A stretch of 64,000 nt of DNA from Phenylobacterium sp. J426 (lineage in GTDB: Bacteria > Pseudomonadota > Alphaproteobacteria > Caulobacterales > Caulobacteraceae), in assembly GCF_024699945.1 (NCBI RefSeq), contig NZ_JAJOMY010000001.1, positions 2,356,001 to 2,420,000 on the forward strand, written 5' to 3'. Below are positions 1-64,000 of this stretch, in pieces (within the stretch, counting starts at the first letter, position 1; each line of letters starts with the position of its first letter). The translations under genes and the position numbers were made by a program. The notes beneath the pieces were generated by a model. The model searched no databases, had not been told where the DNA came from, and saw only the letters and a program-made list of their open reading frames with translations.

Positions 1-484
1 GAGAAGACCACCCGCTGAGCGCCCATGAAGACGCCGAACATGAAGATGAAGGCCAGCAGGGCCCAGACCAGGGGTTGGCCCGACAGCATCCAGCCGGCCG
101 CCGCCATCCCGAGGATGGCCAGCCGGCCGCCCATGCCGATCCATATGGCGGCGGGCATCACCTTGGTGCGATGCTCGACCTTGGTCGCCCCGAAGATCGG
201 CGCGATCACGCCGCCCAACTGCTGCAGCGCCAGACCCAGCCCGACGATGGCGTTGGAACCCGAAACGGCGTGGAGATAGGCCGGCAAGAAGGTGGGGGGC
301 GCTCACCAGCCGGAAGCCCGTCATCCCCAGCATGCCGTGCAGGTAATGGCCGGCGTAGTTGCGCTTCAGGTTGTCCCAGACGAACCGCTCGTACTCGGCT
401 TCGCGCGCCGCGAGGTCCTCCCGCGGCGGGTCGCCGGCGGTCGCCTCGTCGGGCGCCGCGTCGGGGGAGGTCCTTGGCGTTCAA
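1..484 (-). CDS. MFS-type transporter, N-terminal part (runs off the window, two frameshifts)
   Basis: The gene reads leftwards off the window, so only its N-terminal third is present. After a charged leader of about 40 residues (ending near FVWDNLKRNY) come hydrophobic segments typical of major facilitator proteins, with the loop KVEHRTKVMP between helices. The reading switches frame at the G6 run 294-299, where dropping one base gives LVSAPTFLPAYLH, and again at the G5 run 463-467. The proposed start is TTG at 484, preceded by AGGGA; it is weakly supported. Substrate unknown. The frameshifts match the homopolymer pattern seen throughout the window, so this may be an intact gene with sequencing errors rather than a pseudogene. 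Confidence 0.6.
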
Positions 485-572
485 TCCCTAACGGCCGCGC
501 GCGGGCGTGGCGGGCGGCTCCCTTGTCGGACCGGAGTGGTCTGCCGTTTCGTCTAGCAGACTCCTGCTGCGA

Positions 573-1178
573 TCACAGCCTTCGATACTCGATCTTCGAA
601 CCATCGGCGCCACGGCCGGTCAGCGAGAGCCAGCGTCCCGCCGCGTCGTAGAAGTTATCGATCTGGGTCTCGCCGCGGATCGCCCAGTGCCCCGCCGCGA
701 GACGGCTCGCCTGGACCTTCAGCAGCTTGCCGTGCTCCGGATGGAACATCGGCCCGCTGAAGGCCGCCGTGTTCCAGTGGGTGAGGGGCGCCGACCCGGC
801 CGGTCGGCTGGCAGGGCCCTTGTGGCTCTCGACCTTGACATGGCCCTGGGCCGCCTCGGCCAAGAGCCGCCGCTGCTGGCCGTTGGCGAGCGTGGAAGTC
901 CTGAGGCTCGCGAACCGTCCGCCCCGCCAGCGCTCCGACGCCTCGTGGCGGTATCGGAAGATCGTGACGCCGGCGACCTTCACCAGAAGATCGACCTGCG
1001 CGTCCGCCCCGCCGTTGGCCGGGTCGCCGCTGAAGGTCATCTGGTGCTCGCCGATCGGTGCGCCGTTCCGGAACACCTTGAAGCTGATGCGCTCTGCGGC
1101 TGTGGCGGGCCAGGGGGCGGCGAGGCCGATGGCGCCCAGAAACAGGCTGCGGCGGTCTATGAGGAGGTCGTTCGGCAT
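573..1178 (-). CDS. DUF6134-like exported protein
   Basis: A 201-residue protein with an N-terminal export signal containing a twin arginine (DRRSLFLGAIGLAAPWPATAA), so it probably acts in the periplasm, perhaps through the Tat route. The rest is predicted beta-rich with a repeated pattern of short strands (FKVFRNGAPIGEHQMTF, VTIFRYRHEASERW). That pattern and the length resemble DUF6134 proteins, whose function is unknown to me. No catalytic motif is evident. It lies on the same strand as the transglutaminase upstream, 230 bases away, so co-transcription is possible but not shown. Family assignment is by recall of pattern only. Confidence 0.6.
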   Translation of the reverse strand: MPNDLLIDRRSLFLGAIGLAAPWPATAAERISFKVFRNGAPIGEHQMTFSGDPANGGADAQVDLLVKVAGVTIFRYRHEASERWRGGRFASLRTSTLANGQQRRLLAEAAQGHVKVESHKGPASRPAGSAPLTHWNTAAFSGPMFHPEHGKLLKVQASRLAAGHWAIRGETQIDNFYDAAGRWLSLTGRGADGSKIEYRRL

Positions 1179-1224
1179 GGCGTCCGCAGCTACGGACGTC
1201 GTCCAACGGCGGATGCGCGGTCGC

Positions 1225-1374
1225 CTAATGTCCGGGTCTGGGGACGAAGCTGCGCGGCTCGCGGGCCTTCACCGGTTGCGACGGCGGCTTCTGACCGTGC
1301 TGCGGCGTGGCCGCTGACCGGGGGATGCAGAAGCCGGCCAGGGTGTCCTGTTGCGGAAGACCTTGGGTGCTCAT
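1225..1374 (-). CDS. possible small protein (49 aa), unrecognised
   Basis: A short open frame beginning MSTQGLPQQDTLAG lies just downstream of the transglutaminase gene on the same strand. A good ribosome-binding sequence (AAGAGGG) sits about eight bases before the ATG at 1374. The product is proline- and basic-residue-rich with no recognisable domain. The spacing and binding site are the only support; in DNA this GC-rich short open frames are common by chance. Confidence 0.25.
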   Translation of the reverse strand: MSTQGLPQQDTLAGFCIPRSAATPQHGQKPPSQPVKAREPRSFVPRPGH

Positions 1375-1410
1375 CGGCGGCGCCCTCTTGGGATTACGCC
1401 ACAGCATGAC

Positions 1411-2289
1411 TCAGGCGGCGGCCGGGAGCGATTCCACCGGACGCACATCCACGTGAACGGTCAGGGTCGCCTCGCCGCCGTCCCCCAGGATGGCGCCCGA
1501 GATCGGCGCCGCCTCGGCCGGGGTGCGCGCGACGGCCACCGGGATCAGGTCCTCGCTCTCCGCAAGGCCGTTGGTCGGGTCGAACTCGGTCCAGCCGAGG
1601 TCCGGCAGGAACACCTCGCACCAGGCATGGGTCGCGCCCGCGCCGCGTACGTCGGACTGTCCCGGCGAGTAAAGGTAGCCGGTCACGAACCGCGCGGCGT
1701 AGCCAAGGCGCCGGAGCGCCTCGACCATCAGCCAGGCGAAGTCACGGCAGGTCCCGGAGCCCACCTGCACCGTGAAGTGCGGCTCCTGGGCCGCGCCCAG
1801 GTCGCGCGCCTTGTACTCGAACTCGTCGCGGATCGAACGGTTGAGCCGCATCAGGAAGTCCAGGGCCGGCTCGTGCGGACTGCCGACCCGCGCTCTGAGC
1901 CATTTCAGGAGGAACCCGTCGGGATCGTCCGTCACCGGCTCGACGAAAGGCGCCAGCACCGCCCTGTCGGTGGGCGAATAGACGATGGGCGTCGCCGTCT
2001 GGGGATCGCGGATCGGGATGTCGGCCAGAGGCGCGGGATAACGCTCGATGACCAGCTCGCTGACGATGGACAGCGCCCGGCTCTCCCCGGCGGGCGTGAA
2101 GCTGCACACCGAGTTGCCCAGGGCGTCGTAAAGCCACCGTGTGTCGCCGGGTGGTGAGACGGTCATCACGGCCTCCACGACGCGGATGGCGTGACTGTCT
2201 CGGGGACGCAGCAGCAGCCTGTGGGCGGCGAAACCCACCGGTCGCTCGTAGGTGTAGAGCGTCTCGTGTCGGATGCGCAGCCTGACCAT
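1411..2289 (-). CDS. transglutaminase-like family protein
   Basis: A 292-residue cytoplasmic protein with the two-part layout of bacterial transglutaminase-like enzymes: an N-terminal beta domain (RIRHETLYTYERPV, RLLLRPRD) followed by a papain-fold core. The catalytic Cys is in GSGTCRDFAW (about residue 181), the His in THAWCEVFLP, and the Asp in WTEFDPTNG. The family includes cysteine peptidases and amide-bond-forming enzymes; the substrate cannot be told from sequence. The ATG at 2289 (MVRLRIRHE) is preferred to an upstream start because the family begins there. It is divergent from the radical-SAM gene, and the LexA-type box lies in the shared 81-base gap. Confidence 0.85.
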   Translation of the reverse strand: MVRLRIRHETLYTYERPVGFAAHRLLLRPRDSHAIRVVEAVMTVSPPGDTRWLYDALGNSVCSFTPAGESRALSIVSELVIERYPAPLADIPIRDPQTATPIVYSPTDRAVLAPFVEPVTDDPDGFLLKWLRARVGSPHEPALDFLMRLNRSIRDEFEYKARDLGAAQEPHFTVQVGSGTCRDFAWLMVEALRRLGYAARFVTGYLYSPGQSDVRGAGATHAWCEVFLPDLGWTEFDPTNGLAESEDLIPVAVARTPAEAAPISGAILGDGGEATLTVHVDVRPVESLPAAA

Positions 2290-2341
2290 GCTGCCCGGAA
2301 CCGTTCTGTCGCAGGCAAGTTCCACCTGGCCGTGCTGGACA

Positions 2342-2356
2342 GAACAAATGTGGAAC
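2342..2356. promoter_or_regulatory. LexA (SOS) box, alphaproteobacterial type
   Basis: The sequence is GAAC, seven bases (AAATGTG), then GAAC. This is an exact match to the direct-repeat operator GTTC-N7-GTTC (here its complement) known for LexA in alphaproteobacteria. It sits 14 bases before the ATG of the radical-SAM/UdgX operon and 53 bases from the divergent transglutaminase start. LexA bound here would cover the operon promoter. Eight fixed bases can match by chance in a window of this size; the position in front of DNA-repair-type genes is what makes it persuasive. Confidence 0.7.
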
Positions 2357-2370
2357 CTTAGGTTGGGCGG

Positions 2371-3597
2371 ATGGCGGTTCTAGACCTCAAGCGCAAGCTC
2401 GCCATCCTCTCCGATGCGGCCAAGTACGACGCGTCCTGCGCCTCCTCCGGGAGCGTGAAGCGCGACTCCATGGGTGGGAAGGGCGTGGGCTCCACCGACG
2501 GGATGGGCATCTGTCATGCCTATGCGCCGGACGGCCGATGCATTTCGTTGCTCAAGATCCTCCTGACCAACTTCTGCGTCTACGACTGCGCCTACTGCGT
2601 GAACCGGGTCAGCTCGAATACGCCCCGAGCGCGGTTCACCCCGGAGGAGGTGGTCGACCTCACACTCGGCTTCTACAAGCGCAACTACATCGAGGGGCTG
2701 TTCCTCTCGTCCGGCATCATCCGCAACGCCGACTATACGATGGAGCAGCTTGTCCGGGTCGCGAAGCTGCTGCGCGAGGTCCATGACTTCCGCGGCTACA
2801 TCCACCTGAAGGTGATCCCCGAAGCGTCGCCGGCCCTGGTGAATGAGGCGGGTCTCTACGCCGACCGCCTGTCGATCAACATCGAGCTGCCGAAGGACGA
2901 GAGCCTGGCCGCCTTCGCTCCGGAGAAGGATCTCGGCGACATCAAGAAGGCCATGGGCGCGGTGCGCGTGGGCGTCGACGCCGCCAAGGAGCCGGCGCGT
3001 AAGGCGAGGCCTCCGAAGTTCGCGCCCGCTGGTCAGTCGACCCAGATGATCGTCGGCGCCGACGGGGCGTCGGACGGCGAGATTCTCAAGCGCTCGGAGA
3101 CGCTGTACGGGGCCTACCGGCTGCGGCGGGTCTACTATTCCGCCTTCTCGCCGATCCCGGACTCCACCGCGCGTCTGCCGCTACAGCGGCCGCCGCTGGT
3201 GCGCGAGCACCGCCTCTACCAGGCGGACTGGCTGATGCGCTTCTACGGTTTCGAGCGCGCCGAGATCATCGGCGAGGGCGAGGACCTCGACCTCACCGTC
3301 GACCCCAAGCTCGCCTGGGCGCTGCGCAACCGTGGCGACTTCCCCGTCGACCTCAACAGCGCCGACCGTGAGCGGCTGCTGCGGGTGCCTGGGCTTGGCG
3401 TCCGCGCCTGCGATCGCATCCTCGACCTACGCGGCCACAAGCGCATCGTACTGGAGGACGTGAAGCGCCTGTCCCGCGGCCTCGCCAAGCTGAAGCCCTT
3501 CATCGTCACCGACGACTGGCGGCCGGGCGGTCTTACTGACGCCGCGGACCTGAAGGCGAGGCTGGCGCCGCCGCCGAAGCAGCTGGAGCTTTTCTGA
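2371..3597 (+). CDS. putative DNA modification/repair radical SAM protein
   Basis: A 408-residue enzyme with the radical-SAM cluster motif CX3CX2C at Cys69, Cys73 and Cys76 (NFCVYDCAYC), which binds a 4Fe-4S cluster and S-adenosylmethionine. A second region ends in a helix-hairpin-helix-type DNA-binding element at about residues 328-352 (LNSADRERLLRVPGLG). This layout matches the family TIGR03916, known to be encoded beside UDG-family proteins and presumed to act on DNA; its reaction is not established. It overlaps the next gene by one base (TGATG), so the two are translationally coupled. An alphaproteobacterial LexA box lies 14 bases before the ATG, which predicts induction by DNA damage. 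No signal peptide. Confidence 0.9.
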   Translation: MAVLDLKRKLAILSDAAKYDASCASSGSVKRDSMGGKGVGSTDGMGICHAYAPDGRCISLLKILLTNFCVYDCAYCVNRVSSNTPRARFTPEEVVDLTLGFYKRNYIEGLFLSSGIIRNADYTMEQLVRVAKLLREVHDFRGYIHLKVIPEASPALVNEAGLYADRLSINIELPKDESLAAFAPEKDLGDIKKAMGAVRVGVDAAKEPARKARPPKFAPAGQSTQMIVGADGASDGEILKRSETLYGAYRLRRVYYSAFSPIPDSTARLPLQRPPLVREHRLYQADWLMRFYGFERAEIIGEGEDLDLTVDPKLAWALRNRGDFPVDLNSADRERLLRVPGLGVRACDRILDLRGHKRIVLEDVKRLSRGLAKLKPFIVTDDWRPGGLTDAADLKARLAPPPKQLELF

Positions 3598-5039
3598 TGG
3601 AGGTCGTGCGGCTGGCCTCCGAGACCGACCTGGCAGGCTGGCGCAACGCCGCGCGCAACCTTCGCGCAGCCGGCGTCCCTCCGGAGGCCGCGCTCTGGAC
3701 CGTCGATGGCGACGCCAGCCTGTTCGCCGGCGAGGGGGGGCCAGCGCCCGCGGCGGGCGCCGCCCCCTTCACCGTTCCGCGCGAGTTCGTTGAACTCGCC
3801 CAGCAGGTGATCCTCTACCGGTCGGACGAGCGCTTTTCCCTGCTTTACCGCCTGCTCTGGCGGCTGCAGGTCGAGCCGAACCTGATGAAGATCACGACCG
3901 ATCCGGACGTCGACAAGGCCCGCCTTTTCGCCCGGGCAGTCTCGAAGGCCGCCCACAAGATGAAGGCGTTCGTCCGCTTCCGGGAGGTCTCCGACGAGGA
4001 TGGGGAGGCCTTCGTCGCCTGGTTCGAGCCCGCTCACCGCGTCACCGAGGCCACCGCACCGTTCTTCGCCAAGCGCTTCGCCAACATGCGCTGGTCGATC
4101 CTGACGCCGGACGCCTGCGCCCACTGGGACACCCACACCCTGAGTTTCACGCGCGGCGCCGACCCTGCCGATGCGCCGATCTCGGACGCGCTGGAGGACT
4201 ACTGGCGCACCTACTACGCCTCGATCTTCAACCCCGCCCGGCTGAAGGTTTCGGCCATGCAGAAGGAGATGCCCAAGCGCTATTGGCGGAACCTGCCGGA
4301 AGCCGGGCTCATTCCCGAACTGATCGCCCAAGCCGAGGCGAGGACGAGCGAGATGGTCCGCCAGGCGCCTTCAGAACCCGAACGCCGCATCGTCAAGGCT
4401 GAGCCCCGCGCCCGCGCCGCCGCGGCCGACGGCAGGATCGAGGGCCGCGCGCCCGCCAGTCTCGAGGAAATCGCCGAGGCCATCCAGGTCTGTCGCCGTT
4501 GCGACCTCTGGCGCGACGCCACGCAAGGCGTGCCCGGCGAGGGGCCGAAGCAGGCGCGGCTGATGTTCGTCGGCGAACAGCCCGGCGACCAGGAAGACCT
4601 CGCCGGTCACCCGTTCGTGGGTCCCGCCGGCCAGATGCTGGACAAGGCGCTGGCCGAGGCCGGCGTGCCGCGCGCCGAGACCTACGTCACCAACGCGGTG
4701 AAGCACTTCAAGCACGAACTGCGCGGCAAGCGGCGCATCCACCAGACGCCGAATACGAGCGAGGTGAGCGCCTGCCGCTGGTGGCTCGACCACGAGCGGC
4801 AGCTGGTTCGGCCGCGCGTGATCGTCGCCCTGGGCGCGTCGGCAGGCTTGTCGGTCTTCGGCAAGCCGACCCCCATCGCCAAGTTCCGCCAGCAGGGCCT
4901 GCAGCTGCCTGACCAAACCCAAGGCGTCGTCACCTATCACCCGTCCTACCTGCTGCGCGTGCCGGACGCGGACGCCAAGGCCAAGGCCTACGCCATGTTC
5001 GTCGAGGACCTGAAGTTCGCCTGGAAGCTGGCGGCCTAG
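3597..5039 (+). CDS. udgX: DUF4130-UdgX fusion, uracil-DNA-binding protein
   Basis: A 480-residue fusion. Residues about 50-230 are a DUF4130-type domain (FVELAQQVILYRSDERFSLL) with a conserved WFEPAHRV region. Residues about 285-480 are a family-4-like uracil-DNA glycosylase fold with the iron-sulfur-type cysteines (CRRCDLW), motif GEQPGDQEDL and the closing motif YHPSYLLR. The insert RGKRRIHQTP contains the KRRIH loop, with His382 in the position that in mycobacterial UdgX attacks and stays covalently bound to the uracil site. The product is therefore expected to form a covalent adduct with uracil-containing DNA rather than turn over. It is coupled to the upstream radical-SAM gene and shares its LexA box. 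Confidence 0.92.
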   Translation: MEVVRLASETDLAGWRNAARNLRAAGVPPEAALWTVDGDASLFAGEGGPAPAAGAAPFTVPREFVELAQQVILYRSDERFSLLYRLLWRLQVEPNLMKITTDPDVDKARLFARAVSKAAHKMKAFVRFREVSDEDGEAFVAWFEPAHRVTEATAPFFAKRFANMRWSILTPDACAHWDTHTLSFTRGADPADAPISDALEDYWRTYYASIFNPARLKVSAMQKEMPKRYWRNLPEAGLIPELIAQAEARTSEMVRQAPSEPERRIVKAEPRARAAAADGRIEGRAPASLEEIAEAIQVCRRCDLWRDATQGVPGEGPKQARLMFVGEQPGDQEDLAGHPFVGPAGQMLDKALAEAGVPRAETYVTNAVKHFKHELRGKRRIHQTPNTSEVSACRWWLDHERQLVRPRVIVALGASAGLSVFGKPTPIAKFRQQGLQLPDQTQGVVTYHPSYLLRVPDADAKAKAYAMFVEDLKFAWKLAA

Positions 5040-5051
5040 AGGAGAACGCCG

Positions 5052-5315
5052 ATGACCGACCCCGCGCCAACCCACATCGACCAGCAGGACCCAGGCAAAC
5101 CGTCGGGCCTCTCGATCCGCGAGGAGGCCGACCGCGAGATCGAAGCCTACGACGACCTCGCCAACCTCATCCTGCTAATGCCGGAGGAGCGCTGGGCGGA
5201 GTTCCTTGAGGGTGAAGGCGTCCAGGCCGCCGACGCCGAAGGCGAAGCGCGATACCGCGGCGTGCTCTTCCGGAAGGCGGCCGTCACCGCGGTCGTCGCC
5301 CAGGAAGGCTTCTGA
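5052..5315 (+). CDS. hypothetical protein, 87 aa, third gene of the rSAM-UdgX run
   Basis: A small acidic protein, not recognised, beginning MTDPAPTHIDQQDPG. It has a predicted helical middle (EADREIEAYDDLANLILLMPEERW), no membrane segment and no signal. It starts 12 bases after udgX stops, with the ribosome-binding sequence GAGGAGA at 5040, so it is probably co-transcribed with the LexA-boxed operon. Whether it belongs to the repair function or is just a passenger cannot be told. Confidence 0.6.
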   Translation: MTDPAPTHIDQQDPGKPSGLSIREEADREIEAYDDLANLILLMPEERWAEFLEGEGVQAADAEGEARYRGVLFRKAAVTAVVAQEGF

Positions 5316-5378
5316 CGCCGGCCGTCGCCAAGCTTTGCAATTCGCTGCTGCGCATCCCGCAGACCTTTGTTAGGTCAG

Positions 5379-5397
5379 CCCCTCCATGTCGGAGGGG
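5379..5397 (+). promoter_or_regulatory. hairpin that hides the ribosome-binding site of the next gene
   Basis: CCCCTCC, a five-base loop ATGTC, then GGAGGGG form a perfect 7-bp stem. The right arm is itself the strong ribosome-binding sequence lying five bases before the ATG at 5403. In the mRNA this stem would block initiation, as in RNA thermometers or other RBS-masking switches. Alternatively it is only the terminator stem of the upstream operon, but there is no U-run after it. What the fold does is inference. Confidence 0.4.
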
Positions 5398-5402
5398 TAT
5401 CC

Positions 5403-5873
5403 ATGCGTCAGCTCTCGGCGGTTGGAGCCGCCATCTTTGTCCTTGCCGCGTCTCCGGCGTTCGCCCAGCCGGCGGACCTCACGGCCCAGACCCGCCAGTT
5501 CCTGGACGCCTACGCCCGCGGCGACAAAGCGGCCGTCCTCTCCCAGCTCGATCCGTCCATCGTCATGTACGGCAGCGACGCCGCGGAGCTGTTCCGTGGC
5601 CCCGACGCTGTCGCGGGCCTGTTGGACCTGGATCAGAAGCTGTGGGGCGGGTCCGCGACCATCGGCGAGATCAAGGACCTCACCGTGACCGAGGGCTCCG
5701 ACCTGCGCGTCGCCACCTTCCATGCGCCGTTCTCGGTCGGCGGTCGGCCGCCGCTACCGGTGCGCTTCACCATGGTCTGGAAGCGCTCGCCGGACGGCTG
5801 GCGGCTGGTCCACAGCACCAACACCGTGCCGACCACCGGGCAGAGCGCCGAGGCGCTGCTGAAGGGAGGCTAG
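5403..5873 (+). CDS. exported NTF2-like (SnoaL/DUF4440-type) protein
   Basis: A 156-residue protein with a Sec signal peptide (MRQLSAVGAAIFVLAASPAFA, cleaved after AFA) and one NTF2-like cone domain (FLDAYARGDKAAVLSQLDPS, then VRFTMVWKRSPDGWRLVHS). Such domains bind small hydrophobic ligands or act as small enzymes; no specific role is visible. The ATG at 5403 is chosen because it gives the signal peptide and has GGAGGGG before it; that site is inside a hairpin. The stop codon overlaps that of the convergent cupin gene by four bases (CTAG). Confidence 0.8.
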   Translation: MRQLSAVGAAIFVLAASPAFAQPADLTAQTRQFLDAYARGDKAAVLSQLDPSIVMYGSDAAELFRGPDAVAGLLDLDQKLWGGSATIGEIKDLTVTEGSDLRVATFHAPFSVGGRPPLPVRFTMVWKRSPDGWRLVHSTNTVPTTGQSAEALLKGG

Positions 5874-6186
5874 ATCGAGCCTTCCTTTTCGATGACCAGC
5901 ACGCGCGCGGGACCAATCGGGTGGGCGACGTGCGCGTCGCCGGCCTCCGCCACGAACATGTCCGAGGGACTTAAGCGTACAGCCTTTTCGGAGCCGGCCT
6001 CGCGATAGCGCATCTCGACCTCGCCCTCGAGCACCAGGAAGACCTCGACCCCGTCGTTGACGTGCCAGTCGTAGGGCTGGTCCGTCCAATGCAGGCGCAC
6101 GCTGGCGCCCTCCACCCGGGCGATGTCGCGCGCCCCCAGGCGCGAGGGGCTGTGAAGGTGCGGGCGTCGTTGACGATCTTCGGCAT
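5870..6186 (-). CDS. small cupin-domain protein (frameshifted)
   Basis: A single cupin of about 105 residues. The metal-binding motif region is LHWTDQPYDWHVNDGVEVF followed by GEVEMRY, and the second motif is SPSDMFVAEAGDAHV. The N-terminus (MPKIVNDARTFTA) is in another frame. Adding one base to the G4 run 6146-6149 joins it as FTAPSRLGARDIARVEGAS, giving a continuous 105-residue protein. Small cupins of this type are often sugar- or ligand-binding proteins or simple enzymes; the substrate is unknown. It converges on the NTF2-like gene with a shared CTAG. Confidence 0.75.
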
Positions 6187-6265
6187 GGCAGGGATATGGC
6201 GCAGCTTCGCCGTCACGCCAGTCGTCTGGCCGAAATCGTCACGAAGCTTGTCCGGATCGGCGGCG

Positions 6266-6925
6266 TTAAGCCAGGAAGCCGGCTTCGGCGAAGTCCAGCA
6301 TCCGCTTCAGCAGCGCCGCCACGTCGCCCTCGCGGGTGGCGCCGCCGGACAGGTGGTGCAGCCGGTCGAACTCGGCGAAGCGGTTGTTGTGGACCATGCC
6401 CAGGACGAAGTGCAGCCGCCAGTAGACGTCTTCCTTCGGCAGGTCCGGTCGGGCCGCCAGCAGGGCGTCGGCGAAGCGCGCGAGGTGGCTGACGTCGTTG
6501 CGCAGCACATCCCGCATCTCCTCGGTCCCCTCTGAGCGGGCGCGGATGATGAACTGGATCGAGATGCGGCGTTCGTTGTCCGGGGCCGACCAGCGCAGAG
6601 GCGGTGCGAAATAGGCTTCGAGGATCTCACGCACCGGCGGGCGGCCGCCGTGCCGGCTGGCGGCCTCGTGCAGCTGCCTGGCGCGCTCGCGGTTCAGTTC
6701 GGACGTGCGGCGCTTGAAGATCTCGAAGAGCAGCGCGTCCTTCGAGCCGAAGTGATAGTTCACCGAGGCGAGGTTCACCCCGGCCTCGGCGGTGATGTCT
6801 CGCACCGAGACGTTCTGGAACCCGTGCAGGGCGAACAGCCGCTCGGCGGCGTTGAACACCGCGGCCTTGGTGGCGGCCTGGGCCTCCTCCGTCTCCGGCG
6901 GGTCCTGGATCAGGGGATCGTTCAT
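6266..6925 (-). CDS. TetR/AcrR-family transcriptional regulator
   Basis: A 219-residue repressor-type protein. The N-terminal helix-turn-helix is typical (FNAAERLFALHGFQNVSVRD, then GVNLASVNYHFGSKDALLFE), and the C-terminal ligand-binding half is all-helical. The binding partner and target are not evident. It is on the same strand as the downstream cupin gene, 80 bases away, which it may control. No clear palindromic operator was found in its own 62-base upstream gap. Confidence 0.9.
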   Translation of the reverse strand: MNDPLIQDPPETEEAQAATKAAVFNAAERLFALHGFQNVSVRDITAEAGVNLASVNYHFGSKDALLFEIFKRRTSELNRERARQLHEAASRHGGRPPVREILEAYFAPPLRWSAPDNERRISIQFIIRARSEGTEEMRDVLRNDVSHLARFADALLAARPDLPKEDVYWRLHFVLGMVHNNRFAEFDRLHHLSGGATREGDVAALLKRMLDFAEAGFLA

Positions 6926-6987
6926 GCGAATCCCTTAAGCATCCCGCGAGCTTAGGTCGATCTGGCGCAAGCGCACACCCATAAGCG

Positions 6988-8163
6988 TCAGCGCGCGAGC
7001 TCCTTCATCGCCTTCTCCAGTCCCTCGATCGTCAGCGGGAACATCCGGTCGTTCACCAGCTGCTTCAGCACGCCGATCGACGGCGTGTAGTCCCAGTGCC
7101 GTTCGGCGGTGGGGTTCAGCCACACGCAGTGCTCGTAGATCTGCGTCACCCGGTCGATCCAGACCGCGCCCGCCTCCTCGTTCCAGTGCTCCACCGAGCC
7201 GCCCGGATAGGTGATCTCGTAGGGGCTCATCGTGGCGTCGCCCACGAAGATGACCTTGTAGTCATGCGGGAACTTGTGGAGCACGTCCCAGGTCGGGATC
7301 TTCTCGGCGTGCCGGCGCCGGTTGTCCTTCCACACCGCCTCGTAGAGGCAGTTGTGGAAATAATAGAACTCCATGTTCTTGAACTCGGAGCGGGCGGCGC
7401 TGAACAGCTCCTCGCACACCTTGATGTGGCTATCCATAGACCCACCGATGTCGAAGAAGATCAGGACGCTGATCTTGTTGCGGCGCTCGGGACGCAGGTG
7501 AATGTCGAGATAGCCCTTCTCAGCAGTGCCCTTGATGGTGCCGTCGAGGTCCAGCTCCTCCGGCGCGCCGTCTCGGACCCACTTGCGGAGGCGGCGCAGG
7601 GCGACCTTGATGTTGCGGGTGCCGAGCTCGACCTGGTCGTCGAGGTTCTTGTACTCGCGCTGGTCCCAGACCTTCACCGCCTTGCCATGGCGGCTCTTGT
7701 CCTGGCCGATCCGGACGCCTTCGGGATTGTAGCCGTTGGCCCCGAACGGCGAGGTGCCGCCCGTGCCGATCATCTTGTTGCCGCCCTCGTGGCGCTCCTT
7801 CTGCTCACGGATCCGCTCGGCCAGCGCCTCCATCAGCTTGTCGAAGCCGCCCATGGCCTCGATCTGCGCCTTCTCCTCCTCGGTGAGGAATTTCTCGGAC
7901 AGCTTCTTCAGCCACTCGGCCGGGATGTCGGCGGCCAGGCCTTCATCGACGCTCTCCAGGCCCTTGAAGACGTGGCCGAAGACGCGGTCGAACTTGTCCA
8001 GGTTCTTCTCGTCCTTCACCAGCGCCGCGCGGGACAGGTAGTAGAAGTCGTCGACCGAGCGATCGATGACGCCCTTGTCCAGGCCCTCCATCAGGGCGAG
8101 GTACTCCTTCAGCGTCACCGGCACGCGGGCCTCGCGGAGCTCGGTGAAGAAGCGCATGAACAT
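6988..8163 (-). CDS. VWA-domain (CoxE-like) protein
   Basis: A 391-residue soluble protein. The C-terminal half is a von Willebrand A domain with a MIDAS-like site (FFDIGGSMDSH) and a conserved ending (HCVWLNPTAERHW). The N-terminal half is helical and charged. CoxE-like proteins usually work with a MoxR-type AAA ATPase in maturing or remodelling complexes; no such ATPase is encoded next to this gene, so the partner must lie elsewhere. Start ATG at 8163; the ATG two codons later is equally possible. Confidence 0.8.
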   Translation of the reverse strand: MFMRFFTELREARVPVTLKEYLALMEGLDKGVIDRSVDDFYYLSRAALVKDEKNLDKFDRVFGHVFKGLESVDEGLAADIPAEWLKKLSEKFLTEEEKAQIEAMGGFDKLMEALAERIREQKERHEGGNKMIGTGGTSPFGANGYNPEGVRIGQDKSRHGKAVKVWDQREYKNLDDQVELGTRNIKVALRRLRKWVRDGAPEELDLDGTIKGTAEKGYLDIHLRPERRNKISVLIFFDIGGSMDSHIKVCEELFSAARSEFKNMEFYYFHNCLYEAVWKDNRRRHAEKIPTWDVLHKFPHDYKVIFVGDATMSPYEITYPGGSVEHWNEEAGAVWIDRVTQIYEHCVWLNPTAERHWDYTPSIGVLKQLVNDRMFPLTIEGLEKAMKELAR

Positions 8164-8242
8164 CGGGGCGGGCTTTCGAACGTCCGTTTGAACGCCGAGG
8201 ATGGGGCTCCGGCGCCCCGATGTCCAGTACGCGGAGCGCTCG

Positions 8243-8752
8243 CTAACCCTTCTCGCTGTCCAGCATCGCCATCATGGGCGTCGCATAGCGGTCTCCCGCC
8301 GCCGCGCCCTTCGGCATGGCGGCCGGCGCCGATCAGCGGGATGATGTCCTCGCCGCGTGACGCGACCCACGCGATGGCGGCCTGCGCCGGCGTGACACCA
8401 GCCGCCTCGGCGACGGTGCGCAGGGCTTCGGCCAGCTTCAGGTTCTTCTCCAGGTTCTCGCCCTGGAAACGCGGCGCATGCGCCCGGAAGTCGTGGCCCG
8501 TGGGGGCCGCCGTCATGTGGCCGCCGATCAGTCCGCGGGAGAGCACGCCGTAGGCGGTGATGGCGATCCCCAGTTCGCGGCAGGTCTCGAGCACGCCGTC
8601 CTCGATGCCTCGCGACAGCAGGCTGTACTCGATCTGCAGGTCGCTGATCGGGTGGACCGCGGCCGCCCGCCGGATGGTTTCCGAGCCCACCTCGGAGAGC
8701 CCGATGTGGCGAACGTAGCCGGCCTGCACCAGCTCGGCGATCGCGCCGATTC
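8243..8752 (-). pseudogene. aldo/keto reductase remnant
   Basis: The C-terminal half of an aldo/keto reductase is readable from IGAIAELVQAGYVRHIGLSE through GVTPAQAAIAWVASRGEDII to IPLIGAG. The N-terminal half with the catalytic Tyr and Lys is missing. After IGAG the expected stretch of roughly 25-30 residues is absent and the frame changes; the last 24 codons (MPKGAAAGDRYATPMMAMLD) match the normal C-terminus. So there are two losses: the whole 5' half, cut at about 8750, and an internal deletion near 8317. It abuts head-to-head with a LysR remnant. It cannot make a working enzyme. Confidence 0.8.
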
Positions 8753-9028
8753 GAGCGCGCGGGGGAGAGCGTCCGCCTGGCGCCCGAAGGTCCGCTGATC
8801 TCCAGCAACCTCGCCCTCATGATGGAAGCGGCCGTCGCAGGCCTGGGCTTCGCCGCCGTGTTCGATGGCTATGTGCAGCCCTACCTCGAGCGCGGGGACC
8901 TGGTGGAGGTGCTGGCCGACTGGTCGGAGACGTTCGACGAACCCTATCTATACTACCCGAGCCGTCGCATTCCGCCGTCGCCGCTCAGGGCGTTCGTCGA
9001 CTTCGTGCAGGCCCAGCGTCGGGGCTAG
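8750..9028 (+). pseudogene. LysR-type regulator remnant, C-terminal end
   Basis: About 92 codons match the end of a LysR substrate-binding domain: FERAGESVRLAPEGPLISSN, then GLGFAAVFDGYVQPYLERGD, then YLYYPSRRIPPSPLRAFVDF. The DNA-binding half and most of the effector domain are absent. The homology starts abruptly at about 8750, exactly where the divergent aldo/keto reductase remnant ends. LysR genes are commonly divergent from the gene they control, so a single deletion probably removed the promoter region and the 5' ends of both. The stop overlaps that of the next gene by four bases (CTAG). Confidence 0.75.
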
Positions 9029-9526
9029 TTGTGGGCTTCCATCTCGCGGAGCTTGCGCCAGACGGTCATGCGCGACACGCCAAGCCGGCGTGCGATCTCC
9101 ACGGGTCCGACGCCCGCCCGTTTCAGGGCCCGGATCTGCTGGACCTCGGCGGGGCTGCCGCGGCGCTTGCGCGTCGCGTCGGACGCCAGCGCGCCGACGG
9201 CCTGGAGCACGGCGCGCAGCGCGCGGCCGCTCTCGCCCTGGCTGCTGATGCCGGCGTCGGCGACGTAAAGCGTGGGCGCCGCGGGCTTCGAGTCGCGCCA
9301 CGACGTCCAGGAGCTCGTGACTTGTGGTGGCCAGGTCTTCCAGCCGACCGACCACAAGCTGGTCGCCGGCGGCGATGAAGTCGAGGATCGAGGCCAGGAC
9401 GGGCGCCGCCGCGCCTTCGGCCAGGGAGGCTTCGGTCCGGACGACCTGGCATCCGAGGTCTTCGAGAGCCTGGACCTGCTCGCCCAGGTTCGCGTCGCTG
9501 GGTCGAACGTAGCCGATCTTGAGCAT
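9025..9526 (-). CDS. serine-recombinase-like protein with degenerate active site (frameshifted)
   Basis: The N-terminal half (MLKIGYVRPSDANLGEQVQA, then FIAAGDQLVVGRLEDLATTS) is a resolvase/invertase fold. The C-terminal half is a Hin-type helix-turn-helix (VGPVEIARRLGVSRMTVWRK). The halves are in different frames and join if one base is dropped from the GGG at 9274-9276, giving 166 residues. The nucleophilic Ser position is kept (RPSD), but the family motif DRLxR reads EDLAT, so both catalytic arginines are gone. It may be a DNA-binding protein derived from a recombinase, or a decaying gene. The ATG at 9526 has AGAGGG before it. The 142 bases upstream are relatively AT-rich and probably hold its promoter. 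Confidence 0.65.
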
Positions 9527-9668
9527 GCCGCCCTCTGAAGCACTCGCCACTCGGAGTTCCAGAGTCCCAGAAGAGGCCTTCGAAGTGAAGGTCTCAGCAG
9601 GTTAAATCTCGGCAATATTCGCCCTGCATCCTGCCCGCTCAGCCGTATTAGCGTTCGGCGAACCCCAA

Positions 9669-10211
9669 TTATGGCAGAATTGTAGCAAAATCTTCCGCGT
9701 TTCGTCTGAGGATGAACTCGGCGTCGACTGTCCGGCCGACATGGAAGCCGTATTCGCCCACCTTCTGGAAGCCTTGGCGGGCATAGAAGCGTTGCGCGCC
9801 GTAGTTCTCAGACCAGACGCCGATCCACACATTGCGTGGGCCATCCGCCAACAGCCAGGCCATCGTCTCCGAGAACAGCCGCTTGCCCAACCCGCCGCCC
9901 TGCCAGCCCTTCAGGAAGTAGATGCGTTTCAGCTCCCCACAGCCGTCCGTGACTTCGTCGTGGGGCAGGGCGCACGGTCCCGCCTGGGCATAACCGACCG
10001 GCCGGCCCCCGACCTCGACCAGCCAGGCCGCCTTGGCGGGGTCGGCGAGATCGGCCCGGGTCCGCGGTAGGCCGTAGGCCTCGCGCAGGAAGGTCGCCAG
10101 ATCAGAGGGCGGATAGAGGTGGCCGAAGGTTTCGCTGAAGGTCTGGGCGCCGAGCGCCGACAGCGTCTCGGCGTCCTCCGGCCCCGCACGGCGGATCAAG
10201 GCGTCGCTCAT
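9669..10211 (-). CDS. GNAT-family N-acetyltransferase
   Basis: A 180-residue acetyl-CoA-dependent acetyltransferase. It carries the strand-loop-helix with the pyrophosphate-binding pattern ([20 protein letters not shown]) and the later [20 protein letters not shown] typical of the fold. The acceptor is not predictable. The start [10 protein letters not shown] at 10211 fits the family; longer upstream starts add a non-conserved leader. It is divergent from the HDAC-family gene with only 73 bases between starts. Confidence 0.9.
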
Positions 10212-10284
10212 CTGGCCCCCCGCGGCGTCCGTCGCGGATCGCCGGAATTCGAACTCGGGAGCGCCTTGCGTTAGGATGCCCCCC

Positions 10285-11211
10285 ATGGACGTCGCGCTTT
10301 ATACCCACGTGGACATGTTGGACCACCGTCCGGGCGAGGGTCACCCTGAGCGGCCGGAGCGGCTGCGGGCCGTGATCGACGCCCTCGACGACGCCTCGGA
10401 CCTGGCCCTGATCCCCAACGACGCACCGCTCGCCGAGGAGCCGGATCTGGCCCGGGTCCACGACCCGGCTCACCTCCAGCGCATCTTCGGCCTGTCGCCG
10501 GCCCGCGAGCTGCACGTCCTCGACGAGGACACCTACATGTCGGCCGGCAGCCTGATCGCAGCGCGACGGGCGGCCGGGGCGGCTGTCCAGGCGGTGCGCG
10601 ACGTGGCCCAGGGCCGGGCGCAGCGGGCGTTCTGCGCGGTCCGACCGCCCGGCCACCACGCCGAGCCCGGCCTGCCGATGGGCTTCTGCATCTTCTCCAA
10701 CGTGGCCGTGGCGGCAAAGGCCGCCCAGGCGGCCGGGCTGAAGCGCGTCGCCGTGGTCGACTTCGACATCCATCACGGCAACGGCACCCAGGCTGCCTTC
10801 GCCGGTCAGGACGGCCTGCTTCTCGCCTCCATCCAGCAGTGGCCGATGTGGCCCGGCACCGGACACCCCTCCGAAAACGTCGCGGGCAATATCGCCAACG
10901 CCGTCGCCCCGCCCGGAGCGCCCGCCGCCGTCTGGCGCGGGGCTTTCGAAGGGCTGATGGACGAGGTCGACGCCTTCCGGCCGGATCTGATCATCGTGTC
11001 CGCCGGCTTCGATGCTCACCGGCGCGACCCGATCGGCGGCGCGGGCCAGAGCCTGGAGGAGGACGACTTCGCCTGGGCCACGCGGGCCATCGTCTCGGTC
11101 GCGGCCCGCACGGCCAAGGGTCGGGTTGTGTCCTCGCTCGAGGGCGGGTACGACCTCGAAGCTCTGGGCCGCTCCGCGCTTGCGCATGTGAGAGCCCTGG
11201 CGGACGGGTGA
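10285..11211 (+). CDS. histone-deacetylase-family amidohydrolase
   Basis: A 308-residue zinc-dependent deacetylase of the arginase/HDAC fold. Hallmarks: GHPERPERL near the N-terminus, the catalytic His pair in [10 protein letters not shown], the zinc ligands in [10 protein letters not shown] and [11 protein letters not shown], and the C-terminal [10 protein letters not shown]. Bacterial members deacetylate acetylated polyamines or proteins; the substrate here is unknown. The ATG at 10285 is chosen because TTAGGA ends nine bases before it; an ATG three codons earlier is possible. The following phosphatase gene starts 50 bases downstream on the same strand. Confidence 0.9.
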
Positions 11212-11260
11212 GGGGCTTTCAGTTGCGCTTTGGCGCCAACGGCAAGGGCGTACGGGTCTG

Positions 11261-11881
11261 ATGAGTAGGGCCCTGACCGACGAGCCTCCGGCGAAGCCCG
11301 CCGCGATCCGCCATGGCGCGATCATCCTTGCGCGGCACGGAGAGCCGGCGCTGTCGCGCAAGGTCCGGCTGAATGCCGCCGAGTACCGCGAGTTCTGGGC
11401 CAATTACGAGATCCTGGGCCTGCTGCCGGGCCAGACGCCGCCCAAGCAGCTGCTGAGCTTCGTGGAATCCTGCGGGGCGCTGATCTCCTCGACCCGCCTG
11501 CGCTCGATCGAGAGCGTCCAGGCGCTGGCGAAGGATCGCGTCTTCGATCGCCACGACCTGCTGATCGAGGCGCCCCTCCCGCCGCCGAACTGGCCGCGCT
11601 GGATCCGGATGTCGCCCTCGCTCTGGGGCTTCTTCGCCCGCCTCTGGTGGTGGTTCTTCGACCATCACGAGGGGCAGGAGACGCGCTCCCAGGCCGAGGA
11701 GCGCGCAGATCGCGCCGCCGCCATGCTGATCGGCCTGGCCGCCAGCGGCGAGAACGTGGTGGTCCTCGCCCACGGCTTCTTCAACTTCATGGTCGGCCGG
11801 TCCTTGCGGAAGCTCGGCTGGAAGCTCGTCGAGAGCGAGGGCTACAAGTACTGGTCCATGCGTCGCTTCGAACGCGGCTGA
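11261..11881 (+). CDS. histidine phosphatase-family protein
   Basis: A 206-residue protein with the phosphohistidine motif LARHGEP near residue 25, a conserved STRLRSIES arginine segment and the second catalytic histidine in VVLAHGFFN. This is the phosphoglycerate-mutase-like fold. A tryptophan-rich segment (FFARLWWWFFDHHEG) is unusual and may be a membrane-contact or lid element. Substrate unknown. It ends four bases before the convergent phoX-like gene. Confidence 0.8.
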   Translation: MSRALTDEPPAKPAAIRHGAIILARHGEPALSRKVRLNAAEYREFWANYEILGLLPGQTPPKQLLSFVESCGALISSTRLRSIESVQALAKDRVFDRHDLLIEAPLPPPNWPRWIRMSPSLWGFFARLWWWFFDHHEGQETRSQAEERADRAAAMLIGLAASGENVVVLAHGFFNFMVGRSLRKLGWKLVESEGYKYWSMRRFERG

Positions 11882-11885
11882 CCTC

Positions 11886-13298
11886 TTACGCCCTGAGCTT
11901 CTTCCACGGCCCGGTGATCGCCAGGGTCATCCCCGGGAAGTAGATGTTCACGAAGCAGGTCGAACCGTCCGGCGAGAAGCAGACCCCAGCGAGTTCGGTG
12001 TTGGGCGCCAGCGGCAGGGCGGGCTTCTGCGCATTGCGGCCGACCGTATAGATCTGCCCCTTGGGCGTGACCGCCTTCAGCATGTTGTAGCCGGCATACT
12101 TGTCCTCGCAGAGGAACAGATGCCCGTTCGGCGCGATGGCGAGGTTGTCGGGCATCGACAGCCGCTGCTTGTCGGTGGTCTCCAGGAACAGCTCGATGTC
12201 GCCGGGATGGTCCGCTTCGCCCGGCTTGCCCTCGTGCGGCGAGGGCCGATAGCGCATCACCTGGCCGTCGCGGCTCGGCCCGCCGCTGGTGCAGGTGAAA
12301 TAGAGCTCGCCGTCCCCGAAGTAGATGCCCTCGCCTCGGGCGAAATAGGCCGCGCCCTTGCCGTGGCCCCGGTGGCGCAGGTCGTTGTGCGGGTTGTCCA
12401 CGCCTTCGAGGTCCACCCAGACCACCTTTTTGCGGTCGCCCGTCTTCCAGAACGGCTTGTCCCAGTTCCGCGGGTCGGCGCTGGCGCCTTCGCGGAAGCC
12501 CAGCGCCTGCAGCCGGCCGCCGGCGTGCAGCCGCGCGGGATCGTTCGGCAGGTAGCGGTAGAACAGGCCTGAGCCGTCCGAGGCGTCCTCGGTCAGATAG
12601 ACGATGCCCGTCCGCGGGTCGGTGGCCGTGGCCTCGTGCTTGTAGCGGCCCATGCTGGTGATGGGGGCGGGGTCGGCCAAGCCGCGCAGGTCGGCCGGAA
12701 CCTCGAACACCCAGCCGTGGTCCTTCGTCCCGCCGTCGCCGGCCTTGATCTCGGTCTCCTCGCAGCTGAGCCAGCTGCGCTGCGGCGTGTGTCCGCCGGC
12801 GCAGTTCACCGCCGTCCCGGCGAGGCTCAGATGGTGCGTGACCAGGCGCTGCTGCTTGAGGTCCCAGACCAGAGTGGTCGTCCCGCCGTCCATCGGCACG
12901 CCGGACGCGATGCGGTCATAGGCCTTGTCGGCCGGAACCTTGGACGCGAGGCCCCCGTCCTTGCCGAAGGCCGAGCGGTCCGGCTCGGTGGGCCGCTGTT
13001 CGTGATTGCGCACCAGGATCACCCGGTTCCGGTCGGCGACGTCGGGGAAGCAGGCCATGCCGTCGTGCTTGCCGGGCGTCAGCAGGCCGTCGTCCATCAC
13101 CTGTCCGGCGCGCGAGACCACCTTGTACGAGAAGCCCTCCGGCAGGTCGAAGACGCCGGCGGGGTCAGGCTGCAGCGGGCCGTAGCCCACGATGTCATCC
13201 TTGGAGCCGCCGAGCGATTGCGCGGTGGCGCGTGAGAGGCCGGCGAAGGCGGCGGAGGTGGCCGCGAGGGCCAGGAAGCTGCGACGGCTGACGGACAT
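11886..13298 (-). CDS. PhoX-family phosphatase (DUF839), Tat-exported
   Basis: A 470-residue protein with a clear twin-arginine signal (MSVSRRSFLALAATSAAFAG), so it is folded before export to the periplasm. The body matches PhoX-type beta-propeller phosphatases (VRNHEQRPTEP, SWLSCEETEIKAGDG, GRYKHEATATDPRTG, LFLCEDKYAGYN), which use calcium and iron to hydrolyse phosphate monoesters. The closest subfamily may be a general DUF839 protein with an untested activity. No PhoB box was identified. The gene reads towards the phosphatase gene at 11881. Confidence 0.85.
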   Translation of the reverse strand: MSVSRRSFLALAATSAAFAGLSRATAQSLGGSKDDIVGYGPLQPDPAGVFDLPEGFSYKVVSRAGQVMDDGLLTPGKHDGMACFPDVADRNRVILVRNHEQRPTEPDRSAFGKDGGLASKVPADKAYDRIASGVPMDGGTTTLVWDLKQQRLVTHHLSLAGTAVNCAGGHTPQRSWLSCEETEIKAGDGGTKDHGWVFEVPADLRGLADPAPITSMGRYKHEATATDPRTGIVYLTEDASDGSGLFYRYLPNDPARLHAGGRLQALGFREGASADPRNWDKPFWKTGDRKKVVWVDLEGVDNPHNDLRHRGHGKGAAYFARGEGIYFGDGELYFTCTSGGPSRDGQVMRYRPSPHEGKPGEADHPGDIELFLETTDKQRLSMPDNLAIAPNGHLFLCEDKYAGYNMLKAVTPKGQIYTVGRNAQKPALPLAPNTELAGVCFSPDGSTCFVNIYFPGMTLAITGPWKKLRA

Positions 13299-13441
13299 GA
13301 TCTTCGGATTGCACCCCTGCTGGCCGCGAGCTATCCGCCGTCCGTTGCAATCCGATGACGGAGTCGCCGCCGGCCAGCCTTAGCGGGTGGACCGCCCGGG
13401 ACGCCAGTTCTAGGTTCGCCGCAAGCCTGAAGAGAGACCTT

Positions 13442-13687
13442 ATGTCCGAGCCCGCCGACATCGCCGCCATGAGCTTCGAGCAGGCGCTGGCCGAGCTGGA
13501 GCAGATCGTCGGGCGGCTGGAGTCCGGTCAGGCTCCGCTCGAGGACTCGATCCGGATGTACGAGCGCGGCGCGGCGTTGAAGGCCCACTGCGAGGCCCGC
13601 CTGGAAGCCGCGCGCCTGCGGGTCGAGAAGATCGTCATGGGCGCCAACGGCGGGCAGCCCTCGGCCGAGCCCGCCGAGTTCGGCTGA
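13442..13687 (+). CDS. xseB: exodeoxyribonuclease VII small subunit
   Basis: An 81-residue coiled protein. The core is the family signature ([20 protein letters not shown], then [20 protein letters not shown]). With XseA it makes the single-strand-specific exonuclease VII. The ATG at 13442 is chosen because it gives the usual size and has a GAGAGA-type site before it; an upstream ATG would add an unconserved leader. The stop overlaps the ATG of ispA by one base (TGATG). The order xseB-ispA-dxs is a well-known conserved operon. Confidence 0.93.
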
Positions 13688-14565
13688 TGGACCTCTCGCG
13701 CCGGGTGGCGGAGGCCGCCGACCTCGTGACGGTGGCGCTCGACGAGCTCCTTCCCCGGGCCGATGGGCCGGAGAGCCGGCTCACCGAAGCCATGCGCTAT
13801 GCGGTGCTCGGGCCCGGCAAGCGGCTTCGCACCTTCTTCGCCCTCGAGACGGGCCGCATGTTCGATCTCGACGATCGGGCCGTCCTGCGCTCGGCCTGCG
13901 CGCTGGAGTGCATCCACGCCTACAGCCTCGTCCACGACGATCTGCCGTGCATGGACGACGACGACGTCCGCCGCGGGCGACCCACCGTGCATCGGGCCTA
14001 CGACGAAGCGACGGCGGTGCTGGCCGGCGACGCCCTGCAGACCGCCGCCTTCGAGATCCTGGCCCACCCCGACACACATTCGGACGGCGGCGTGCGCAGC
14101 GAGCTGATCATGCGTCTGGCCCTGGCCTCGGGCGCCCGTGGCATGGCCGGCGGCCAGATGATCGACATCCTGGGCGTCCGTGACGACCTCGGCGGCGTCG
14201 CCCGGATGCAACGCCTGAAGACCGGCGCCCTGATCGCCTGCGCGTTCGAGCTGCCGCTGGTGCTGGCCCGCGCCAAGGAAGCCGAGCGCCACGCCTTGAT
14301 GGCCTTCGCCCATGATCTGGGCCTGGCCTATCAGATCGTCGACGACCTGCTGGACGCCGAGGGCGACGAGGCGGCGATGGGCAAGGCGGCCCGCAAGGAC
14401 GCCCAGAAGGGCAAGGCGAATTTCGTCACCCTGCTCGGCGTCGACGCCGCGCGCGAGCGCCTCGGCCTGCTCGAAAAGCAGACGAAATCCCACCTGGACC
14501 CCTTTGGCGACCGGGCCGATTTCCTGCGGGCCAGCGTCGATTTCGTGCTAGAGCGCCGGCAGTAG
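13687..14565 (+). CDS. ispA: farnesyl/polyprenyl diphosphate synthase
   Basis: A 292-residue prenyltransferase that joins isopentenyl diphosphate to allylic diphosphates, feeding quinone, undecaprenyl and hopanoid synthesis. The first aspartate-rich motif is [17 protein letters not shown] and the second [19 protein letters not shown] and GGQMIDILG are also family-typical. The residues before the first motif suggest a short-chain (C15) enzyme, but chain length is inference. It is translationally coupled to xseB and followed after 26 bases by dxs. Confidence 0.93.
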
Positions 14566-14591
14566 CCCGGAAAGACGTACCCGCGTTCCCC

Positions 14592-16512
14592 ATGCCGCCC
14601 GCAACACCTCTCCTCGACAACGTCCATTCGCCCGCCGACACGCGCGGCCTCTCGATCCCGCAGCTGCGCCAGCTTGCGGACGAGGTGCGCGCCGAGACCA
14701 TCGATGCGGTGTCGCAGACGGGCGGCCACCTCGGCGCAGGCCTGGGCGTGGTCGAGCTCACCGTGGCCCTGCACCACGTCTATGAGACGCCCAGGGACAT
14801 CCTGATCTGGGACGTGGGCCACCAGGCCTATCCGCACAAGATCCTCACCGGTCGCCGCGACCGCATCCGCACCCTGAGACAGGGCGGCGGCCTTTCGGGC
14901 TTCACCAAGCGGGCCGAGAGCGAATACGACCCGTTCGGGGCCGCCCACGCGGCGACCTCGATTTCGGCGGCGCTCGGCTTCTGCGCGGCGCGCGACGCCG
15001 CCGGTCGCGACAACAGGGTGGTGGCCGTCATCGGCGACGGCTCGATGAGCGCCGGCATGGCCTATGAGGCCATGAACACCGCCTACGACACGACCAAGCA
15101 GCTCACCGTCATCCTGAACGACAACGACATGTCGATCGCGCCGCCTGTGGGCGGCATGAGCGCCTACATGGCGAGGCTTGTCTCGGGCGGCGGCTACCAG
15201 TCGCTGCGTAATGTCGGCAAGGCGGTCGCCAAGGCCTTCCCGCGCCCGATCCAGGAGGCCGCCCGCAAGGCCGAGGAATTCGCCCGCGGCATGGTCACCG
15301 GCGGCACGTTCTTCGAGGAGCTCGGCTTCTATTATGTCGGCCCGATCGATGGCCACGACATGGACGCCCTGGTCCACGTGCTGCAGAACGCCCGCAAGAT
15401 CGACGACAAGCCCGTGCTGGTCCACGTCGTCACTCAGAAGGGCAAGGGCTACGCCCCCCGCCGAGAACGCCGCCGACAAGTATCACGGCGTGGTCAAGTT
15501 CGACGTCGTCACCGGCCAGCAGGCCAAGCCTGCCCAGGCCGGCGCGCCCAGCTACACCAAGGTCTTCGCCCAGGAGCTGATCAAGCACGCCGAGCGCGAC
15601 GACAAGATCGTCGCCATTACTGCGGCCATGCCGTCGGGCACCGGTCTCGACCTCTTCGGTCAGAAGTTCCCGGACCGGACCTTCGACGTCGGCATCGCCG
15701 AACAGCACGCGGTGACCTTCGCCGCCGGCCTCGCCGCCGACGGCATGAAGCCCTTTGCGGCGATCTATTCCACCTTCCTGCAGCGCGGCTACGACCAGGT
15801 CGTCCACGACGTGGCGATCCAGGGCCTGCCGGTTCGCTTCGCCATCGACCGCGCTGGCCTGGTCGGCGCCGACGGTCCGACGCACGCCGGCTCGTTCGAC
15901 GTCGGCTACCTCGGGCAACTCCCCGGCATGGTGCTGATGGGCCCGTCCGACGAGGCCGAGCTCGCGCGCGCCATCGCCACGGCCGTGGCTATCGACGGCC
16001 GGCCTTCGGCCTTCCGCTATCCGCGCGGCGAAGGCGTGGGCGTCGAGATCCCGGCGCTCGCCGACCCGCTGGAGATCGGTAAGGGCCGCATCGTCCGCGA
16101 GGGCACAGCGGTCGCGATCCTGTCGTTCGGCACGCGGCTGACCGAAAGCCTGCGGGCCGCCGACCTGCTGGCCGCGCGCGGCCTCTCCGCCACCGTCGCC
16201 GACGCCCGCTTCGCCAAGCCCCTCGACCTCGACCTGCTGCTTCGGCTCGCCCGCGAGCACGAGGCCCTGATCACGGTGGAGGAGGGCGCGCTGGGCGGCT
16301 TCGGCGCCTTCGTGCTGCATGCGCTGGCCGAGCACGGCGCGCTCGACCGTGGTCTGAAGATCCGCACGCTCACCCTGCCCGACGTGTTCCAGGATCAGGA
16401 CAAGCCCGAGATCATGTACGCCCAGGCAGGGCTTGATGCCGAAGGCATCGTTCGCGCCGCGCTGGGCGCGCTGGGCGCCGACAACGCCTCGGCGGCGGGG
16501 CGCCGGGCCTAA
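14592..16512 (+). CDS. dxs: 1-deoxy-D-xylulose-5-phosphate synthase (one-base frameshift)
   Basis: A thiamine-diphosphate enzyme that condenses pyruvate and glyceraldehyde 3-phosphate, the first step of the MEP pathway. Seen: [17 protein letters not shown], the ThDP motif [19 protein letters not shown] with NDNDMSI, and in the second half [17 protein letters not shown]. The frame breaks at the C6 run 15454-15459; removing one C gives [17 protein letters not shown] and a normal 639-residue protein. Because dxs is normally essential and the rest is perfectly conserved, a sequencing error is far likelier than a null allele. It overlaps the convergent lipoprotein gene by four bases (CTAA). Confidence 0.92.
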
Positions 16513-16976
16513 GCCGCGCGGCAGCCTTCCACGAAGCGGCGCCCTTCGTCCGCCGCCGGCGGCAGCTGCGTCCGGCGGGCGCCGACCTGCACGGTCAGCG
16601 GCTCGCCGCGCCGGAAACGCTCGAGCGTCGGGTCGGTCGCCGCCGTCACCGCCTCGATAAGGAAGCCACCAGTCATCATGTCGGGCTGCGCCTCCGCCGG
16701 CCGACGCGAGGCGGCGCGCCCCACATGGAGGGTCATGACCGGCGCGGCGCGATCTTCATGGTCCACGAGCGTCACCAGCACCTCGCCGGAGCGAGGCTCG
16801 CAGGCCAGCATGAGGACCACATTGTCCGTGCCCGGCTCGCCGTAGGCCAGCTTGTTCTCGTCCGGCGTCTCGACGAGACCCCAGCTCATCGGCTCGACCG
16901 GGACGGGCGTCACCGGATGGGCGCAGGCCGCGACGCTGAGTGCGGCGAAAAGGCTGAAAAGACAACGGCGGCGCAT
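16509..16976 (-). CDS. putative lipoprotein, unknown function
   Basis: A 155-residue protein with a lipoprotein signal ([20 protein letters not shown], lipobox LSVAAC), so it is probably anchored in the outer or inner membrane facing the periplasm. The mature part is short and beta-rich ([20 protein letters not shown]). I do not recognise the family. It lies next to the end of the flagellar cluster but reads away from it, and its upstream gap carries a GTTAACG sequence of unknown meaning. Confidence 0.7.
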
Positions 16977-17032
16977 GACGCTCCCTCTATGGGGTTAACG
17001 CCAGCGCCCGCGCATTGATCCCGATCACATTC

Positions 17033-17783
17033 TTAGAACGGCGAGAAGCGCTCGATCAGCGACTGGCCGGCCGGCGTCTTCTGCACGCGGCTGATGTCGC
17101 CGCGACCGCCGTAGCTGATACGCGCCTCGGCGATCTGGGTGTGGCGGATGGTGTTGGACGCCGTGATGTCCTCGGGCCGCACGATGCCCGCCACCGTCAG
17201 CTGCCGGATGTCGGTGTTCGTGCGGACCTCCTGGGTCCCCTGGATCGTCATGTTGCCGTTCGGCAGGATGCCAGTGACCACGGCGGCGATGGTCAGGCTG
17301 ATCTTCTCGGCCCGGTTCACCGCGCCGGCCCCGGTGTTCGCGAACTTCGAGCTCGTCGAGATGGCGTTGGCGGGGTCGTACTCTCCCGGCAGCAGCCTGC
17401 CGAGGCTGCTCTCCAGGCCCAGCAGGTGGGGAATGCCGGCGGTGGCGCCCGAGCTGCGCGAGCTGGTCGTCGAATTGATCGTCTTGGCGCTGTCGTCGAT
17501 GTCGATCTGCACCGTCAGGATGTCTCCCACCCGGCCGGCGCGCTGGTCGGTGAAGAACGTGCGGGCGCCGACACGCCACAGCGAGTTGGCGCTGGCCGGC
17601 TGGGGCAGGGGCTCGCGGACCGAGGCCAGGGGCACGACCTGCTGCTGCACGCCGACGATTGCGGCGGGGTACCCCACGGGGGCCAGTTCCGGGCCGCGCA
17701 CCGCCTCGGTCACCGTCGAACAGGCGGCCAGCGGAGCGCCAAGAAGCAGGGGGGCGAGCAGGGCGAGGGGGGCGGAGACGCAT
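17033..17783 (-). CDS. flgH: flagellar L-ring protein FlgH (one-base frameshift in the signal peptide)
   Basis: The outer-membrane L-ring lipoprotein through which the rod passes. The body carries family signatures (SLWRVGARTFFTDQRAGRVG, DILTVQIDIDDSAKT, then RTNTDIRQLTVAGIVRPEDI). The N-terminus is in another frame: dropping one base from the G6 run 17767-17772 gives MRLRPLALLAPLLLGAPLAA followed by lipobox Cys, a textbook lipoprotein signal, and a 249-residue protein. Start ATG at 17783. It is the last gene of flgF-flgG-flgA-flgH, 11 bases after flgA. Confidence 0.93.
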
Positions 17784-17794
17784 GGGGGCTTCCT

Positions 17795-18529
17795 TCAGCG
17801 GAGCGCGACGCGGGTGGAACGGTTGAGCAGCTTGAGCTGGTCGGCGGCCGGGCCGACGGCGGCCTGGCCGGGACCGGTGACGACGGCCTGGACGACCTTC
17901 TTCGAGGAGACGTTCTGGACGTTGATGGTCTCGCCCACGCCGCCGCCGGTGACGGCCTTGGCCTGCAGGGCCAGGGACACGCCGTCGGCCTCGTAGGTCA
18001 GGGTGACGATCTCGCCGGCCTTCACCACCTCGACGGCGGCGATGTCGCGACCGGCCACGGCGGCGCCCATGCGCAGCGGCCGCCGGGCAGCGAGACCTAC
18101 CACCATGTCCGGGTCCGACGGCGCGTCGGTCGGCGCCATGGCGGCCTTGCCCCAGATGAGATCGGTGGCCTGGATGGTTTCGCCCGCCATGATGTTGCGC
18201 GACCAGGTCAGCACCTCGACGTTGCCGCGCTGGGCCACGGCGGGCGCGCCGCCGCGCACGACGATCTGGCGGATGCCCTGGGCGTTGGCCCAGTCGAGGC
18301 CGGCGCGCCGCGCCGCGGCCTGAACCGTGGCGGCGTTCAGCATCATCGTCTGGCCCGTGCGCGCCGCGAGCGGGACGCCGGCCGCCGCGCCCGCGCCGTC
18401 GAACAGGTCGCCCAGGGTGACCAGGCCATCGGCGTCGGTCACGTCGGCCTTGAGTGTCACGGGCGTGCCCGCCAGCGCGGGGCCGGCGACCAGCAGGGCG
18501 GCGAAGGTGAGGGAGGCCAGCGCCTTCAT
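17795..18529 (-). CDS. flgA: flagellar P-ring assembly chaperone FlgA
   Basis: A 244-residue periplasmic protein with a Sec signal (MKALASLTFAALLVAGPALA). The C-terminal SAF domain includes VEVLTWSRNIMAGETIQATD, ARRPLRMGAAVAGRDI, VVKAGEIVTLTYEADG and the tail TINVQNVSSKKVVQAVV. FlgA helps FlgI assemble the P-ring. It lies between flgG and flgH in the order usual for Caulobacterales. No flgI is in this window after flgH. Confidence 0.95.
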   Translation of the reverse strand: MKALASLTFAALLVAGPALAGTPVTLKADVTDADGLVTLGDLFDGAGAAAGVPLAARTGQTMMLNAATVQAAARRAGLDWANAQGIRQIVVRGGAPAVAQRGNVEVLTWSRNIMAGETIQATDLIWGKAAMAPTDAPSDPDMVVGLAARRPLRMGAAVAGRDIAAVEVVKAGEIVTLTYEADGVSLALQAKAVTGGGVGETINVQNVSSKKVVQAVVTGPGQAAVGPAADQLKLLNRSTRVALR

Positions 18530-18533
18530 GGCT

Positions 18534-19322
18534 CTACGCCTTCACCTGGTTGGCGGTCTGCAGCATGTTGTCGGCGGTTGAGATGACCTTGGAGTTCATC
18601 TCGTAGGCGCGCTGGGCGACGATCAGGGCGGTGATTTCCGACACCGCGTCGACGTTCGACGCCTCGGTGTAGCCCTGGATCAGGTGGCCGACGCCGTTCT
18701 CGCCCGGGACGCCCGTCGTCGGCGCGCCGGAGGCCGCGGTTTCCATGAACAGGTTCGAGCCCAGAGCCTTCAGCCCGCCCTCGTTGAGGAAGGTGGCGAG
18801 CTCCAGCTGGCCCACGACCGCGGGCGCGACCTGGCCAGCCTGGGTCACCTGCACCTGACCGCTCTTGGAGATGGCGATGTCGACCGCATCCTGCGGGATC
18901 GTGATGCCCGGCTGGATCTGGTAGCCGTCCTGGGTGACCAGCTGCCCCTGGTCGTTGACGGCCAGGTTGCCGGCGCGGCTGTAGGCCGTCTCGCCCGAGG
19001 GCAGCAGCACCTGCAGGTAGCCCAGCCCATCGATCGCCATGTCGAGCTTGTTGTCGGTGCGCGTCAGCGTGCCCTGGGTCTGGATGCGATAGACGCTGCC
19101 GGCCTTCACGCCCGCGCCCACCTGCACCCCCGTCGGCACGATGGTGCCCTGGTCCGAGGACTGGACGCCGGCCGCCTCGAACGTCTGGTAGAGCAGGTCC
19201 TGGAACTCCGCCCGCTGACGCTTGAAGCCGACGGTGTTCATGTTGGCGATGTTGTTCGAGATGACCTCGACGTTCAGCTGCTGGGCGGCCATGCCCGTCG
19301 CGGCGGTGCGGAGCGCTTGCAT
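18534..19322 (-). CDS. flgG: flagellar distal rod protein FlgG
   Basis: A 262-residue secreted axial protein. It has the conserved N-terminal rod motif (MQALRTAATGMAAQQLNVEV, SNNIANMNTVGFKRQRAEFQ) and the C-terminal coiled region (EITALIVAQRAYEMNSKVIS). These ends pair in the assembled rod. It has no cleaved signal because it leaves through the flagellar type III apparatus. It is preceded by flgF (14-base gap) and followed four bases later by flgA. Confidence 0.97.
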   Translation of the reverse strand: MQALRTAATGMAAQQLNVEVISNNIANMNTVGFKRQRAEFQDLLYQTFEAAGVQSSDQGTIVPTGVQVGAGVKAGSVYRIQTQGTLTRTDNKLDMAIDGLGYLQVLLPSGETAYSRAGNLAVNDQGQLVTQDGYQIQPGITIPQDAVDIAISKSGQVQVTQAGQVAPAVVGQLELATFLNEGGLKALGSNLFMETAASGAPTTGVPGENGVGHLIQGYTEASNVDAVSEITALIVAQRAYEMNSKVISTADNMLQTANQVKA

Positions 19323-19336
19323 CGGACGCTATCCCC

Positions 19337-20074
19337 TTACTGGACCCGGCCCAGGCGCTCGACGGAGCGGCGCGACAGGTCGGCTTCGGAATCGATCATC
19401 TTGGCGGTGGACTCGTAGGCGCGGCTCACCTCGACCATGCGGGTGATCTGCAGGATGGCCTGGACGTTGGACCCTTCGAGCATGCCCTGCCGCAGGGCGG
19501 CCTCGGCCGCCGGCTGCGGCATCAGGTTCGAGGTGTTGCGGTACTGGTTGTCGCCGGTCTTCTCGAGCGCGGCGAGGCTCTCGAACGTGAACACGCCCAC
19601 CTTGCCGATCCGCTCGGCGCCCTGGCTGACGGTGCCGTCCTTGGCGATGGAGACCGGCCCCTTCTCCGGGTCGATGGTGATCTCGCCGCCGCCCTCGTCC
19701 ATCACCGGCTGCCCCTGCTGGGTCGTCAGGCGGCCGATCTCGTCGGTGCGGAAGCGGCCGTCGCGGGTGAACCGCTCGCCGTCGTCCGCCTGGACGCGGA
19801 AGAAGCCCTGGCCATCGATGGCCAGGTCCAGTTCGCCGCCCGTCTGGCGCAGCGCGCCCTGCCCGAAGTCCCGGGCAACGCCATCGGTCGAGACGAACTT
19901 CACCGGCTTGGGCCCGCCGAGCGTCATGGCCGGCGCCTGGGGATCGGTCTTGTGCAGCAGCGACTCCACCTTGAACCCGGTGGTGTCCAGGTTGGCGATG
20001 TTGTTCGCGATGATGTCCATCTCCTTGCGGAGCACCATCTGGCGCGACAGTCCGACGTAGAGGGCGTTGTCCAT
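19337..20074 (-). CDS. flgF: flagellar proximal rod protein FlgF
   Basis: A 245-residue rod protein related to FlgG. It has the N-terminal motif MDIIANNIANLDTTGFKVES and the C-terminal motif ILQITRMVEVSRAYESTAKM. The ATG at 20074 (MDNALYVGLSRQ) is chosen because it matches the conserved start; an upstream start would run through the sigma-54 promoter. First gene of the flgF-G-A-H operon, divergent from fliL. The sigma-54 site 46-61 bases upstream places it in the late, basal-body-dependent class of the Caulobacter-type flagellar hierarchy. Confidence 0.95.
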   Translation of the reverse strand: MDNALYVGLSRQMVLRKEMDIIANNIANLDTTGFKVESLLHKTDPQAPAMTLGGPKPVKFVSTDGVARDFGQGALRQTGGELDLAIDGQGFFRVQADDGERFTRDGRFRTDEIGRLTTQQGQPVMDEGGGEITIDPEKGPVSIAKDGTVSQGAERIGKVGVFTFESLAALEKTGDNQYRNTSNLMPQPAAEAALRQGMLEGSNVQAILQITRMVEVSRAYESTAKMIDSEADLSRRSVERLGRVQ

Positions 20075-20119
20075 CTTAACCGGCAAGCCTTGCAGGGCGA
20101 CGTTTTCAGCCCCTCTCGC

Positions 20120-20135
20120 TGCAAGGTTCGGGCCA
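20120..20135 (-). promoter_or_regulatory. sigma-54 promoter of the flgF operon
   Basis: Read on the minus strand, the site is TGGCCCGAACCTTGCA. It fits the -24/-12 consensus TGGCACG-N4-TTGCA with one difference outside the invariant GG and GC, which are spaced correctly. Transcription would begin near 20108, giving a leader of about 35 bases before the flgF ATG. Sigma-54 control of flgF operons by FlbD is known in Caulobacter crescentus; that it applies here is inference from the match and the position. Confidence 0.8.
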
Positions 20136-20226
20136 CTCCGAAACCTCAACAATTTCAACGGATAATAAAGTTAACGGGCGCCGGGCGGCGGAAAATGCCG
20201 GGCAGGCTTGGCCGCCGTTAAGGTCC

Positions 20227-20246
20227 GTTAAAAACCGGTTCTTAAC
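20227..20246. promoter_or_regulatory. 20-bp near-perfect palindrome with TTAA ends, upstream of fliL
   Basis: GTTAA, one base, AACCGGTT, one base, TTAAC is a palindrome with only the single pair at the two spacer positions mismatched. It lies 49 bases before the fliL start in the divergent flgF/fliL gap. Further TTAA half-sites are at 20171, 20218 and 20228. The half-sites resemble CtrA half-boxes, but none pair at the 7-base spacing CtrA prefers (the nearest is 6). Likely an operator for the fliL promoter; which protein binds is not determined. Confidence 0.5.
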
Positions 20247-20294
20247 CAAACCGGCGTCACACGTGTGCGGGACAGGATTCTAAGGAACGCGCGC

Positions 20295-20900
20295 GTGGCC
20301 AAGGACAAGGTCAAGGAGGCTCCGGAAGGCGAGGCTCCCGCCGAGGGCGAGGAGGGCGCTGCGCCGGCCAAGAAGAAGCTGCCGCTCAAGCTTCTCATCA
20401 TCGGCGGCGTGGCCGCGGTGGTCGTGCTGGGCGGCGGCGGGACAGCCGCCTTCATGTTCCTTTCGCCCAAGCCCGACGAGGCGGCGGCCCACGGCGAGGC
20501 CAAGCCGAAGAAGAAGGAAAAGAAGAAGGAAGAGAAGGGCGCCAAGGGCAAGGAAGGCGAGAAGGGCGCCGCGGTTGTGCGCGAAGGCCCCGACGGCGTG
20601 GTCTTCTACACGATGCCCGACGTGGTCGTGAACATGCAGACCGCGGACGGTCGGCCCACCTTCCTGAAGCTGAAGCTCACCCTCGAGCTGCCCGACGAGG
20701 CGGCGGTCGAGGAGCTCGATCCGAACATGCCGAGGCTCCAGGACATGTTCCAGAGCTTCCTGCGCGAGCTGCGCCCGGAGGACCTGGCCGGCAGCCAGGG
20801 CAGCTATCAGCTCCGCATGGAGATCCTGCGCCGGGTGAACCTGGTGATCGCCCCATCCAAGGCCAACGCCGTCCTGATCGAGGAGATGCTCATCAACTAG
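20295..20900 (+). CDS. fliL: flagellar basal-body-associated protein FliL
   Basis: A 201-residue inner-membrane protein with a short cytoplasmic tail, one membrane segment (LLIIGGVAAVVVLGGGGTAA) and a periplasmic domain ending in VAPSKANAVLIEEMLIN-type sequence (LVIAPSKANAVLIEEMLIN). FliL rings surround the stator units and support motility. A lysine/glutamate-rich linker (KPKKKEKKKEEKGAKGKEGE) after the membrane helix is unusually charged. GTG at 20295 is chosen because AAGGA lies nine bases upstream; an earlier ATG at 20265 has none. First gene of fliL-fliM-DUF6468-motE-TPR. Confidence 0.93.
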   Translation: MAKDKVKEAPEGEAPAEGEEGAAPAKKKLPLKLLIIGGVAAVVVLGGGGTAAFMFLSPKPDEAAAHGEAKPKKKEKKKEEKGAKGKEGEKGAAVVREGPDGVVFYTMPDVVVNMQTADGRPTFLKLKLTLELPDEAAVEELDPNMPRLQDMFQSFLRELRPEDLAGSQGSYQLRMEILRRVNLVIAPSKANAVLIEEMLIN

Positions 20901-20933
20901 GGCCTCCGGGTCCTAGTCGAGAGCGCCAGTCGC

Positions 20934-22003
20934 ATGAGCGAAGACGTCGAAGCCCCGCAAACCGACAGCGCCGACGCCGGATGGGCGGCGCCGAAAAGCG
21001 CTTCCGAGAGTCTGATCGGCTCCGAACGGATCCTCAATCAGGATGAGATCGACAGCCTGCTGGGCTTCGATCTCTCCGACGACGAGGTCTCCGAGCGCAC
21101 GGGCATCCGGGCCATCATCAACTCGGCGCTCGTCTCTTACGAACGCCTCCCGATGCTCGAGATCGTCTTCGACCGCCTGGTGCGGTTGATGACCACGAGC
21201 CTGCGGAACTTCACGTCCGACAACGTCGAGGTCAGCCTCGACAACATCAGCTCTATCCGCTTCGGCGATTACCTGAACTCGATCCCGCTGCCGGCCATCC
21301 TGTCGGTGTTCCGCGCCGAGGAGCTGAACAACTACGGCCTGCTGACGGTCGACTCCAACCTGATCTACTCGATCGTCGACGTGCTGCTGGGCGGCCGCCG
21401 CGGCACGGCGGCCATGCGGATCGAAGGCCGCCCCTACACCACAATCGAGCGCGTGCTGGTTCAGCGCATGGTGGAGGTCGTACTCGCTGACGCTCGAGAG
21501 GCCTTCGAGCCGCTGACGCCTGTCAGCTTCACCCTCGATCGCCTCGAGACCAACCCGCGGTTCGCGGCCATCGCGCGGCCCGCCAACGCGGCCATCCTGG
21601 TGAAGCTGCGGATCGACATGGAAGACCGCGGCGGGCGGATCGAGCTCCTGCTGCCTTACGCCACCCTCGAGCCCATTCGGAAGATGCTGCTGCAGCAGTT
21701 CATGGGCGAGAAGTTCGGGCGCGACAACATCTGGGAAAGCCACCTCGCCACCGAGTTGTGGACCACCAACATGGAGGTGCGCGCCGTGCTCGACGAGCAG
21801 CAGGTCAGCCTCCAGCGCGTCCTCGACCTGAAGGTCGGCGACACCTTGATGCTGAACGCCACCCCCGACAGCCTCATCGAGCTGCGGGCCGGGGCGATTC
21901 CCTGACCCGCGGCCGGATGGGCCGCCGCAACGCCCACATCGCCGTCCGGGTCGAGGCGCCTCTTACGCCGCACGCCCGCCAAGCCGTCACGAGGTCCCAA
22001 TGA
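20934..22003 (+). CDS. fliM: flagellar motor switch protein FliM (one-base frameshift near the end)
   Basis: The C-ring protein that binds phosphorylated CheY and sets rotation. It has the N-terminal LNQDEIDSLLGFDLSDDE, the central CheC-like domain and the C-terminal SpoA domain (LDLKVGDTLMLNATPDSLIE). The uncorrected frame stops early after LRAGAIP. Adding one G to the G4 run 21891-21894 continues as GDSLTRGRMGRRNAHIAVRV to a stop at 22003, giving 356 residues and a normal SpoA end. With that repair the stop overlaps the next start (ATGA). Confidence 0.93.
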
Positions 22004-22503
22004 GCCTGATCGGCCTGATCATGAACCTGGTGCTGGCGGGGCTTCTGCTCGCCGCGCTGACCATGGGCGTCCGGCTGAACCGCCGCCTGAAGGCGCTGCG
22101 CGACAGCCAGGACGGTTTCGCCACCGCCGTCGCCGAGCTGAACGCCGCCGCCCAGCGCGCCGAGCAGGGTCTGGCCGATCTGCGGGCCGCCACCGACGAG
22201 GCGACCGACGAACTCGCCGACCGCATCGAGAAGGGGCGCGCGCTCGCCGCCAAGCTGGAGCGCCTGACCGCCCAGGCGCCGGATCACATCCGGTCGGCGC
22301 CGGACGTGGACCGGGACGCCGAGCGCCGCCTCGGCGCCCTGCTGGCCGCGGCGCGCGAGGCCCGCGCCAAGCCGGAGCGTCTCGTGCGTGAAGAGCCCCG
22401 CCTGACCATGCGCCCCGTCGCGCGCCCGGCCGTGGACCCTGACGCCGACCTCTTCGAGGACGAGCCGCTGACCCTCGATGCGCCCTTCGGAGGCCGCCGG
22501 TGA
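22000..22503 (+). CDS. DUF6468 protein of the fliM operon
   Basis: A 167-residue protein with one N-terminal membrane helix (LIMNLVLAGLLLAALTMGV) and a long charged helical stretch likely to form a coiled coil (FATAVAELNAAAQRAEQGLA). It matches the DUF6468 proteins that sit between fliM and motE in alphaproteobacterial flagellar operons; its function is not known to me. It overlaps fliM by four bases and motE by four bases (GTGA), so all three are translationally coupled. A role at the motor or switch is inference from context. Confidence 0.8.
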   Translation: MSLIGLIMNLVLAGLLLAALTMGVRLNRRLKALRDSQDGFATAVAELNAAAQRAEQGLADLRAATDEATDELADRIEKGRALAAKLERLTAQAPDHIRSAPDVDRDAERRLGALLAAAREARAKPERLVREEPRLTMRPVARPAVDPDADLFEDEPLTLDAPFGGRR

Positions 22504-23400
22504 ATTCCATGCCCCGCATCCTGCCGCTGGTGGGCCTCGCCATCGGCGGCGTCCTGGCGGTGAATGCGCTGGCCGGCGCCCGCGACCTGCCGGGCATGCT
22601 GTCCGGCGCCCGTGCGTTCGCCGAGGAAGCCGTGAAGGGGGGGTGACCCCAAGGCCAGGCCGGAGGACGCCAAGGCCGACACGGGCGAGGCCAAGGACGC
22701 CGCCGCGGGCCTGCCGCCCCCGACCCTGCAGCCGAAGGCCGTCTGCGCGCCGACCGCCGCCGAACTTGCCAAGGCCGCCGGGCTGTCGCCGGCCGAGCTG
22801 CAGGTGCTGCAGAGCCTGGGCGAGCGCCGGGGAGTCCTTGACGCCCGCGAAAACGACCTCAACACCCAGCTTGCGCTCATGGCCGCGGCCGAGGCCAAGC
22901 TGGACGCCAAGATCAAGGCGCTGAACGGCCTGAAGGGCGAGGTGCAGGGCCTCCTGACTCAGGCCGACGCCATGGAGCAGGCCGAGATCGACCGCCTGGT
23001 GAAGGTCTTCGAAGGCATGAAGGCGAAGGATGCCGCGCCCCGTTTCACGGCGCTCGACGATTCCGTGCGCCTGCCGATCGCCGCCAAGATGAAGGAGCGT
23101 TCGCTGTCGGCGATCATGGCCCAGATGCCGGCGTCCGAGGCCAAGAAGCTGACCGAGGGCCTCGCCAAGCGCTTCACCGACGCCCAGGCCGCTGCGGCCC
23201 GCGCCCAGCAACTGGCGCAGAACGGCGCCGAGCCGCCCGCCGCGGCGCCGGCCGCCCCGCCGGCCAAGACCGCCAACGCGCCGCGTCGCCAGGCCCCGCC
23301 GCGCAAGGCCGCGCCGGCCAATCAACAGGCCGCCAAGCCCGAGGCCGCGCCGCCCGCCCCGGCGCCGCAGGCCGCCGCCCCGCCGGCCAAGGCCGGCTAG
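22500..23400 (+). CDS. motE: MotE-type flagellar protein (one-base frameshift)
   Basis: A 299-residue protein when one base is removed from the G7 run 22637-22643. It has an N-terminal membrane/signal helix (MPRILPLVGLAIGGVLAVNA), a coiled-coil (RENDLNTQLALMAAAEAKLD) and a domain like the intracellular MgtE N-terminus (MKERSLSAIMAQMPASEAKK). The tail is low-complexity Ala/Pro/Lys. MotE is a chaperone of the periplasmic motility protein MotC in rhizobia; whether it has that partner here is unknown. Start is GTG at 22500 or ATG at 22509. The uncorrected frame stops right after the signal helix. Confidence 0.85.
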
Positions 23401-23403
23401 CCG

Positions 23404-26328
23404 ATGCGCCTGCGCCAGGCCCTCCGTTCCGGCGTCGCCGCCGCCTGCATCGCCTCGGTGGCGGCGCCGGCCGGGATGGCTGCGCCCGCGGCGGAGGCCG
23501 GCGGCGCCAAGACGGCCACGGGTCCGCTGGACGTTCGGATCGCCCAGGCCGAGACCTTTTCGCGCATCGAGTTCCACTGGAAGGGCCAGGCCGCGGTCGC
23601 CGCGAAGCGCGACGGCCAGGTGCTGACCCTCAGTTTCAGCCGCGACGCCGACCCCGACATCTCGCGCCTGCGCACCTCGCCGCCCAGATGGGTGAAGACC
23701 GCCGAGAAGCGCCGCGCGGGGGGCAAGCTGCAGCTCGTCCTCACCCTGGCCGATGACGCCGACGCCAAGGTCGGGACCGCCGACGGCGCCTCCTACGTCA
23801 ACGTCTTCGAGAAGCCGCCGGCCCCGGAGCGCGCGCCGGTGGACGTGGTTCAGGCCGAGCCCGAGCCGCCGCGGCCCGATCCTCTGCCGCCCGGCGGCGT
23901 GGTGAAGGTGGGCGTGAACGTCGCCGCCGGTCAGGCGCAGCTCACCTTCAACTGGGCCAATCCCGCCGGCGCCGCCGTCTTCCGCCGCGGCGGGGCCGTA
24001 TGGGTGGTGTTCGATGCGCCCGCCAAGCTCGACGTCTCGGCCGCGCCCAAGGGGCTGAAACAGCTGGGCGCCATCCAGGCGTTCCGCGGGACCGACCACG
24101 CCGCGCTCAGGATCGAGACGTCCCCCGACACGCCGATCTTCGCCACCGCTGTGGGCGACACCTGGACCATCGCCCTCGGGCCCGGCGGCCAGTCCCAGCC
24201 CGGCATCGTCCGCGTCGGCCGCGACGCCGCCGGCGGCCCCCCGGTTATCAAGGCCCCGGTGGCCGGCGCCACACGCGTGGTCCGCTTCGCCGATCCGGTC
24301 GTGGGCGATGTCGTCACGGTGGTCACGGCCCTGGGCCCGCCCAAGGGCGTTCCGAGCCGGCGCGACTATGTCCAGATGGCGCTGCTGCCCTCGATCCAGG
24401 GCCTGGCGGTCGAGAGCTTCGTCGACGACCTCAGCGTCCGGCGCGACGGCGACATCGTCCGCATCGGCCGGCCGCAGGGCCTGACGCTCTCGCCGGCCTG
24501 GGCCACCAAGGACCGAGAACAGGCCGAACTCGGCGCGCCGAAGCCGGCCCCCATGCCGGCCCTGATCTCCGAGGAATGGGCGCAGACCGGCGAGCACGGC
24601 TTCCTGGCCCGCTACAATTCGCTCATGGCCGCAGCGGCCGCCGAGGGCGCCAACAAGGACCGCCAGGCCCCGGTCGCCGCGCGCATGGCGCTGGCTCGCT
24701 TCCTGGTGGGCTCGGAGCTCTCGTTCGAGGCGATCGGGATCCTCAACAACCTGGCGCGCGAACATCCCGAGATGCTCGACGATCCCGAGTTCCGCGGTCT
24801 GCGCGGCGTCGCCCGGGTGCTCGCCCGCCGGTACAAGGAGGCCGAGGCGGACCTCTCCGCGCCCGCACTGGCCGACGACCCGTCCAGCGCCATGTGGCGT
24901 TCCTACGTCTCGACGCAGCTGGCCCATTGGCCCGACGCCCGCGCCCAGTTCGGCAAGGGCGCCGAGTCCTTCGCGTTGTTCTCCCCCGCCTGGAAGGCCC
25001 GGTTCGCCCGCGCGGAGGCCCAGGCCTCGCTGTACCAGGGCGACCTCGTGGGCGCCGAAGCCCGAGTCAAACTCGCCCTCGCGGAGAAGGCCGGCGCGGC
25101 CGAGGAACTGCAGAGCCGCCTGCTGCAGGCGCGGATCATCGAACTGCAGGGGCACAAGGACCGCGCGCTCAGGATCTACACCGCCGTCGCCAAGGCCCCG
25201 GTCGATTCCATCTCGGCGCCGGCCCTTCTGCGCGCCACCCGGATCCAGCTCGAGACTGGCAAGCTCACGCCGCTGCAGGCGGCCACGGTGTTCGACAACC
25301 TGCGCTACCGCTGGCGCGGTGACGCGACCGAACTGGAGACCATCCGGGCGCTCGGCAACCTCTACCTCGACCAAGGGCGCTACCGCGAGGCGCTGGAGGC
25401 GCTGCGCACCGCCGGCGGCCGTCTGCCCGACCTGCCCGAGGCGCTGCAGCTCCAGGCCGACCTCTCCGCCGCTTTCCGGGCCCTGTTCCTCGACGGCATG
25501 GCGGATGGTCTGGAGCCGGTCCAGGCGCTGGCCCTGTTCTACGACTTCAAGGAACTGACGCCGGTCGGCGCGGACGGCGACCTGATGGTCCGCAAGCTGG
25601 TCCGCCGCCTCGTCGACGTCGACCTGCTGCCCCAGGCCGCCGAGCTCCTCAAGTACCAGGCGGACAACCGGCTGGAGGGCGTGGCCAAGGCCCAGGTGTC
25701 CACGGACCTGGCGCTGATCTATCTGATGGACCGCAAGCCGGAAGCCGCGATCCAGGCGATCAACGCCTCGCGCACGACGGTCCTGCCGACCGCCCTGAAC
25801 AACGAGCGCCGTCTGATCGAGGCCCGCGCCTGGGCCGCCGTCGGCCGCCACGAAAACGCGCTGGAGATCATCGAGCGCGACGCCTCCCGTGAAGCCCAGG
25901 AGCTCCGCGCGGAGATCACCTGGAAGCAGAAGAACTGGGCGGCCGCCGGCCCGCTGTTCGAGAAGTCGCTGAGCGAGCGCTGGAAGAACCCCGATGCCCT
26001 CACCGCTGAGGAGGAGGGCAAGCTGCTCCGGGCCGGGGTCGCCTACAGCCTGGCTGGGGACGACGCCTCGCTCCAGCGGCTGGAGCGTCAGTACGCGGGC
26101 TTCTACGAGAAGGCCAACAACCCCGAAGCCCTGCGCATCGCGCTGTCGGGCGAACCCTCCGGCCGGCTCAGCGTCGGCGACTTCGGCCGCGTCAGCGCCG
26201 ACAACGAGGCCTTCGCGGGCTGGGTCGACCGGATGAAGCAGCGCTTCAAGACGAGGCCGTCGCCGACGGGCAGGGCGGCGGCTCCCAATCCGGCTCCCGC
26301 GGCGGCCGGCAAGGCGGCGACGAATTAG
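23404..26328 (+). CDS. large exported TPR-type protein of the fliL-fliM operon
   Basis: A 974-residue protein with a Sec signal (ALRSGVAAACIASVAAPAGM). An N-terminal beta-rich part of about 350 residues has AMIN-like repeated strands (FSRIEFHWKGQAAVAAKRDG, QAQLTFNWANPAGAAVFRRG). A long all-helical TPR-like part of about 600 residues follows (YKEAEADLSAPALADDPSSA, QGRYREALEALRTAGGRLPD). It starts four bases after motE stops. Proteins of this build recur in alphaproteobacterial flagellar operons, but I know of no assigned function; a periplasmic scaffold around the motor is inference. Its antisense strand is open for 1325 codons, a GC artefact. Confidence 0.85.
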   Translation: MRLRQALRSGVAAACIASVAAPAGMAAPAAEAGGAKTATGPLDVRIAQAETFSRIEFHWKGQAAVAAKRDGQVLTLSFSRDADPDISRLRTSPPRWVKTAEKRRAGGKLQLVLTLADDADAKVGTADGASYVNVFEKPPAPERAPVDVVQAEPEPPRPDPLPPGGVVKVGVNVAAGQAQLTFNWANPAGAAVFRRGGAVWVVFDAPAKLDVSAAPKGLKQLGAIQAFRGTDHAALRIETSPDTPIFATAVGDTWTIALGPGGQSQPGIVRVGRDAAGGPPVIKAPVAGATRVVRFADPVVGDVVTVVTALGPPKGVPSRRDYVQMALLPSIQGLAVESFVDDLSVRRDGDIVRIGRPQGLTLSPAWATKDREQAELGAPKPAPMPALISEEWAQTGEHGFLARYNSLMAAAAAEGANKDRQAPVAARMALARFLVGSELSFEAIGILNNLAREHPEMLDDPEFRGLRGVARVLARRYKEAEADLSAPALADDPSSAMWRSYVSTQLAHWPDARAQFGKGAESFALFSPAWKARFARAEAQASLYQGDLVGAEARVKLALAEKAGAAEELQSRLLQARIIELQGHKDRALRIYTAVAKAPVDSISAPALLRATRIQLETGKLTPLQAATVFDNLRYRWRGDATELETIRALGNLYLDQGRYREALEALRTAGGRLPDLPEALQLQADLSAAFRALFLDGMADGLEPVQALALFYDFKELTPVGADGDLMVRKLVRRLVDVDLLPQAAELLKYQADNRLEGVAKAQVSTDLALIYLMDRKPEAAIQAINASRTTVLPTALNNERRLIEARAWAAVGRHENALEIIERDASREAQELRAEITWKQKNWAAAGPLFEKSLSERWKNPDALTAEEEGKLLRAGVAYSLAGDDASLQRLERQYAGFYEKANNPEALRIALSGEPSGRLSVGDFGRVSADNEAFAGWVDRMKQRFKTRPSPTGRAAAPNPAPAAAGKAATN

Positions 26329-26358
26329 CGCCTGCCAGCGCCGTGCAAGGGGGCCGCG

Positions 26359-27153
26359 CTATCCGCCGGCGCCGCGCTGAAAGCTCTCCACGAGACTGCC
26401 GCAGACCAGCCGCCAGCCGTCGACCAGCACGAAGAAGATCAGCTTGAACGGCAGGCTGACCACCGCCGGAGGCAGCATCATCATGCCCATGCTCATCAGC
26501 ACGCTGGCGACCACCAGGTCGATCACCAGGAACGGCACGAACAGCAGGAAGCCGATCTCGAAGGCGCGCTTCAGCTCGCTGATCATGAAGGCAGGCGTCA
26601 CCACCCGCAGCGGCGTCTCCTCCGCCGTCGCCGGCTTCTGGATCCGGGAAAGGCGGATGAACAGGCCCAGGTCCTCTTCGTCGACTTGGCTCAGCATGAA
26701 GGTCTTCACCGGGCCGCCGGCGGCGTCGAACGCGGCCGGCAGCTCCATCTGCTGGTCCAGCAGCGGCTTGACCCCTTCCTGGTACGACCGCTCGAAGGTC
26801 GGGCCCATGACGATGGCGGTGAGGAACAGGGCCAGCGAGACGATCACCGCGTTGGGCGGGCTCTGCTGCACCCCCAGCGCCGTGCGCAGCAGGCTCAGCA
26901 CCACCACGATCCGCACGAAGGAGGTGGTCATGATGACGATGGATGGGGCCAGCGACAGCACCGTCAGCAGGCCCACCAGCTGAACGACCCGCTCGGTCAG
27001 CCCCGCGCCGGTGCCGAGGTCGATGTTCAGCGCCTGCGCCGCCGCGGCCGCCGGGAAGACCAGGGCCGCCAGCGTGGTGATGACCGCCAGGCCCGCGGCG
27101 CGGCGCCAATCGTCGGCGGGCAGGACGCGCATCGCCTTCAGGAGGTCGCGCAT
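26359..27153 (-). CDS. fliP: flagellar type III export gate protein FliP
   Basis: A 264-residue membrane protein. A cleavable N-terminal signal region (AAGLAVITTLAALVFPAAAA) is followed by the conserved core (VQLVGLLTVLSLAPSIVIMT, TALGVQQSPPNAVIVSLALF) and C-terminal helices (MSMGMMMLPPAVVSLPFKLI). FliP forms the pentameric export gate with FliQ and FliR. The ATG at 27153 overlaps the fliO stop (ATGA), which decides the start. It is divergent from flgB-flgC-fliE via fliO. Confidence 0.97.
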   Translation of the reverse strand: MRDLLKAMRVLPADDWRRAAGLAVITTLAALVFPAAAAAQALNIDLGTGAGLTERVVQLVGLLTVLSLAPSIVIMTTSFVRIVVVLSLLRTALGVQQSPPNAVIVSLALFLTAIVMGPTFERSYQEGVKPLLDQQMELPAAFDAAGGPVKTFMLSQVDEEDLGLFIRLSRIQKPATAEETPLRVVTPAFMISELKRAFEIGFLLFVPFLVIDLVVASVLMSMGMMMLPPAVVSLPFKLIFFVLVDGWRLVCGSLVESFQRGAGG

Positions 27154-27434
27154 CAGCGGGCGTCCGTCATCTTGATCTGGGTCTCGCCCAGCAGCCGGCC
27201 CTCGCCCAGCAGCAGCAGCCGCTCCTGCCCGTCGCATTCGACGATCAGCAGTCGCCGCGCCGGGTCCAGGATCAGGGTCTCCACCACCTTCAGCCGACGC
27301 TCGCGCCGTTGCGGCTGGCCGAAGCGGGCGATTGCATTGGGCCCGTAGCGACGCAGCGCAAGCGCGCCGAGGCCCACAAGGCCCAGGGTCACGGCGAGGG
27401 CGAAGACGGCTTGGATGAAGTCGAGGAAACCCAT
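27153..27434 (-). CDS. fliO: flagellar biosynthetic protein FliO
   Basis: A 93-residue protein with one membrane helix (FALAVTLGLVGLGALALRRY) and a small cytoplasmic beta domain (RRLKVVETLILDPARRLLIV, then GEGRLLGETQIKM). FliO helps FliP assemble in the export gate. The ATG at 27434 (MGFLDFIQAVFAL) is preferred; an ATG at 27470 would add 12 residues but lies too close to the CtrA box for a leader. It overlaps fliP by four bases. Confidence 0.9.
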   Translation of the reverse strand: MGFLDFIQAVFALAVTLGLVGLGALALRRYGPNAIARFGQPQRRERRLKVVETLILDPARRLLIVECDGQERLLLLGEGRLLGETQIKMTDAR

Positions 27435-27485
27435 GGGCGCTTCTGCGGCAGGAGGTGCTTTGCGGCCCATACCGGCCCGAGTCTC

Positions 27486-27500
27486 TTAAGAGGCGATTAA
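27486..27500. promoter_or_regulatory. CtrA-binding box between fliO and flgB
   Basis: TTAA, seven bases (GAGGCGA), TTAA followed by C is an exact match to the full CtrA site TTAA-N7-TTAAC. It lies 24 bases before flgB and 51 bases before the fliO ATG, read in opposite directions. CtrA usually covers the -35 region. The distance therefore fits a fliO-fliP promoter (start near 27458) well; for flgB it would imply a leaderless or very short-leader transcript. CtrA activates early flagellar genes in Caulobacter crescentus; its action here is inferred. Confidence 0.8.
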
Positions 27501-27524
27501 CCCTGTTTATTCACCATCTTCGCC

Positions 27525-27944
27525 ATGAACCTGGCCGAGATTCCGCTCTTCGCGATGCTCCGCGACCGCCTCGGCCACCTGTCCGAGCGGCAGCGGGTGA
27601 TCGCCCAGAACGTCGCCAACGCCGAGACGGCCGGCTACGTCGCCCAGGACGTCAAGCCCTTCGCCGTCCAGGCGCAGCTGCACGGGGCGCGGGGCGCGCC
27701 GACCCTGATGGCGGCGACTCAGGCCGGGCACATGCATCCGAAATCCGAGCGCCGCCTGTCCACGGTGGCGGTCAAGGCGGTGGCTGCGCCGGGCTCCGAG
27801 ACCACGCTCAACGGCAACGCCGTCGTGCTGGAGGAGGAGATGATGAAGATGTCCGAGGCCCGCATGAATTATGACGCGGCCATCGGGTTCTACCAGAAGT
27901 CCATGAACATACTGCGCACGGCCGCCCGTGCGCCGAGCCGCTGA
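27525..27944 (+). CDS. flgB: flagellar rod protein FlgB
   Basis: A 139-residue proximal rod subunit with the family N-terminus (LGHLSERQRVIAQNVANAET, AGYVAQDVKPF) and C-terminal helix (EEMMKMSEARMNYDAAIGFY). It is secreted through the export gate. No good ribosome-binding sequence precedes the ATG, and the CtrA box is only 24 bases away. It is the first gene of flgB-flgC-fliE, read away from fliO-fliP. Confidence 0.96.
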   Translation: MNLAEIPLFAMLRDRLGHLSERQRVIAQNVANAETAGYVAQDVKPFAVQAQLHGARGAPTLMAATQAGHMHPKSERRLSTVAVKAVAAPGSETTLNGNAVVLEEEMMKMSEARMNYDAAIGFYQKSMNILRTAARAPSR

Positions 27945-27955
27945 GGACCTGATCG

Positions 27956-28372
27956 ATGGCTGAACGCTCCATGGCCGGGGTGGCCCAGGCGATCGCGGCC
28001 TCCGCGCTGCGCGCCCAGCAGGCGCGGATGCGGATCATCGCCGAGAACCTGGCGAACGCGAACTCGACCTCCAAGACCGCGGGCGGAGATCCCTACCGCC
28101 GCCAGGCGCCGGTGTTCGAGCCGACCAAGGTACAGGGCGCGCAAGGCGTCCGCATGGCTCGCGTCGAGCCGGACCAGAGTGCGTTCCGCACCGAATACAA
28201 TCCGGGCCACCCGTCGGCCGACGCCCAGGGCTATGTGAAGCTCCCGAACGTCAACTCCCTGGTCGAGGCGATGGACATGCGCGAGGCCCAGCGCGCCTAC
28301 GAAGCCAATCTCAACGTCATCGAGACGGCGCGCGCCATGGAGACGCGCACCCTCGACCTGCTGAAGAAGTAG
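27956..28372 (+). CDS. flgC: flagellar rod protein FlgC
   Basis: A 138-residue proximal rod subunit. N-terminal motif: RAQQARMRIIAENLANANST; middle: GYVKLPNVNSLVEAMDMREA; C-terminal coil: RAYEANLNVIETARAMETRT. The length is normal. It starts 11 bases after flgB and ends 11 bases before fliE. Confidence 0.97.
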   Translation: MAERSMAGVAQAIAASALRAQQARMRIIAENLANANSTSKTAGGDPYRRQAPVFEPTKVQGAQGVRMARVEPDQSAFRTEYNPGHPSADAQGYVKLPNVNSLVEAMDMREAQRAYEANLNVIETARAMETRTLDLLKK

Positions 28373-28383
28373 GGTCTTAAGCC

Positions 28384-28701
28384 ATGATCACCGCGCTAGC
28401 CGCCTCCAAGGCCTACGCCGCCGCCCAGAAGGGGATCTCGCTCGATCCCGGCGCCGAGAGCCAGGCCGCGCCCGCCGCCGCCGGCCCGGGCTTCGGCGAC
28501 ATCCTGAAGGCCGCCATGGGCGACGCTATCCAGGCGTCGCGCCATGCCGAAGGCCAGATGGCCGCCCAGGTCCAGGGCAAGGCCGAGCTGATCGACGTGG
28601 TCACCGCCATCTCTGCGGCCGAGGCCAGCCTGGAGACGGTCATGGCCGTCCGCGACCAGGTGATCAGCGCCTACCAGGAAATCCTGCGGATGCCGATCTA
28701 G
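28384..28701 (+). CDS. fliE: flagellar MS-ring/rod junction protein FliE
   Basis: A 105-residue protein linking the MS ring to the rod. The conserved C-terminal helices are seen ([40 protein letters not shown]). The N-terminal part is variable, as usual. It is the last gene of the operon; a hairpin terminator follows ten bases later. Confidence 0.95.
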
Positions 28702-28710
28702 GGCTCTGCG

Positions 28711-28740
28711 ATCCCTCCCCCGTGAAGGGGAGGGATTTGT
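28711..28740 (+). terminator. terminator after fliE
   Basis: ATCCCTCCCC, six-base loop, GGGGAGGGAT form a perfect 10-bp stem at 28711-28736, followed by the short T-rich TTTGT. It separates fliE from the convergent sodC gene and could stop transcription from both sides, although the U-run is weak. Confidence 0.75.
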
Positions 28741-28745
28741 CAGGG

Positions 28746-29270
28746 CTATTTGATGACTGCGCACGCCACGCGCGCGCCGGCCCCGCCGATCGGCTGGGTC
28801 TTGTGGTCGTCGGCGTTGGCGTGGATCAGCACCGCCGAACCGTCGGCGTCCCGCAGCGCCTTCAGCGTCGTCAGGGTCGTATAGACCTCGGCCGCCGCCG
28901 ATCCGTCCGCGTGCGCGTGGATGTTCGGCAGGTCGCCGGTCTCGTTGGCTTCCGGGTTCAGCAGTCCATGCACCGCCTTGGCCTCGCCCCCATGGCCCTG
29001 ATGCCGGGTGTGGGCGCCCGCGCTCGTGAAGTCCGACTTGGAGCAGTCCGCCTTCTCGTGGAAGTGCAGGCCGTGCCAGCCCGGCGTCAGGCCCTTGGCC
29101 TCCACCCGCATGACCACCCCCTTCGGGGCCTCGGTCAGGCTCACCGACCCCACCGTCTGGCCGGCTCCGTTCTTCAGCTCGGCCGTGAGCGTTTCGGCCT
29201 GAGCAGACCAGGCGGGCGCGGCGCCGGCGAGGGCTGAGGTGGCGGCGAGGACGGCGAACAGTCGGGACAT
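28746..29270 (-). CDS. sodC: periplasmic Cu/Zn superoxide dismutase
   Basis: A 174-residue enzyme that dismutates superoxide in the periplasm. It has a signal peptide (MSRLFAVLAATSALAGAAPA), copper ligands in WHGLHFHEKADC, the metal loop HTRHQGHGG and DLPNIHAHADG, and the closing GGAGARVACAVI with the active-site Arg and the disulfide Cys. It sits between flgBC-fliE and the ABC transporter, inside an otherwise flagellar region, but on the opposite strand. Confidence 0.92.
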   Translation of the reverse strand: MSRLFAVLAATSALAGAAPAWSAQAETLTAELKNGAGQTVGSVSLTEAPKGVVMRVEAKGLTPGWHGLHFHEKADCSKSDFTSAGAHTRHQGHGGEAKAVHGLLNPEANETGDLPNIHAHADGSAAAEVYTTLTTLKALRDADGSAVLIHANADDHKTQPIGGAGARVACAVIK

Positions 29271-29356
29271 TCGGCTACTCCTTGGGGATACGTGTCTGAC
29301 GTCATAACGCGCGAGCGAGGCGGCCGGGAATGGCGAAGCGTGCTAGGCCTTGGAAG

Positions 29357-30118
29357 ATGCCGCCCGTGATCGAACTCCAGGCCGTTTCGAAGCGCTACGG
29401 AGCCCAGGCCGCGCTGGATGCGGCCAGCCTTCGGGTCGCCTCCGGCGAGTTCGTGGCGCTCGTGGGCGGCTCCGGCTCCGGCAAGACGACGCTGCTCAAG
29501 ACCATCAACGGTCTCGTCCGGCCGGACGAGGGGCGGGTGACGGCCCTGGGCGAGGACGCGGCGGCCGCTTCGCACGCCTTGCGCCGCCGCATCGGCTACG
29601 CCTTCCAGGAGGTAGGCCTCTTCCCGCATCGTACGGTGGCCGAGAACATCGCCGTCACGCCCACGCTGCTGGGCTGGGAGGCGGCCCGCATCGCGGCCCG
29701 TGTCGCCGAACTGCTGGCGCTCGTCAGTCTTCCGCGCGCCGTCGGCGACCGCCTGCCGGCGGAGCTCTCCGGCGGGCAACGCCAGCGGGTGGGCGTGGCC
29801 CGCGCCCTGGCGGGCGAGCCCGCCCTGGTGCTCATGGATGAGCCGTTCGGGGCCCTCGATCCGGTCACCCGCGACACCCTCGGCGCCGACTACCGGGCGC
29901 TGCACGATCGGCTGGGGCTGACCACGGTGATGGTCACCCACGACATGGCCGAGGCCGCCCTGCTGGCCGATCGTGTGGTGGTGATGAAGGCTGGCCGCAT
30001 CCTCGCCGACGGCGCTCCTGCCGACCTGCTGGCCAGGAACGTCGACCCGGAGGTCCGCGATCTCCTGGAGGCGCCGCTGCGCCAGGCCAGGCGGCTGGAA
30101 GACCGGTTCGGCGCATGA
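29357..30118 (+). CDS. ABC transporter ATPase, osmoprotectant (betaine/choline) type
   Basis: A 253-residue ATP-binding subunit. It has Walker A (VGGSGSGKTTLLKTINGLVR), the signature LSGGQRQRVGVARALAG, Walker B (ALVLMDEPFGALDP) and the switch His (MVTHDMAEA). The order and the KTINGLVRPDEG stretch resemble OpuCA/YehX-type ATPases. The ATG at 29357 is chosen because TTGGAAG lies just before it. The stop overlaps the start of the permease gene by four bases (ATGA). It powers import through the next protein. Confidence 0.9.
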   Translation: MPPVIELQAVSKRYGAQAALDAASLRVASGEFVALVGGSGSGKTTLLKTINGLVRPDEGRVTALGEDAAAASHALRRRIGYAFQEVGLFPHRTVAENIAVTPTLLGWEAARIAARVAELLALVSLPRAVGDRLPAELSGGQRQRVGVARALAGEPALVLMDEPFGALDPVTRDTLGADYRALHDRLGLTTVMVTHDMAEAALLADRVVVMKAGRILADGAPADLLARNVDPEVRDLLEAPLRQARRLEDRFGA

Positions 30119-31665
30119 GTCCGCGCCTTGCCGCCGCCTTCGAACGCCTGTCGGAATACCTCGGCGCGCACGTCCTGCTGAGCGCCTCGGCCCTGGTGCT
30201 GGGCGTCGCGACCAGCCTGCCCCTGGCTATCGCCGCGACCCGCAGCGCTCGCCTGCGCTGGCCGCTTCTCGCCCTGGCCAGCCTGATCCAGACGATCCCC
30301 AGCCTCGCGCTGCTGGCGCTTTTCTACCCGCTGCTTCTGGCGCTTTCGGCCTTGAGCCTGGCGGCCCTGGGCGTCGGCTTCTCGGCCCTCGGCTTCCTGC
30401 CGTCGCTGCTGGCGCTGACGCTTTACTCGATGCTGCCGATCCTGCGGAACACCGTCGCCGGCATCGGCGGAGTCGAGCCCGCGATCCGCGAGGCGGCGGA
30501 CGCCCTGGGCATGACTCCGCGCCAAAAGCTCCTGCAGGTCGAGCTGCCGCTGGCCGCGCCCGTCGTCATGGCGGGCATCCGCACCGCCGCCGTCTGGACC
30601 ATCGGCGCCGCCACGCTGTCCACGCCGGTGGGCCAGACCAGCCTCGGCAACTACATCTTCGCCGGGCTGCAGACCGAGAACTGGGTCTTCGTGCTTTTCG
30701 GTTGCGCCGCCTCCGCGGGCCTGGCGCTGGCCGCTGACCAGTTGCTTGGCCTGATGGAGGCAGGGCTGCGCCGGCGACGCCGGCTCTTGGTTCTGGCCGG
30801 CGCAGTGGGCCTCGTCGCCGGCGTTGCGTTCGCCTTGCTGCCGCTGGCCGGCCTCGGCAGGCCCGCCGCCTATGTGGTCGGCGCCAAGAACTTCTCCGAG
30901 CAGTATATCCTGGCCGAACTGATGGCTGGCCGACTCGAGCGTGAAGGCGCCCGCGTAGCGCGCAAGGACAACCTCGGAAGCGCCGTCGCCTATCGGGCGC
31001 TGGCGGCCGGCGAACTCGACGTCTACGTCGACTATTCGGGTACGCTCTGGACGAACGTCCTGGGCCGCACCGACAACCCCGGCCGCCAGGCCGTGCTCGA
31101 CCAACTCACCGCAGAGCTCGCGCGACGCGACGATGTCCGGGTCCTGGGCTCGCTGGGCTTCGAGAACGCCTACGCCTTCGTCATGCGGCCCGACCGCGCC
31201 CGCGAGTTGGGCGTCGCGTCCATCGCCGACCTGGCCCGCCAGGCGCCGGGCCTGAGGCTGGGATCCGACCTGGAGTTCCTGTCGCGCCCCGAATGGAAGG
31301 CGGTCGAGACCGCCTACGGCCTGAAGTTCCGCAGCGCCACCGCCTACCAGCCCACCTTCATGTACCGCGCGCTGGCGGGCGGCGAGGCCGACGTCATTTC
31401 GGCCTTCTCCTCGGACGGCCGCATCGCCGCCGACCGCCTCGTCGTGCTCACCGATCCCAAGGCCGCGATCCCGCCCTACGACGCCGTGGTCCTCGTCTCG
31501 CCCAGGCGGCGGGACGACGCTCGCCTGCTGGCCGCGCTCCAGCCGTTGATCGGCAAGCTACCCGTCGAGGCCATGCGCGCCGCCAACTACAGCGTGGACC
31601 GCGACGGCGGGAAGGCGAGCCCGGCCGAGGCCGCCCGCAAGCTCCAAACCGACCTCGGCCTCTGA
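30115..31665 (+). CDS. permease-substrate-binding fusion of an osmoprotectant-type ABC importer
   Basis: A 516-residue fusion. Residues about 1-215 are a BinPTS-type permease with five or six helices and the coupling motif EAADALGMTPRQKLLQVELP. A further helix (VLAGAVGLVAGVAFALLPLA) leads to a periplasmic binding domain from about residue 250 (AAYVVGAKNFSEQYILAEL, DVYVDYSGTLWTNVLGRTD, VISAFSSDGRIAADRLVVL). This is the OpuAC/ProX-like fold for quaternary amines. The same fused build is known in choline/betaine systems and in the ergothioneine importer EgtU, so ergothioneine is an alternative substrate. Coupled to the ATPase gene by ATGA. Confidence 0.88.
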   Translation: MSPRLAAAFERLSEYLGAHVLLSASALVLGVATSLPLAIAATRSARLRWPLLALASLIQTIPSLALLALFYPLLLALSALSLAALGVGFSALGFLPSLLALTLYSMLPILRNTVAGIGGVEPAIREAADALGMTPRQKLLQVELPLAAPVVMAGIRTAAVWTIGAATLSTPVGQTSLGNYIFAGLQTENWVFVLFGCAASAGLALAADQLLGLMEAGLRRRRRLLVLAGAVGLVAGVAFALLPLAGLGRPAAYVVGAKNFSEQYILAELMAGRLEREGARVARKDNLGSAVAYRALAAGELDVYVDYSGTLWTNVLGRTDNPGRQAVLDQLTAELARRDDVRVLGSLGFENAYAFVMRPDRARELGVASIADLARQAPGLRLGSDLEFLSRPEWKAVETAYGLKFRSATAYQPTFMYRALAGGEADVISAFSSDGRIAADRLVVLTDPKAAIPPYDAVVLVSPRRRDDARLLAALQPLIGKLPVEAMRAANYSVDRDGGKASPAEAARKLQTDLGL

Positions 31666-31776
31666 CTGTCCAACTGGGCAATTCCTGCCCACCGGTAGCC
31701 GTTCGTTAACCATAGCGGTCGACTCTGCCTCTCGCGGATTCTCCGCGGGTTTCAGTGCGTGTGGGCGGGGGATTCG

Positions 31777-32040
31777 ATGAACGGCGCCGAGGTTCTGGAT
31801 GTCGGTCGCGAGGCCATCTGGCTGACGATCCAGCTCTCCGCCCCGGTGCTCATCGTCGGCCTGATCGTCGGTGTCGCCATCGGCCTGCTGCAGGCCCTGA
31901 CGCAGATCCAGGAAGCGACGCTGGTCTACGCGCCGAAGATCGTGGCCATCTTCGTCTCGCTGCTCATCTTCCTGCCGCTCATGGGCGCGCTGATGAGCGG
32001 CTTCATGCAGCACATCGCCGCCCGCATCTCGGCGATGTGA
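31777..32040 (+). CDS. fliQ: flagellar export gate protein FliQ
   Basis: An 87-residue protein with two membrane hairpin helices (IWLTIQLSAPVLIVGLIVGV and KIVAIFVSLLIFLPLMGALM) joined by QALTQIQEATLVYAP, the family signature. The ATG at 31777 (MNGAEVLDVGREAI) is chosen; GGGGGAT precedes it. A lone CtrA-like half-site (GTTAACC, 31705-31711) lies about 65 bases upstream without its partner. First gene of fliQ-fliR-flhB-cckA. Confidence 0.95.
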   Translation: MNGAEVLDVGREAIWLTIQLSAPVLIVGLIVGVAIGLLQALTQIQEATLVYAPKIVAIFVSLLIFLPLMGALMSGFMQHIAARISAM

Positions 32041-32074
32041 GGCGGGGCGCCCAACGCCCCATGGAATCCCCCTA

Positions 32075-32837
32075 GTGGAATCCTATGCAACAGCCCAGCA
32101 GGTGTTCGCCGGCGGCCTCGTGTTCGCCAGGCTCGGCGCCATGGTGCTCCTGCTGCCCGGGCTGGGCGAGACCTTCATTCCCGCCCGGATCCGGCTGTCG
32201 TTCGCGCTCGCGCTCGCGCTGATGCTGTTCCCGGTGCTCAGCGCCGGCGCACCGCCGCTGCCGGGGTCGGTCGGCGCCATGGCCGGCGAGGTGATCCAGG
32301 AGGTGCTGATCGGACTGATGATCGGCGGCATCCTGCGGATCTTCATGATGTCTCTGTCGACCGCCGGCGAGTTCGTGTCGCTGGGCACCACGCTGTCCTT
32401 CGCCCAGACCGCGAACCCGATGCAGGCCCAGCCGTCGCCGACGCTCTCGACCTTCCTCGGCCTGATGGGCGTGGTGCTGATCATGGCGACCGACCTGCAC
32501 CACATGTTCCTGGCCGCGATCGTCCGGTCCTACAGCCTGTTCCCCTTCGGCCGCGACGTGCCCATCGCCGACGCCGGCCAGCTCGCCATCCAGACCGTCA
32601 GCAAGTCGTTCGCCCTGGGCCTCCAGCTCGCCGCGCCGGTCCTGGCCTTCTCGCTGATCTTCAACGTCGCGGTGGGCCTCGTGGGCCGCGTCATGCCGCA
32701 GTTCCAGGTCTTCTTCGTCGCCACCCCGCTGATCGTGCTGCTGGGACTGGCGATCTTCGCCCTCAGCCTGGGCACCATCGGCCTCGTCTGGGTCGAGCGT
32801 TATCGTGAGCTGGTGGGGGGCTTTCCTCGGCCAATGA
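32075..32837 (+). CDS. fliR: flagellar export gate protein FliR (frameshift at its end mimics a fusion)
   Basis: A membrane protein of 253 residues. Core helices are seen (LPGLGETFIPARIRLSFALA, GEFVSLGTTLSFAQTANPMQ, MPQFQVFFVATPLIVLLGLA). As written, the frame runs without a stop into flhB. The junction holds a G6 run (32815-32820). With one G fewer, FliR ends VGAFLGQ and its TGA (32835-32837) overlaps the flhB ATG by four bases (ATGA), as elsewhere in the operon. Start GTG at 32075; a nearby ATG at 32061 meets a stop at once. Confidence 0.93.
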
Positions 32838-33916
32838 GCGAAGACGCCGCCTCCAAGACAGAAGAGCCGACACCGCGAAAACTATCCGAGGCGCGGAAGA
32901 AGGGCGACGTCCCGAAAACGCCGGACCTGTCGCCCTTCGCCGTGCTGGCGGGCGTCTCGGCGACGGTCCTGTTCCTGGGCGAATGGCTGGCGCGGAGCCT
33001 GACCCTGAACCTGCTGCCCTACGTCGCCCATCCGCACGAGATATCCGTCGACGGGCAGGGCGGCGTCGGCATCATCCGCCATGCGGTCATGGCCGCCGCC
33101 CCAGTGCTTGCCGTCGTTTTCGGCGTCGCCACCGTATGCGGCGTGGCCGGCAACATTTCCCAGACCGGCCTGATGTTCAGCGGCGAGAAGCTCAAGCCGG
33201 ACCTTGCCAAGCTGTCGCCGCTCAAGGGGTTGAAGAAGATGCTCGGCCCGGACGGCCTGATGCAGTTCTTCAAGTCGGTGGTGAAGGTCTGCGTCATGGG
33301 CCTGCTCGCCTGGTGGATCCTCGAACCCCACGCGTCCGAGCTCGCCAACCTGGCAGCCCGCGATCCGATGGCGATCCTGCCTTTCGCCGTCGAGATCCTG
33401 AAGCGGCTGCTGTTCGCCGTCTGCGCGATGTCCCTGGCCATCGCCGGCGTCGACTGGCTGTGGCAGCGCCAGCGCTTCATGAAGCGGATGCGGATGAGCA
33501 AGGAAGAGGTCAAGGAGGACCACAAGCAGAGCGAGGGCGACCCCCACGTCAAGGCGCGCCAGAAGCAGATCCAGTTCACCCGCGCCCGGCAGCGGATGAT
33601 GGCCGCGGTGCCCGAAGCTACCGTGGTGATCATGAACCCGACCCACTACGCCGTGGCGCTGAAGTACGAAGCCGAGAAGGGCGGCGCCCCGCTGTGCGTC
33701 GCCAAGGGCCTGGACAGTCTCGCCCTGAAGATCCGCGCTGTGGCCGAGGAGGCGGGCGTCACCGTCATCGAGGACCCGCCGCTGGCGCGCGCGCTCTACG
33801 CCGCGGTCGAGGTCGACGACATGATCCCGCCCGCCCACTACGAAGCCGTCGCCAAGATCATCGGCTTCATTCTGAACGCGGCGTCAGCGCGCCGTGCGAC
33901 CGCTAAACCCTTGTGA
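32834..33916 (+). CDS. flhB: flagellar export switch protein FlhB
   Basis: A 360-residue protein with four membrane helices and a cytoplasmic domain carrying the self-cleaving NPTH motif (VVIMNPTHYAVALKYEAEKG). The N-terminus (TEEPTPRKLSEARKKGDVPK) is typical. Cleavage in NPTH switches export from rod/hook to filament proteins. ATG 32834. It is followed five bases later by cckA, so the export operon and the cell-cycle kinase may share a transcript. Confidence 0.96.
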   Translation: MSEDAASKTEEPTPRKLSEARKKGDVPKTPDLSPFAVLAGVSATVLFLGEWLARSLTLNLLPYVAHPHEISVDGQGGVGIIRHAVMAAAPVLAVVFGVATVCGVAGNISQTGLMFSGEKLKPDLAKLSPLKGLKKMLGPDGLMQFFKSVVKVCVMGLLAWWILEPHASELANLAARDPMAILPFAVEILKRLLFAVCAMSLAIAGVDWLWQRQRFMKRMRMSKEEVKEDHKQSEGDPHVKARQKQIQFTRARQRMMAAVPEATVVIMNPTHYAVALKYEAEKGGAPLCVAKGLDSLALKIRAVAEEAGVTVIEDPPLARALYAAVEVDDMIPPAHYEAVAKIIGFILNAASARRATAKPL

Positions 33917-33920
33917 CAGA

Positions 33921-36029
33921 ATGCCGATGACCGAATCGCCGGATGCCGTCATGGCCGAGCCGCCGTCCAATGCGAAATCCCGCTTCGACCCCCTGACGGG
34001 GGCGGCGGTGGTGTTCTTCCTTCTCGCCGTGGCCTTCGCCGCGGCGCTGGCGCTCGACGCCGGTCCGGCGACTCTGGCCAGCATGATGCTGCTGATCGGC
34101 CTGGCGGGCGTGTCCTGCCTCGGGCTGTTCGTCCTGCGCACCGGCGCCGAGGCGCCCGCCGAGAGCGACCAGGGCGCCGAGACCTTCCTCCAGGCGCTGG
34201 ACGAGCCCGCCGCCATCGCCTCGCCGGACGGCAAGCTGTCGGCGGCCAACGCCGCCTGGCGCGAAGCCATGGGCCCGGTCATGCGTCTGCCGAAGAGCGG
34301 CGCCGCCGCCGCCAGCCTGTTCGGCGCACTGGCCGCCGCCCGCCGGGGCGAATTGGGTCGCGCCCTGCTGAAGGTGGCCGGCGAGGAGCGCAAGGCGCTG
34401 ATCTCGCCCGTCGAGACCCGCGGCGGTCCCCGCCGCTACCTCGTCCGGTTGACCGGCCAGTCCGGCACGCTGGCCCTGCCGTCCGCCGCCATGGAGGTGC
34501 TGAACGCCTTCTCCGGCGCCAAGGCCCCGCCGCCCAAGGTGCTGGACGCCTTCGCCGCCGCCTCGCCCTTCGGCGCGGCCCTGCTCGAGGGCGAGGACCC
34601 GTTCCTCGCGACCATCGTCGAGGCCAATCCGGCGCTGAAGGCCGTGGCCGGCGAATGGGAGGCCGGCCAGCCATTCGGTGAGCTGATCGAGGCCGGCAGC
34701 CGCGCCGACGCCGCCCAGCGCCTGGACGACGGCAGGGCGCCGCTCGAGGTGCGCCTGGCCTGCGATCCGACCCGGATCGCCCACCTGTACCTGTCCAAGA
34801 GCGACGGCCGCTGGGTCGCCTACCTGGTCGACGTCTCCGAGCAGAAGCAGATGGAGGTGCAGCTTTCGCAGAGCCAGAAGATGCAGGCTATCGGCCAGCT
34901 CGCCGGCGGCGTGGCGCACGACTTCAACAACCTGCTCACCGCCATCCTGATGCAGCTCGACGTGCTGGCCACCCGCCATCCCGTCGGCGATCCCTCCTAC
35001 GAGGGGCTGAACGAGATCAAGCAGACCTCGATGCGGGCCGCCGACCTGGTCCGCAAGCTGCTGGCCTTCTCACGTAAACAGACCGTCCAGCGCGAGATCC
35101 TCGACATCGGCGAGATGATCTCCGAGTCAGAGGTGCTGCTGCGCCGCCTGCTGCCCGAAGACATCAAGCTGGTCACCGACTACGGCCGCAACCTGCCGCA
35201 CGTCCGCGCCGACCGCGGCCAGCTCGACACCGCCATCATGAACCTGGTGGTCAACGCCCGGGACGCGATCCGCACCCACGGCGGCAGCCGCATCAAGATC
35301 AAGACCGGCCGCGTCAGCCAGGAGGAGGCCCAGAAGCTCGGCTATCCGTCCGCCCAGGGCGACCAGGCGCTGATCCAGGTCTCGGACGACGGCCCGGGGA
35401 TCCCGCCCGAGGCGATGGACAAGATCTTCGACCCCTTCTTCACCACCAAGCCGGTGGGCGAGGGGACCGGCCTGGGCCTCGCCACGGTGTACGGCATCGT
35501 CAAGCAGTCGGACGGCTGGATCTCGGTCGACAGCCGGCCGGGCAAGGGCGCGGCCTTCCGCATCTTCCTGCCGGTGCACGTGCCGGCCGTGGAGGTCGCG
35601 CCGCCGCCCGAACCGGTCGCCAAACCGAAGCGTCCCGCCGCGCGCGACCTCTCCGGCGCCGGCCGCATCCTGTTCGTCGAGGACGAGGACGCGGTGCGCG
35701 GCGTCGCCGCCAAGCTGCTCCGCGCTCGCGGCTACGAGGTGATGGAGGCGGCCAGCGGCGAAGAGGCCTTGGAACTCGCCGAGACCCACGCCGGGGAGAT
35801 CGACCTGATGATTTCCGACGTCGTGATGCCCGGCATGCAGGGGCCCGAGCTGCTCAAGCAGGCCCGCGGATACCTGGGCTCCGCCCCGGTGATGTTCATC
35901 TCGGGTTACGCCGAGAGCGAGTTCTCGGACCTTCTGGAGGGCGAGAGCAACATCTCGTTCCTGCCGAAGCCGATCGACATCAAGACCCTGGCCGAGCGGG
36001 TGAAGCAGGAGTTGCAGAAGGCCGCCTGA
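33921..36029 (+). CDS. cckA: hybrid histidine kinase CckA, upstream of CtrA
   Basis: A 702-residue inner-membrane hybrid kinase. Two N-terminal helices ([40 protein letters not shown]) are followed by PAS-like sensor regions. The dimerisation domain has the phospho-acceptor His333 ([20 protein letters not shown]), and the ATPase domain has [10 protein letters not shown] and [20 protein letters not shown]. The C-terminal receiver has Asp633 ([12 protein letters not shown]). In Caulobacter CckA passes phosphate through ChpT to CtrA and CpdR, and is reversed by cyclic di-GMP. Its position behind flhB, and the CtrA box in front of fliO/flgB, tie the two functions. The ATG at 33927 is an equal alternative start. 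Confidence 0.93.
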
Positions 36030-36030
36030 C

Positions 36031-36051
36031 GCCGCGGGATGCGCCCGCGGC
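36031..36051 (+). terminator. hairpin directly after cckA
   Basis: GCCGCGGG, loop ATGCG, CCCGCGGC form a perfect 8-bp stem starting two bases after the cckA stop. No U-run follows, so it would need Rho or act as an RNA-end stabiliser. It marks the boundary between the flagellar/cckA operon and the glycosyltransferase-like genes. Confidence 0.4.
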
Positions 36052-36118
36052 AAGCCGCAGCGGGCGGCCCGAACGGGCTTGCGCGCCACGGCGGGCGCCT
36101 CCAAAGATCGCCGCTCGT

Positions 36119-37201
36119 TTGACCGCGCCGGTCGATCCTGAAGAGCGCCGCCCCTTGAGTTCCGAGCCCCAGACGATCCGCCTGACCCCGCCGCAGGTGC
36201 TGGACTATGCGCTCGCGGCCGAGCGGGCCGGCCGGGTCGACGAGGCCCGGCGGCTCTACGGCGCCCTGCGCGCCGCCGACGCCGTCTCCGCCACCACCAA
36301 CGTCGCCCGAATGGCCGAGGACGCCGCCCGCGACGACGAGGCCGAGGCCCTGTTCCGCCGCGCCTGCGAGATGGCGCCCGACGATCCCGAGCCCGCCTTC
36401 CTCCTGGGCTGCCTGCTGCTGAAGCGCGGCCGCTACGCCGAGGGCTGGCCGCTGTACGAGGCGCGCATCCGCCGCCGAGGCCGGGTGAAGCCCGTCTTCC
36501 CATTTCCGGAATGGCAGGGCGGCCCGGTTGGCTCGCTGCTGATCCTCCAGGACCAGGGCCTGGGCGACCAGATCATGTACGCCCGCTTCGCCAAGGTCCT
36601 GAAGGATCGTGGCGTCGACGTCACCCTGGTCTGCAGCCCCTCGCTCATCCGCCTGTTCGAGCCGCTGGGGGTGCGCCTGATCCCCAGCCCGCTGAGCGGC
36701 GAGCCGCCGCGGCACGACGCCTGGGTCCTGGCCGGCTCGTTGCCGCTGCTGATGGGCGTCACGCCCGAGACCCTGCCGGCTGATCCCTATCTGCCCGGCG
36801 CGCCATTTGGGTCGGGGGTCGGCTTCATGGCCCGCGGCAACCCGGCTCACGTGAACGACGCCTGGCGCTCGCTGCCCGACGACCTCGCCGACGAGGTGCT
36901 GTCATGGCCCGGCGTGCGCAGCCTGGCCCCAGAGGCCACCGGCGCCCTCGACATGGCCGACACCGCCGCGATCGTCCGCGACCTCGATCTGGTGATCAGC
37001 GTCGACACCGCTGTCGCCCATCTGGCCGGCGCGATGGGAAAGCCCTGCTGGCTGCTGCTGCCCTTCGATCCCGACTGGCGCTGGATGCGCGACCGCGCCG
37101 ACAGCCCCTGGTATCCCTCCCTGCGCCTTTTCCGCCAGCCGCGGGCGGAGGATTGGCGCAGTGTCCTGGCCGAGGTGCGCGCCGCCCTCGACGCCCGCTG
37201 A
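36119..37201 (+). CDS. TPR-glycosyltransferase-like protein, copy 1
   Basis: A 360-residue protein. The N-terminal part has about two TPR-like helix pairs ([40 protein letters not shown]). It leads into a GT-B-like domain with [44 protein letters not shown] and [20 protein letters not shown]. The organisation recalls short OGT/FlmG-like transferases, which in Caulobacter modify flagellin; the donor and acceptor here are unknown. No ATG is available near the start: TTG at 36119, or another TTG at about 36155 ([10 protein letters not shown]). Copies 2 and 3 are at 37216 and 39235. Confidence 0.75.
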
Positions 37202-37215
37202 ACAGGTCCGTTCGA

Positions 37216-38262
37216 ATGTCCCAAGCTCATCCCAAAGGCCAGCTCAGCTTCGTCCGGCTGTTCGAGCTCGCGCAGAAGGCGACCGCCGAAGACCGCCTGG
37301 ACGAAGCCGAACAGATCTACCGCCGTCTGCTGCGCGACGGCCCGGCCCCGCCTGTCGCCCGAAACCTGTCGGTCTTGCTGGAGCTCGAAGGCCGCTACCA
37401 GGAATCCGAGCAGGTCCTGCGTGAGGCCCACGAGCGCTGGCCGGACGACAAGCCCACCGCCTGGTTCCTGGGAATGGCGCTGCTGCGCCGCGGCGCGTAC
37501 GCCGAGGGCTGGCCGCTCTACCACGAGCAGGACTCCCGCGCCCACTGGACCTCGGCGCTCAGCTTCCCGGAGTGGCAGGGCGGTCCGGTCCGGAGTCTGC
37601 TGGTGCTGCCCGACCAGGGGCTCGGCGACCAGATCCAGTTCGCTCGCTTCGTCCGCATCCTGGTCCAGCGCGGGGTCGAGGTGACGCTGTATTGCAAGCC
37701 GCCGTTGGTGCGCCTGTTCTCGGGGCTCGGCGCCAACGTGCAGTCGGCCGAGGGCTCGGCCAGCATTCCGCGCCACGACGCCTGGACGATCCTGTCGGCC
37801 CTGCCGTGGCGGATGGGCGTGACCGTCGGCACTATCCCGGCCGAACCTTATCTGCCGTCGAAGCCGTTCGGCAGCGGCGTCGGCGTCGTCGCGCGCGGGA
37901 ACCCGGGCCACCACAAGGACCGCTGGCGCTCGATGCCGGACGAGGTGGCCGCCGAGCTGATGAGCTGGCCGGGCGTCGTCAGCCTTCAGCCCGAGGACAC
38001 CGGCGCCAAGGACCTCGAGGACACACGCCGGATCATCGAAGACCTCGAACTGGTGATCACGGTCGACACCGCCGTCGCCCATCTGGCCGGGGCCATGGGC
38101 AAGCCCGTGTGGCTGCTGGTTTCCACGGTGTCGGACTGGCGGTGGCTGTGCGACCGCACCGACAGCCCGTGGTATCCCTCGATCCGCATCTTCCGCCAGC
38201 GGGAGCGGGGCGACTGGACGAGCCTGCTCGCTGAGGTCCGCGCCGCTTTCGACGGCCGCTAG
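37216..38262 (+). CDS. TPR-glycosyltransferase-like protein, copy 2
   Basis: A 348-residue paralogue of the upstream gene with the same segments in the same order: two TPR-like pairs ([20 protein letters not shown]), [44 protein letters not shown] and [20 protein letters not shown]. The ATG at 37216 is 14 bases after copy 1, so both are probably on one transcript. The stop is shared with the convergent dioxygenase-like gene as CTAG. Duplication within the locus is evident; exact identity would need alignment. Confidence 0.78.
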
Positions 38263-39143
38263 GCGACCCCAGCCGGGGCCGCGGCCCCGTAGGGCGCAAG
38301 ATCGATGCCGGGGTAGCGCAGGGCGACGTCGGCCAGGGTCTGGGCGTTCCAGTAGGGATCGCCCGGGGGCGGCCAGCCGAAGAGGTCGCGCTGGCGCGGC
38401 GTCATCCGCACCATGGCTTCCTTCCAGCCGGGGTTCAGCGTCCGGTCGGGCCAGGCGAGCTTGCCCTGCCAGCGCCAGCCGCGCGGCTTGAAGTCCACTG
38501 GCATGACGAACCGCGAGCGCCCCTCGCCCTTGAAGTTCGATCCCCGGTGGAAGACGTCGGTCTTGTAGATCAGGATCGAGCCGGCGGGGCCGGTGACGGC
38601 CACCTCGTCGTCGAAGAATTCGCCCATCTGGGTGCGTGTCACCCCGATCGGGATGTGCCGGGTCCTGTCGATCGGCACGGCCTTGGTCGGCCCGTCCAGC
38701 TCGCTCACGTCCGACAGCAGGATGAAACAGGTCATCTGCGGCATCAGCTGGTCGGCGCGGGGCACCACGATGGTGTGGTTCTCATAGTCCCGGTGGTGCG
38801 CCTGGTCGTAGTCGACCGCGCCCGAGTACTTGGCCCACAGCTCGATCTTGTAGCAGTCGATCTCGTCCGTCTGCAGGAAGCGCTCGGCCGCGTCGATCAG
38901 GTCCGGATAGACCGGCACGCGGTTCAGCGCCCAGCTCGGATAGGGGAAGAACCGCAGTCCCGCGAACTGGCTCTTGGCGAAGCTCGGATAGGCCGACGGA
39001 TCGGCGAAGTAGGCCTCCGGCCGCGGATAGAGCTCCCACAGCGCGTCCTGCGCCGCCGACAGTGTGTCCTTGTCCAGGAAGCCTTCCACCACGGTGAACC
39101 CGCGGTCCCAGACCTCGGCGAGCTTGGCGTCGGGGATCCTCAT
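38259..39143 (-). CDS. phytanoyl-CoA dioxygenase-like Fe(II)/2-oxoglutarate oxygenase
   Basis: A 294-residue protein with the double-stranded beta-helix oxygenase build. The N-terminal helix pair ([20 protein letters not shown]) is family-typical. A HHRD segment ([20 protein letters not shown]) gives the first iron ligands and [20 protein letters not shown] the distal His and the Arg that binds 2-oxoglutarate. The substrate is unknown. It lies antiparallel between copies 2 and 3 of the TPR-glycosyltransferase-like genes, sharing CTAG with copy 2. The start [13 protein letters not shown] at 39143 matches the domain start. Confidence 0.75.
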
Positions 39144-39234
39144 GGGCGAATAGAAGCCCGCCTGCGACGCTACGCGCAAGCACGGTGCGCCCCTGCGGCT
39201 TGCCAGCCAAGCTTGACCGTTCGACACTTCCCCC

Positions 39235-40197
39235 GTGACCGGCAGCAAGACCCCGACCGAGCATCTGCGCCCCGTCTTTGAGGCGGCGGCCGCCAGTCAT
39301 CGCGCCGGCCGGCTGGACGAGGCCATCGGCGGTTACCTCCAGGTGCTGCGCGAGGCGCCCGACCTCGTGTTCGTGAAGGACAACCTGTCCCTGGCCCTGC
39401 TGGCGGCTGGCGACTACGCCCGCGGCCTGCGGCTTTACGAGGTCCGCTTCGATCGCAGCCGGGAGCCCGTGGTGAAGCCGCAGGTTCCGTTCCCGGAATG
39501 GCAGGGCGAGGACCTTGCGGGCCGCTCGCTGCTGGTCTGGCCCGAGCAGGGGTTCGGCGACCAGATCATGTACGCCCGCTTCGCCCGTGTGCTCCACGAC
39601 CAGGGCGTGAAGGTCACCTGGGCCGCGCCGCCCGAGCTCGCGCCGCTGTTCCGGCATCTGCCGGCCACGGTGGTCGAAGCCGGGCCCGAGCTGCGCCTGC
39701 CGCGGCACGACGCCTGGTGCATGTCGGGGTCCCTGCCGCTGCGGACCGGCGCGACCCTCGACGCCCTCCCGGTCGAGCCCTATCTGCCTTCGGAGCCTCG
39801 GGATGCGCCGCCGCACGGCGTCGGCGTCATGCTGTTCGGCCGCGCCACTCCCGATCCGCTGCGCTCCCTGACGCCCGAGGCCGCCGCCGTGGTCCGTGGC
39901 TGGCCGGGCGTGGTCAGCCTCGCGCGCGAGGACGCCGGCGATTTCGAGAACACCCGCCGCATCATCTCCGGTCTCGACTGCGTGGTGACGATCGACACCG
40001 CCATCGCTCACCTCGCCGGCGCCATGGGCAAGCCCACCCTGCTGATGCTGCCCTTCGCCCCGGACTGGCGCTGGATGTGGGATCGCGAGGACAGTCCCTG
40101 GTACCCCTCGATGCGTCTGTATCGCCAGCCGGCGCCCGGGGACTGGACCAGCGTGCTTGCGCGCGTCAGGGCAGCGCTGGACGCACGCGGCCAGTAG
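39235..40197 (+). CDS. TPR-glycosyltransferase-like protein, copy 3
   Basis: A 320-residue third copy, somewhat shorter at the N-terminus, with one clear TPR-like pair (AGRLDEAIGGYLQVLREAPD) and the same GT-B markers: [51 protein letters not shown] and DWRWMWDREDSPWYPSMRLY. GTG start at 39235. The divergent dioxygenase gene begins 91 bases before it. Compared with copies 1 and 2, the middle part has a shorter loop (PSEPRDAPPHGVGVMLFGRA), suggesting a different specificity. Confidence 0.75.
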   Translation: MTGSKTPTEHLRPVFEAAAASHRAGRLDEAIGGYLQVLREAPDLVFVKDNLSLALLAAGDYARGLRLYEVRFDRSREPVVKPQVPFPEWQGEDLAGRSLLVWPEQGFGDQIMYARFARVLHDQGVKVTWAAPPELAPLFRHLPATVVEAGPELRLPRHDAWCMSGSLPLRTGATLDALPVEPYLPSEPRDAPPHGVGVMLFGRATPDPLRSLTPEAAAVVRGWPGVVSLAREDAGDFENTRRIISGLDCVVTIDTAIAHLAGAMGKPTLLMLPFAPDWRWMWDREDSPWYPSMRLYRQPAPGDWTSVLARVRAALDARGQ

Positions 40198-40288
40198 CCG
40201 CCTTCAGCCGGCCTGAAAGCCGCTTCAGGTCTTCGAGGCTGGCGCTCCCGCGGCAAGGGCGTAGCGTTGTGGCCGCAAGGAGTCCGCC

Positions 40289-41164
40289 ATGAGCCAAGCC
40301 CTGAAGATCCGCCGCGTCGCCGGCGCGTTGGGCGCCGAGATCTCCGGCGTAGATCTGTCAAAGCCGCTGTCCGACGAACTTGTCGCCCAGATCCGCCGGG
40401 CCTTCGTCGAGCACCAGGTGATCTTCTTCCGCGATCAGGACCTTACGCCCGCCCAGCAGGTCGCCTTCGGCGCCCGCTTCGGCCCGCTGAACGTCCATCC
40501 CTTCGTCGCGGCCATGGCGGGTCAGCCTGAGGTCATGGAGATCATCAAGGAGCCGTCGGATCGTGTGAACTTCGGCGGCGGGTGGCACTCCGACATGAGC
40601 TTCCTGGAGCGGCCGTCGATCGGCTCGATCCTCTACGCGGTCGAGATCCCCGAGTTTGGCGGCGACACGCTGTTCGCCAGCCAGGCCGCCGCCTATGAGG
40701 CGCTGTCGCCCGGCCTGCAGAAGACGCTCGACGGCCTGAACGCCGTCCATTCCGCCAGCCGCGAGTACTCGTCCCAAGGCCACTCGGCCCAGAAGCGCGG
40801 GTCGATGAAGGTGGCCGAGGCCGACGGCTACGTTGGCGAGTTTGTCCACCCCATGGTGTTGGTCCACCCGGAGACCGGCCGCAAGGCGCTCTACGTGAAT
40901 CCGGCGTTCACCCTGCGCATCGAGGGCTGGAAGACCCGCGAATCCAAGGCGCTACTCGACTTCCTCTTCGAGCATTCGCGCTACGAGGGCTTCACCTGCC
41001 GCTTCGCCTGGCGCGAGGGCTCGGTCGCCTTCTGGGACAACCGCTCGGTCTGGCACTTCGCGCTCAACGACTACCCCGGCCAGCGCCGTCACATGCGACG
41101 GGTCACGGTCGATCCGTGGCCGGTGGGCGCCGCGGCGCTCAGGCCGGCCGAAGCCGTCGCTTAG
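40289..41164 (+). CDS. TauD/TfdA-family dioxygenase
   Basis: A 291-residue Fe(II)/2-oxoglutarate dioxygenase. It has the N-terminal family region (GALGAEISGVDLSKPLSDEL), the iron motif WHSDMSFLERP (His-x-Asp), and the distal His with the oxoglutarate-binding Arg in WDNRSVWHFALNDYPGQRRH. Members oxidise taurine, alkyl sulfates or herbicide-type acids; the substrate here is not predictable. ATG 40289 with a CAAGGAG site nine bases upstream. It overlaps the stop of the convergent flavoprotein gene by four bases (TTAG). Confidence 0.9.
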   Translation: MSQALKIRRVAGALGAEISGVDLSKPLSDELVAQIRRAFVEHQVIFFRDQDLTPAQQVAFGARFGPLNVHPFVAAMAGQPEVMEIIKEPSDRVNFGGGWHSDMSFLERPSIGSILYAVEIPEFGGDTLFASQAAAYEALSPGLQKTLDGLNAVHSASREYSSQGHSAQKRGSMKVAEADGYVGEFVHPMVLVHPETGRKALYVNPAFTLRIEGWKTRESKALLDFLFEHSRYEGFTCRFAWREGSVAFWDNRSVWHFALNDYPGQRRHMRRVTVDPWPVGAAALRPAEAVA

Positions 41165-42354
41165 GTCAGCCGCGCCAGCGCCCCCTGCGCCGCCGCCAGC
41201 CCCGTCGCGAAGCTGGCCTGCAGCAGGTAGCCGCCGGTCGGGGCTTCCCAGTCCAGCATCTCGCCGGCGACGAACACGCCCGGCCGATCCTTCAGCATCA
41301 GCTCCGCGTCCACAGCGTCCAACCGTACCCCGCCGGCCGAGGAGATGGCGCGGTCCAGCCTTTGGACGCCGATCAGCCTCAGGGGCGCGGCCTTGATGGC
41401 GCGGGCGAGCGCGCCCGGCTCGACCGGCAGGGCCTTGCCGTGCGCCTCGCGCAGCAGGTTCGTCTCCACCGGCGAGAGCTTCAAGACCTTCCGCAGATGA
41501 TTGGACAGGCTCTGCGCGCCCTGCGGCTTCGCGAGCCGCGAGGTGAGGGCGCCCACGCTCATGTCGGGCCGCAGGTCGATCGCCAGAACGGTCGATCCGT
41601 CGGCGGCGATCGCATCGCGCAGCTCGGCCGATATCGCATAGATCGCGCCGCCCTCCAGGCCATAGCGGCTGACCATCGCCTCGCCGCGAACAGTCCGCGC
41701 GCCGTGCGTGAGGGCGATGCCCTTCAGCGGCTGGCCCGCGAAGCCCTGCATCACCGGGCTCCAGGTGACATCCACGCCCACGTTCGCCGGCCGGAACGGC
41801 GCGACGGCCTCCGGCAGTAAGGCCGCCCAGCCGCCGTCTGTCCCGAGCTTCGGCCAGGACGCGCCGCCCAGCGCCAGGACGACCGCGTCGCAGCGAACCT
41901 CGTGTCTGCCATCGGGGGCCTGGAAGAGGAGGGCGCCGTCGTCCGTCCAGCCGCGCCACTCATGCCGGGGCCGCACCTCCACCCCGAGCTCCGCCAGCCG
42001 CGCCAGCCAGGCCCGCAGCAGCGGCGAGGCCTTCAGCGCCTTGGGGAACACCCGCCCCGAGGACCCCACGAACGTCGGCTGGTCCAGCCCCTCCGCCCAG
42101 GCGATCAACGCGGCCGGCGGAAACCGCTCCAGGTACGGCCGCAGCCGGCCCGCCGCCCCGCCGTAGCGCGCGACGAACGCCTCGAAGTCCTCGGAATGGG
42201 TCAGGTTCAGCCCGCCGCGGCCCGCCATCAGGAACTTGCGCGCGACCGACGGCATCCGGTCGAAGACCGTCACCTTGAGCCCCGCCTGCGCCAGCCGCTC
42301 GGCGGCGAAGAGCCCGGCGGGCCCTGCGCCGACGACTGCGACTGTCCGCATCAC
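41161..42354 (-). CDS. NAD(P)/FAD-dependent oxidoreductase, TIGR03862/BaiN-like
   Basis: A 397-residue flavoprotein of the HI0933/TIGR03862 group. It has the dinucleotide-binding GxGxxG (VAVVGAGPAGLFAAERLAQA), the group-specific KFLMAGRGGLNLTHSEDFEA, a second nucleotide segment LALGGASWPKLGTDGGWAAL and the C-terminal GVFVAGEMLDWEAPTGGYLL. The reaction is not established for most members. A start at 42351 is equally possible. It follows the M20 peptidase on the same strand after four bases, so they form an operon. Confidence 0.88.
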   Translation of the reverse strand: MMRTVAVVGAGPAGLFAAERLAQAGLKVTVFDRMPSVARKFLMAGRGGLNLTHSEDFEAFVARYGGAAGRLRPYLERFPPAALIAWAEGLDQPTFVGSSGRVFPKALKASPLLRAWLARLAELGVEVRPRHEWRGWTDDGALLFQAPDGRHEVRCDAVVLALGGASWPKLGTDGGWAALLPEAVAPFRPANVGVDVTWSPVMQGFAGQPLKGIALTHGARTVRGEAMVSRYGLEGGAIYAISAELRDAIAADGSTVLAIDLRPDMSVGALTSRLAKPQGAQSLSNHLRKVLKLSPVETNLLREAHGKALPVEPGALARAIKAAPLRLIGVQRLDRAISSAGGVRLDAVDAELMLKDRPGVFVAGEMLDWEAPTGGYLLQASFATGLAAAQGALARLT

Positions 42355-42358
42355 GTCC

Positions 42359-43653
42359 TTAGCGGTTCGCCATGGCGATCAGCGCGGCCAGGCCGACGCC
42401 CATGCCACGCAGGCTCTCGGGCTTGGCCACGTCGATCCATTCGTCCGGCGCGTGCGCGCGGCCGCCCGTGCCGCCCGAGCCGATGGTCACGGCCGGGATG
42501 CCGAGGCTGATCGGCATGTTGGAGTCCGTCGAGCTGGCGCCCAGGATCGGCTTGTAGCCCGCCGCCCGCACCGCCGCGGACGTGATCTGCACGATCTCGG
42601 CGTCCTCGCGCGTCTTGCCGGTCGGCCGGTCGCCGATCAGCTTCAGCTCGGCGGTGATCTTGCCCGGCCCGGTGTTGCGCGCCGCGTTCTCCGCCGCCAC
42701 CGCCTCGTCGACGATCTGCTTGAACCTGGCGTCCACCTTGGCGAGCTCGTCCGGGCTCTCGGAGCGCATGTCGACCTCCAGCCAGATCGCCTCCGGGATC
42801 GAGTTCACCGACGTGCCGCCGCCCACCACGCTGGTCGCATAGGTCGTCCTCGGGCTCTTCGGGACCTCTACCCGGTTCATCGCCACCACCGCGTTGCCCA
42901 TCGCCGCCATCGGGTTGACGATGCCGAACGCGCCATAGCTGTGGCCGCCCGGCCCCTTGAAGGTGACCCGATAACGCTTGGAGCCCACCGCGCCGGAAAC
43001 CACCCGGTCTGCGCTCGTGCCATCCATCGAGAAGAAGGCGGCGATCCGGTCCTTGTACTTGCCCTTGGTGAAGATGTAGCGCACGCCGCGCAGGTCCCCG
43101 GGGCCTTCCTCGCCGACGTTGCCGACGAACAGGATGTCGCGTTTGGTCTTCACCTTGCCGGCGTCCAGCGCCCGGATGTAGCCCAGCAGCACCGCGAGCG
43201 AATGCGTGTCGTCGCCGACGCCGGGGGCGAAGAGCTTCGTGCCCTCGCGGCGCACCTTCACGTTCGTCCCTTCCGGGAAGACCGTGTCCAGGTGGGCGGC
43301 GATGACCACCACCTTCCCGCCGGCCGGATCGGTCCCGCGGCGCAGGCCCATGACGTTGCCTTCGGCGTCCATCTCGACGTCGCTGAGGCCGTGCGCCTTC
43401 AGCATTTCCATATAGGCCCTGGCCCGCTTCTCCTCCTTGAAGGGGGAGCCTCGATCTCGGTCAGGGTGATGGTGTCGTTGACGATCCGCTCGTGCTGGGC
43501 GTCCAGCGTCGCCACCGCGGCCTTGAACCCGGCCGAGTTGCGGATCTGCTGGATCGTTCTGTCCGCCTGTGCGGGTGACGCCTGCGCCAGCGCGCCTGTC
43601 GAGACCGACAGCGAAAGAACAGCGGCCAGCCCCAGCCCCGTAACGCGTAACAT
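42359..43653 (-). CDS. exported M20-family zinc peptidase (one-base frameshift)
   Basis: A 431-residue secreted metallopeptidase once repaired. The N-terminal signal (MLRVTGLGLAAVLSLSVSTG) and first 70 codons are in another frame. Adding one base to the G5 run 43442-43446 gives TEIEAPPFKEEKRARAYMEM. Catalytic features: HxD in AAHLDTVFPEG, the Glu pair in GNVGEEGPGDLRG and the zinc ligand Asp in GVGDDTHSLAVL. A dimerisation domain is in the middle. It probably cleaves di- or tripeptides in the periplasm. It is divergent from the DUF885 genes; the 186-base gap shows no clear motif. Confidence 0.85.
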
Positions 43654-43839
43654 CGTGATGGAATCCTTGCCTGAGAGCGGGGGCATATCAGCCGATCCCA
43701 CCGCCTTTTCCTAGGGCGCGCGGCAAGCTCATGCCGCATTACCCGGAATTAATGCGCGCTTTCGTGCGCGTGCGCTTGCCCGAGCGGCGCCGCGGCCTCT
43801 AAGCCTTCGCGTCACAGGTTACGACAAGGGGAGGCGCGC

Positions 43840-45651
43840 GTGCACAACCGTCGCCAGCTGATGATCGCTGCGGGGGGCCTCGCGGCGCTCGCCGCCACCC
43901 GGGCCTACGCTCAGCCGCCCGCTAACGGCGCCGAAGCCCAGCTCGCCCGCTTCCTCGACGAGGTGTTCAAGGAGACCCTTGACGACAGCCCCGAGCTCGT
44001 CACGTCGCTGGGCCTCGACAAGGGCGAGCGCGCGGCGGCCAAGGCCCGCCTGCACGACGCCTCCCTGGCCGGCGTCGAGCGGCAGAAGGCCAAGACCGCC
44101 GACCAGCTCCGCCGCCTGCGCGCCATCGACCGCAAGCAGCTCTCGGGCATGGCGGCGGTGAACTACGACACCTTGCTGTTCGAGCTCGAAACCACGGACG
44201 AGGGCAATCGCCGCTTCGCCTACCCCACCGGCGGCAGCCCCTATGTGCTGGCCCAGATCTGCGGCTCCTGGCAGGAGGTCCCCGACTTCCTCGACAGCCA
44301 GCACTCTGTCGAAACCCGGGAGGACGCGGAAGCCTACCTCGCCCGCCTTGAGGCCTTCGCCGCCAACATGGACGCCGAGGTCGAGCGCGTCCGCCGCGAC
44401 GTCGGCCTGGGCGTGATCCCGCCGGACTTCGCCATCAACGGCGCGCTCGCGGGCATGAAGGTTCTGCGCCAGCCCGCCGACAAGTCGACCCTGGTCACCT
44501 CGCTGGCCGACAAGGCGAAGAAGGCCAATGTCTCCGGCGACTGGCGGACCGCCGCCGCCAAGGTCTACGAGGGCCGCGTCATCCCGGCGCTCGATCGGCA
44601 GATGGCCCTGCTGGAGAGCCTGAAGCCCAGCGCCACCCGCGACGCCGGCGTGTGGAAGCTGCCCGACGGGGCCGCCTATTACGCCCACATGCTGAAGGCG
44701 CAGACGACCACCTCCATCAGCCCGGCCGAGGTCCACAGGATGGGCCGTGAGGTCACGGCCGAGCTGTCCGCCCGCGCCGACGTCCTCTTCAAGGAGCTGG
44801 GCTACACCCGGGGCACGGTCGGCGAGCGCTACATCGCCCTCTATGAAGCCAAGACCGGCGTCTATCCGAACACCGACGAAGGCAAGGCCAAGATCATCGC
44901 GGACCTCACCGAGGTGGTGAAGAAGATCACGCCGAGGTTGCCAGAGCAGTTCGGCACGCTGCCCAAGGCGCCGCTGGAGATCCGCCGTATCCCCGCCGCC
45001 ACCGAAGGCGGGTCCTCCACCCACTACGAGGGTCCCAGCCTCGATGGCTCGCGCCCCGGCGTCTACTGGCTGAACCTGCGTGACACGGCCGAGAGCCCGT
45101 ACTGGTTCCTGCCGACCACGACCTATCACGAGGGCCTGCCGGGCCATCACATGCAGATCTCGATGCAGCTCGAGGCCGACCTGCCGATGATCCGCCGCGT
45201 CATGGGCTTCGGCGCCTACGCCGAGGGCTGGGCGCTCTACTCCGAGCAGGTCGTCCAGGAGATGGGCCTTTACCAGGGCGAGCCGCTGAACGAGCTGGGC
45301 TACATCCACGACGCCCTGCTGCGCTCCGCGCGCCTGGTCTGCGACTCCGGCCTGCACGACCTGCGCTGGACGCGCGAGAAAGCCATCGCCGAGATGCGCG
45401 CCATCGAGGGCGACCCGGAGCCGCTCGCCGCCCAGGAGATCGAGCGCTACTCGGTCTGGCCGGGCCAGGCCTGCAGCTACATGGTCGGCAAGGTCACCAT
45501 CCTGCGTCTGCGCGAGAAGGCCCAGAAGGCGCTCGGCCCGAAGTACGATCCGCGCAAGTTCCACGACGCCGTGCTGCTGTCCGGCTCGATGCCGCTGACT
45601 GCGCTCGAGAACGTCGTCGACCTCTACATCGCCCGCACCAAGCAGGCCTGA
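43840..45651 (+). CDS. DUF885-family exported protein, copy 1
   Basis: A 603-residue protein with a Tat-like signal (MHNRRQLMIAAGGLAALAAT). The family core has a zincin-like motif in TYHEGLPGHHMQISMQ (HExxPGHH) with AEGWALYSEQVVQEMGLYQG downstream, whose Glu and Tyr may complete a metal site. DUF885 has no reaction assigned to my knowledge; a peptidase role is inference from the motif, export and the M20 neighbour. GTG start at 43840 with AAGGGGAGG upstream. It is followed four bases later by copy 2. Confidence 0.85.
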   Translation: MHNRRQLMIAAGGLAALAATRAYAQPPANGAEAQLARFLDEVFKETLDDSPELVTSLGLDKGERAAAKARLHDASLAGVERQKAKTADQLRRLRAIDRKQLSGMAAVNYDTLLFELETTDEGNRRFAYPTGGSPYVLAQICGSWQEVPDFLDSQHSVETREDAEAYLARLEAFAANMDAEVERVRRDVGLGVIPPDFAINGALAGMKVLRQPADKSTLVTSLADKAKKANVSGDWRTAAAKVYEGRVIPALDRQMALLESLKPSATRDAGVWKLPDGAAYYAHMLKAQTTTSISPAEVHRMGREVTAELSARADVLFKELGYTRGTVGERYIALYEAKTGVYPNTDEGKAKIIADLTEVVKKITPRLPEQFGTLPKAPLEIRRIPAATEGGSSTHYEGPSLDGSRPGVYWLNLRDTAESPYWFLPTTTYHEGLPGHHMQISMQLEADLPMIRRVMGFGAYAEGWALYSEQVVQEMGLYQGEPLNELGYIHDALLRSARLVCDSGLHDLRWTREKAIAEMRAIEGDPEPLAAQEIERYSVWPGQACSYMVGKVTILRLREKAQKALGPKYDPRKFHDAVLLSGSMPLTALENVVDLYIARTKQA

Positions 45652-45655
45652 CCGC

Positions 45656-47471
45656 ATGACCCTCCACCGCCGTCACTTCCTCGCCGCCGCCTCGGCTGCC
45701 GCCCTTGCGCCGACGTGGGGCCACGCCCAGGCCCGCAACGCGGAAGACGCCAGGCTCCGGGCCCTGTTCGACGAGATCTTCGAGGAAGGGGCTCGACCAT
45801 TCGCCCGAGAGCGTCACCCGCCTCGGCCTCCACAAGGGCGCCCGCGTCGCCCAGAAGGCCCAGCTTGACGCCCAGTCGATCGCCAGCCTCGAGGCCGACA
45901 AGGCGCGCACCGCCCGCAACCTCAAGCTCCTGAAGACCATCGACCGCGCCAAGCTCAGCGCCGGCGAGGTCCCGCACTACGATGCGGTGATGTTCACCAG
46001 CCAGGCCAACGACGAGGCGAACGCCCGCTACGTCTACGGCAACGGCGGCGCGGGCCAGCCCTACGTCCTGTCCCAGCTCACCGGCAGCTATCAGGACATC
46101 CCCGACTTCCTGGGCACGCAGCACACCATCGAGACCAAGGCCGACGCCGACGCCTACCTGTCGCGCCTTGAGGCCTTCGCTGCGGTGATGGACCAGGAAA
46201 CCGAGCGCGCCCGCCGCGACGTGGGCCTCGGCGTCGTCCCGCCCGACTTCGTGCTGGAGCGCGCGCTGACCCAGATGGCCAACCTCAAGGTCGATCCGGG
46301 GGCCTCGCCGCTGGTCACCTCGGTCGCCTCCCGCGCCCAGGAGAAGGGGATCGCCGGCGACTACGCCGGCCAGGCCGCGAAGATCTATTCGGACAAGGTG
46401 GTCCCGGCCCTCGACCGCCAGATGGCGCTGCTGAGGTCCCTGCAGGCGAAGGCCGTGCACGACGCCGGCTGCTGGCGCCTGCCCGACGGCGAGGCCTACT
46501 ACCGCGACGCCCTGAAGAGCTCGACCACCACCACGCTGACGCCGAAGGAAATCCACGCCCTGGGCCTGGAGCAGGCCAAGGCGCTGTCGGCCCGCGCCGA
46601 GGTCATCCTCCGTGGCCAGGGCCTGACCCAGGGCACGGTCGGCGAGCGCATCCAGCACCTCTTCAGGGATCCTGCGCAGCTCTACGCCGACACCGACCAG
46701 GCGAAGGAACAGCTGATCGCCGACTTGAACGAGCTGGTGAAGGCGATCGAGCCCCGCCTGCCGCAGATGTTCGGCCAGCTGCCCAAGGCGCCGGTCGAGA
46801 TCCGCCGCGTGCCCAAGTTCATCGAGGCCGGCGCGCCCGGCGGCTACTACAATCGGCCCGCGCTCGACGGCTCCCGGCCCGGCATCTACTGGATCAATCT
46901 CCGCGACAGCGCCGAGAACCCGCGCTGGACGCTGAAGACGCTCACCTATCACGAGGCCATCCCCGGCCACCACCTGCAGCGCTCGCTGCAGCAGGAGGCG
47001 GACCTGCCGATGCTCCGCCGCATCGCCGGCTTCTCGCCCTACTCCGAGGGCTGGGCGCTCTACTCCGAGCAGTTGGCGCTCGAGATGGGCATGTACGAGA
47101 ACGATCCGCTGGGCGAGCTCGGCCAGATCCAGGCCTCGCTGTTCCGCGCCGCGCGCCTCGTCGTCGACACCGGCCTGCATGCCATGCGCTGGAGCCGCGA
47201 GAAGGCGATCGAGACCATGACCTCCATCGACGGTTCACCGGCCAGCTCGGCCGCCACCGAGATCGAGCGCTACAGCGTCTGGCCCGGCCAGGCCTGCAGC
47301 TACATGGTCGGCAAGCTCACCTGGCTGCGCCTGCGCGAGAAGGCCAAGGCTGGCCTCGGCCCCCGCTTCGACATCCGCAAGTTCCACGACGCCGCGCTGC
47401 TCTCCGGCGCCATGCCGCTGACCGTCCTCGAACGCGTCGTCGACCGCCACATCGCCCAGCAGAAGGCCTGA
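45656..47471 (+). CDS. DUF885-family exported protein, copy 2 (one-base frameshift)
   Basis: A paralogue of the previous gene, 604 residues after repair. It has a Tat-like signal (MTLHRRHFLAAASAAALAPT) and the motif TYHEAIPGHHLQRSLQQEAD with SEGWALYSEQLALEMGMYEN. The frame breaks early at the G4 run 45788-45791; dropping one G restores FDEIFEEGLDHSPESVTRLG, exactly the sequence conserved in copies 1 and 3. It is therefore not a pseudogene on this evidence. Copies 1 to 3 start 4-9 bases after the previous stop and are surely co-transcribed. Confidence 0.85.
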
Positions 47472-47479
47472 AACGTCCG

Positions 47480-49318
47480 ATGACCACCCAGTTCGACCGC
47501 CGCAGCTTCCTCGCCACCACGGCCGGGGCCGCGCTCGCCGCCGCCACGCCCGCGCTCGCCCAAGGGGGCGCTCAGGGCTCCGAGGACGCCAGGCTCCGCG
47601 CCCAGCTCGACGCCATGTTCGAGACCCTGGTTGACGACAGTCCCGAATTCGCCACCCGGCTCGGCCTCGACAAGGACCGCCGGGCCGGCCTGAAGGCGCA
47701 GCTCGACGACGAGTCCCTGGCCGCCCGGGACCGCCGCCTGCAGCGCACGCGCGACTGGGTGAGGCAGCTCAGGACCATCGACCGCGCCAAGCTCTCGCAA
47801 GGCGCGAAGATCGACTACGACACCGTGCTCTACGTCCAGGAGCAGGCGGTCTATTCCGGCGACCGCTACAAGTTCGGCAGCGTCGGCCGCAACTACAGCC
47901 CCTTCGTGGTCAGCCAGCGCACGGGCTCCTACCAGGACATCCCCGACTTCCTCGACAGCCAGCACAAGGTGGCCAACGCGAGCGACGCCGAGGCCAACCT
48001 CTCGCGCATCAGCGCCTTCGCCCGTCAGATGGACCAGGATCTCGAGCGCCTGAACCATGACGTCGCCCTGGGCGCCGTTCTGCCGGCCTTCGCCGTGCCG
48101 CTGGCCATCGGCCAGATGAGGGCGCTGCGCGAGCAGCCGGCCGCCCAGACGGTGCTCGTCACCTCCCTGGCCAGGAAGACCCAGGCGGCGAACCTGCCCG
48201 GCGATTGGGCCGCCCGCGCCGAGAAGATCGTTCAGACCGAAGTCTTCCCGGCCCTCGATCGCCAGATCGCCGCCATGGAGGCCCTGAAGGCCAAGGCGCG
48301 TCCCGACGCCGGCGCCTGGGCGCTGCCCAACGGCGAGGCCTACTATGCCGACGCGGTGAAGAGCTCGACCACCACCGACTACACGCCCGACCAGGTCCAC
48401 CGCATGGGCCTGGACCAGGTCCGCGAGATCACCGCCCAGATCGACGCGATCCTGAAGTCCCAGGGGATGACGCAGGGCTCCGTCGGGCAGCGCCTCGCGG
48501 CGCTGAACAACGATCCGAAGCAGCTCTATCCCGACACCGACGAGGGCCGGGCCCAGATCATCGCCGACCTGAACCAGCAGATCGCGGCGATCTACAAGGA
48601 CCTGCCCAAGGCCTTCCGCACCATGCCCAAGGCCCCCGTGGAGGTGCGCCGCGTGCCGGCCTTCATCCAGGACGGCGCCTCGAACGGCTACTATCAGGCC
48701 CCGGCGCTCGACGGCTCGCGCCCGGGCGCCTTCTACATCAACCTGAAGACGACGGCCGACTGGCCCCGCTACAACCTGCCGACCCTGACCTACCACGAGG
48801 CGGCGCCGGGCCATCACATGCAGATCGCCATCGCCCAGGAGAACCCGTCGATCCCGATCCTGCGCCGCACCGGCTTCGGCAACTCGGCCTACTCCGAGGG
48901 GTGGGCGCTCTACGCCGAGCAGGTCGCCGACGAGATGGGGGTCTACGCCAACGATCCGCTGGGCCGCGCCGGCTACCTCCAGTCCCTGCTGTTCCGCGCC
49001 GCCCGCCTGGTGGTCGACACCGGCATCCACGCCAAGCGCTGGACCCGCGCCCAGGCCACCCAGTACATGGTCGACGTCATCGGCTACCCGGAGACCCGCG
49101 CCCAGCGCGAGGTCGAGCGCTACTTCGTCAGCCCCGGCCAGGCCTGCACCTACAAGATCGGCCACGTCGTCTGGGTGAAGCTCCGGGAAGACGCCCGCAG
49201 GAAGCTGGGATCCAGGTTCCAGATCGCCGATTTCCACGACGCGGCCCTGCTCTACGGCAACATGCCGATGACGGTGCTCGAGCGTCACATCGCCGACTGG
49301 GCCGCCGCGCGGGCCTAG
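47480..49318 (+). CDS. DUF885-family exported protein, copy 3
   Basis: The third paralogue, 612 residues. Signal: FDRRSFLATTAGAALAAATP. Motif: TYHEAAPGHHMQIAIAQENP with SEGWALYAEQVADEMGVYAN. It differs from the others in the later part (YPETRAQREVERYFVSPGQA) and in a longer N-terminal arm. The stop is shared with the convergent LytTR gene as CTAG. Confidence 0.85.
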   Translation: MTTQFDRRSFLATTAGAALAAATPALAQGGAQGSEDARLRAQLDAMFETLVDDSPEFATRLGLDKDRRAGLKAQLDDESLAARDRRLQRTRDWVRQLRTIDRAKLSQGAKIDYDTVLYVQEQAVYSGDRYKFGSVGRNYSPFVVSQRTGSYQDIPDFLDSQHKVANASDAEANLSRISAFARQMDQDLERLNHDVALGAVLPAFAVPLAIGQMRALREQPAAQTVLVTSLARKTQAANLPGDWAARAEKIVQTEVFPALDRQIAAMEALKAKARPDAGAWALPNGEAYYADAVKSSTTTDYTPDQVHRMGLDQVREITAQIDAILKSQGMTQGSVGQRLAALNNDPKQLYPDTDEGRAQIIADLNQQIAAIYKDLPKAFRTMPKAPVEVRRVPAFIQDGASNGYYQAPALDGSRPGAFYINLKTTADWPRYNLPTLTYHEAAPGHHMQIAIAQENPSIPILRRTGFGNSAYSEGWALYAEQVADEMGVYANDPLGRAGYLQSLLFRAARLVVDTGIHAKRWTRAQATQYMVDVIGYPETRAQREVERYFVSPGQACTYKIGHVVWVKLREDARRKLGSRFQIADFHDAALLYGNMPMTVLERHIADWAAARA

Positions 49319-50064
49319 AACCAGCCTGCGGCCTTGAGCTGAGGCGCCTGGCTGCGGCTGACGGGGACCACGAGGCCCCCCGCCAGCCGGGCCTCGCCCG
49401 CCCCCCGGCGCCAGCGCACCTCCTCGATGGCGTCGGCCGCCACCCACCATGAGCGATGGGTCCGGAACCCGGGCGCCTCGGCCAGCTCCGCCAGCGCGTC
49501 GGCGAACCGGGCCGTCACCAGCTCCGACCCGGCGTCGGTATGGACCCGCAGGTAGTGGTCCTCGGCCTCGACGGCGATCAACGCCGCCGCGCGCCGTTTG
49601 GCCGACAGCCGCCCACGGAACACCGCGGTGGGATCCGACGCCGTCGGCGACACCGCCGCCGGCGGCTCCAGCTTGGCCAGCATCAGCTGCCGCAAGGCCA
49701 TGGTCGCGAGGCTCAGCAGGAACACCTGGAACGCCAGGCCCGGTGGATCGAGCACCCGCAACGGGGCGCCGGCCAGAAGGTGCGAGACCACCACGACCAG
49801 CCCCATGATGCCGGGGGTCATCAGCACGCTGACCGTGAGCAGCCGCGGCCAGAAGCCGGGCAGGCGCCGCCGCACCGCCTCGTCGATGGCGATGCCGATC
49901 AGCCCGCCGCCGATCATCAGGATCAGCCAGTACACCAGCCGCTGCGACAGCGGCCGCTCGCCCGTTTCGTAAGGGCCCAGGAACGCCACCGTCACACCGA
50001 TCGCCACCAGCAGGGCGAATTCGGTGGCCAGGCGTCGGAGCAGGGGCGCGTCGACTCGCTTCAC
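49315..50064 (-). CDS. membrane-bound LytTR DNA-binding regulator
   Basis: A 249-residue protein. Four predicted membrane helices come first (LATEFALLVAIGVTVAFLGP, LVYWLILMIGGGLIGIAIDE, LLTVSVLMTPGIMGLVVVVS, LAFQVFLLSLATMALRQLML). The C-terminal LytTR domain follows (AALIAVEAEDHYLRVHTDAG, then FRTHRSWWVAADAIEEVRWR). Such fusions are one-component membrane regulators, probably acting on a nearby promoter. It converges on DUF885 copy 3 (CTAG) and is divergent from the DUF2306 gene, with 117 bases between. Confidence 0.88.
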   Translation of the reverse strand: MKRVDAPLLRRLATEFALLVAIGVTVAFLGPYETGERPLSQRLVYWLILMIGGGLIGIAIDEAVRRRLPGFWPRLLTVSVLMTPGIMGLVVVVSHLLAGAPLRVLDPPGLAFQVFLLSLATMALRQLMLAKLEPPAAVSPTASDPTAVFRGRLSAKRRAAALIAVEAEDHYLRVHTDAGSELVTARFADALAELAEAPGFRTHRSWWVAADAIEEVRWRRGAGEARLAGGLVVPVSRSQAPQLKAAGWF

Positions 50065-50181
50065 GCGCCGACTTTGCCACCGGCGCCGTTCGCGCAGAAT
50101 TGGCGCCGTTCGCGGATTTGCATCTTCCGCCCCGCGCCGGCCCCGTCACCTTCCGCTCGTCTCGATCAACAGGGCCGACCG

Positions 50182-50838
50182 ATGCCGACCTTTCTTTCTC
50201 GTTCCGCCGCCCGCCTGGGGTGGGCGCTCGCCGCCGTGCTCAGCGTGGCGGTGGCGCTGTTCTCCTACCGCTATGTGACCTTCGCCGGCCTGCTGGCCGA
50301 CAACGTCATGGCCAATCTGATGGCCAGGCCCTGGATCGCTGTCCACGCCGGCGGCGCCGCCACCGCCCTGCTGGTCGGCTGTTTCCAGTTCCTGCCCGCC
50401 GTTCGCCGTCGACGGCCGCTGCACCGCTGGCTGGGCCGCCTCTATGCCGCCGGCTGCCTGATCGGGGGCGGCGCGGCCCTCGTGCTTGCGCCCACCACCA
50501 CCGCCGGGCCTGTCGCCGCCTTCGGCTTCGGCGTTCTCGGCGTGCTCTGGATCTGGACCACCGTCCAGGCGTGGCGCGCCGCGCACGCCCGGCGCTTCGA
50601 CGACCATCGCCGCTGGATGATCCGTTCGTTCGCGCTCACCTTCGGCGCGGTCACTCTGCGGCTCTACCTGCCGATCGGCCCGATGCTGGGCCTGGACTTC
50701 ATGCAGACCTACGTCGCCGTTTCCTGGCTCTCCTGGGTCCCCAACCTCGCCATCGTCGAGGCCTATCTTCGTCGGGAATCCGGGCGGAATGGCGAACATC
50801 GGTCGCTGCTGACAGACCCTGTCAGCAGCCGGGCGTAA
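50182..50838 (+). CDS. DUF2306-family membrane protein
   Basis: A 218-residue integral membrane protein with about six helices (LGWALAAVLSVAVALFSYRY, AGGAATALLVGCFQFLPAVR, YAAGCLIGGGAALVLAPTTT, AFGFGVLGVLWIWTTVQAWR). Conserved polar pieces are HRWLGRLYA, HARRFDDHRRWMIRSFALTF and YLPIGPMLGLDFMQTY. It fits DUF2306, function unknown; several His and Arg near the membrane could hold a cofactor. Its ATG at 50182 faces away from the LytTR gene, a plausible regulator. GST follows 41 bases later. Confidence 0.8.
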   Translation: MPTFLSRSAARLGWALAAVLSVAVALFSYRYVTFAGLLADNVMANLMARPWIAVHAGGAATALLVGCFQFLPAVRRRRPLHRWLGRLYAAGCLIGGGAALVLAPTTTAGPVAAFGFGVLGVLWIWTTVQAWRAAHARRFDDHRRWMIRSFALTFGAVTLRLYLPIGPMLGLDFMQTYVAVSWLSWVPNLAIVEAYLRRESGRNGEHRSLLTDPVSSRA

Positions 50839-50879
50839 GCTCGTCCCGGGTCTGGCGACAACCACCAAGGAGCCCCGCC

Positions 50880-51536
50880 ATGTCGGATGAACTCGTCTTC
50901 TACACCAACCCCATGTCCCGCGGCCGGATCATCCGCTGGATGCTGGAGGAGATCGGCCAGCCCTACACCACCAAGGTCGTCAACTGGGGCGAGAACAGGA
51001 GCCCCGAGTACCTGGCCGTCAATCCGATGGGCAAGGTGCCGACCATCGTCCACGGCGGCACGACGGTGACCGAATGCGCCGCCATCATCGCCTACCTGGC
51101 CGACGCTTTCCCGCAGGCCAACCTCGCGCCGCCGGTCGGCTCGAAGCTGCGCGGCGAATACTACCGCTGGCTCTTCTTCGGCGCCGGTCCGATCGAGCAG
51201 GCGGTCTCGACGAAGTTCCTCGGCGTCGAGCCCAATGAGGAACAGAGGGCCATGGTCGGCTTCGGCAGCATGAAGGACGTGCTCGACACGCTCGAAAGCG
51301 CCCTGACGGGCCGCGACTATCTGGTCGGCGACAGTTTCACCGCGGCGGACCTGTACATCGCCTCGCACCTCGGCTGGGGCATGCAGTTCGGCACGCTGGA
51401 GAAGCGCCCGGTCTTCGAGGCCTATGTCGCCCGCTGCACCGCCCGTCCGGCCGACAAGCGCGCGGTTGAGATCGACGACGCCCTCATCGCCCAGGCCCAG
51501 CCCCAGGCGCAGGCTCAGCCGGAGCCCGCTGAATGA
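50880..51536 (+). CDS. glutathione S-transferase-family protein
   Basis: A 218-residue cytoplasmic protein. N-terminal thioredoxin-like domain: LVFYTNPMSRGRIIRWMLEE with KVPTIVHGGTTVTECAAIIA, whose EC pair contacts glutathione. The C-terminal helical domain has SFTAADLYIASHLGWGMQFG. The tail is a Gln/Ala/Pro-rich repeat (AQPQAQAQPEPAE). Substrate unknown. A good AAGGAG site precedes the ATG. Its last 53 bases overlap the convergent VOC gene. Confidence 0.9.
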   Translation: MSDELVFYTNPMSRGRIIRWMLEEIGQPYTTKVVNWGENRSPEYLAVNPMGKVPTIVHGGTTVTECAAIIAYLADAFPQANLAPPVGSKLRGEYYRWLFFGAGPIEQAVSTKFLGVEPNEEQRAMVGFGSMKDVLDTLESALTGRDYLVGDSFTAADLYIASHLGWGMQFGTLEKRPVFEAYVARCTARPADKRAVEIDDALIAQAQPQAQAQPEPAE

Positions 51537-51897
51537 GGTCCCAGCCCATCCCATAGAGGTCTTCGAAGACCGCGACGGTCCCATAGGGCTCCCGTCGCGG
51601 CGCCTCGCGGAACCGCACGCCGGCCGCGATCATCCGGCGATGGTCGCGGTCGAAGTCGCCCGTTTCGAGGAACAGGAACACCCGACCGCCGGCCTGCTGG
51701 CCGACTGCGTCCGCCTGTTCGCCCACCGCCTTCGCCAGCAGCAGCGCCGTTTCGGCCCCGGGCGGCCGCACGACCACCCAGCGCTTCTCCGGACCCATCG
51801 ACGTGTCCTCGACCAGCTCGAACCCGAGCTTCCCCACGAAGAACCCGATCGCCTCGTCATAGTCCCGCACGAGGTAGCTGAGCTGGGAGATTCGCAT
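51484..51897 (-). CDS. VOC (glyoxalase-like) family protein
   Basis: A 137-residue protein with one vicinal-oxygen-chelate module: QLSYLVRDYDEAIGFFVGKL, then MGPEKRWVVVRPPGAETALL, then YGTVAVFEDLYGMGWDLI. The metal ligand candidates are His/Glu in these strands, though the first position is not the usual His. It could be a lyase, an isomerase or a resistance protein. The 53-base overlap with the GST gene covers only its low-complexity tail (RAPAEPAPGAGPGR). Confidence 0.85.
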   Translation of the reverse strand: MRISQLSYLVRDYDEAIGFFVGKLGFELVEDTSMGPEKRWVVVRPPGAETALLLAKAVGEQADAVGQQAGGRVFLFLETGDFDRDHRRMIAAGVRFREAPRREPYGTVAVFEDLYGMGWDLIQRAPAEPAPGAGPGR

Positions 51898-51906
51898 CCG
51901 CCGATC

Positions 51907-51943
51907 CTACCTCCCGCCATCGCTGCCGCGATGGGGGAGGTAG
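51907..51943 (-). terminator. long hairpin between the EF-G-like and VOC genes
   Basis: CTACCTCCC, one bulged G, CCATCGC, loop TGCC, GCGATGG, GGGAGGTAG form a 16-bp stem with a single bulge. It lies just downstream of the EF-G-like stop, between that gene and VOC on the same strand. No U-run follows on either strand, so it may be a Rho-dependent end, a stabiliser or a mobile palindrome. Confidence 0.5.
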
Positions 51944-51954
51944 AGCGCTAGCCC

Positions 51955-53971
51955 CTACGCCCCTTCGCGCGCCAGCTTGCCCACATCCTCCGCAAGCCGG
52001 CCGTGCAGCTCGCTCATGTGGTCGAAGTCGGCCTCGAAGGCGCCGAGGCCCTGGGTCAGCCCCCCGCAGTTCGGCGATCAGGTCCTGGCGCTCGCTCTGC
52101 GGCAGGTAGGCCTCGATGCGCTCCCAGCCGCGCCAGTCCTCCCGCGGCCCGAGCCCCAGGATCTGGCCGCGCCGGGCGGTCAGGGCCGAGGTGACGTTCG
52201 AGGCGGCCGGCGAGGGCGAATAGACCACCAGCTTCTCGATGGGCTCGAGCAGGATGGTCCCGGCCGCCTTCATCGCCTCTTCGATGGCGAGGCGTCCCAC
52301 GGTGCGGAACGCCATCTCCGAGGAGTCGACGCTGTGGGTCTGGCCATCGATCAGCGTCACCTCGACGTCGGTGACCGGATAGCCGGAAGTGCCCCTGGCG
52401 AGGCCGTCGCGAACGCCGTCCTCCACCGCCGGAATCCACTGTCGAGGCACGGCGCCGCCCACCACCTTGGACTGGAACACGAACCCCGAGCCGCGGGGCA
52501 ATGGCCGGGCCTCGATGGTGACGTCGGCGAACTGGCCGTGGCCGCCCGACTGCTTCTTGTGACGCGACCGCTGGGTCACGGCCTGGCGCAGGGTCTCGCG
52601 GTAGGGCGTCTTCGGCTGCTGGGTGTCGATCTCCACGCCGTACCGCCGCTTTAGCCGCTCCAGCGCCAGCCGCACGTGGCCCTCGCCCTGACAGGCCAGC
52701 AGCACCTGGCGGGCCTCGGCGTCGTGCGTCAGCGACAGACCGGGGTCTTCCTCCACCAGCTTGGCGAGCGCGCCCGACAGGCGGACGTCGTCGTTCCGGT
52801 TCTTGGCGATCAGGGCCACGGCGAACAGCGGCCGCCGCGGCCTGGCTTCGGCCTTCACGCTCTGCGGCTGGCCGGTGGTCGACAGGATCTGCCCGGCCAG
52901 CGCCTCCTCCACCTTGCCGATGGCGCAGATGTCGCCGATGGCGGCCTCGGCGATCTTCTTCAGCGCCGCGCCCTGCACCGAGAACAGTCCGCCGCCGCGC
53001 CGCTTCTGGCCGTCGGGCAGCACAAACTCGGCGCCGTCCGGCAGCTTGGCCCCGAACACCCGCGCATAGGCCATCTTCCCCGACTGGCCGGCATAGGCGG
53101 CCTTCAGCACATAGGCCCCGGTGCTGATCCCGATCCGCTCGGCCGCCCGGGAGGGCGGCGGCGTTTCGTGACGCAGCGCCTTCAGCAGCCGGCGCACGCC
53201 GAAGCCGTTCTGCGCCGAGCCGAAGAACACGGGCACGATCAGCCCCTCGTTCATCTCCCGCACCAGGTCGGCGAACACCGCGTCGCGGCTGGGCGTCACG
53301 TCGGACAGGAGCTGTTCCAGGAGGTCGTCGTCGAAGTCGGCGATCTGCTCCAGCATGTGGAAGCGCGCCTCGGCCTCGGCGTCGGCCAGGTCGCCGGGGA
53401 TGTCCACCTGCTCGGACGGCTGGCCCGGCCGGTAGACGAAGCACCGCTCGAGGGCGAGGTCGATGAAGCCCGAGACCTTGTCGTCGCCGCCCCAGGTCGG
53501 GATCTGCCGCGCCACCAGCGGCGCCGACGACACGGGCGCGAGCGCCTCCAGCAGCTCCTGAAGCGAACCCCGGGCCTGATCCATCTTGTTGATGAACAGC
53601 GCGTGCGGCACGCCAAGCCGTTCCAGCTCCCGCAGCGTCGGCTGCAGCAGCACGGCCTTGGCCGGATCGGGTTCGGCCACGACGACGGCCAGGTCCACCG
53701 CCGGAAGGGCGGCATCGATCTCGGCGCAGAATTCCAGGGATCCGGGACAGTCGACGACCACATAGCGGTCGCCCATGAAATCGAAGCCGGCGAGGTTCAG
53801 CTCGACCGAGTGGCCCCGCGCCTTGGCCTCGGGGCTCGAGTCGCCCACCTCGCCGCGCCGGTCGGCGGCGCCGGTGGCGTGCAGCAGGGCCTCCATCAGG
53901 GCGGTCTTGCCGGCGCTTGTGGGGCCCACGAGCGCGAGCGCCCGAACGGACCCCTTGTCCTGGATTGCCAT
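51955..53971 (-). CDS. EF-G-like translational GTPase (one-base frameshift near the C-terminus)
   Basis: A 671-residue protein with the EF-G domain order: GTP-binding (ALVGPTSAGKTALMEALLHA, VVDCPGSLEF, FINKMDQARG), beta-barrel, and the C-terminal domains (PKTPYRETLRQAVTQRSRHK, GGHGQFADVTIEARPLPRGS). Relative to housekeeping EF-G, the P-loop and switch motifs differ (GPTSAGKT, DCPG), as in the secondary EF-G-like family whose role is unclear. Dropping one base from the C6 run 52060-52065 restores the tail GLTQGLGAFEADFDHMSELH to a stop at 51955. The start MAIQDKGSVRA at 53971 fits the domain. Confidence 0.85.
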
Positions 53972-54146
53972 CGTCGTTCTCCCAGCATCAGGAGCGTCCC
54001 GGATGCTGGATGGAGAGCGCATCCGTGGCGCGATGATTGGGCGGCCGACGACTGAGCAGGGGCTGGCCGACGCCGCCCGGGGGAAAACCCTACGCCCGAG
54101 TTTCTCCGAACGCCGTTCCCGAGTTCGTGATGATACCCAACACGAT

Positions 54147-54245
54147 GCCTGTCATTCCGGCCGCAGCGAAGCTGCAGAGGCCGCGTCCACGGGGTTCGGC
54201 CCTGGGTCCGGGATCGGCCTGCGGCCGTCCGGGATGGCAGGTGTC
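54147..54245. repeat. imperfect palindromic intergenic element
   Basis: The two ends are inverted copies: GCCTGTCATTCCGG at about 54147 and CCGGGATGGCAGG at about 54230, matching at about 12 of 14 positions. Inside are GC-rich sub-palindromes (GGCCGCAGCG against CCTGCGGCCG). The build resembles the short dispersed palindromes common between genes in alphaproteobacteria. It lies in the 294-base gap upstream of the EF-G-like gene and downstream of the EAL gene. Only one copy is seen here, so its status as a repeat family is inferred. Confidence 0.5.
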
Positions 54246-54265
54246 TGTTCGGAAGCGGCGAAGCC

Positions 54266-55822
54266 CTACCGCGCCAGCGCCGGCCGGATCGCGGGCGGCT
54301 TCACCTTCAGCTCCGGCGTGTCCGCGGCGGCGCCGTAGTACCAGCCCTGGGCGTAATCCACGCCCGCCAGCCGCACGGCCCGCTCGGCGTCCGCCGTCTC
54401 GACCATCTCGGCCAGGGTCTTCACGTCCAGCTCCCGGCACAGGTTCACCAGGTGGCGGATGAAAGTGCTCTCGCGGCCGCCGTGCTGAAGTTCGCGGATG
54501 TAGCGGCCGTCGATCTTCAGGATGTCGATGGTCAGCTGCTGCAGATAGGCCAGCGACGCGGCGCCGGCCCCGAAGTCGTCCAGGCACACCTCGCAGCCCG
54601 CCGCGCGCAGCGCCTGCAGCCGTCGGTCGGCGGCGGCCAGATCGTCGATCGCGGCGCTCTCGGTGATCTCCAGGATGAGCCGGTCCTTCACGGTCGGCCG
54701 CGCCTTCAGCAGCGCCTCCGCCCGCGCCACGAAGGCGTCCGAGGCGATCGTGCGGCCCGAGATGTTGACCGCCAGCGAGGTCTTCGGCTGGGCCTCGAGC
54801 ACGTCGAGCGCCTCTTCCAGGATCGCCAGGTCCAGCGGCTCGATGAGGTCCATCTCCTCGGCCGCGCGGATGGTCGGGAAGGGGCTCGCCTCCTCGCCGA
54901 AGCGCACCAGCACCTCGTGATGGCTCACCCGGCCGTCCATCAGCCGGATGACGGGCTGGTAGGTCAGGCGGAACTGGCGGTCGCGGATCGTGGCGCCCAG
55001 TGCGCGGGCGTCGGTCAGCGCGCCTTCGATGGCGGTGTCCAGCGCCTGACCCAAGGTCTCGGGACGGGCTTCGGTCAGCCCCTCTTCGACGAAGCTGTTC
55101 AGGGCGAAGCGCAGCGCCTTGATCGCCTGCTTGGAGCTCTCGACCCCGCCCATGGCGATCACGCCGGCCTCGGGCGTCACCGGGAGCTCGATCAGCCGCT
55201 TCAGCCGGCTCTGCAGCGCCCGTGCGTCCTCGCCCTTGGCGCGGACGAGGGCGAAGCGGTCCTCCCCCAGGTCGGTGGCGGCCTCGCCGCGGTGGGCCAG
55301 AGAGCGCAGCACGCCCGACAGCTGGTCGGTGAGGGGGCCGCGCTCGTCTTCCGGCGCGGCGTCCAGGGCGGCGCTCAGGCCCGCCAGTTCCACCAGCGCC
55401 AGCTCCAGCCCGGGATCGTCGGCCAGCTTGGCGGCCATCGCCTCGAAGTCGGCGCGGCTCAGCAGGCCTTCGCCGGCGGCGCCGCCGGCCCGGGCGAAGG
55501 CGCACGAGACGGCGCCCCCGTTCTGCGGCAGCCGAAGGGCGCAGAGGCTGGCCCGGCGGATCGGCTTTCCTTCGGCCGCGGCCAGGCTGACCACCAGCGG
55601 CCCGGCGCGCGAGCCGGGCTCCAGGCCGTCCAGCAGGGCGGCCACCATGGCGTGGTCGGCGCGGGCGACGAACTGCCGCCACGGGCGTCCGCTCAAGGAG
55701 GTCTCGGCCTCGCCCGACAGGGTCTCGCTGGCGCCCAGCGCGAACGCGATCCGCCCGTCCGCGCCGATCTCCAGCAGGAGGTCGGCGCCGGCGAAGGCGA
55801 AGCCCAGCATCCGGTGCGACAT
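54266..55822 (-). CDS. EAL-domain protein (cyclic di-GMP phosphodiesterase-like)
   Basis: A 518-residue soluble protein. The N-terminal half is PAS-like and degenerate (no GGDEF signature is readable). The C-terminal EAL domain carries EVLVRF in place of EALLR, then LAVNISG, LILEITES, CLDDFGAGAASLAYLQQL, ILKIDGRYI, LAEMVE and QGWYYG. The metal- and ligand-binding Glu, Asn, Asp and Lys positions appear kept, so hydrolysis is possible; the altered EVL makes it uncertain. It is not the membrane-bound polar EAL protein TipF, because it lacks membrane helices. The ATG at 55822 has TTTGGAA upstream. Confidence 0.85.
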   Translation of the reverse strand: MSHRMLGFAFAGADLLLEIGADGRIAFALGASETLSGEAETSLSGRPWRQFVARADHAMVAALLDGLEPGSRAGPLVVSLAAAEGKPIRRASLCALRLPQNGGAVSCAFARAGGAAGEGLLSRADFEAMAAKLADDPGLELALVELAGLSAALDAAPEDERGPLTDQLSGVLRSLAHRGEAATDLGEDRFALVRAKGEDARALQSRLKRLIELPVTPEAGVIAMGGVESSKQAIKALRFALNSFVEEGLTEARPETLGQALDTAIEGALTDARALGATIRDRQFRLTYQPVIRLMDGRVSHHEVLVRFGEEASPFPTIRAAEEMDLIEPLDLAILEEALDVLEAQPKTSLAVNISGRTIASDAFVARAEALLKARPTVKDRLILEITESAAIDDLAAADRRLQALRAAGCEVCLDDFGAGAASLAYLQQLTIDILKIDGRYIRELQHGGRESTFIRHLVNLCRELDVKTLAEMVETADAERAVRLAGVDYAQGWYYGAAADTPELKVKPPAIRPALAR

Positions 55823-55902
55823 CAGTTCCAAAGCGGGTCAGAGTCCTCGAAGTTCAGCCCATACCTGTAGGGCCCGCGGCTTAAGCCCGCGTTTCGGAGG
55901 GT

Positions 55903-55922
55903 GGTTGACGGAGGGTTGACGG
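55903..55922. promoter_or_regulatory. two 9-bp direct repeats, one helical turn apart
   Basis: GGTTGACGG occurs at 55903-55911 and again at 55914-55922, an 11-base period that puts both on one face of the helix. It lies about 80 bases before the EAL start and just after the end of the next small gene. A GGCTTAAGCC palindrome is at 55878-55887. This looks like an operator for the EAL gene, but no known regulator consensus was recognised. Confidence 0.35.
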
Positions 55923-55939
55923 CGCGGCGGGGCGGCAGC

Positions 55940-56215
55940 TCAGGCCGCAGCGGGGGCGCGACGCGGCTTCAGCATGCGCTGGCGGTCCTTCAGCACGGCG
56001 TAGAGCCGCTCACGCTGGTGCTCGCCGGCCGGCAGGGGGATGCGGCTGTTCTGGATTTCCAGATCCTGTCCCGCTTCCCGGGCGAGCCTGTCCATCGCCT
56101 CCGGATCCAGCCGCCACAGCAGGTCCACCAGGTCGTGGACCAGCAGCTCGAGCGTCGCCACCCGCGAGACCAGGTCGCGGCGGCTGGTGCGGATCGCCTC
56201 GGGCGCGGCGGGCAT
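55940..56215 (-). CDS. hypothetical helical protein, 91 aa
   Basis: A small protein beginning MPAAPEAIRTSRRDLVSRVA, highly helical (LELLVHDLVDLLWRLDPEAM) and basic at the C-terminus (LKDRQRMLKPRRAPAAA). No membrane segment or signal is seen. I do not recognise the family. It reads towards the EAL gene on the same strand, 118 bases before its start. The ATG at 56215 is preferred to an upstream start with an unconserved leader. Confidence 0.6.
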   Translation of the reverse strand: MPAAPEAIRTSRRDLVSRVATLELLVHDLVDLLWRLDPEAMDRLAREAGQDLEIQNSRIPLPAGEHQRERLYAVLKDRQRMLKPRRAPAAA

Positions 56216-56339
56216 GGCTGGCGTCGATCCTCGGGTTACGCTTACGATGCGGGCCATGCTGCGTGGCCACATCTTAAGGTTTCAATATCGCTACGGGTTT
56301 TCAGCCACCGGTTTCAGCTGCGGCGGGCGGGGCTGAGGC

Positions 56340-56858
56340 TTGGACGCGCTCCCCGTGCGGCCGACCGCCCGCGTCGTCCTGCTTGATCGCACCGACCGCG
56401 TGCTGCTGATGAAGGGACGCCTGCCCAGCCGGCCGGACGGCGAGGGGGCCTGGTTCACCATCGGCGGCGGGGTCGAACCCGGCGAGACCATGGCCGAGGC
56501 TGCGGCCCGCGAGATCCGCGAGGAGACCGGCTGGCTGGACTTCGACCTCGGACCTGTCCTCTGGCGGCGCGAGGGCGTGATGCGGCTGCCCGCGCCCACG
56601 CTGTTGCGGGAAGAGTACTTTCTGGCCCGCTGCGCGGGCGGCGACCCCGACCGCTCCGGCTGGCATCCGCACGAGCACGACCTGATCGACGACATCCGCT
56701 GGTGGGACCGCCTCGCGCTGCTGACCACGGCCGACCGCGTCTTCCCGCCCGGCCTCGCCCGCCTGCTGGAGGACGTCATCGCCGGGCGCCCTGCCCGCCA
56801 AGCCGCCCCTCATTCCCTGGACATGACCTGTCGCGCTACCGTCAAGCGCCGCCGCTAG
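56340..56858 (+). CDS. NUDIX hydrolase
   Basis: A 172-residue pyrophosphohydrolase. The Nudix box is intact (GGGVEPGETMAEAAAREIRE, then ETG), giving the metal-binding Glu cluster. The N-terminal strand (PTARVVLLDRTDRVLLMKGR) is typical. The substrate (a nucleoside diphosphate linked to another group) is not predictable. The start is TTG at 56340; no ATG is available before the first strand. The phospholipase-like gene follows nine bases later, so they share a transcript. Confidence 0.85.
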   Translation: MDALPVRPTARVVLLDRTDRVLLMKGRLPSRPDGEGAWFTIGGGVEPGETMAEAAAREIREETGWLDFDLGPVLWRREGVMRLPAPTLLREEYFLARCAGGDPDRSGWHPHEHDLIDDIRWWDRLALLTTADRVFPPGLARLLEDVIAGRPARQAAPHSLDMTCRATVKRRR

Positions 56859-56867
56859 AGGATGCCC

Positions 56868-57958
56868 ATGCTCGCGCTCATCGCCGCCGCTGCTCTGGCC
56901 ATCCCTGCCGACTGCGATCTGGAGCGGCCGTCCGGGGCCGCCGGCTGCACCCTCGCCGCCGTCGACGCCCTGCCGATGAACGCCCTGCAGGCGATCGGCA
57001 CCCACAACTCCTACAAGCTCGCCATTCCCCCGAACGAGATGGCGCTCGTTCGCTCCGCCGATCCGCGGCAGGCGGACGCCCTGGACTACAGCCACCGCCC
57101 GCTCGCCGACCAGCTCGACGCCGGCGCCCGCCAGCTCGAGATCGACATCGCCAACGACCCGCAGGGCGGCCTCTACGCCACGCCGCTCGGCTACCGGATG
57201 GCCGGGGCCAAGGCCGAGCCTTACGACCTCACCCCCTGAAGGGCCCTGGGCTCAAGGTCCTCCACGTCCCGGACGTCGACTACCGGTCGAGCTGCCCCAC
57301 CTTCACCGCCTGCCTTCAGATCGTCCGCGCGTGGTCGGAGGCCCATCCCGACCACGTGCCGATCCTGATCCTGCTCAACCTCAAGGAAGGCGCGCTCAAG
57401 CTGCCGGGCGCGGTCGAGGCGCCCGCCTTCGACGCCGAAGCCATGGATCGCATCGACGCTGAGATCCGCGCCGTGTTCCCGGAGAACGAGCTGATCACCC
57501 CCGACAAGGTGCAGGGCCGCCATCCCACGCTGCGGGACGCGGCGCGCGCTGGGGCCTGGCCAAGGCTTCGCGAGGCCCGCGGAAAGGTGATGTTCGCCTG
57601 CGACTGCCCCGCGGGCCAGGTCGCCCTCTACCGCGGCCCGCGCAAGTCGCTGCAGGGGCGCGCCGCCTTCGTGAACATCGAGGAGACGTCGCCGGCGGCG
57701 GCCTACATCACCCTGAACGAGCCGGTCGAACAGGCCGAACGTATCCGCGCTGCGGTGAAGGCCGGCCTGATCGTCCGCACCCGCGCCGACGCCGACACCT
57801 GGGAAGCCCGCTCGGGCGACCGCAGCCGCCAGGCGGCGGCCTTCGCCTCCGGCGCCCAGTACGTGTCCACCGACTACATGCAGCCCGACCCGCGGCTCGG
57901 CCCCTACGACGTGAAGCTCCCCGGCGGCGGCGTGGCCCGCGTCAGCCCCGCCCGCTAG
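56868..57958 (+). CDS. exported calcium-dependent PI-PLC-like phosphodiesterase (one-base frameshift)
   Basis: A 363-residue secreted protein after repair. The N-terminal part has a signal-like start (MLALIAAAALAIPADCDLER) and the catalytic IGTHNSYKLAIPP (His) of the phosphatidylinositol-specific phospholipase C barrel; DAGARQLEIDI adds the conserved Glu and Asp. The frame breaks at the C5 run 57232-57236; one added C gives YDLTPLKGPGLKVLHVPDVD and continues to GGVARVSPAR. Members of this group act on phosphodiesters of inositol or glycerol. The stop is shared with the next gene as CTAG. Confidence 0.8.
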
Positions 57959-58596
57959 GCAGGCGGCGGGTCCGCGAACTCCAACTCCGAGTTCGGCGCG
58001 GCCGGGTCCTCGGTGGGAACGCTCAGCACCGGCGGCGGCGTCTCTGCCAGAGGCGGACTGGCCGGCGGCGGCGCCTCCACCACGCGGTCCGATGCGTCGA
58101 CGGCGACCGCAGGGGCTTCCGGCGAGGGCGGCGGCTCGGCCTGCGCCTGCGCCACCTCACCGTTCCTCTCGTCGTCATCCTTGTCGCCGTCGCCGACCAC
58201 GGCCTTGCCGATCTGCTTGCCGACGAAGCTGCCGGCGATCTTGCCGATCGGACCGCCCGCGGCGCCGGCGAGCCCGCCGATCAGGCCGCCGACCGTCCCG
58301 CCGGCCTTCTCCTTGGTCACCAGCTTCTTCTTTTTCGTCTTCGAGCCGTCGACCTCGGCCGGCGCGACTTCGGTCGCGGGCGCGGGGTCGCCCAGCGCCG
58401 GGCCGGCCGCCGCTGGCGGCGGGATTGTGGCCGAAGCGTCCGCCGCGACAGGCGCGGGCGCAGGGGCCGGCGCGCCCAGCACGGGCTCGCCGGCGGGGAA
58501 CTCGGATGCGGGCGGCAGCTGCGCCCACGCGCTGCCGGCCGTCATGGTGGCGGCGCCCATGGCTCCGCAGATGGCCGTGGTCAGCATGAGACGCAT
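57955..58596 (-). CDS. exported glycine-zipper protein, Pro/Ala-rich
   Basis: A 213-residue secreted protein with a signal peptide (MLTTAICGAMGAATMTAGSA). A proline/alanine-rich arm is followed by a lysine run (SKTKKKKLVTKEKAGG), a glycine-zipper segment (TVGGLIGGLAGAAGGPIGKI) that could insert in or pack against a membrane, and a long acidic/proline tail. No family recognised. Convergent with the PLC-like gene (CTAG). Confidence 0.65.
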   Translation of the reverse strand: MRLMLTTAICGAMGAATMTAGSAWAQLPPASEFPAGEPVLGAPAPAPAPVAADASATIPPPAAAGPALGDPAPATEVAPAEVDGSKTKKKKLVTKEKAGGTVGGLIGGLAGAAGGPIGKIAGSFVGKQIGKAVVGDGDKDDDERNGEVAQAQAEPPPSPEAPAVAVDASDRVVEAPPPASPPLAETPPPVLSVPTEDPAAPNSELEFADPPPA

Positions 58597-58707
58597 GGCG
58601 GTCTCCTCAAAAGCGCGTCCCTCCTGGTCGAGGGCTCACAACGCCTTTCGAGAGCCTGCGTTTCAGCTTGGCCGTGGAGGCCGGCGAGGACGCCGGGCCG
58701 AGTCGCC

Positions 58708-58755
58708 AAAGAAAAAGGGGGTCGAAGGCCGCCTGCGCGCGGCCTCCAACCCCCT
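58708..58755 (-). terminator. intrinsic terminator of the cold-shock gene
   Basis: On the minus strand a strong stem (AGGGGGT with its partner ACCCCCT, and AGGCCGC with GCGGCCT, across a short loop) is followed by TTTTTCTTT. This is a textbook Rho-independent terminator, about 45 bases after the cold-shock gene stop. Confidence 0.85.
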
Positions 58756-58799
58756 CTGTCTCAACCGTCCCCCCGGGCGATCCCGGGAGCGCGGACCTC

Positions 58800-59405
58800 T
58801 TAGCCGGTGACCTTCAGGTTGGTCGCCGAGGTCTTGCCCGACCGGCGGTCCTGCTCGAGGTCGAAGTTGACCGTCTGGCCTTCGTTCAGGCCTGACAGGC
58901 CGGCCTGCTCGACCGCCGAGATGTGGACGAAGATGTCCTGCCCGCCATTGTCCGGCTTGATGAAGCCGAAGCCCTTGGTCGGGTTGAACCACTTCACCGA
59001 GCCCGAGCCCGAGCCGGCGGGCTCGCCGCGCGAACGCTCGCCGCCGCCGAAGCCGCCGCGACCGCCGCCGCCGTAGCCGCCGCCGCCGCCGTAGCCGCCG
59101 CCACGGTCACCGTAGCCGCCGCCGCCGCCGTAGCCGCCGCGATCGCCGCGGTCGCCGAACCCGCCGCCCGACCGACGCGGAGCCGGCGCGCCTTGCGCCG
59201 TCACCACGATCGACGTCGCGGCCAGCTTGCCGGAACGCCGATCCTGCTCGAGTTCGTACTCGACCTGGTCGCCTTCGTTCAGGGCGTCGAGCCCCGCCTG
59301 AGCCACCGCCGAGATGTGAACGAAGATATCCTGTCCGCCGTCATCGGGCTGGATGAAACCAAAGCCCTTGGCCGTGTTGAACCACTTGACCGTGCCGCTC
59401 GCCAT
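58800..59405 (-). CDS. double cold-shock-domain RNA-binding protein with RGG/GGY linker
   Basis: A 201-residue protein. Residues about 1-67 are a cold-shock domain ([30 protein letters not shown]), and residues about 135-201 a second ([30 protein letters not shown]). Both have the RNA-binding RNP1 and RNP2 motifs. Between them is a low-complexity Gly linker ([20 protein letters not shown]) with Arg and Tyr. Two-domain Csps are known in Caulobacter, but the long RGG/Tyr linker resembles phase-separating eukaryotic RNA-binding proteins. ATG 59405 is chosen because it starts the first domain. It is followed by a strong terminator. Confidence 0.92.
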
Positions 59406-59602
59406 TCGCCGTAACCTACCGAGATAGAAGAGTCTGCGCCGCCGCCCTGGGCGACGCCCGGCCAATCCACGCGACGGGCCGTGCCGACGTTGTAGCTGTG
59501 GAAATCTCGCGTGCCTAGCGCTCACGGGCGGGGCGCGTGACACGGGTCTGCAAACGGCCTATCTAGCGCGCCCTTTCCAGCACAGGTGGAGTTGAAGGCC
59601 TC

Positions 59603-60191
59603 GTGCAGAGCCTCTGCATCTATTGCGGGTCGTCCCCGGGGACCGATCCGCGCTTCATGGAAGAAGCCGTCACCGCCGGCACGCGCATCGCCGAGGCCGG
59701 GCTCACGCTCGTCTACGGCGGCGGTCGCGTGGGGCTGATGGGCGCCGTCGCCGACGCCGCCCTGGCCGCCGGCGGCAAGGTCGTGGGCGTCATGCCGGCC
59801 GACCTGGTCAGCCAGGAGATCGCCCACACCGGCCTCACCGAACTTGTCGTCGTGAACTCCATGCACGAGCGGAAGTGGAAGATGGCCGAGCTGTCCTCGG
59901 GCTTCCTCTGCCTGCCCGGCGGTCCCGGCACCTTCGAGGAAATCTTCGAGCAGTGGACCTGGGCGCTGCTGGGCTTCCACGCCAAGCCCTGCGGCTTCGT
60001 CAACGTCGCGGGTTATTACGACCTGCTGCGCCAGACGATCCAGCAGATGGCCGACAACGGCTTCATCAAGCAGCAGTACGTCGACATGCTGATCTACGCC
60101 GACACCACGACCGAGGCGATCGAGCGCTTCCAGGCCTACGTCCCGCCGCCGCCGAAGTGGGGCGTCGCCCCCCGTGGAGCAGCGCTACTAG
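59603..60191 (+). CDS. LOG-family protein (TIGR00730) (one-base frameshift at the end)
   Basis: A 195-residue nucleoside-5'-monophosphate phosphoribohydrolase-like protein. It has MQSLCIYCGSSPGTDPRFME, the nucleotide loop YGGGRVGLMG and the signature LPGGPGTFEEIFEQWTW. Plant and bacterial LOG proteins release free cytokinin bases; bacterial LOG can also hydrolyse other purine nucleotides. The frame breaks in the last codons at the C6 run 60168-60173; dropping one C gives KWGVAPVEQRY and a stop at 60191 that overlaps the convergent gene as CTAG. GTG start at 59603. Confidence 0.88.
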
Positions 60192-61003
60192 GGCCGGATC
60201 GCCTGGCAGGGCGCGTGAACCACGCCGCGCCCGGGTCCCGACGCGCCGCCGCCCGCCCGCGCCAGCAGCGCCACGCGCACCTCCAGCGGGTGCCGCCCGC
60301 GCGCCGGCCAGTAGCAGCCCAGCGGCAGGGGCGTCGCGGCCAGCTGGGTCTTCAGCAGGGCGCCGGCGTAGACGCCTCGCGCCTTGGGCCGGCTGAGCAT
60401 CACGGCGGCGTCGCAGGCCAGCTCCTGGTCCAGCCGCAGCAGCCGCGCCGCCAGGTGGACCATCGGATTGAACCAGCACAGGCACTGGGCGCCCGCCAGC
60501 AGCGCGATGGCGCGCGGGTCCTTTCGCGCCACGTGGATGCGCTCGTGGGCGCGGATCAGCGCGCGCTCCTCCGCCGAATAGCCGCCGTCGTCGGCCGGCA
60601 TCACGATCCGCGGCGAGATGAGGCCCACCACCGCCGGGCCCGCGCGGCCGGCCCGCAGCTCGGCGTGGAACCGCGCCTGCGCCCGGGCGAACGCCGCGCC
60701 TATGGCCAGCACGCCGACCAGCCAGGCCAGCAGCGCCGGCCCGGCGAGGGCCGCCGCCGCCGGCGGGGCCTCGAACCCCCTCGGAAGGTTGACGAAGAAC
60801 AGCACCAGGCCGGCCAGCGCCGCGGCGGGCGGGATCCGCCAGAGCTGGTAGGCCGTCTCGGCGCCGTACAGCCGGCGCACCGGCAGCCGCACCGCCGCCA
60901 CTAGCCCGATGGCCGCAGCCGCCGCAGCGTTGGCCTGCAGTCCGGCCGCGGCCAGGGTCAGGCCCGGATCGGGCCCCAGGATCGCGTGCAGCGCCTCACC
61001 CAT
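60188..61003 (-). CDS. M56-family (BlaR1-like) membrane metallopeptidase
   Basis: A 271-residue membrane protein. Helices come first (AAAAAIGLVAAVRLPVRRLY, LLAWLVGVLAIGAAFARAQA). A cytoplasmic zinc peptidase follows with HExxH in RALIRAHERIHVARKDPRAI and the downstream FNPMVHLAARLLRLDQELAC. BlaR1-type proteins normally pair with a BlaI repressor encoded beside them; none is adjacent here. The C-terminal sensor domain is absent, so it is a short variant. The ATG at 61003 is preferred over an earlier start. It converges on LOG (CTAG). Confidence 0.82.
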   Translation of the reverse strand: MGEALHAILGPDPGLTLAAAGLQANAAAAAAIGLVAAVRLPVRRLYGAETAYQLWRIPPAAALAGLVLFFVNLPRGFEAPPAAAALAGPALLAWLVGVLAIGAAFARAQARFHAELRAGRAGPAVVGLISPRIVMPADDGGYSAEERALIRAHERIHVARKDPRAIALLAGAQCLCWFNPMVHLAARLLRLDQELACDAAVMLSRPKARGVYAGALLKTQLAATPLPLGCYWPARGRHPLEVRVALLARAGGGASGPGRGVVHAPCQAIRP

Positions 61004-61039
61004 CGTCGCTCTCCCAGCCCCGGCCATTCGTCTTACGTC

Positions 61040-61069
61040 TGTAGCCTTGTTGTGCAGGCTACAAGTGTA
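61040..61069. promoter_or_regulatory. BlaI-type operator candidate in the M56/permease gap
   Basis: Two dyads overlap. TGTAGCCT (61040-61047) and AGGCTACA (61056-61063) are a perfect 8-bp inverted repeat around 8 bases. TACAAGTGTA (61060-61069) is TACA-N2-TGTA, the core seen in BlaI/MecI-family operators. Placed 37 bases before the M56 ATG, it would suit auto-control of the M56 gene and perhaps the divergent permease. The regulator is not encoded nearby. The match is by motif shape only. Confidence 0.5.
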
Positions 61070-61140
61070 ATCTCGCCTGTCAAGCCGATCGGTGGCGCCC
61101 CGTCCACAGTCGGGCTAGCGTCGCGGCGGGGGAGATCGCA

Positions 61141-62484
61141 TTGACCGCTCAAGCCAGCGTCGCGTCGGCGACCGTTCACGAGGCCCGCATCGGCGTCCTG
61201 GGCGCCACCGCCCTGGTCATGGGGGCGATGATCGGCTCCGGCGTCTATCTGCTGCCGGCGACCCTCGGCGCGGTGGGCTCGATCTCGATCCTGGGGTGGC
61301 TGGCCGCCACCGCCGCCGCGCTGGCCGTGGCCGGCGTCTTCGCGTGGTTGGGACCGCTGGTCCCCCAGGCGAGCGGCCTGGCGGGCTATGTCCAGGCGGG
61401 TCTCGGCCGGTTCGCCGGGGTCCAGACCACGCTCGCCTACTGGTGCTCCTGCTGGTTCGGCAGCGTCGCCATCGCGCTCGCCGTCGCCGGCTACGCCGCC
61501 TACCTCGCGCCCGCGCTGGCCGGCCCCGGGCCCAGGCTCGGCACGACGCTGGCTGCGCTCTGGCTCGGCATCCTCGCCGCCTGGATCGGGCCCCGCGTCG
61601 TCGCGCGGGTCGAGGGCTGGACCCTGGCGTTGGGCCTCCTGCCGGTCGGGCTGGCGGCGGTGGCGGGCTGGTTCTGGTTCGACCCCGACGTCTTCCGCGC
61701 CTCCTGGAATCCGCAGACCCTGAGCGTCCCCGCCGCCATCCGCGACAGCGGTCTCGCCGCCTTCTGGGCGTTCCTGGGGCTGGAGGGCGCGGCCGCCGTC
61801 GCTGCGGTGGTCCGCAATCCGGCCCGCGACGTGCCCCGCGCCACCCTCCTGGGCGTGGTCGGCGCCGCGGTCGTCTACATCGCCGCCTGCGTGGCCCTCA
61901 TGGGCATCCTGCCGGCCGCCCAGCTTTCGGCCTCGACCGCGCCTTTCGCCGACGCCGCCCGCGTGGCCCTGGGCGTGGGCGGCGGCGCCGTCATCGCGGT
62001 CTGCGCCCTGGCCCGCACCACCGGCTGCGTCACCGCCTGGATCCTGCTTTCGGCCGAGACCACCCGGGGCGCCGCCGACGAAGGCGCGTTCCTTCGCCGC
62101 TTCGCCAGCCGCGACGGCCGCATGCCGGCGGTGAACCTGCTGGTCGTCGGCGTGCTGATGACCATCGCCGCCGTCGCCACCGTCTCGCCGACGCTGGGCG
62201 AGCAGTTCGGCATCCTGATCAATGTCGCGGCCCTGCTCAGTCTCTACGCCTACATCCTGGCCGGCGCCTCGCTGATCCGCCTGGCGCGCGGGCTGCCTGC
62301 GAGCAGACGCCTCGCGGCGATGCTGACGGGCGGCCTCGCCATCGCCTGCGCGCTCGGGCTCGTCTCGACCGCCAAGCCGATCGAGTGGCTCTACAGCCTG
62401 ATCCCGGTGGCCTTCGGCGTGGCCCTGTATCCTCGGCCTCCGGCGGCGCTAGAACCTGAGGCGAAGCGGAGGAGGGGCCGATGA
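61141..62484 (+). CDS. APC-family amino-acid/amine permease
   Basis: A 447-residue membrane protein with about 12 helices. The first carries the APC signature (LGATALVMGAMIGSGVYLLP). Later elements are AGYVQAGLGRFAGVQTTLAY, AAFWAFLGLEGAAAVAAVVR and ILINVAALLSLYAYILAGAS. It resembles PotE/AdiC-type antiporters. The substrate, probably an amino acid or amine, is not fixed by sequence. TTG start at 61141. The stop overlaps the Rieske gene start (ATGA), so uptake and oxidation are probably linked. Confidence 0.88.
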   Translation: MTAQASVASATVHEARIGVLGATALVMGAMIGSGVYLLPATLGAVGSISILGWLAATAAALAVAGVFAWLGPLVPQASGLAGYVQAGLGRFAGVQTTLAYWCSCWFGSVAIALAVAGYAAYLAPALAGPGPRLGTTLAALWLGILAAWIGPRVVARVEGWTLALGLLPVGLAAVAGWFWFDPDVFRASWNPQTLSVPAAIRDSGLAAFWAFLGLEGAAAVAAVVRNPARDVPRATLLGVVGAAVVYIAACVALMGILPAAQLSASTAPFADAARVALGVGGGAVIAVCALARTTGCVTAWILLSAETTRGAADEGAFLRRFASRDGRMPAVNLLVVGVLMTIAAVATVSPTLGEQFGILINVAALLSLYAYILAGASLIRLARGLPASRRLAAMLTGGLAIACALGLVSTAKPIEWLYSLIPVAFGVALYPRPPAALEPEAKRRRGR

Positions 62485-63512
62485 CCATGCTGCCCGTCGA
62501 GTTCTATCGTGGCGAGGACGCGCTGAAGGCCGACCGCGCCCACATCCTGCGCCGCACCTGGCAGTTCGTCGGCCACGTCTCGCAGGTCGCCGCCAAGGGC
62601 GACTACATCGCCGACGTCGTCGGCGGCGCGCCGGTGGTCGTGGTCCGCGACGAGGCCGACGGTCACGGGGCCCTCAAGGCCTTCCACAACGTCTGCCGCC
62701 ATCGCGCCGGCGGCCTGGTGCAGGACGGGACCGGCAACTGCGGCGACCAGTTCGTCTGCCGCTACCACGGCTGGCGCTACAGGCTGGACGGCCGGCTGCG
62801 CAGCGCAACCGACTTCGGCCCGGCGCCGGGGTTCGACCCCCGCAACTTCAGCCTCTATCCGATCCGCGTGGACACCTGGCGCGGCATGGTCTTCGTCAAC
62901 CTCGACCTGGCCGCCGCCCCGCTCGCCGACATGTTGGCCCCGCTCGACCGCCGCTGGGCGGCCGACCTGCCGGAATATGGCCTCACCGAGCAGCGCACGC
63001 ACCACATCGCCTGCAACTGGAAGACCTACGTCGAGAACTACCTCGAGGGCTATCACCTGCCGATGGTCCATCCGGAGTTCGACGAGGACATCGTGGTCTC
63101 GGACTACAGCGTCGAGATCGAGGGCGACCTCTGCTTCCACGCCGCGCCCGCCCGGGACGGTTCCGTCAACGCGGGCCTCTGGGCCTGGATGTGGCCGAAC
63201 CTCGCCATCAACACCTATCGGCACGGCTACATGGTCGAGCGGATGACCGCGACCGGCCCCGAGAGCACCCGCCTCGACTACTTCTACTTCTTCGACCCCT
63301 CGAAGCTGACCGAACTCGCCGAGATGTTCGTGGTCTCCGACCGCGTCACCGCCCAGGACAAGGACATCTGCGAGATGGTCCAGCGCAACCTCGACGCCGG
63401 CGTCTATCTCCCGGGCGTGCTGTCGCCCAAGCACGAGGCCGGCATCGCCTGGTTCCAGTCCCGCGTGGCCCAGCACCACGACGGCCCCACCCCTCTCGCC
63501 GCGGTTTCTTGA
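62481..63512 (+). CDS. Rieske-type aromatic-ring or amine oxygenase, alpha subunit
   Basis: A 343-residue oxygenase. N-terminal Rieske 2Fe-2S centre: CRHRAGGLV and CRYHGWRY (Cys-x-His, then Cys-x2-His). The C-terminal catalytic domain binds the single iron in ENYLEGYHLPMVHPEFDED (two His; the Asp bridges). The closest familiar groups are choline/glycine-betaine/carnitine-type monooxygenases, but aromatic substrates are possible. No reductase partner is in the window. It is translationally coupled to the amine/amino-acid permease upstream. Confidence 0.87.
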   Translation: MTMLPVEFYRGEDALKADRAHILRRTWQFVGHVSQVAAKGDYIADVVGGAPVVVVRDEADGHGALKAFHNVCRHRAGGLVQDGTGNCGDQFVCRYHGWRYRLDGRLRSATDFGPAPGFDPRNFSLYPIRVDTWRGMVFVNLDLAAAPLADMLAPLDRRWAADLPEYGLTEQRTHHIACNWKTYVENYLEGYHLPMVHPEFDEDIVVSDYSVEIEGDLCFHAAPARDGSVNAGLWAWMWPNLAINTYRHGYMVERMTATGPESTRLDYFYFFDPSKLTELAEMFVVSDRVTAQDKDICEMVQRNLDAGVYLPGVLSPKHEAGIAWFQSRVAQHHDGPTPLAAVS

Positions 63513-63520
63513 GTACCCGA

Positions 63521-64000
63521 ATGAAGCTTTCCGCCGTTCTCGCCGGCCTGGCGCTCGCCGTCTCCGCCGTCACCTCCGCGCTGGCCGCGCCCCAGCTCAC
63601 GACCCAGGACTACCTGATCAAGGACTTCGGGTTCGCGACCGGCGAGCGCCTGCCGGAGCTGCGCCTGCGCTACCACACGCTGGGGACGCCGCACCGCAAC
63701 GCCAAGGGCGAGATCGACAACGCCGTCCTTATCCTCCACGGCACAGGCGGCTCGGGGAAACAGTTCCTCAGCCCCCAGTTCGCCGACGTCCTGTTCGCTC
63801 CCGGCGGCCAGCTCGATCCCGCGAAGTACTTCATCATCCTGCCCGACAACATCGGTCACGGCGGCTCGTCCAAGCCTTCGGACGGCCTGCGGGCGAAGTT
63901 CCCCCGTTACGACTACGCCGACATGGTCGAGGCCCAGCACCGCCTCGTGACGGAGAAGCTCGGCGTGAAGCAGCTGCGCCTGATCATGGGCACCTCGATG
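63521..64000 (+). CDS. exported MetX-like alpha/beta hydrolase (partial, runs off the window)
   Basis: The first 160 residues of a secreted alpha/beta hydrolase. It has the signal MKLSAVLAGLALAVSAVTSA, then LRLRYHTLGTPHRNAKGEID, the oxyanion region LILHGTGGSGKQFLSPQFAD, and FIILPDNIGHGGSSKPSDGL. This is the homoserine O-acetyltransferase-like fold, though exported members have other, unknown substrates. It starts eight bases after the Rieske gene stop, so the operon probably continues. The catalytic Asp and His lie beyond the window. Confidence 0.8.
   Translation, partial: MKLSAVLAGLALAVSAVTSALAAPQLTTQDYLIKDFGFATGERLPELRLRYHTLGTPHRNAKGEIDNAVLILHGTGGSGKQFLSPQFADVLFAPGGQLDPAKYFIILPDNIGHGGSSKPSDGLRAKFPRYDYADMVEAQHRLVTEKLGVKQLRLIMGTSM

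Follow-up and report, generated by a model that had tools for sequence, protein, structure and literature searches.

The locus analysed here lies in a 64,000-nucleotide stretch of DNA from Phenylobacterium sp. J426 (the window, meaning that stretch at its full length). It contains two overlapping genes which, like every domain and motif described below, are on the + strand. The first (2371..3597, ATG at 2371) encodes a radical-SAM (rSAM) protein of 408 aa that belongs to family TIGR03916, with a profile score of 550.4 bits compared to the curated cut-off of 343.5. The second (3597..5039, ATG at 3597) encodes a fusion of DUF4130 (TIGR03915) and UdgX (TIGR03914). The DUF4130 domain, adjoining the rSAM protein, occupies residues 1–236 (3597..4304; 208.8 bits, cut-off 112.25), and the UdgX domain occupies residues 287–475 (4455..5021; 338 bits, cut-off 189.95) and matched the solved UdgX at E 4e-50. 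The rSAM stop codon and the start codon of the fusion share one base (TGATG). This overlap had been described in an initial annotation of the stretch, along with a CX3CX2C motif in the rSAM protein, a KRRIH loop with His382 in UdgX, and an exact GAAC-N7-GAAC box 14 bases before the rSAM gene. All of these are present; the gene pair is a known family and the sequence observation made in that annotation is correct.

A small open reading frame (5052..5315) starts 12 bases after the DUF4130-UdgX gene, and the initial annotation had placed it in the same module. The gap and the acidic character of the product (pI 4.27) are as described, but no relative of this gene was found among 142 loci, a test that rests on at most 109 of them, the other 33 (L031–L063) ending too early to show the gene. 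On the absence of relatives we rejected the small gene as part of the module.

The box at 2342..2356, GAACAAATGTGGAAC, has the form of a LexA operator of the alphaproteobacterial direct-repeat type (GTTC-N7-GTTC on the other strand). Judged from the window alone it is near chance level, with two exact sites observed compared to 1.14 expected and two reached in 31 of 100 shuffles. We therefore rejected the window as a basis for judging significance, which comes instead from conservation of the box, at the same position, in relatives across the class. The GAAC-N7-GAAC motif also occurs upstream of lexA and recA in the same genome. A survey of that genome covered 15 of 113 sites, chosen by their AT-rich spacer, plus 30 others. 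Of ten nearby ORFs scanned, three are SOS-type genes by appearance (a PA0069-type rSAM gene, yifB and dnaE); others near boxes, mraZ and an arsR-type regulator among them, do not look SOS-related.

An exact GAAC/GTTC-N7 box precedes the pair in 128 of 130 alphaproteobacterial loci (the window counted), which are related and hence not independent samples, and the other two have one mismatch; the reversed control pattern was found in 4 of the same 130. The set was obtained by merging and was cleared of duplicates, and loci with identical upstream sequence or fewer than 100 upstream bases were left out; besides the window it takes in a single IMG/VR contig and a small number of MAGs whose naming as Pseudomonadota is loose. 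Smaller sets gave exact boxes in 33 of 33 loci (the window's own among them, and L043 and L055 with identical upstream sequence) and in 78 of 80. The background elsewhere in the loci amounted to 4 sites in 127 kb and 31 sites in 818 kb, or about 0.01 expected per promoter. Judging by the operator, the link to LexA is nearly universal in the class Alphaproteobacteria. The initial annotation had predicted SOS control and had proposed looking for the box ahead of orthologous operons, where it was indeed found.

The E. coli-type box CTGT-N8-ACAG is exact in 12 of 17 loci from non-alphaproteobacterial Pseudomonadota and has one mismatch in three more (reversed control: 0 of 17). This pattern suggests that LexA control of the operon persists through changes of the LexA motif between lineages. 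No recognisable box was seen in loci L232 and L234, and among ten records from plasmid and phage collections just one carries an exact match to a tested box type, the Bacteroidota LexA motif not being one of these types; Acinetobacter is among the boxless. SOS control of this operon is already published and is not a new finding (PMC8565304): in its accessible text that paper predicts LexA-type regulation of the COG1573-COG4277 pair in Bacteroidetes and cites SOS regulation of such a system in Verrucomicrobia and Alphaproteobacteria. A term search of the main text of three Caulobacter damage-response papers did not find the rSAM/DUF4130-UdgX pair named.

In the rSAM protein, the cluster motif CX3CX2C (Cys69-Cys73-Cys76; 2575..2598) is kept in 160 of 160 sequences. 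The N-terminal region (2437..2541) carries Cys23, Cys48, Cys57 and His49, which mark a candidate second metal or Fe-S site; 159 of 160 sequences have all four residues, and only a diverged Gemmatirosa relative departs from this. Residues 21–51 have low pLDDT in the structural model. The helix-hairpin-helix reported in the initial annotation can be recognised as a weak signal at residues 310–351 (3298..3423; HHH_5 at E 0.0021, HHH_3 at E 0.0026), putatively DNA-binding, but both matches fall under the Pfam gathering cut-off.

The same protein ends in QLELF (residues 404–408; 3580..3594), which resembles the C-terminal clamp-binding consensus Q-L-x-L-F (PMC4549789). Of 159 rSAM relatives, 131 have a loose form of the motif, Q[LMA]x[LIM][FWL], within their final 14 residues, compared with 4 of 1839 control ORFs, and 89 have the strict form QLx[LI]F, compared with none of the controls. 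The controls were other six-frame ORFs of 200 or more aa from the same loci; the 159 relatives are 161 loci minus two with no closed rSAM ORF, and have 140 distinct C-termini, 81 of them strict. Many of the 28 relatives outside the loose form carry near variants, for example QLSLAL, QLSLI and QLGFGF. The pLDDT of residues 404–408 is below 50. A motif of the Q-L-x-L-F type thus appears to stand in an exposed tail, and docking on the beta sliding clamp is predicted from it.

UdgX is in laboratory use for mapping uracil and for base editing. Its known signature consists of GEQPG with Gln and an R-loop with Arg and His (accessible text of PMC10359453). Here, motif A is GEQPG at residues 326–330 (4572..4586), where Gln328 corresponds to MsmUdgX Q53, and the R-loop is KRRIH at residues 378–382 (4728..4742), where His382 corresponds to the cross-linking residue H109. 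Gln328, Arg380 and His382 are each kept in 72 of 72 UdgX sequences. A strict search for KRRIH misses about half of the loops because KRRLH and similar forms occur; in the aligned column His is present in all 72.

The presence of UdgX itself is variable. Among 299 sampled Pseudomonadota genomes, 53 have the rSAM protein over the cut-off and all 53 have DUF4130, while 13 have no UdgX match over the curated cut-off, several of these having weaker matches to other uracil-DNA glycosylases. Because these 13 also have DUF4130, the core of the module, in terms of gene content, is rSAM plus DUF4130, and UdgX is an optional add-on. Twelve of the 13 keep a box. At the locus level, UdgX stands beside rSAM in 71 of 80 alphaproteobacterial loci. 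Of 21 Pseudomonadota loci where none adjoins rSAM (which says nothing of the rest of the genome), the LexA box persists in 20 (exact in 16, with one mismatch in four), and loci of this kind retain the clamp motif as well. Records from Parabacteroides, Spirosoma and Acinetobacter have rSAM followed by DUF4130 alone, and no TIGR03914 match was found in five of five records searched, two of which are only plasmid-sized. On a quick rSAM tree (FastTree, 104 rows; L143, L130 and four records with no clear partner gene left out, and a long-branch warning for L155), UdgX presence changes at least 11 times, eight of the changes being forced by well-supported branches. As for DUF4130, its profile gave no useful match to PDB sequences, and a Pfam scan of 66 members found no other family. 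The structural lead towards a RecJ-like fold of the DHH (RecJ/Cdc45) superfamily is weak, and a likeness to RecJ has no sequence support: a profile comparison with RecJ yielded E 0.26 versus 0.3 for an unrelated control.

In some relatives the pair is linked to the imuA-imuB-dnaE2 mutasome genes. It lies between imuB and dnaE2, in the same direction, in 11 of 80 loci, all in Sphingomonadales, with three more partial cases. It is head-to-head with imuB-dnaE2 in a Hyphomonadaceae locus (L094) and in family f148 (L269–L272), and L269–L273 were also counted as having the pair in or beside the cassette. Linkage, inside or head-to-head, is thereby seen in three alphaproteobacterial lineages, the window excluded; the window's own pair is not in such a cassette, and dnaE2 lies about 720 kb away. 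DnaE2 exceeds the cut-off in 45 of 53 rSAM genomes versus 69 of 246 others, kinship not removed. It is missing over the cut-off in the remaining eight (in one, G293, the protein falls into two pieces), and therefore the mutasome is not required.

We are somewhat inclined to believe that the module is induced in the SOS response, docks on the clamp and processes lesions in partnership with translesion synthesis. This reading builds on the operator, the rSAM-DUF4130 pairing, the optional UdgX, the clamp motif and the mutasome linkage in relatives, all read from sequence; the clamp motif, the three further invariant cysteines and the mutasome linkage appear to be new clues. LexA would bind the operator and repress the operon, and DNA damage would lift the repression. 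The functional core would be the rSAM enzyme and DUF4130, with the QLxLF tail tethering the enzyme to the beta sliding clamp. If so docked, the enzyme would therefore act at stalled or translesion-synthesising forks, alongside ImuB/DnaE2. With DUF4130 gripping the (single-stranded) template, the radical-SAM barrel, aided by a putative second metal site of Cys23/48/57, would perform a radical reaction on the damaged base, after which synthesis could resume. UdgX, where fused to DUF4130, would remove uracil from the exposed template and remain covalently on the abasic site, guarding against strand breakage.

The genomic context backs the repair role suggested in the initial annotation, and the clues in the module point to lesions encountered by stalled polymerases. 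NCBI family names for this widespread pair are "putative". The predicted clamp tail, the LexA control kept across different LexA motifs and the mixing with mutasome genes in relatives suggest a place and time of action for it, and UdgX would gain a natural setting as the optional arm of an SOS module. The position of a known family now makes its role testable.

More speculatively, and with considerable doubt, the rSAM protein could be a standing clamp-tethered member of the bacterial translesion machinery that chemically repairs or rewrites the template lesion at the fork, with the fused UdgX as what HMCES would be in bacteria, a lock on abasic sites that lets the polymerase finish without a break. 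To our knowledge, the ImuA-ImuB-DnaE2 mutasome has no radical-SAM member. HMCES/YedK is a covalent abasic-site shield, and its part would match that proposed for UdgX at forks; it has the SRAP fold and another chemistry, and is unrelated to UdgX.

A mutagenic role is unlikely, in which the enzyme would alter a base (thymine, as suggested in PMC3765255) and thereby open the way for DnaE2 or another error-prone polymerase, at the price of more mutations. The linkage to imuA-imuB-dnaE2 and the earlier prediction in the accessible text of PMC3765255 both speak for it, but eight of 53 rSAM genomes are without DnaE2 over the cut-off. Quite unlikely, too, is repair of a single photoproduct or cross-link by direct reversal, in the manner of spore photoproduct lyase, with clamp docking of minor importance. 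Such an enzyme would fit the SOS control of the rSAM gene; SplB is SOS-regulated in several species, and the same genome has a PA0069-family rSAM gene with a LexA-type box. Against it, the rSAM profile found no relative among PDB sequences at E 0.01, and the family has three extra invariant cysteines. The top structural matches listed, HydE, LipA and BioB, are uninformative on the substrate; spore photoproduct lyase is not among the matches listed, which does not exclude a likeness.

The initial annotation had proposed a covalent uracil trap, UdgX, whose adduct the rSAM enzyme would reverse or process. The genes are fused or adjacent, His382 is universally kept and most alphaproteobacterial loci have UdgX beside rSAM, all in line with this model. 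It nevertheless appears very unlikely, given that 12 of 52 UdgX genomes lack rSAM, that UdgX over the cut-off is missing from 13 of 53 rSAM genomes, that UdgX-less loci keep both box and clamp motif, and that the Parabacteroides, Spirosoma and Acinetobacter records hold the core alone. Two relatives were found on viral contigs, and a search of a viral structure library gave nothing useful. We give hardly any credence to a DNA modification or anti-phage defence enzyme, to which the family name "putative DNA modification/repair" and the occurrence of copies in 158 plasmid-collection records might point, since none of the three proteins had a PADLOC match at E 0.01, the LexA box is nearly universal in the class, and polymerase genes neighbour the pair in part of the relatives.

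Searches of one open-access library found no paper on UdgX with radical SAM, nor on sliding clamp, radical SAM and LexA together, and brought up no experiment on clamp binding, DUF4130 or the rSAM protein; a LexA study in Streptomyces has a single "radical SAM protein" in its list, family unstated (PMC9380542). By names, the COG1573-COG4277 operon of PMC8565304 is the identical gene pair. That paper, in its accessible text, views the pair as base excision repair, with ribonucleotide misincorporation as the explanation; the UdgX-less forms and the clamp motif described here are absent from that treatment. The accessible text of PMC3765255 ties DUF4130 to radical-SAM proteins, uracil DNA glycosylases and, as the subject of a figure, mutagenic SOS operons; it does so in one legend sentence and calls the partner "SplB-like"; an operator, a clamp motif and an analysis of dependence do not feature in that text. 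The Mycobacterium smegmatis UdgX (PMC10359453, accessible text) shares the KRRIH R-loop and the motif A Gln with the domain studied here, but its structure is that of a free-standing protein, with chains of roughly 205–229 residues, whereas the domain here forms part of a DUF4130 fusion whose gene overlaps the preceding rSAM gene by one base. The ImuA-ImuB-DnaE2 system, as presented in the accessible text of PMC10421592, is likewise SOS-induced, and it docks on the clamp by way of a short motif (QLPLWG in ImuB); unlike the rSAM module, it is a polymerase complex.

The sequence description of the locus in the initial annotation was correct to the base. The genome containing the window is 4.64 Mb long, and its closest named protein matches come from Phenylobacterium. 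In the window, an exact GAAC-N7-GAAC box (window 2342-2356) precedes a gene for a radical-SAM protein (rSAM; window 2371..3597) and a gene for a DUF4130-UdgX fusion (3597..5039), with the two proteins belonging to the NCBI families TIGR03916 (rSAM), TIGR03915 (DUF4130) and TIGR03914 (UdgX). These two genes form the module; the small acidic-protein ORF at 5052-5315, originally grouped with them, was excluded, as no relative of it was found in 142 loci, at most 109 of which were long enough to reveal one. Small acidic genes, hemerythrin-type by eye, are inserted between rSAM and DUF4130 at two loci (L098:6277-6768 and L146:4153-4638), and a deaminase-like frame occupies this position in L082.

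The box in the window has by itself no evidential value, and a second exact site at 3774-3788 (GTTC-N7-GTTC), within the DUF4130 reading frame, is probably there by chance, with 1.14 such sites expected per window. The predicted operator becomes decisive once relatives are compared. An exact upstream box was found in every one of 33 loci from this family and class (window included) and in 78 of 80 loci from named genomes, the other two (L089 and L143) having a one-mismatch box at the same place or close by. After merging and removal of duplicates, the box was exact in 128 of 130 loci compared to 4 of 130 for a reversed control pattern. The SOS control proposed in the initial annotation is strongly supported by sequence. 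In 17 Pseudomonadota outside the Alphaproteobacteria, the same place holds an E. coli-type CTGT-N8-ACAG box, exact in 12 (reversed control 0) and with its second half reading CCAG in three; none was seen in L232 and L234. The presence of LexA-type boxes of differing motif at the same place indicates that, across the classes of Pseudomonadota, the promoter kept its predicted LexA control while the LexA motif changed. Among 10 plasmid- and phage-collection records (Bacteroidota, Clostridia, Gemmatimonadota, Acinetobacter and gut scaffolds), an exact box of the tested types occurs in one, a gut scaffold with two Bacillus-type GAAC-N4-GTTC sites (L160). The rSAM gene is found on 158 plasmid-collection records, some of them chromosome-sized, most of them from Phaeobacter, followed by Paracoccus, Azospirillum, Leisingera and Agrobacterium.

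In the window's own genome, the same motif is found some 40 bases away from the lexA match and some 120 away from the recA match; it also precedes 3 of 10 scanned box-near ORFs, namely yifB (L258), dnaE (L255) and a PA0069-family radical-SAM gene (L256:501-1499; C1:3562996 onwards in the genome) that starts 24 bases past a GTTC-N7-GTTC box. Predicted LexA regulation of the operon in Bacteroidetes is described in PMC8565304, which cites Verrucomicrobia and Alphaproteobacteria; SOS control of the pair is therefore not a new claim. As far as open-access searches go, the extent of the LexA link, the CTGT-type boxes and the loci without UdgX go beyond the earlier literature.

The distribution of UdgX bears on the earlier proposal that rSAM reverses or processes a covalent UdgX adduct. 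With profile cut-offs applied to 299 Pseudomonadota genomes and overlaps counted from listings, TIGR03916 was detected in 53, TIGR03915 in 56 and TIGR03914 in 52 genomes. DUF4130 accompanies rSAM in 53 of 53 genomes and UdgX in 40; 12 of the remaining 13 have a box before rSAM (9 exact, 3 one-mismatch), and G311 has none. Conversely, 12 UdgX genomes lack rSAM, and in 10 of these the UdgX frame has at most 310 residues. The 80 named loci comprise 70 with fused DUF4130-UdgX, one with UdgX in a separate frame, eight with DUF4130 and no adjacent UdgX, and one ended by a contig end. Beyond the sample, rSAM is followed by DUF4130 alone in Parabacteroides, Spirosoma and Acinetobacter records, and all five records searched, including one of 3.66 Mb from A. 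baumannii and one of 2.63 Mb from Acetoanaerobium, gave no TIGR03914 match. When 104 rSAM sequences are placed on a quick tree, UdgX presence must have changed at least 11 times, with 8 of these changes forced by well-supported branches. In 21 Pseudomonadota loci no UdgX adjoins rSAM, and 20 of these retain a LexA box (16 exact, 4 one-mismatch). A model in which rSAM exists to undo the UdgX adduct fails to explain this distribution, and the adduct chemistry proposed in the initial annotation is not supported. Yet the cross-linking residues Gln328, Arg380 and His382 are intact in 72 of 72 UdgX sequences, and PMC10359453 names the same residues as the UdgX signature.

Forms without rSAM were also seen. 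In L274 (G445:C1:2496000-2506500), a rare form, DUF4130-UdgX is preceded by a LexA-type box and stands head-to-head with imuB-dnaE2, but no rSAM gene was found; the listed completeness of this genome is 100%. An unfused DUF4130 frame about 2.7 kb from dnaE2 (G512:C1:2460171-2460815) and a DUF4130 fragment with an internal stop adjoining a UdgX frame (G308:C1:5487547-5487696) look like decaying copies.

Among 80 loci, 11, all from Sphingomonadales, carry the rSAM-DUF4130 pair between imuB and dnaE2 and codirectional with them; L113 and L130 show this arrangement interrupted by contig ends, and L150 has dnaE2 alone of the mutasome genes beside the pair. In L109, on which the neighbour families were assigned, a carbonic-anhydrase-like gene on the opposite strand separates imuB from rSAM, which retains its own box. 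The pair is head-to-head with imuB-dnaE2 in five loci, with imuA detected in four: the f148 family loci (L269-L272) have a single box between the operons, and L094 (Hyphomonadaceae) has two close together, one within the imuA-aligned range. Within the 299-genome sample, rSAM lies at most 10 kb from dnaE2 in 8 of 53 rSAM genomes, and DnaE2 exceeds the cut-off in 45 of 53 compared with 69 of 246 others, kinship being left in. Since dnaE2 is far from the window pair, this evidence concerns the family and not the window locus. DUF4130 is already called mutagenesis-related in a legend to an SOS-operon figure in PMC3765255.

The window rSAM ends in PKQLELF, and Q-L-x-L-F is the clamp-binding consensus at C-termini (PMC4549789); ImuB depends on such a clamp motif, as PMC10421592 shows. 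Among 159 closed-frame relatives, which have 140 distinct C-termini, 89 carry QLx[LI]F within their final 14 residues, compared to none of 1839 other ORFs of at least 200 residues, taken from six frames of the same loci and thus not all genes. The looser Q[LMA]x[LIM][FWL] occurs in 131 and 4, respectively. Many of the 28 exceptions have near forms (for example QLSLAL, QLQLI and QLSLGF), two (L155 and L157) have the motif farther in, and a few have no recognisable clamp motif. QLx[LI]F was absent from 120 DUF4130-UdgX and 33 stand-alone DUF4130 proteins. The loose motif is frequent either way, in 21 of 27 rSAM proteins without UdgX and 69 of 77 with it. A 35%-identical Gemmatirosa relative (L156:4001-5146) retains CX3CX2C and a QLSLW stretch close to its end and lacks Cys23, Cys48, Cys57 and His49; it perhaps represents a sister family without the candidate second metal site.

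We propose that DNA damage would free the promoter from LexA, as the box suggests, and that rSAM may dock on the clamp through its C-terminal tail, as the motif suggests. Genomic context points to rSAM acting with DUF4130 on a lesion in the template of a stalled or translesion-synthesising fork, and we consider it more probable that rSAM alters a damaged base chemically within the DNA than that its target is protein or RNA. Taken jointly, this predicted place and time of action (SOS-induced, clamp-docked, at the fork) is a reading we lean towards slightly, and we have much less confidence in any one specific rSAM reaction. The outcome is a more specific, testable setting for the rSAM-DUF4130 pair. 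Where UdgX is fused, it would remove uracil and remain on the abasic site as a shield, with an effect comparable to that of HMCES.
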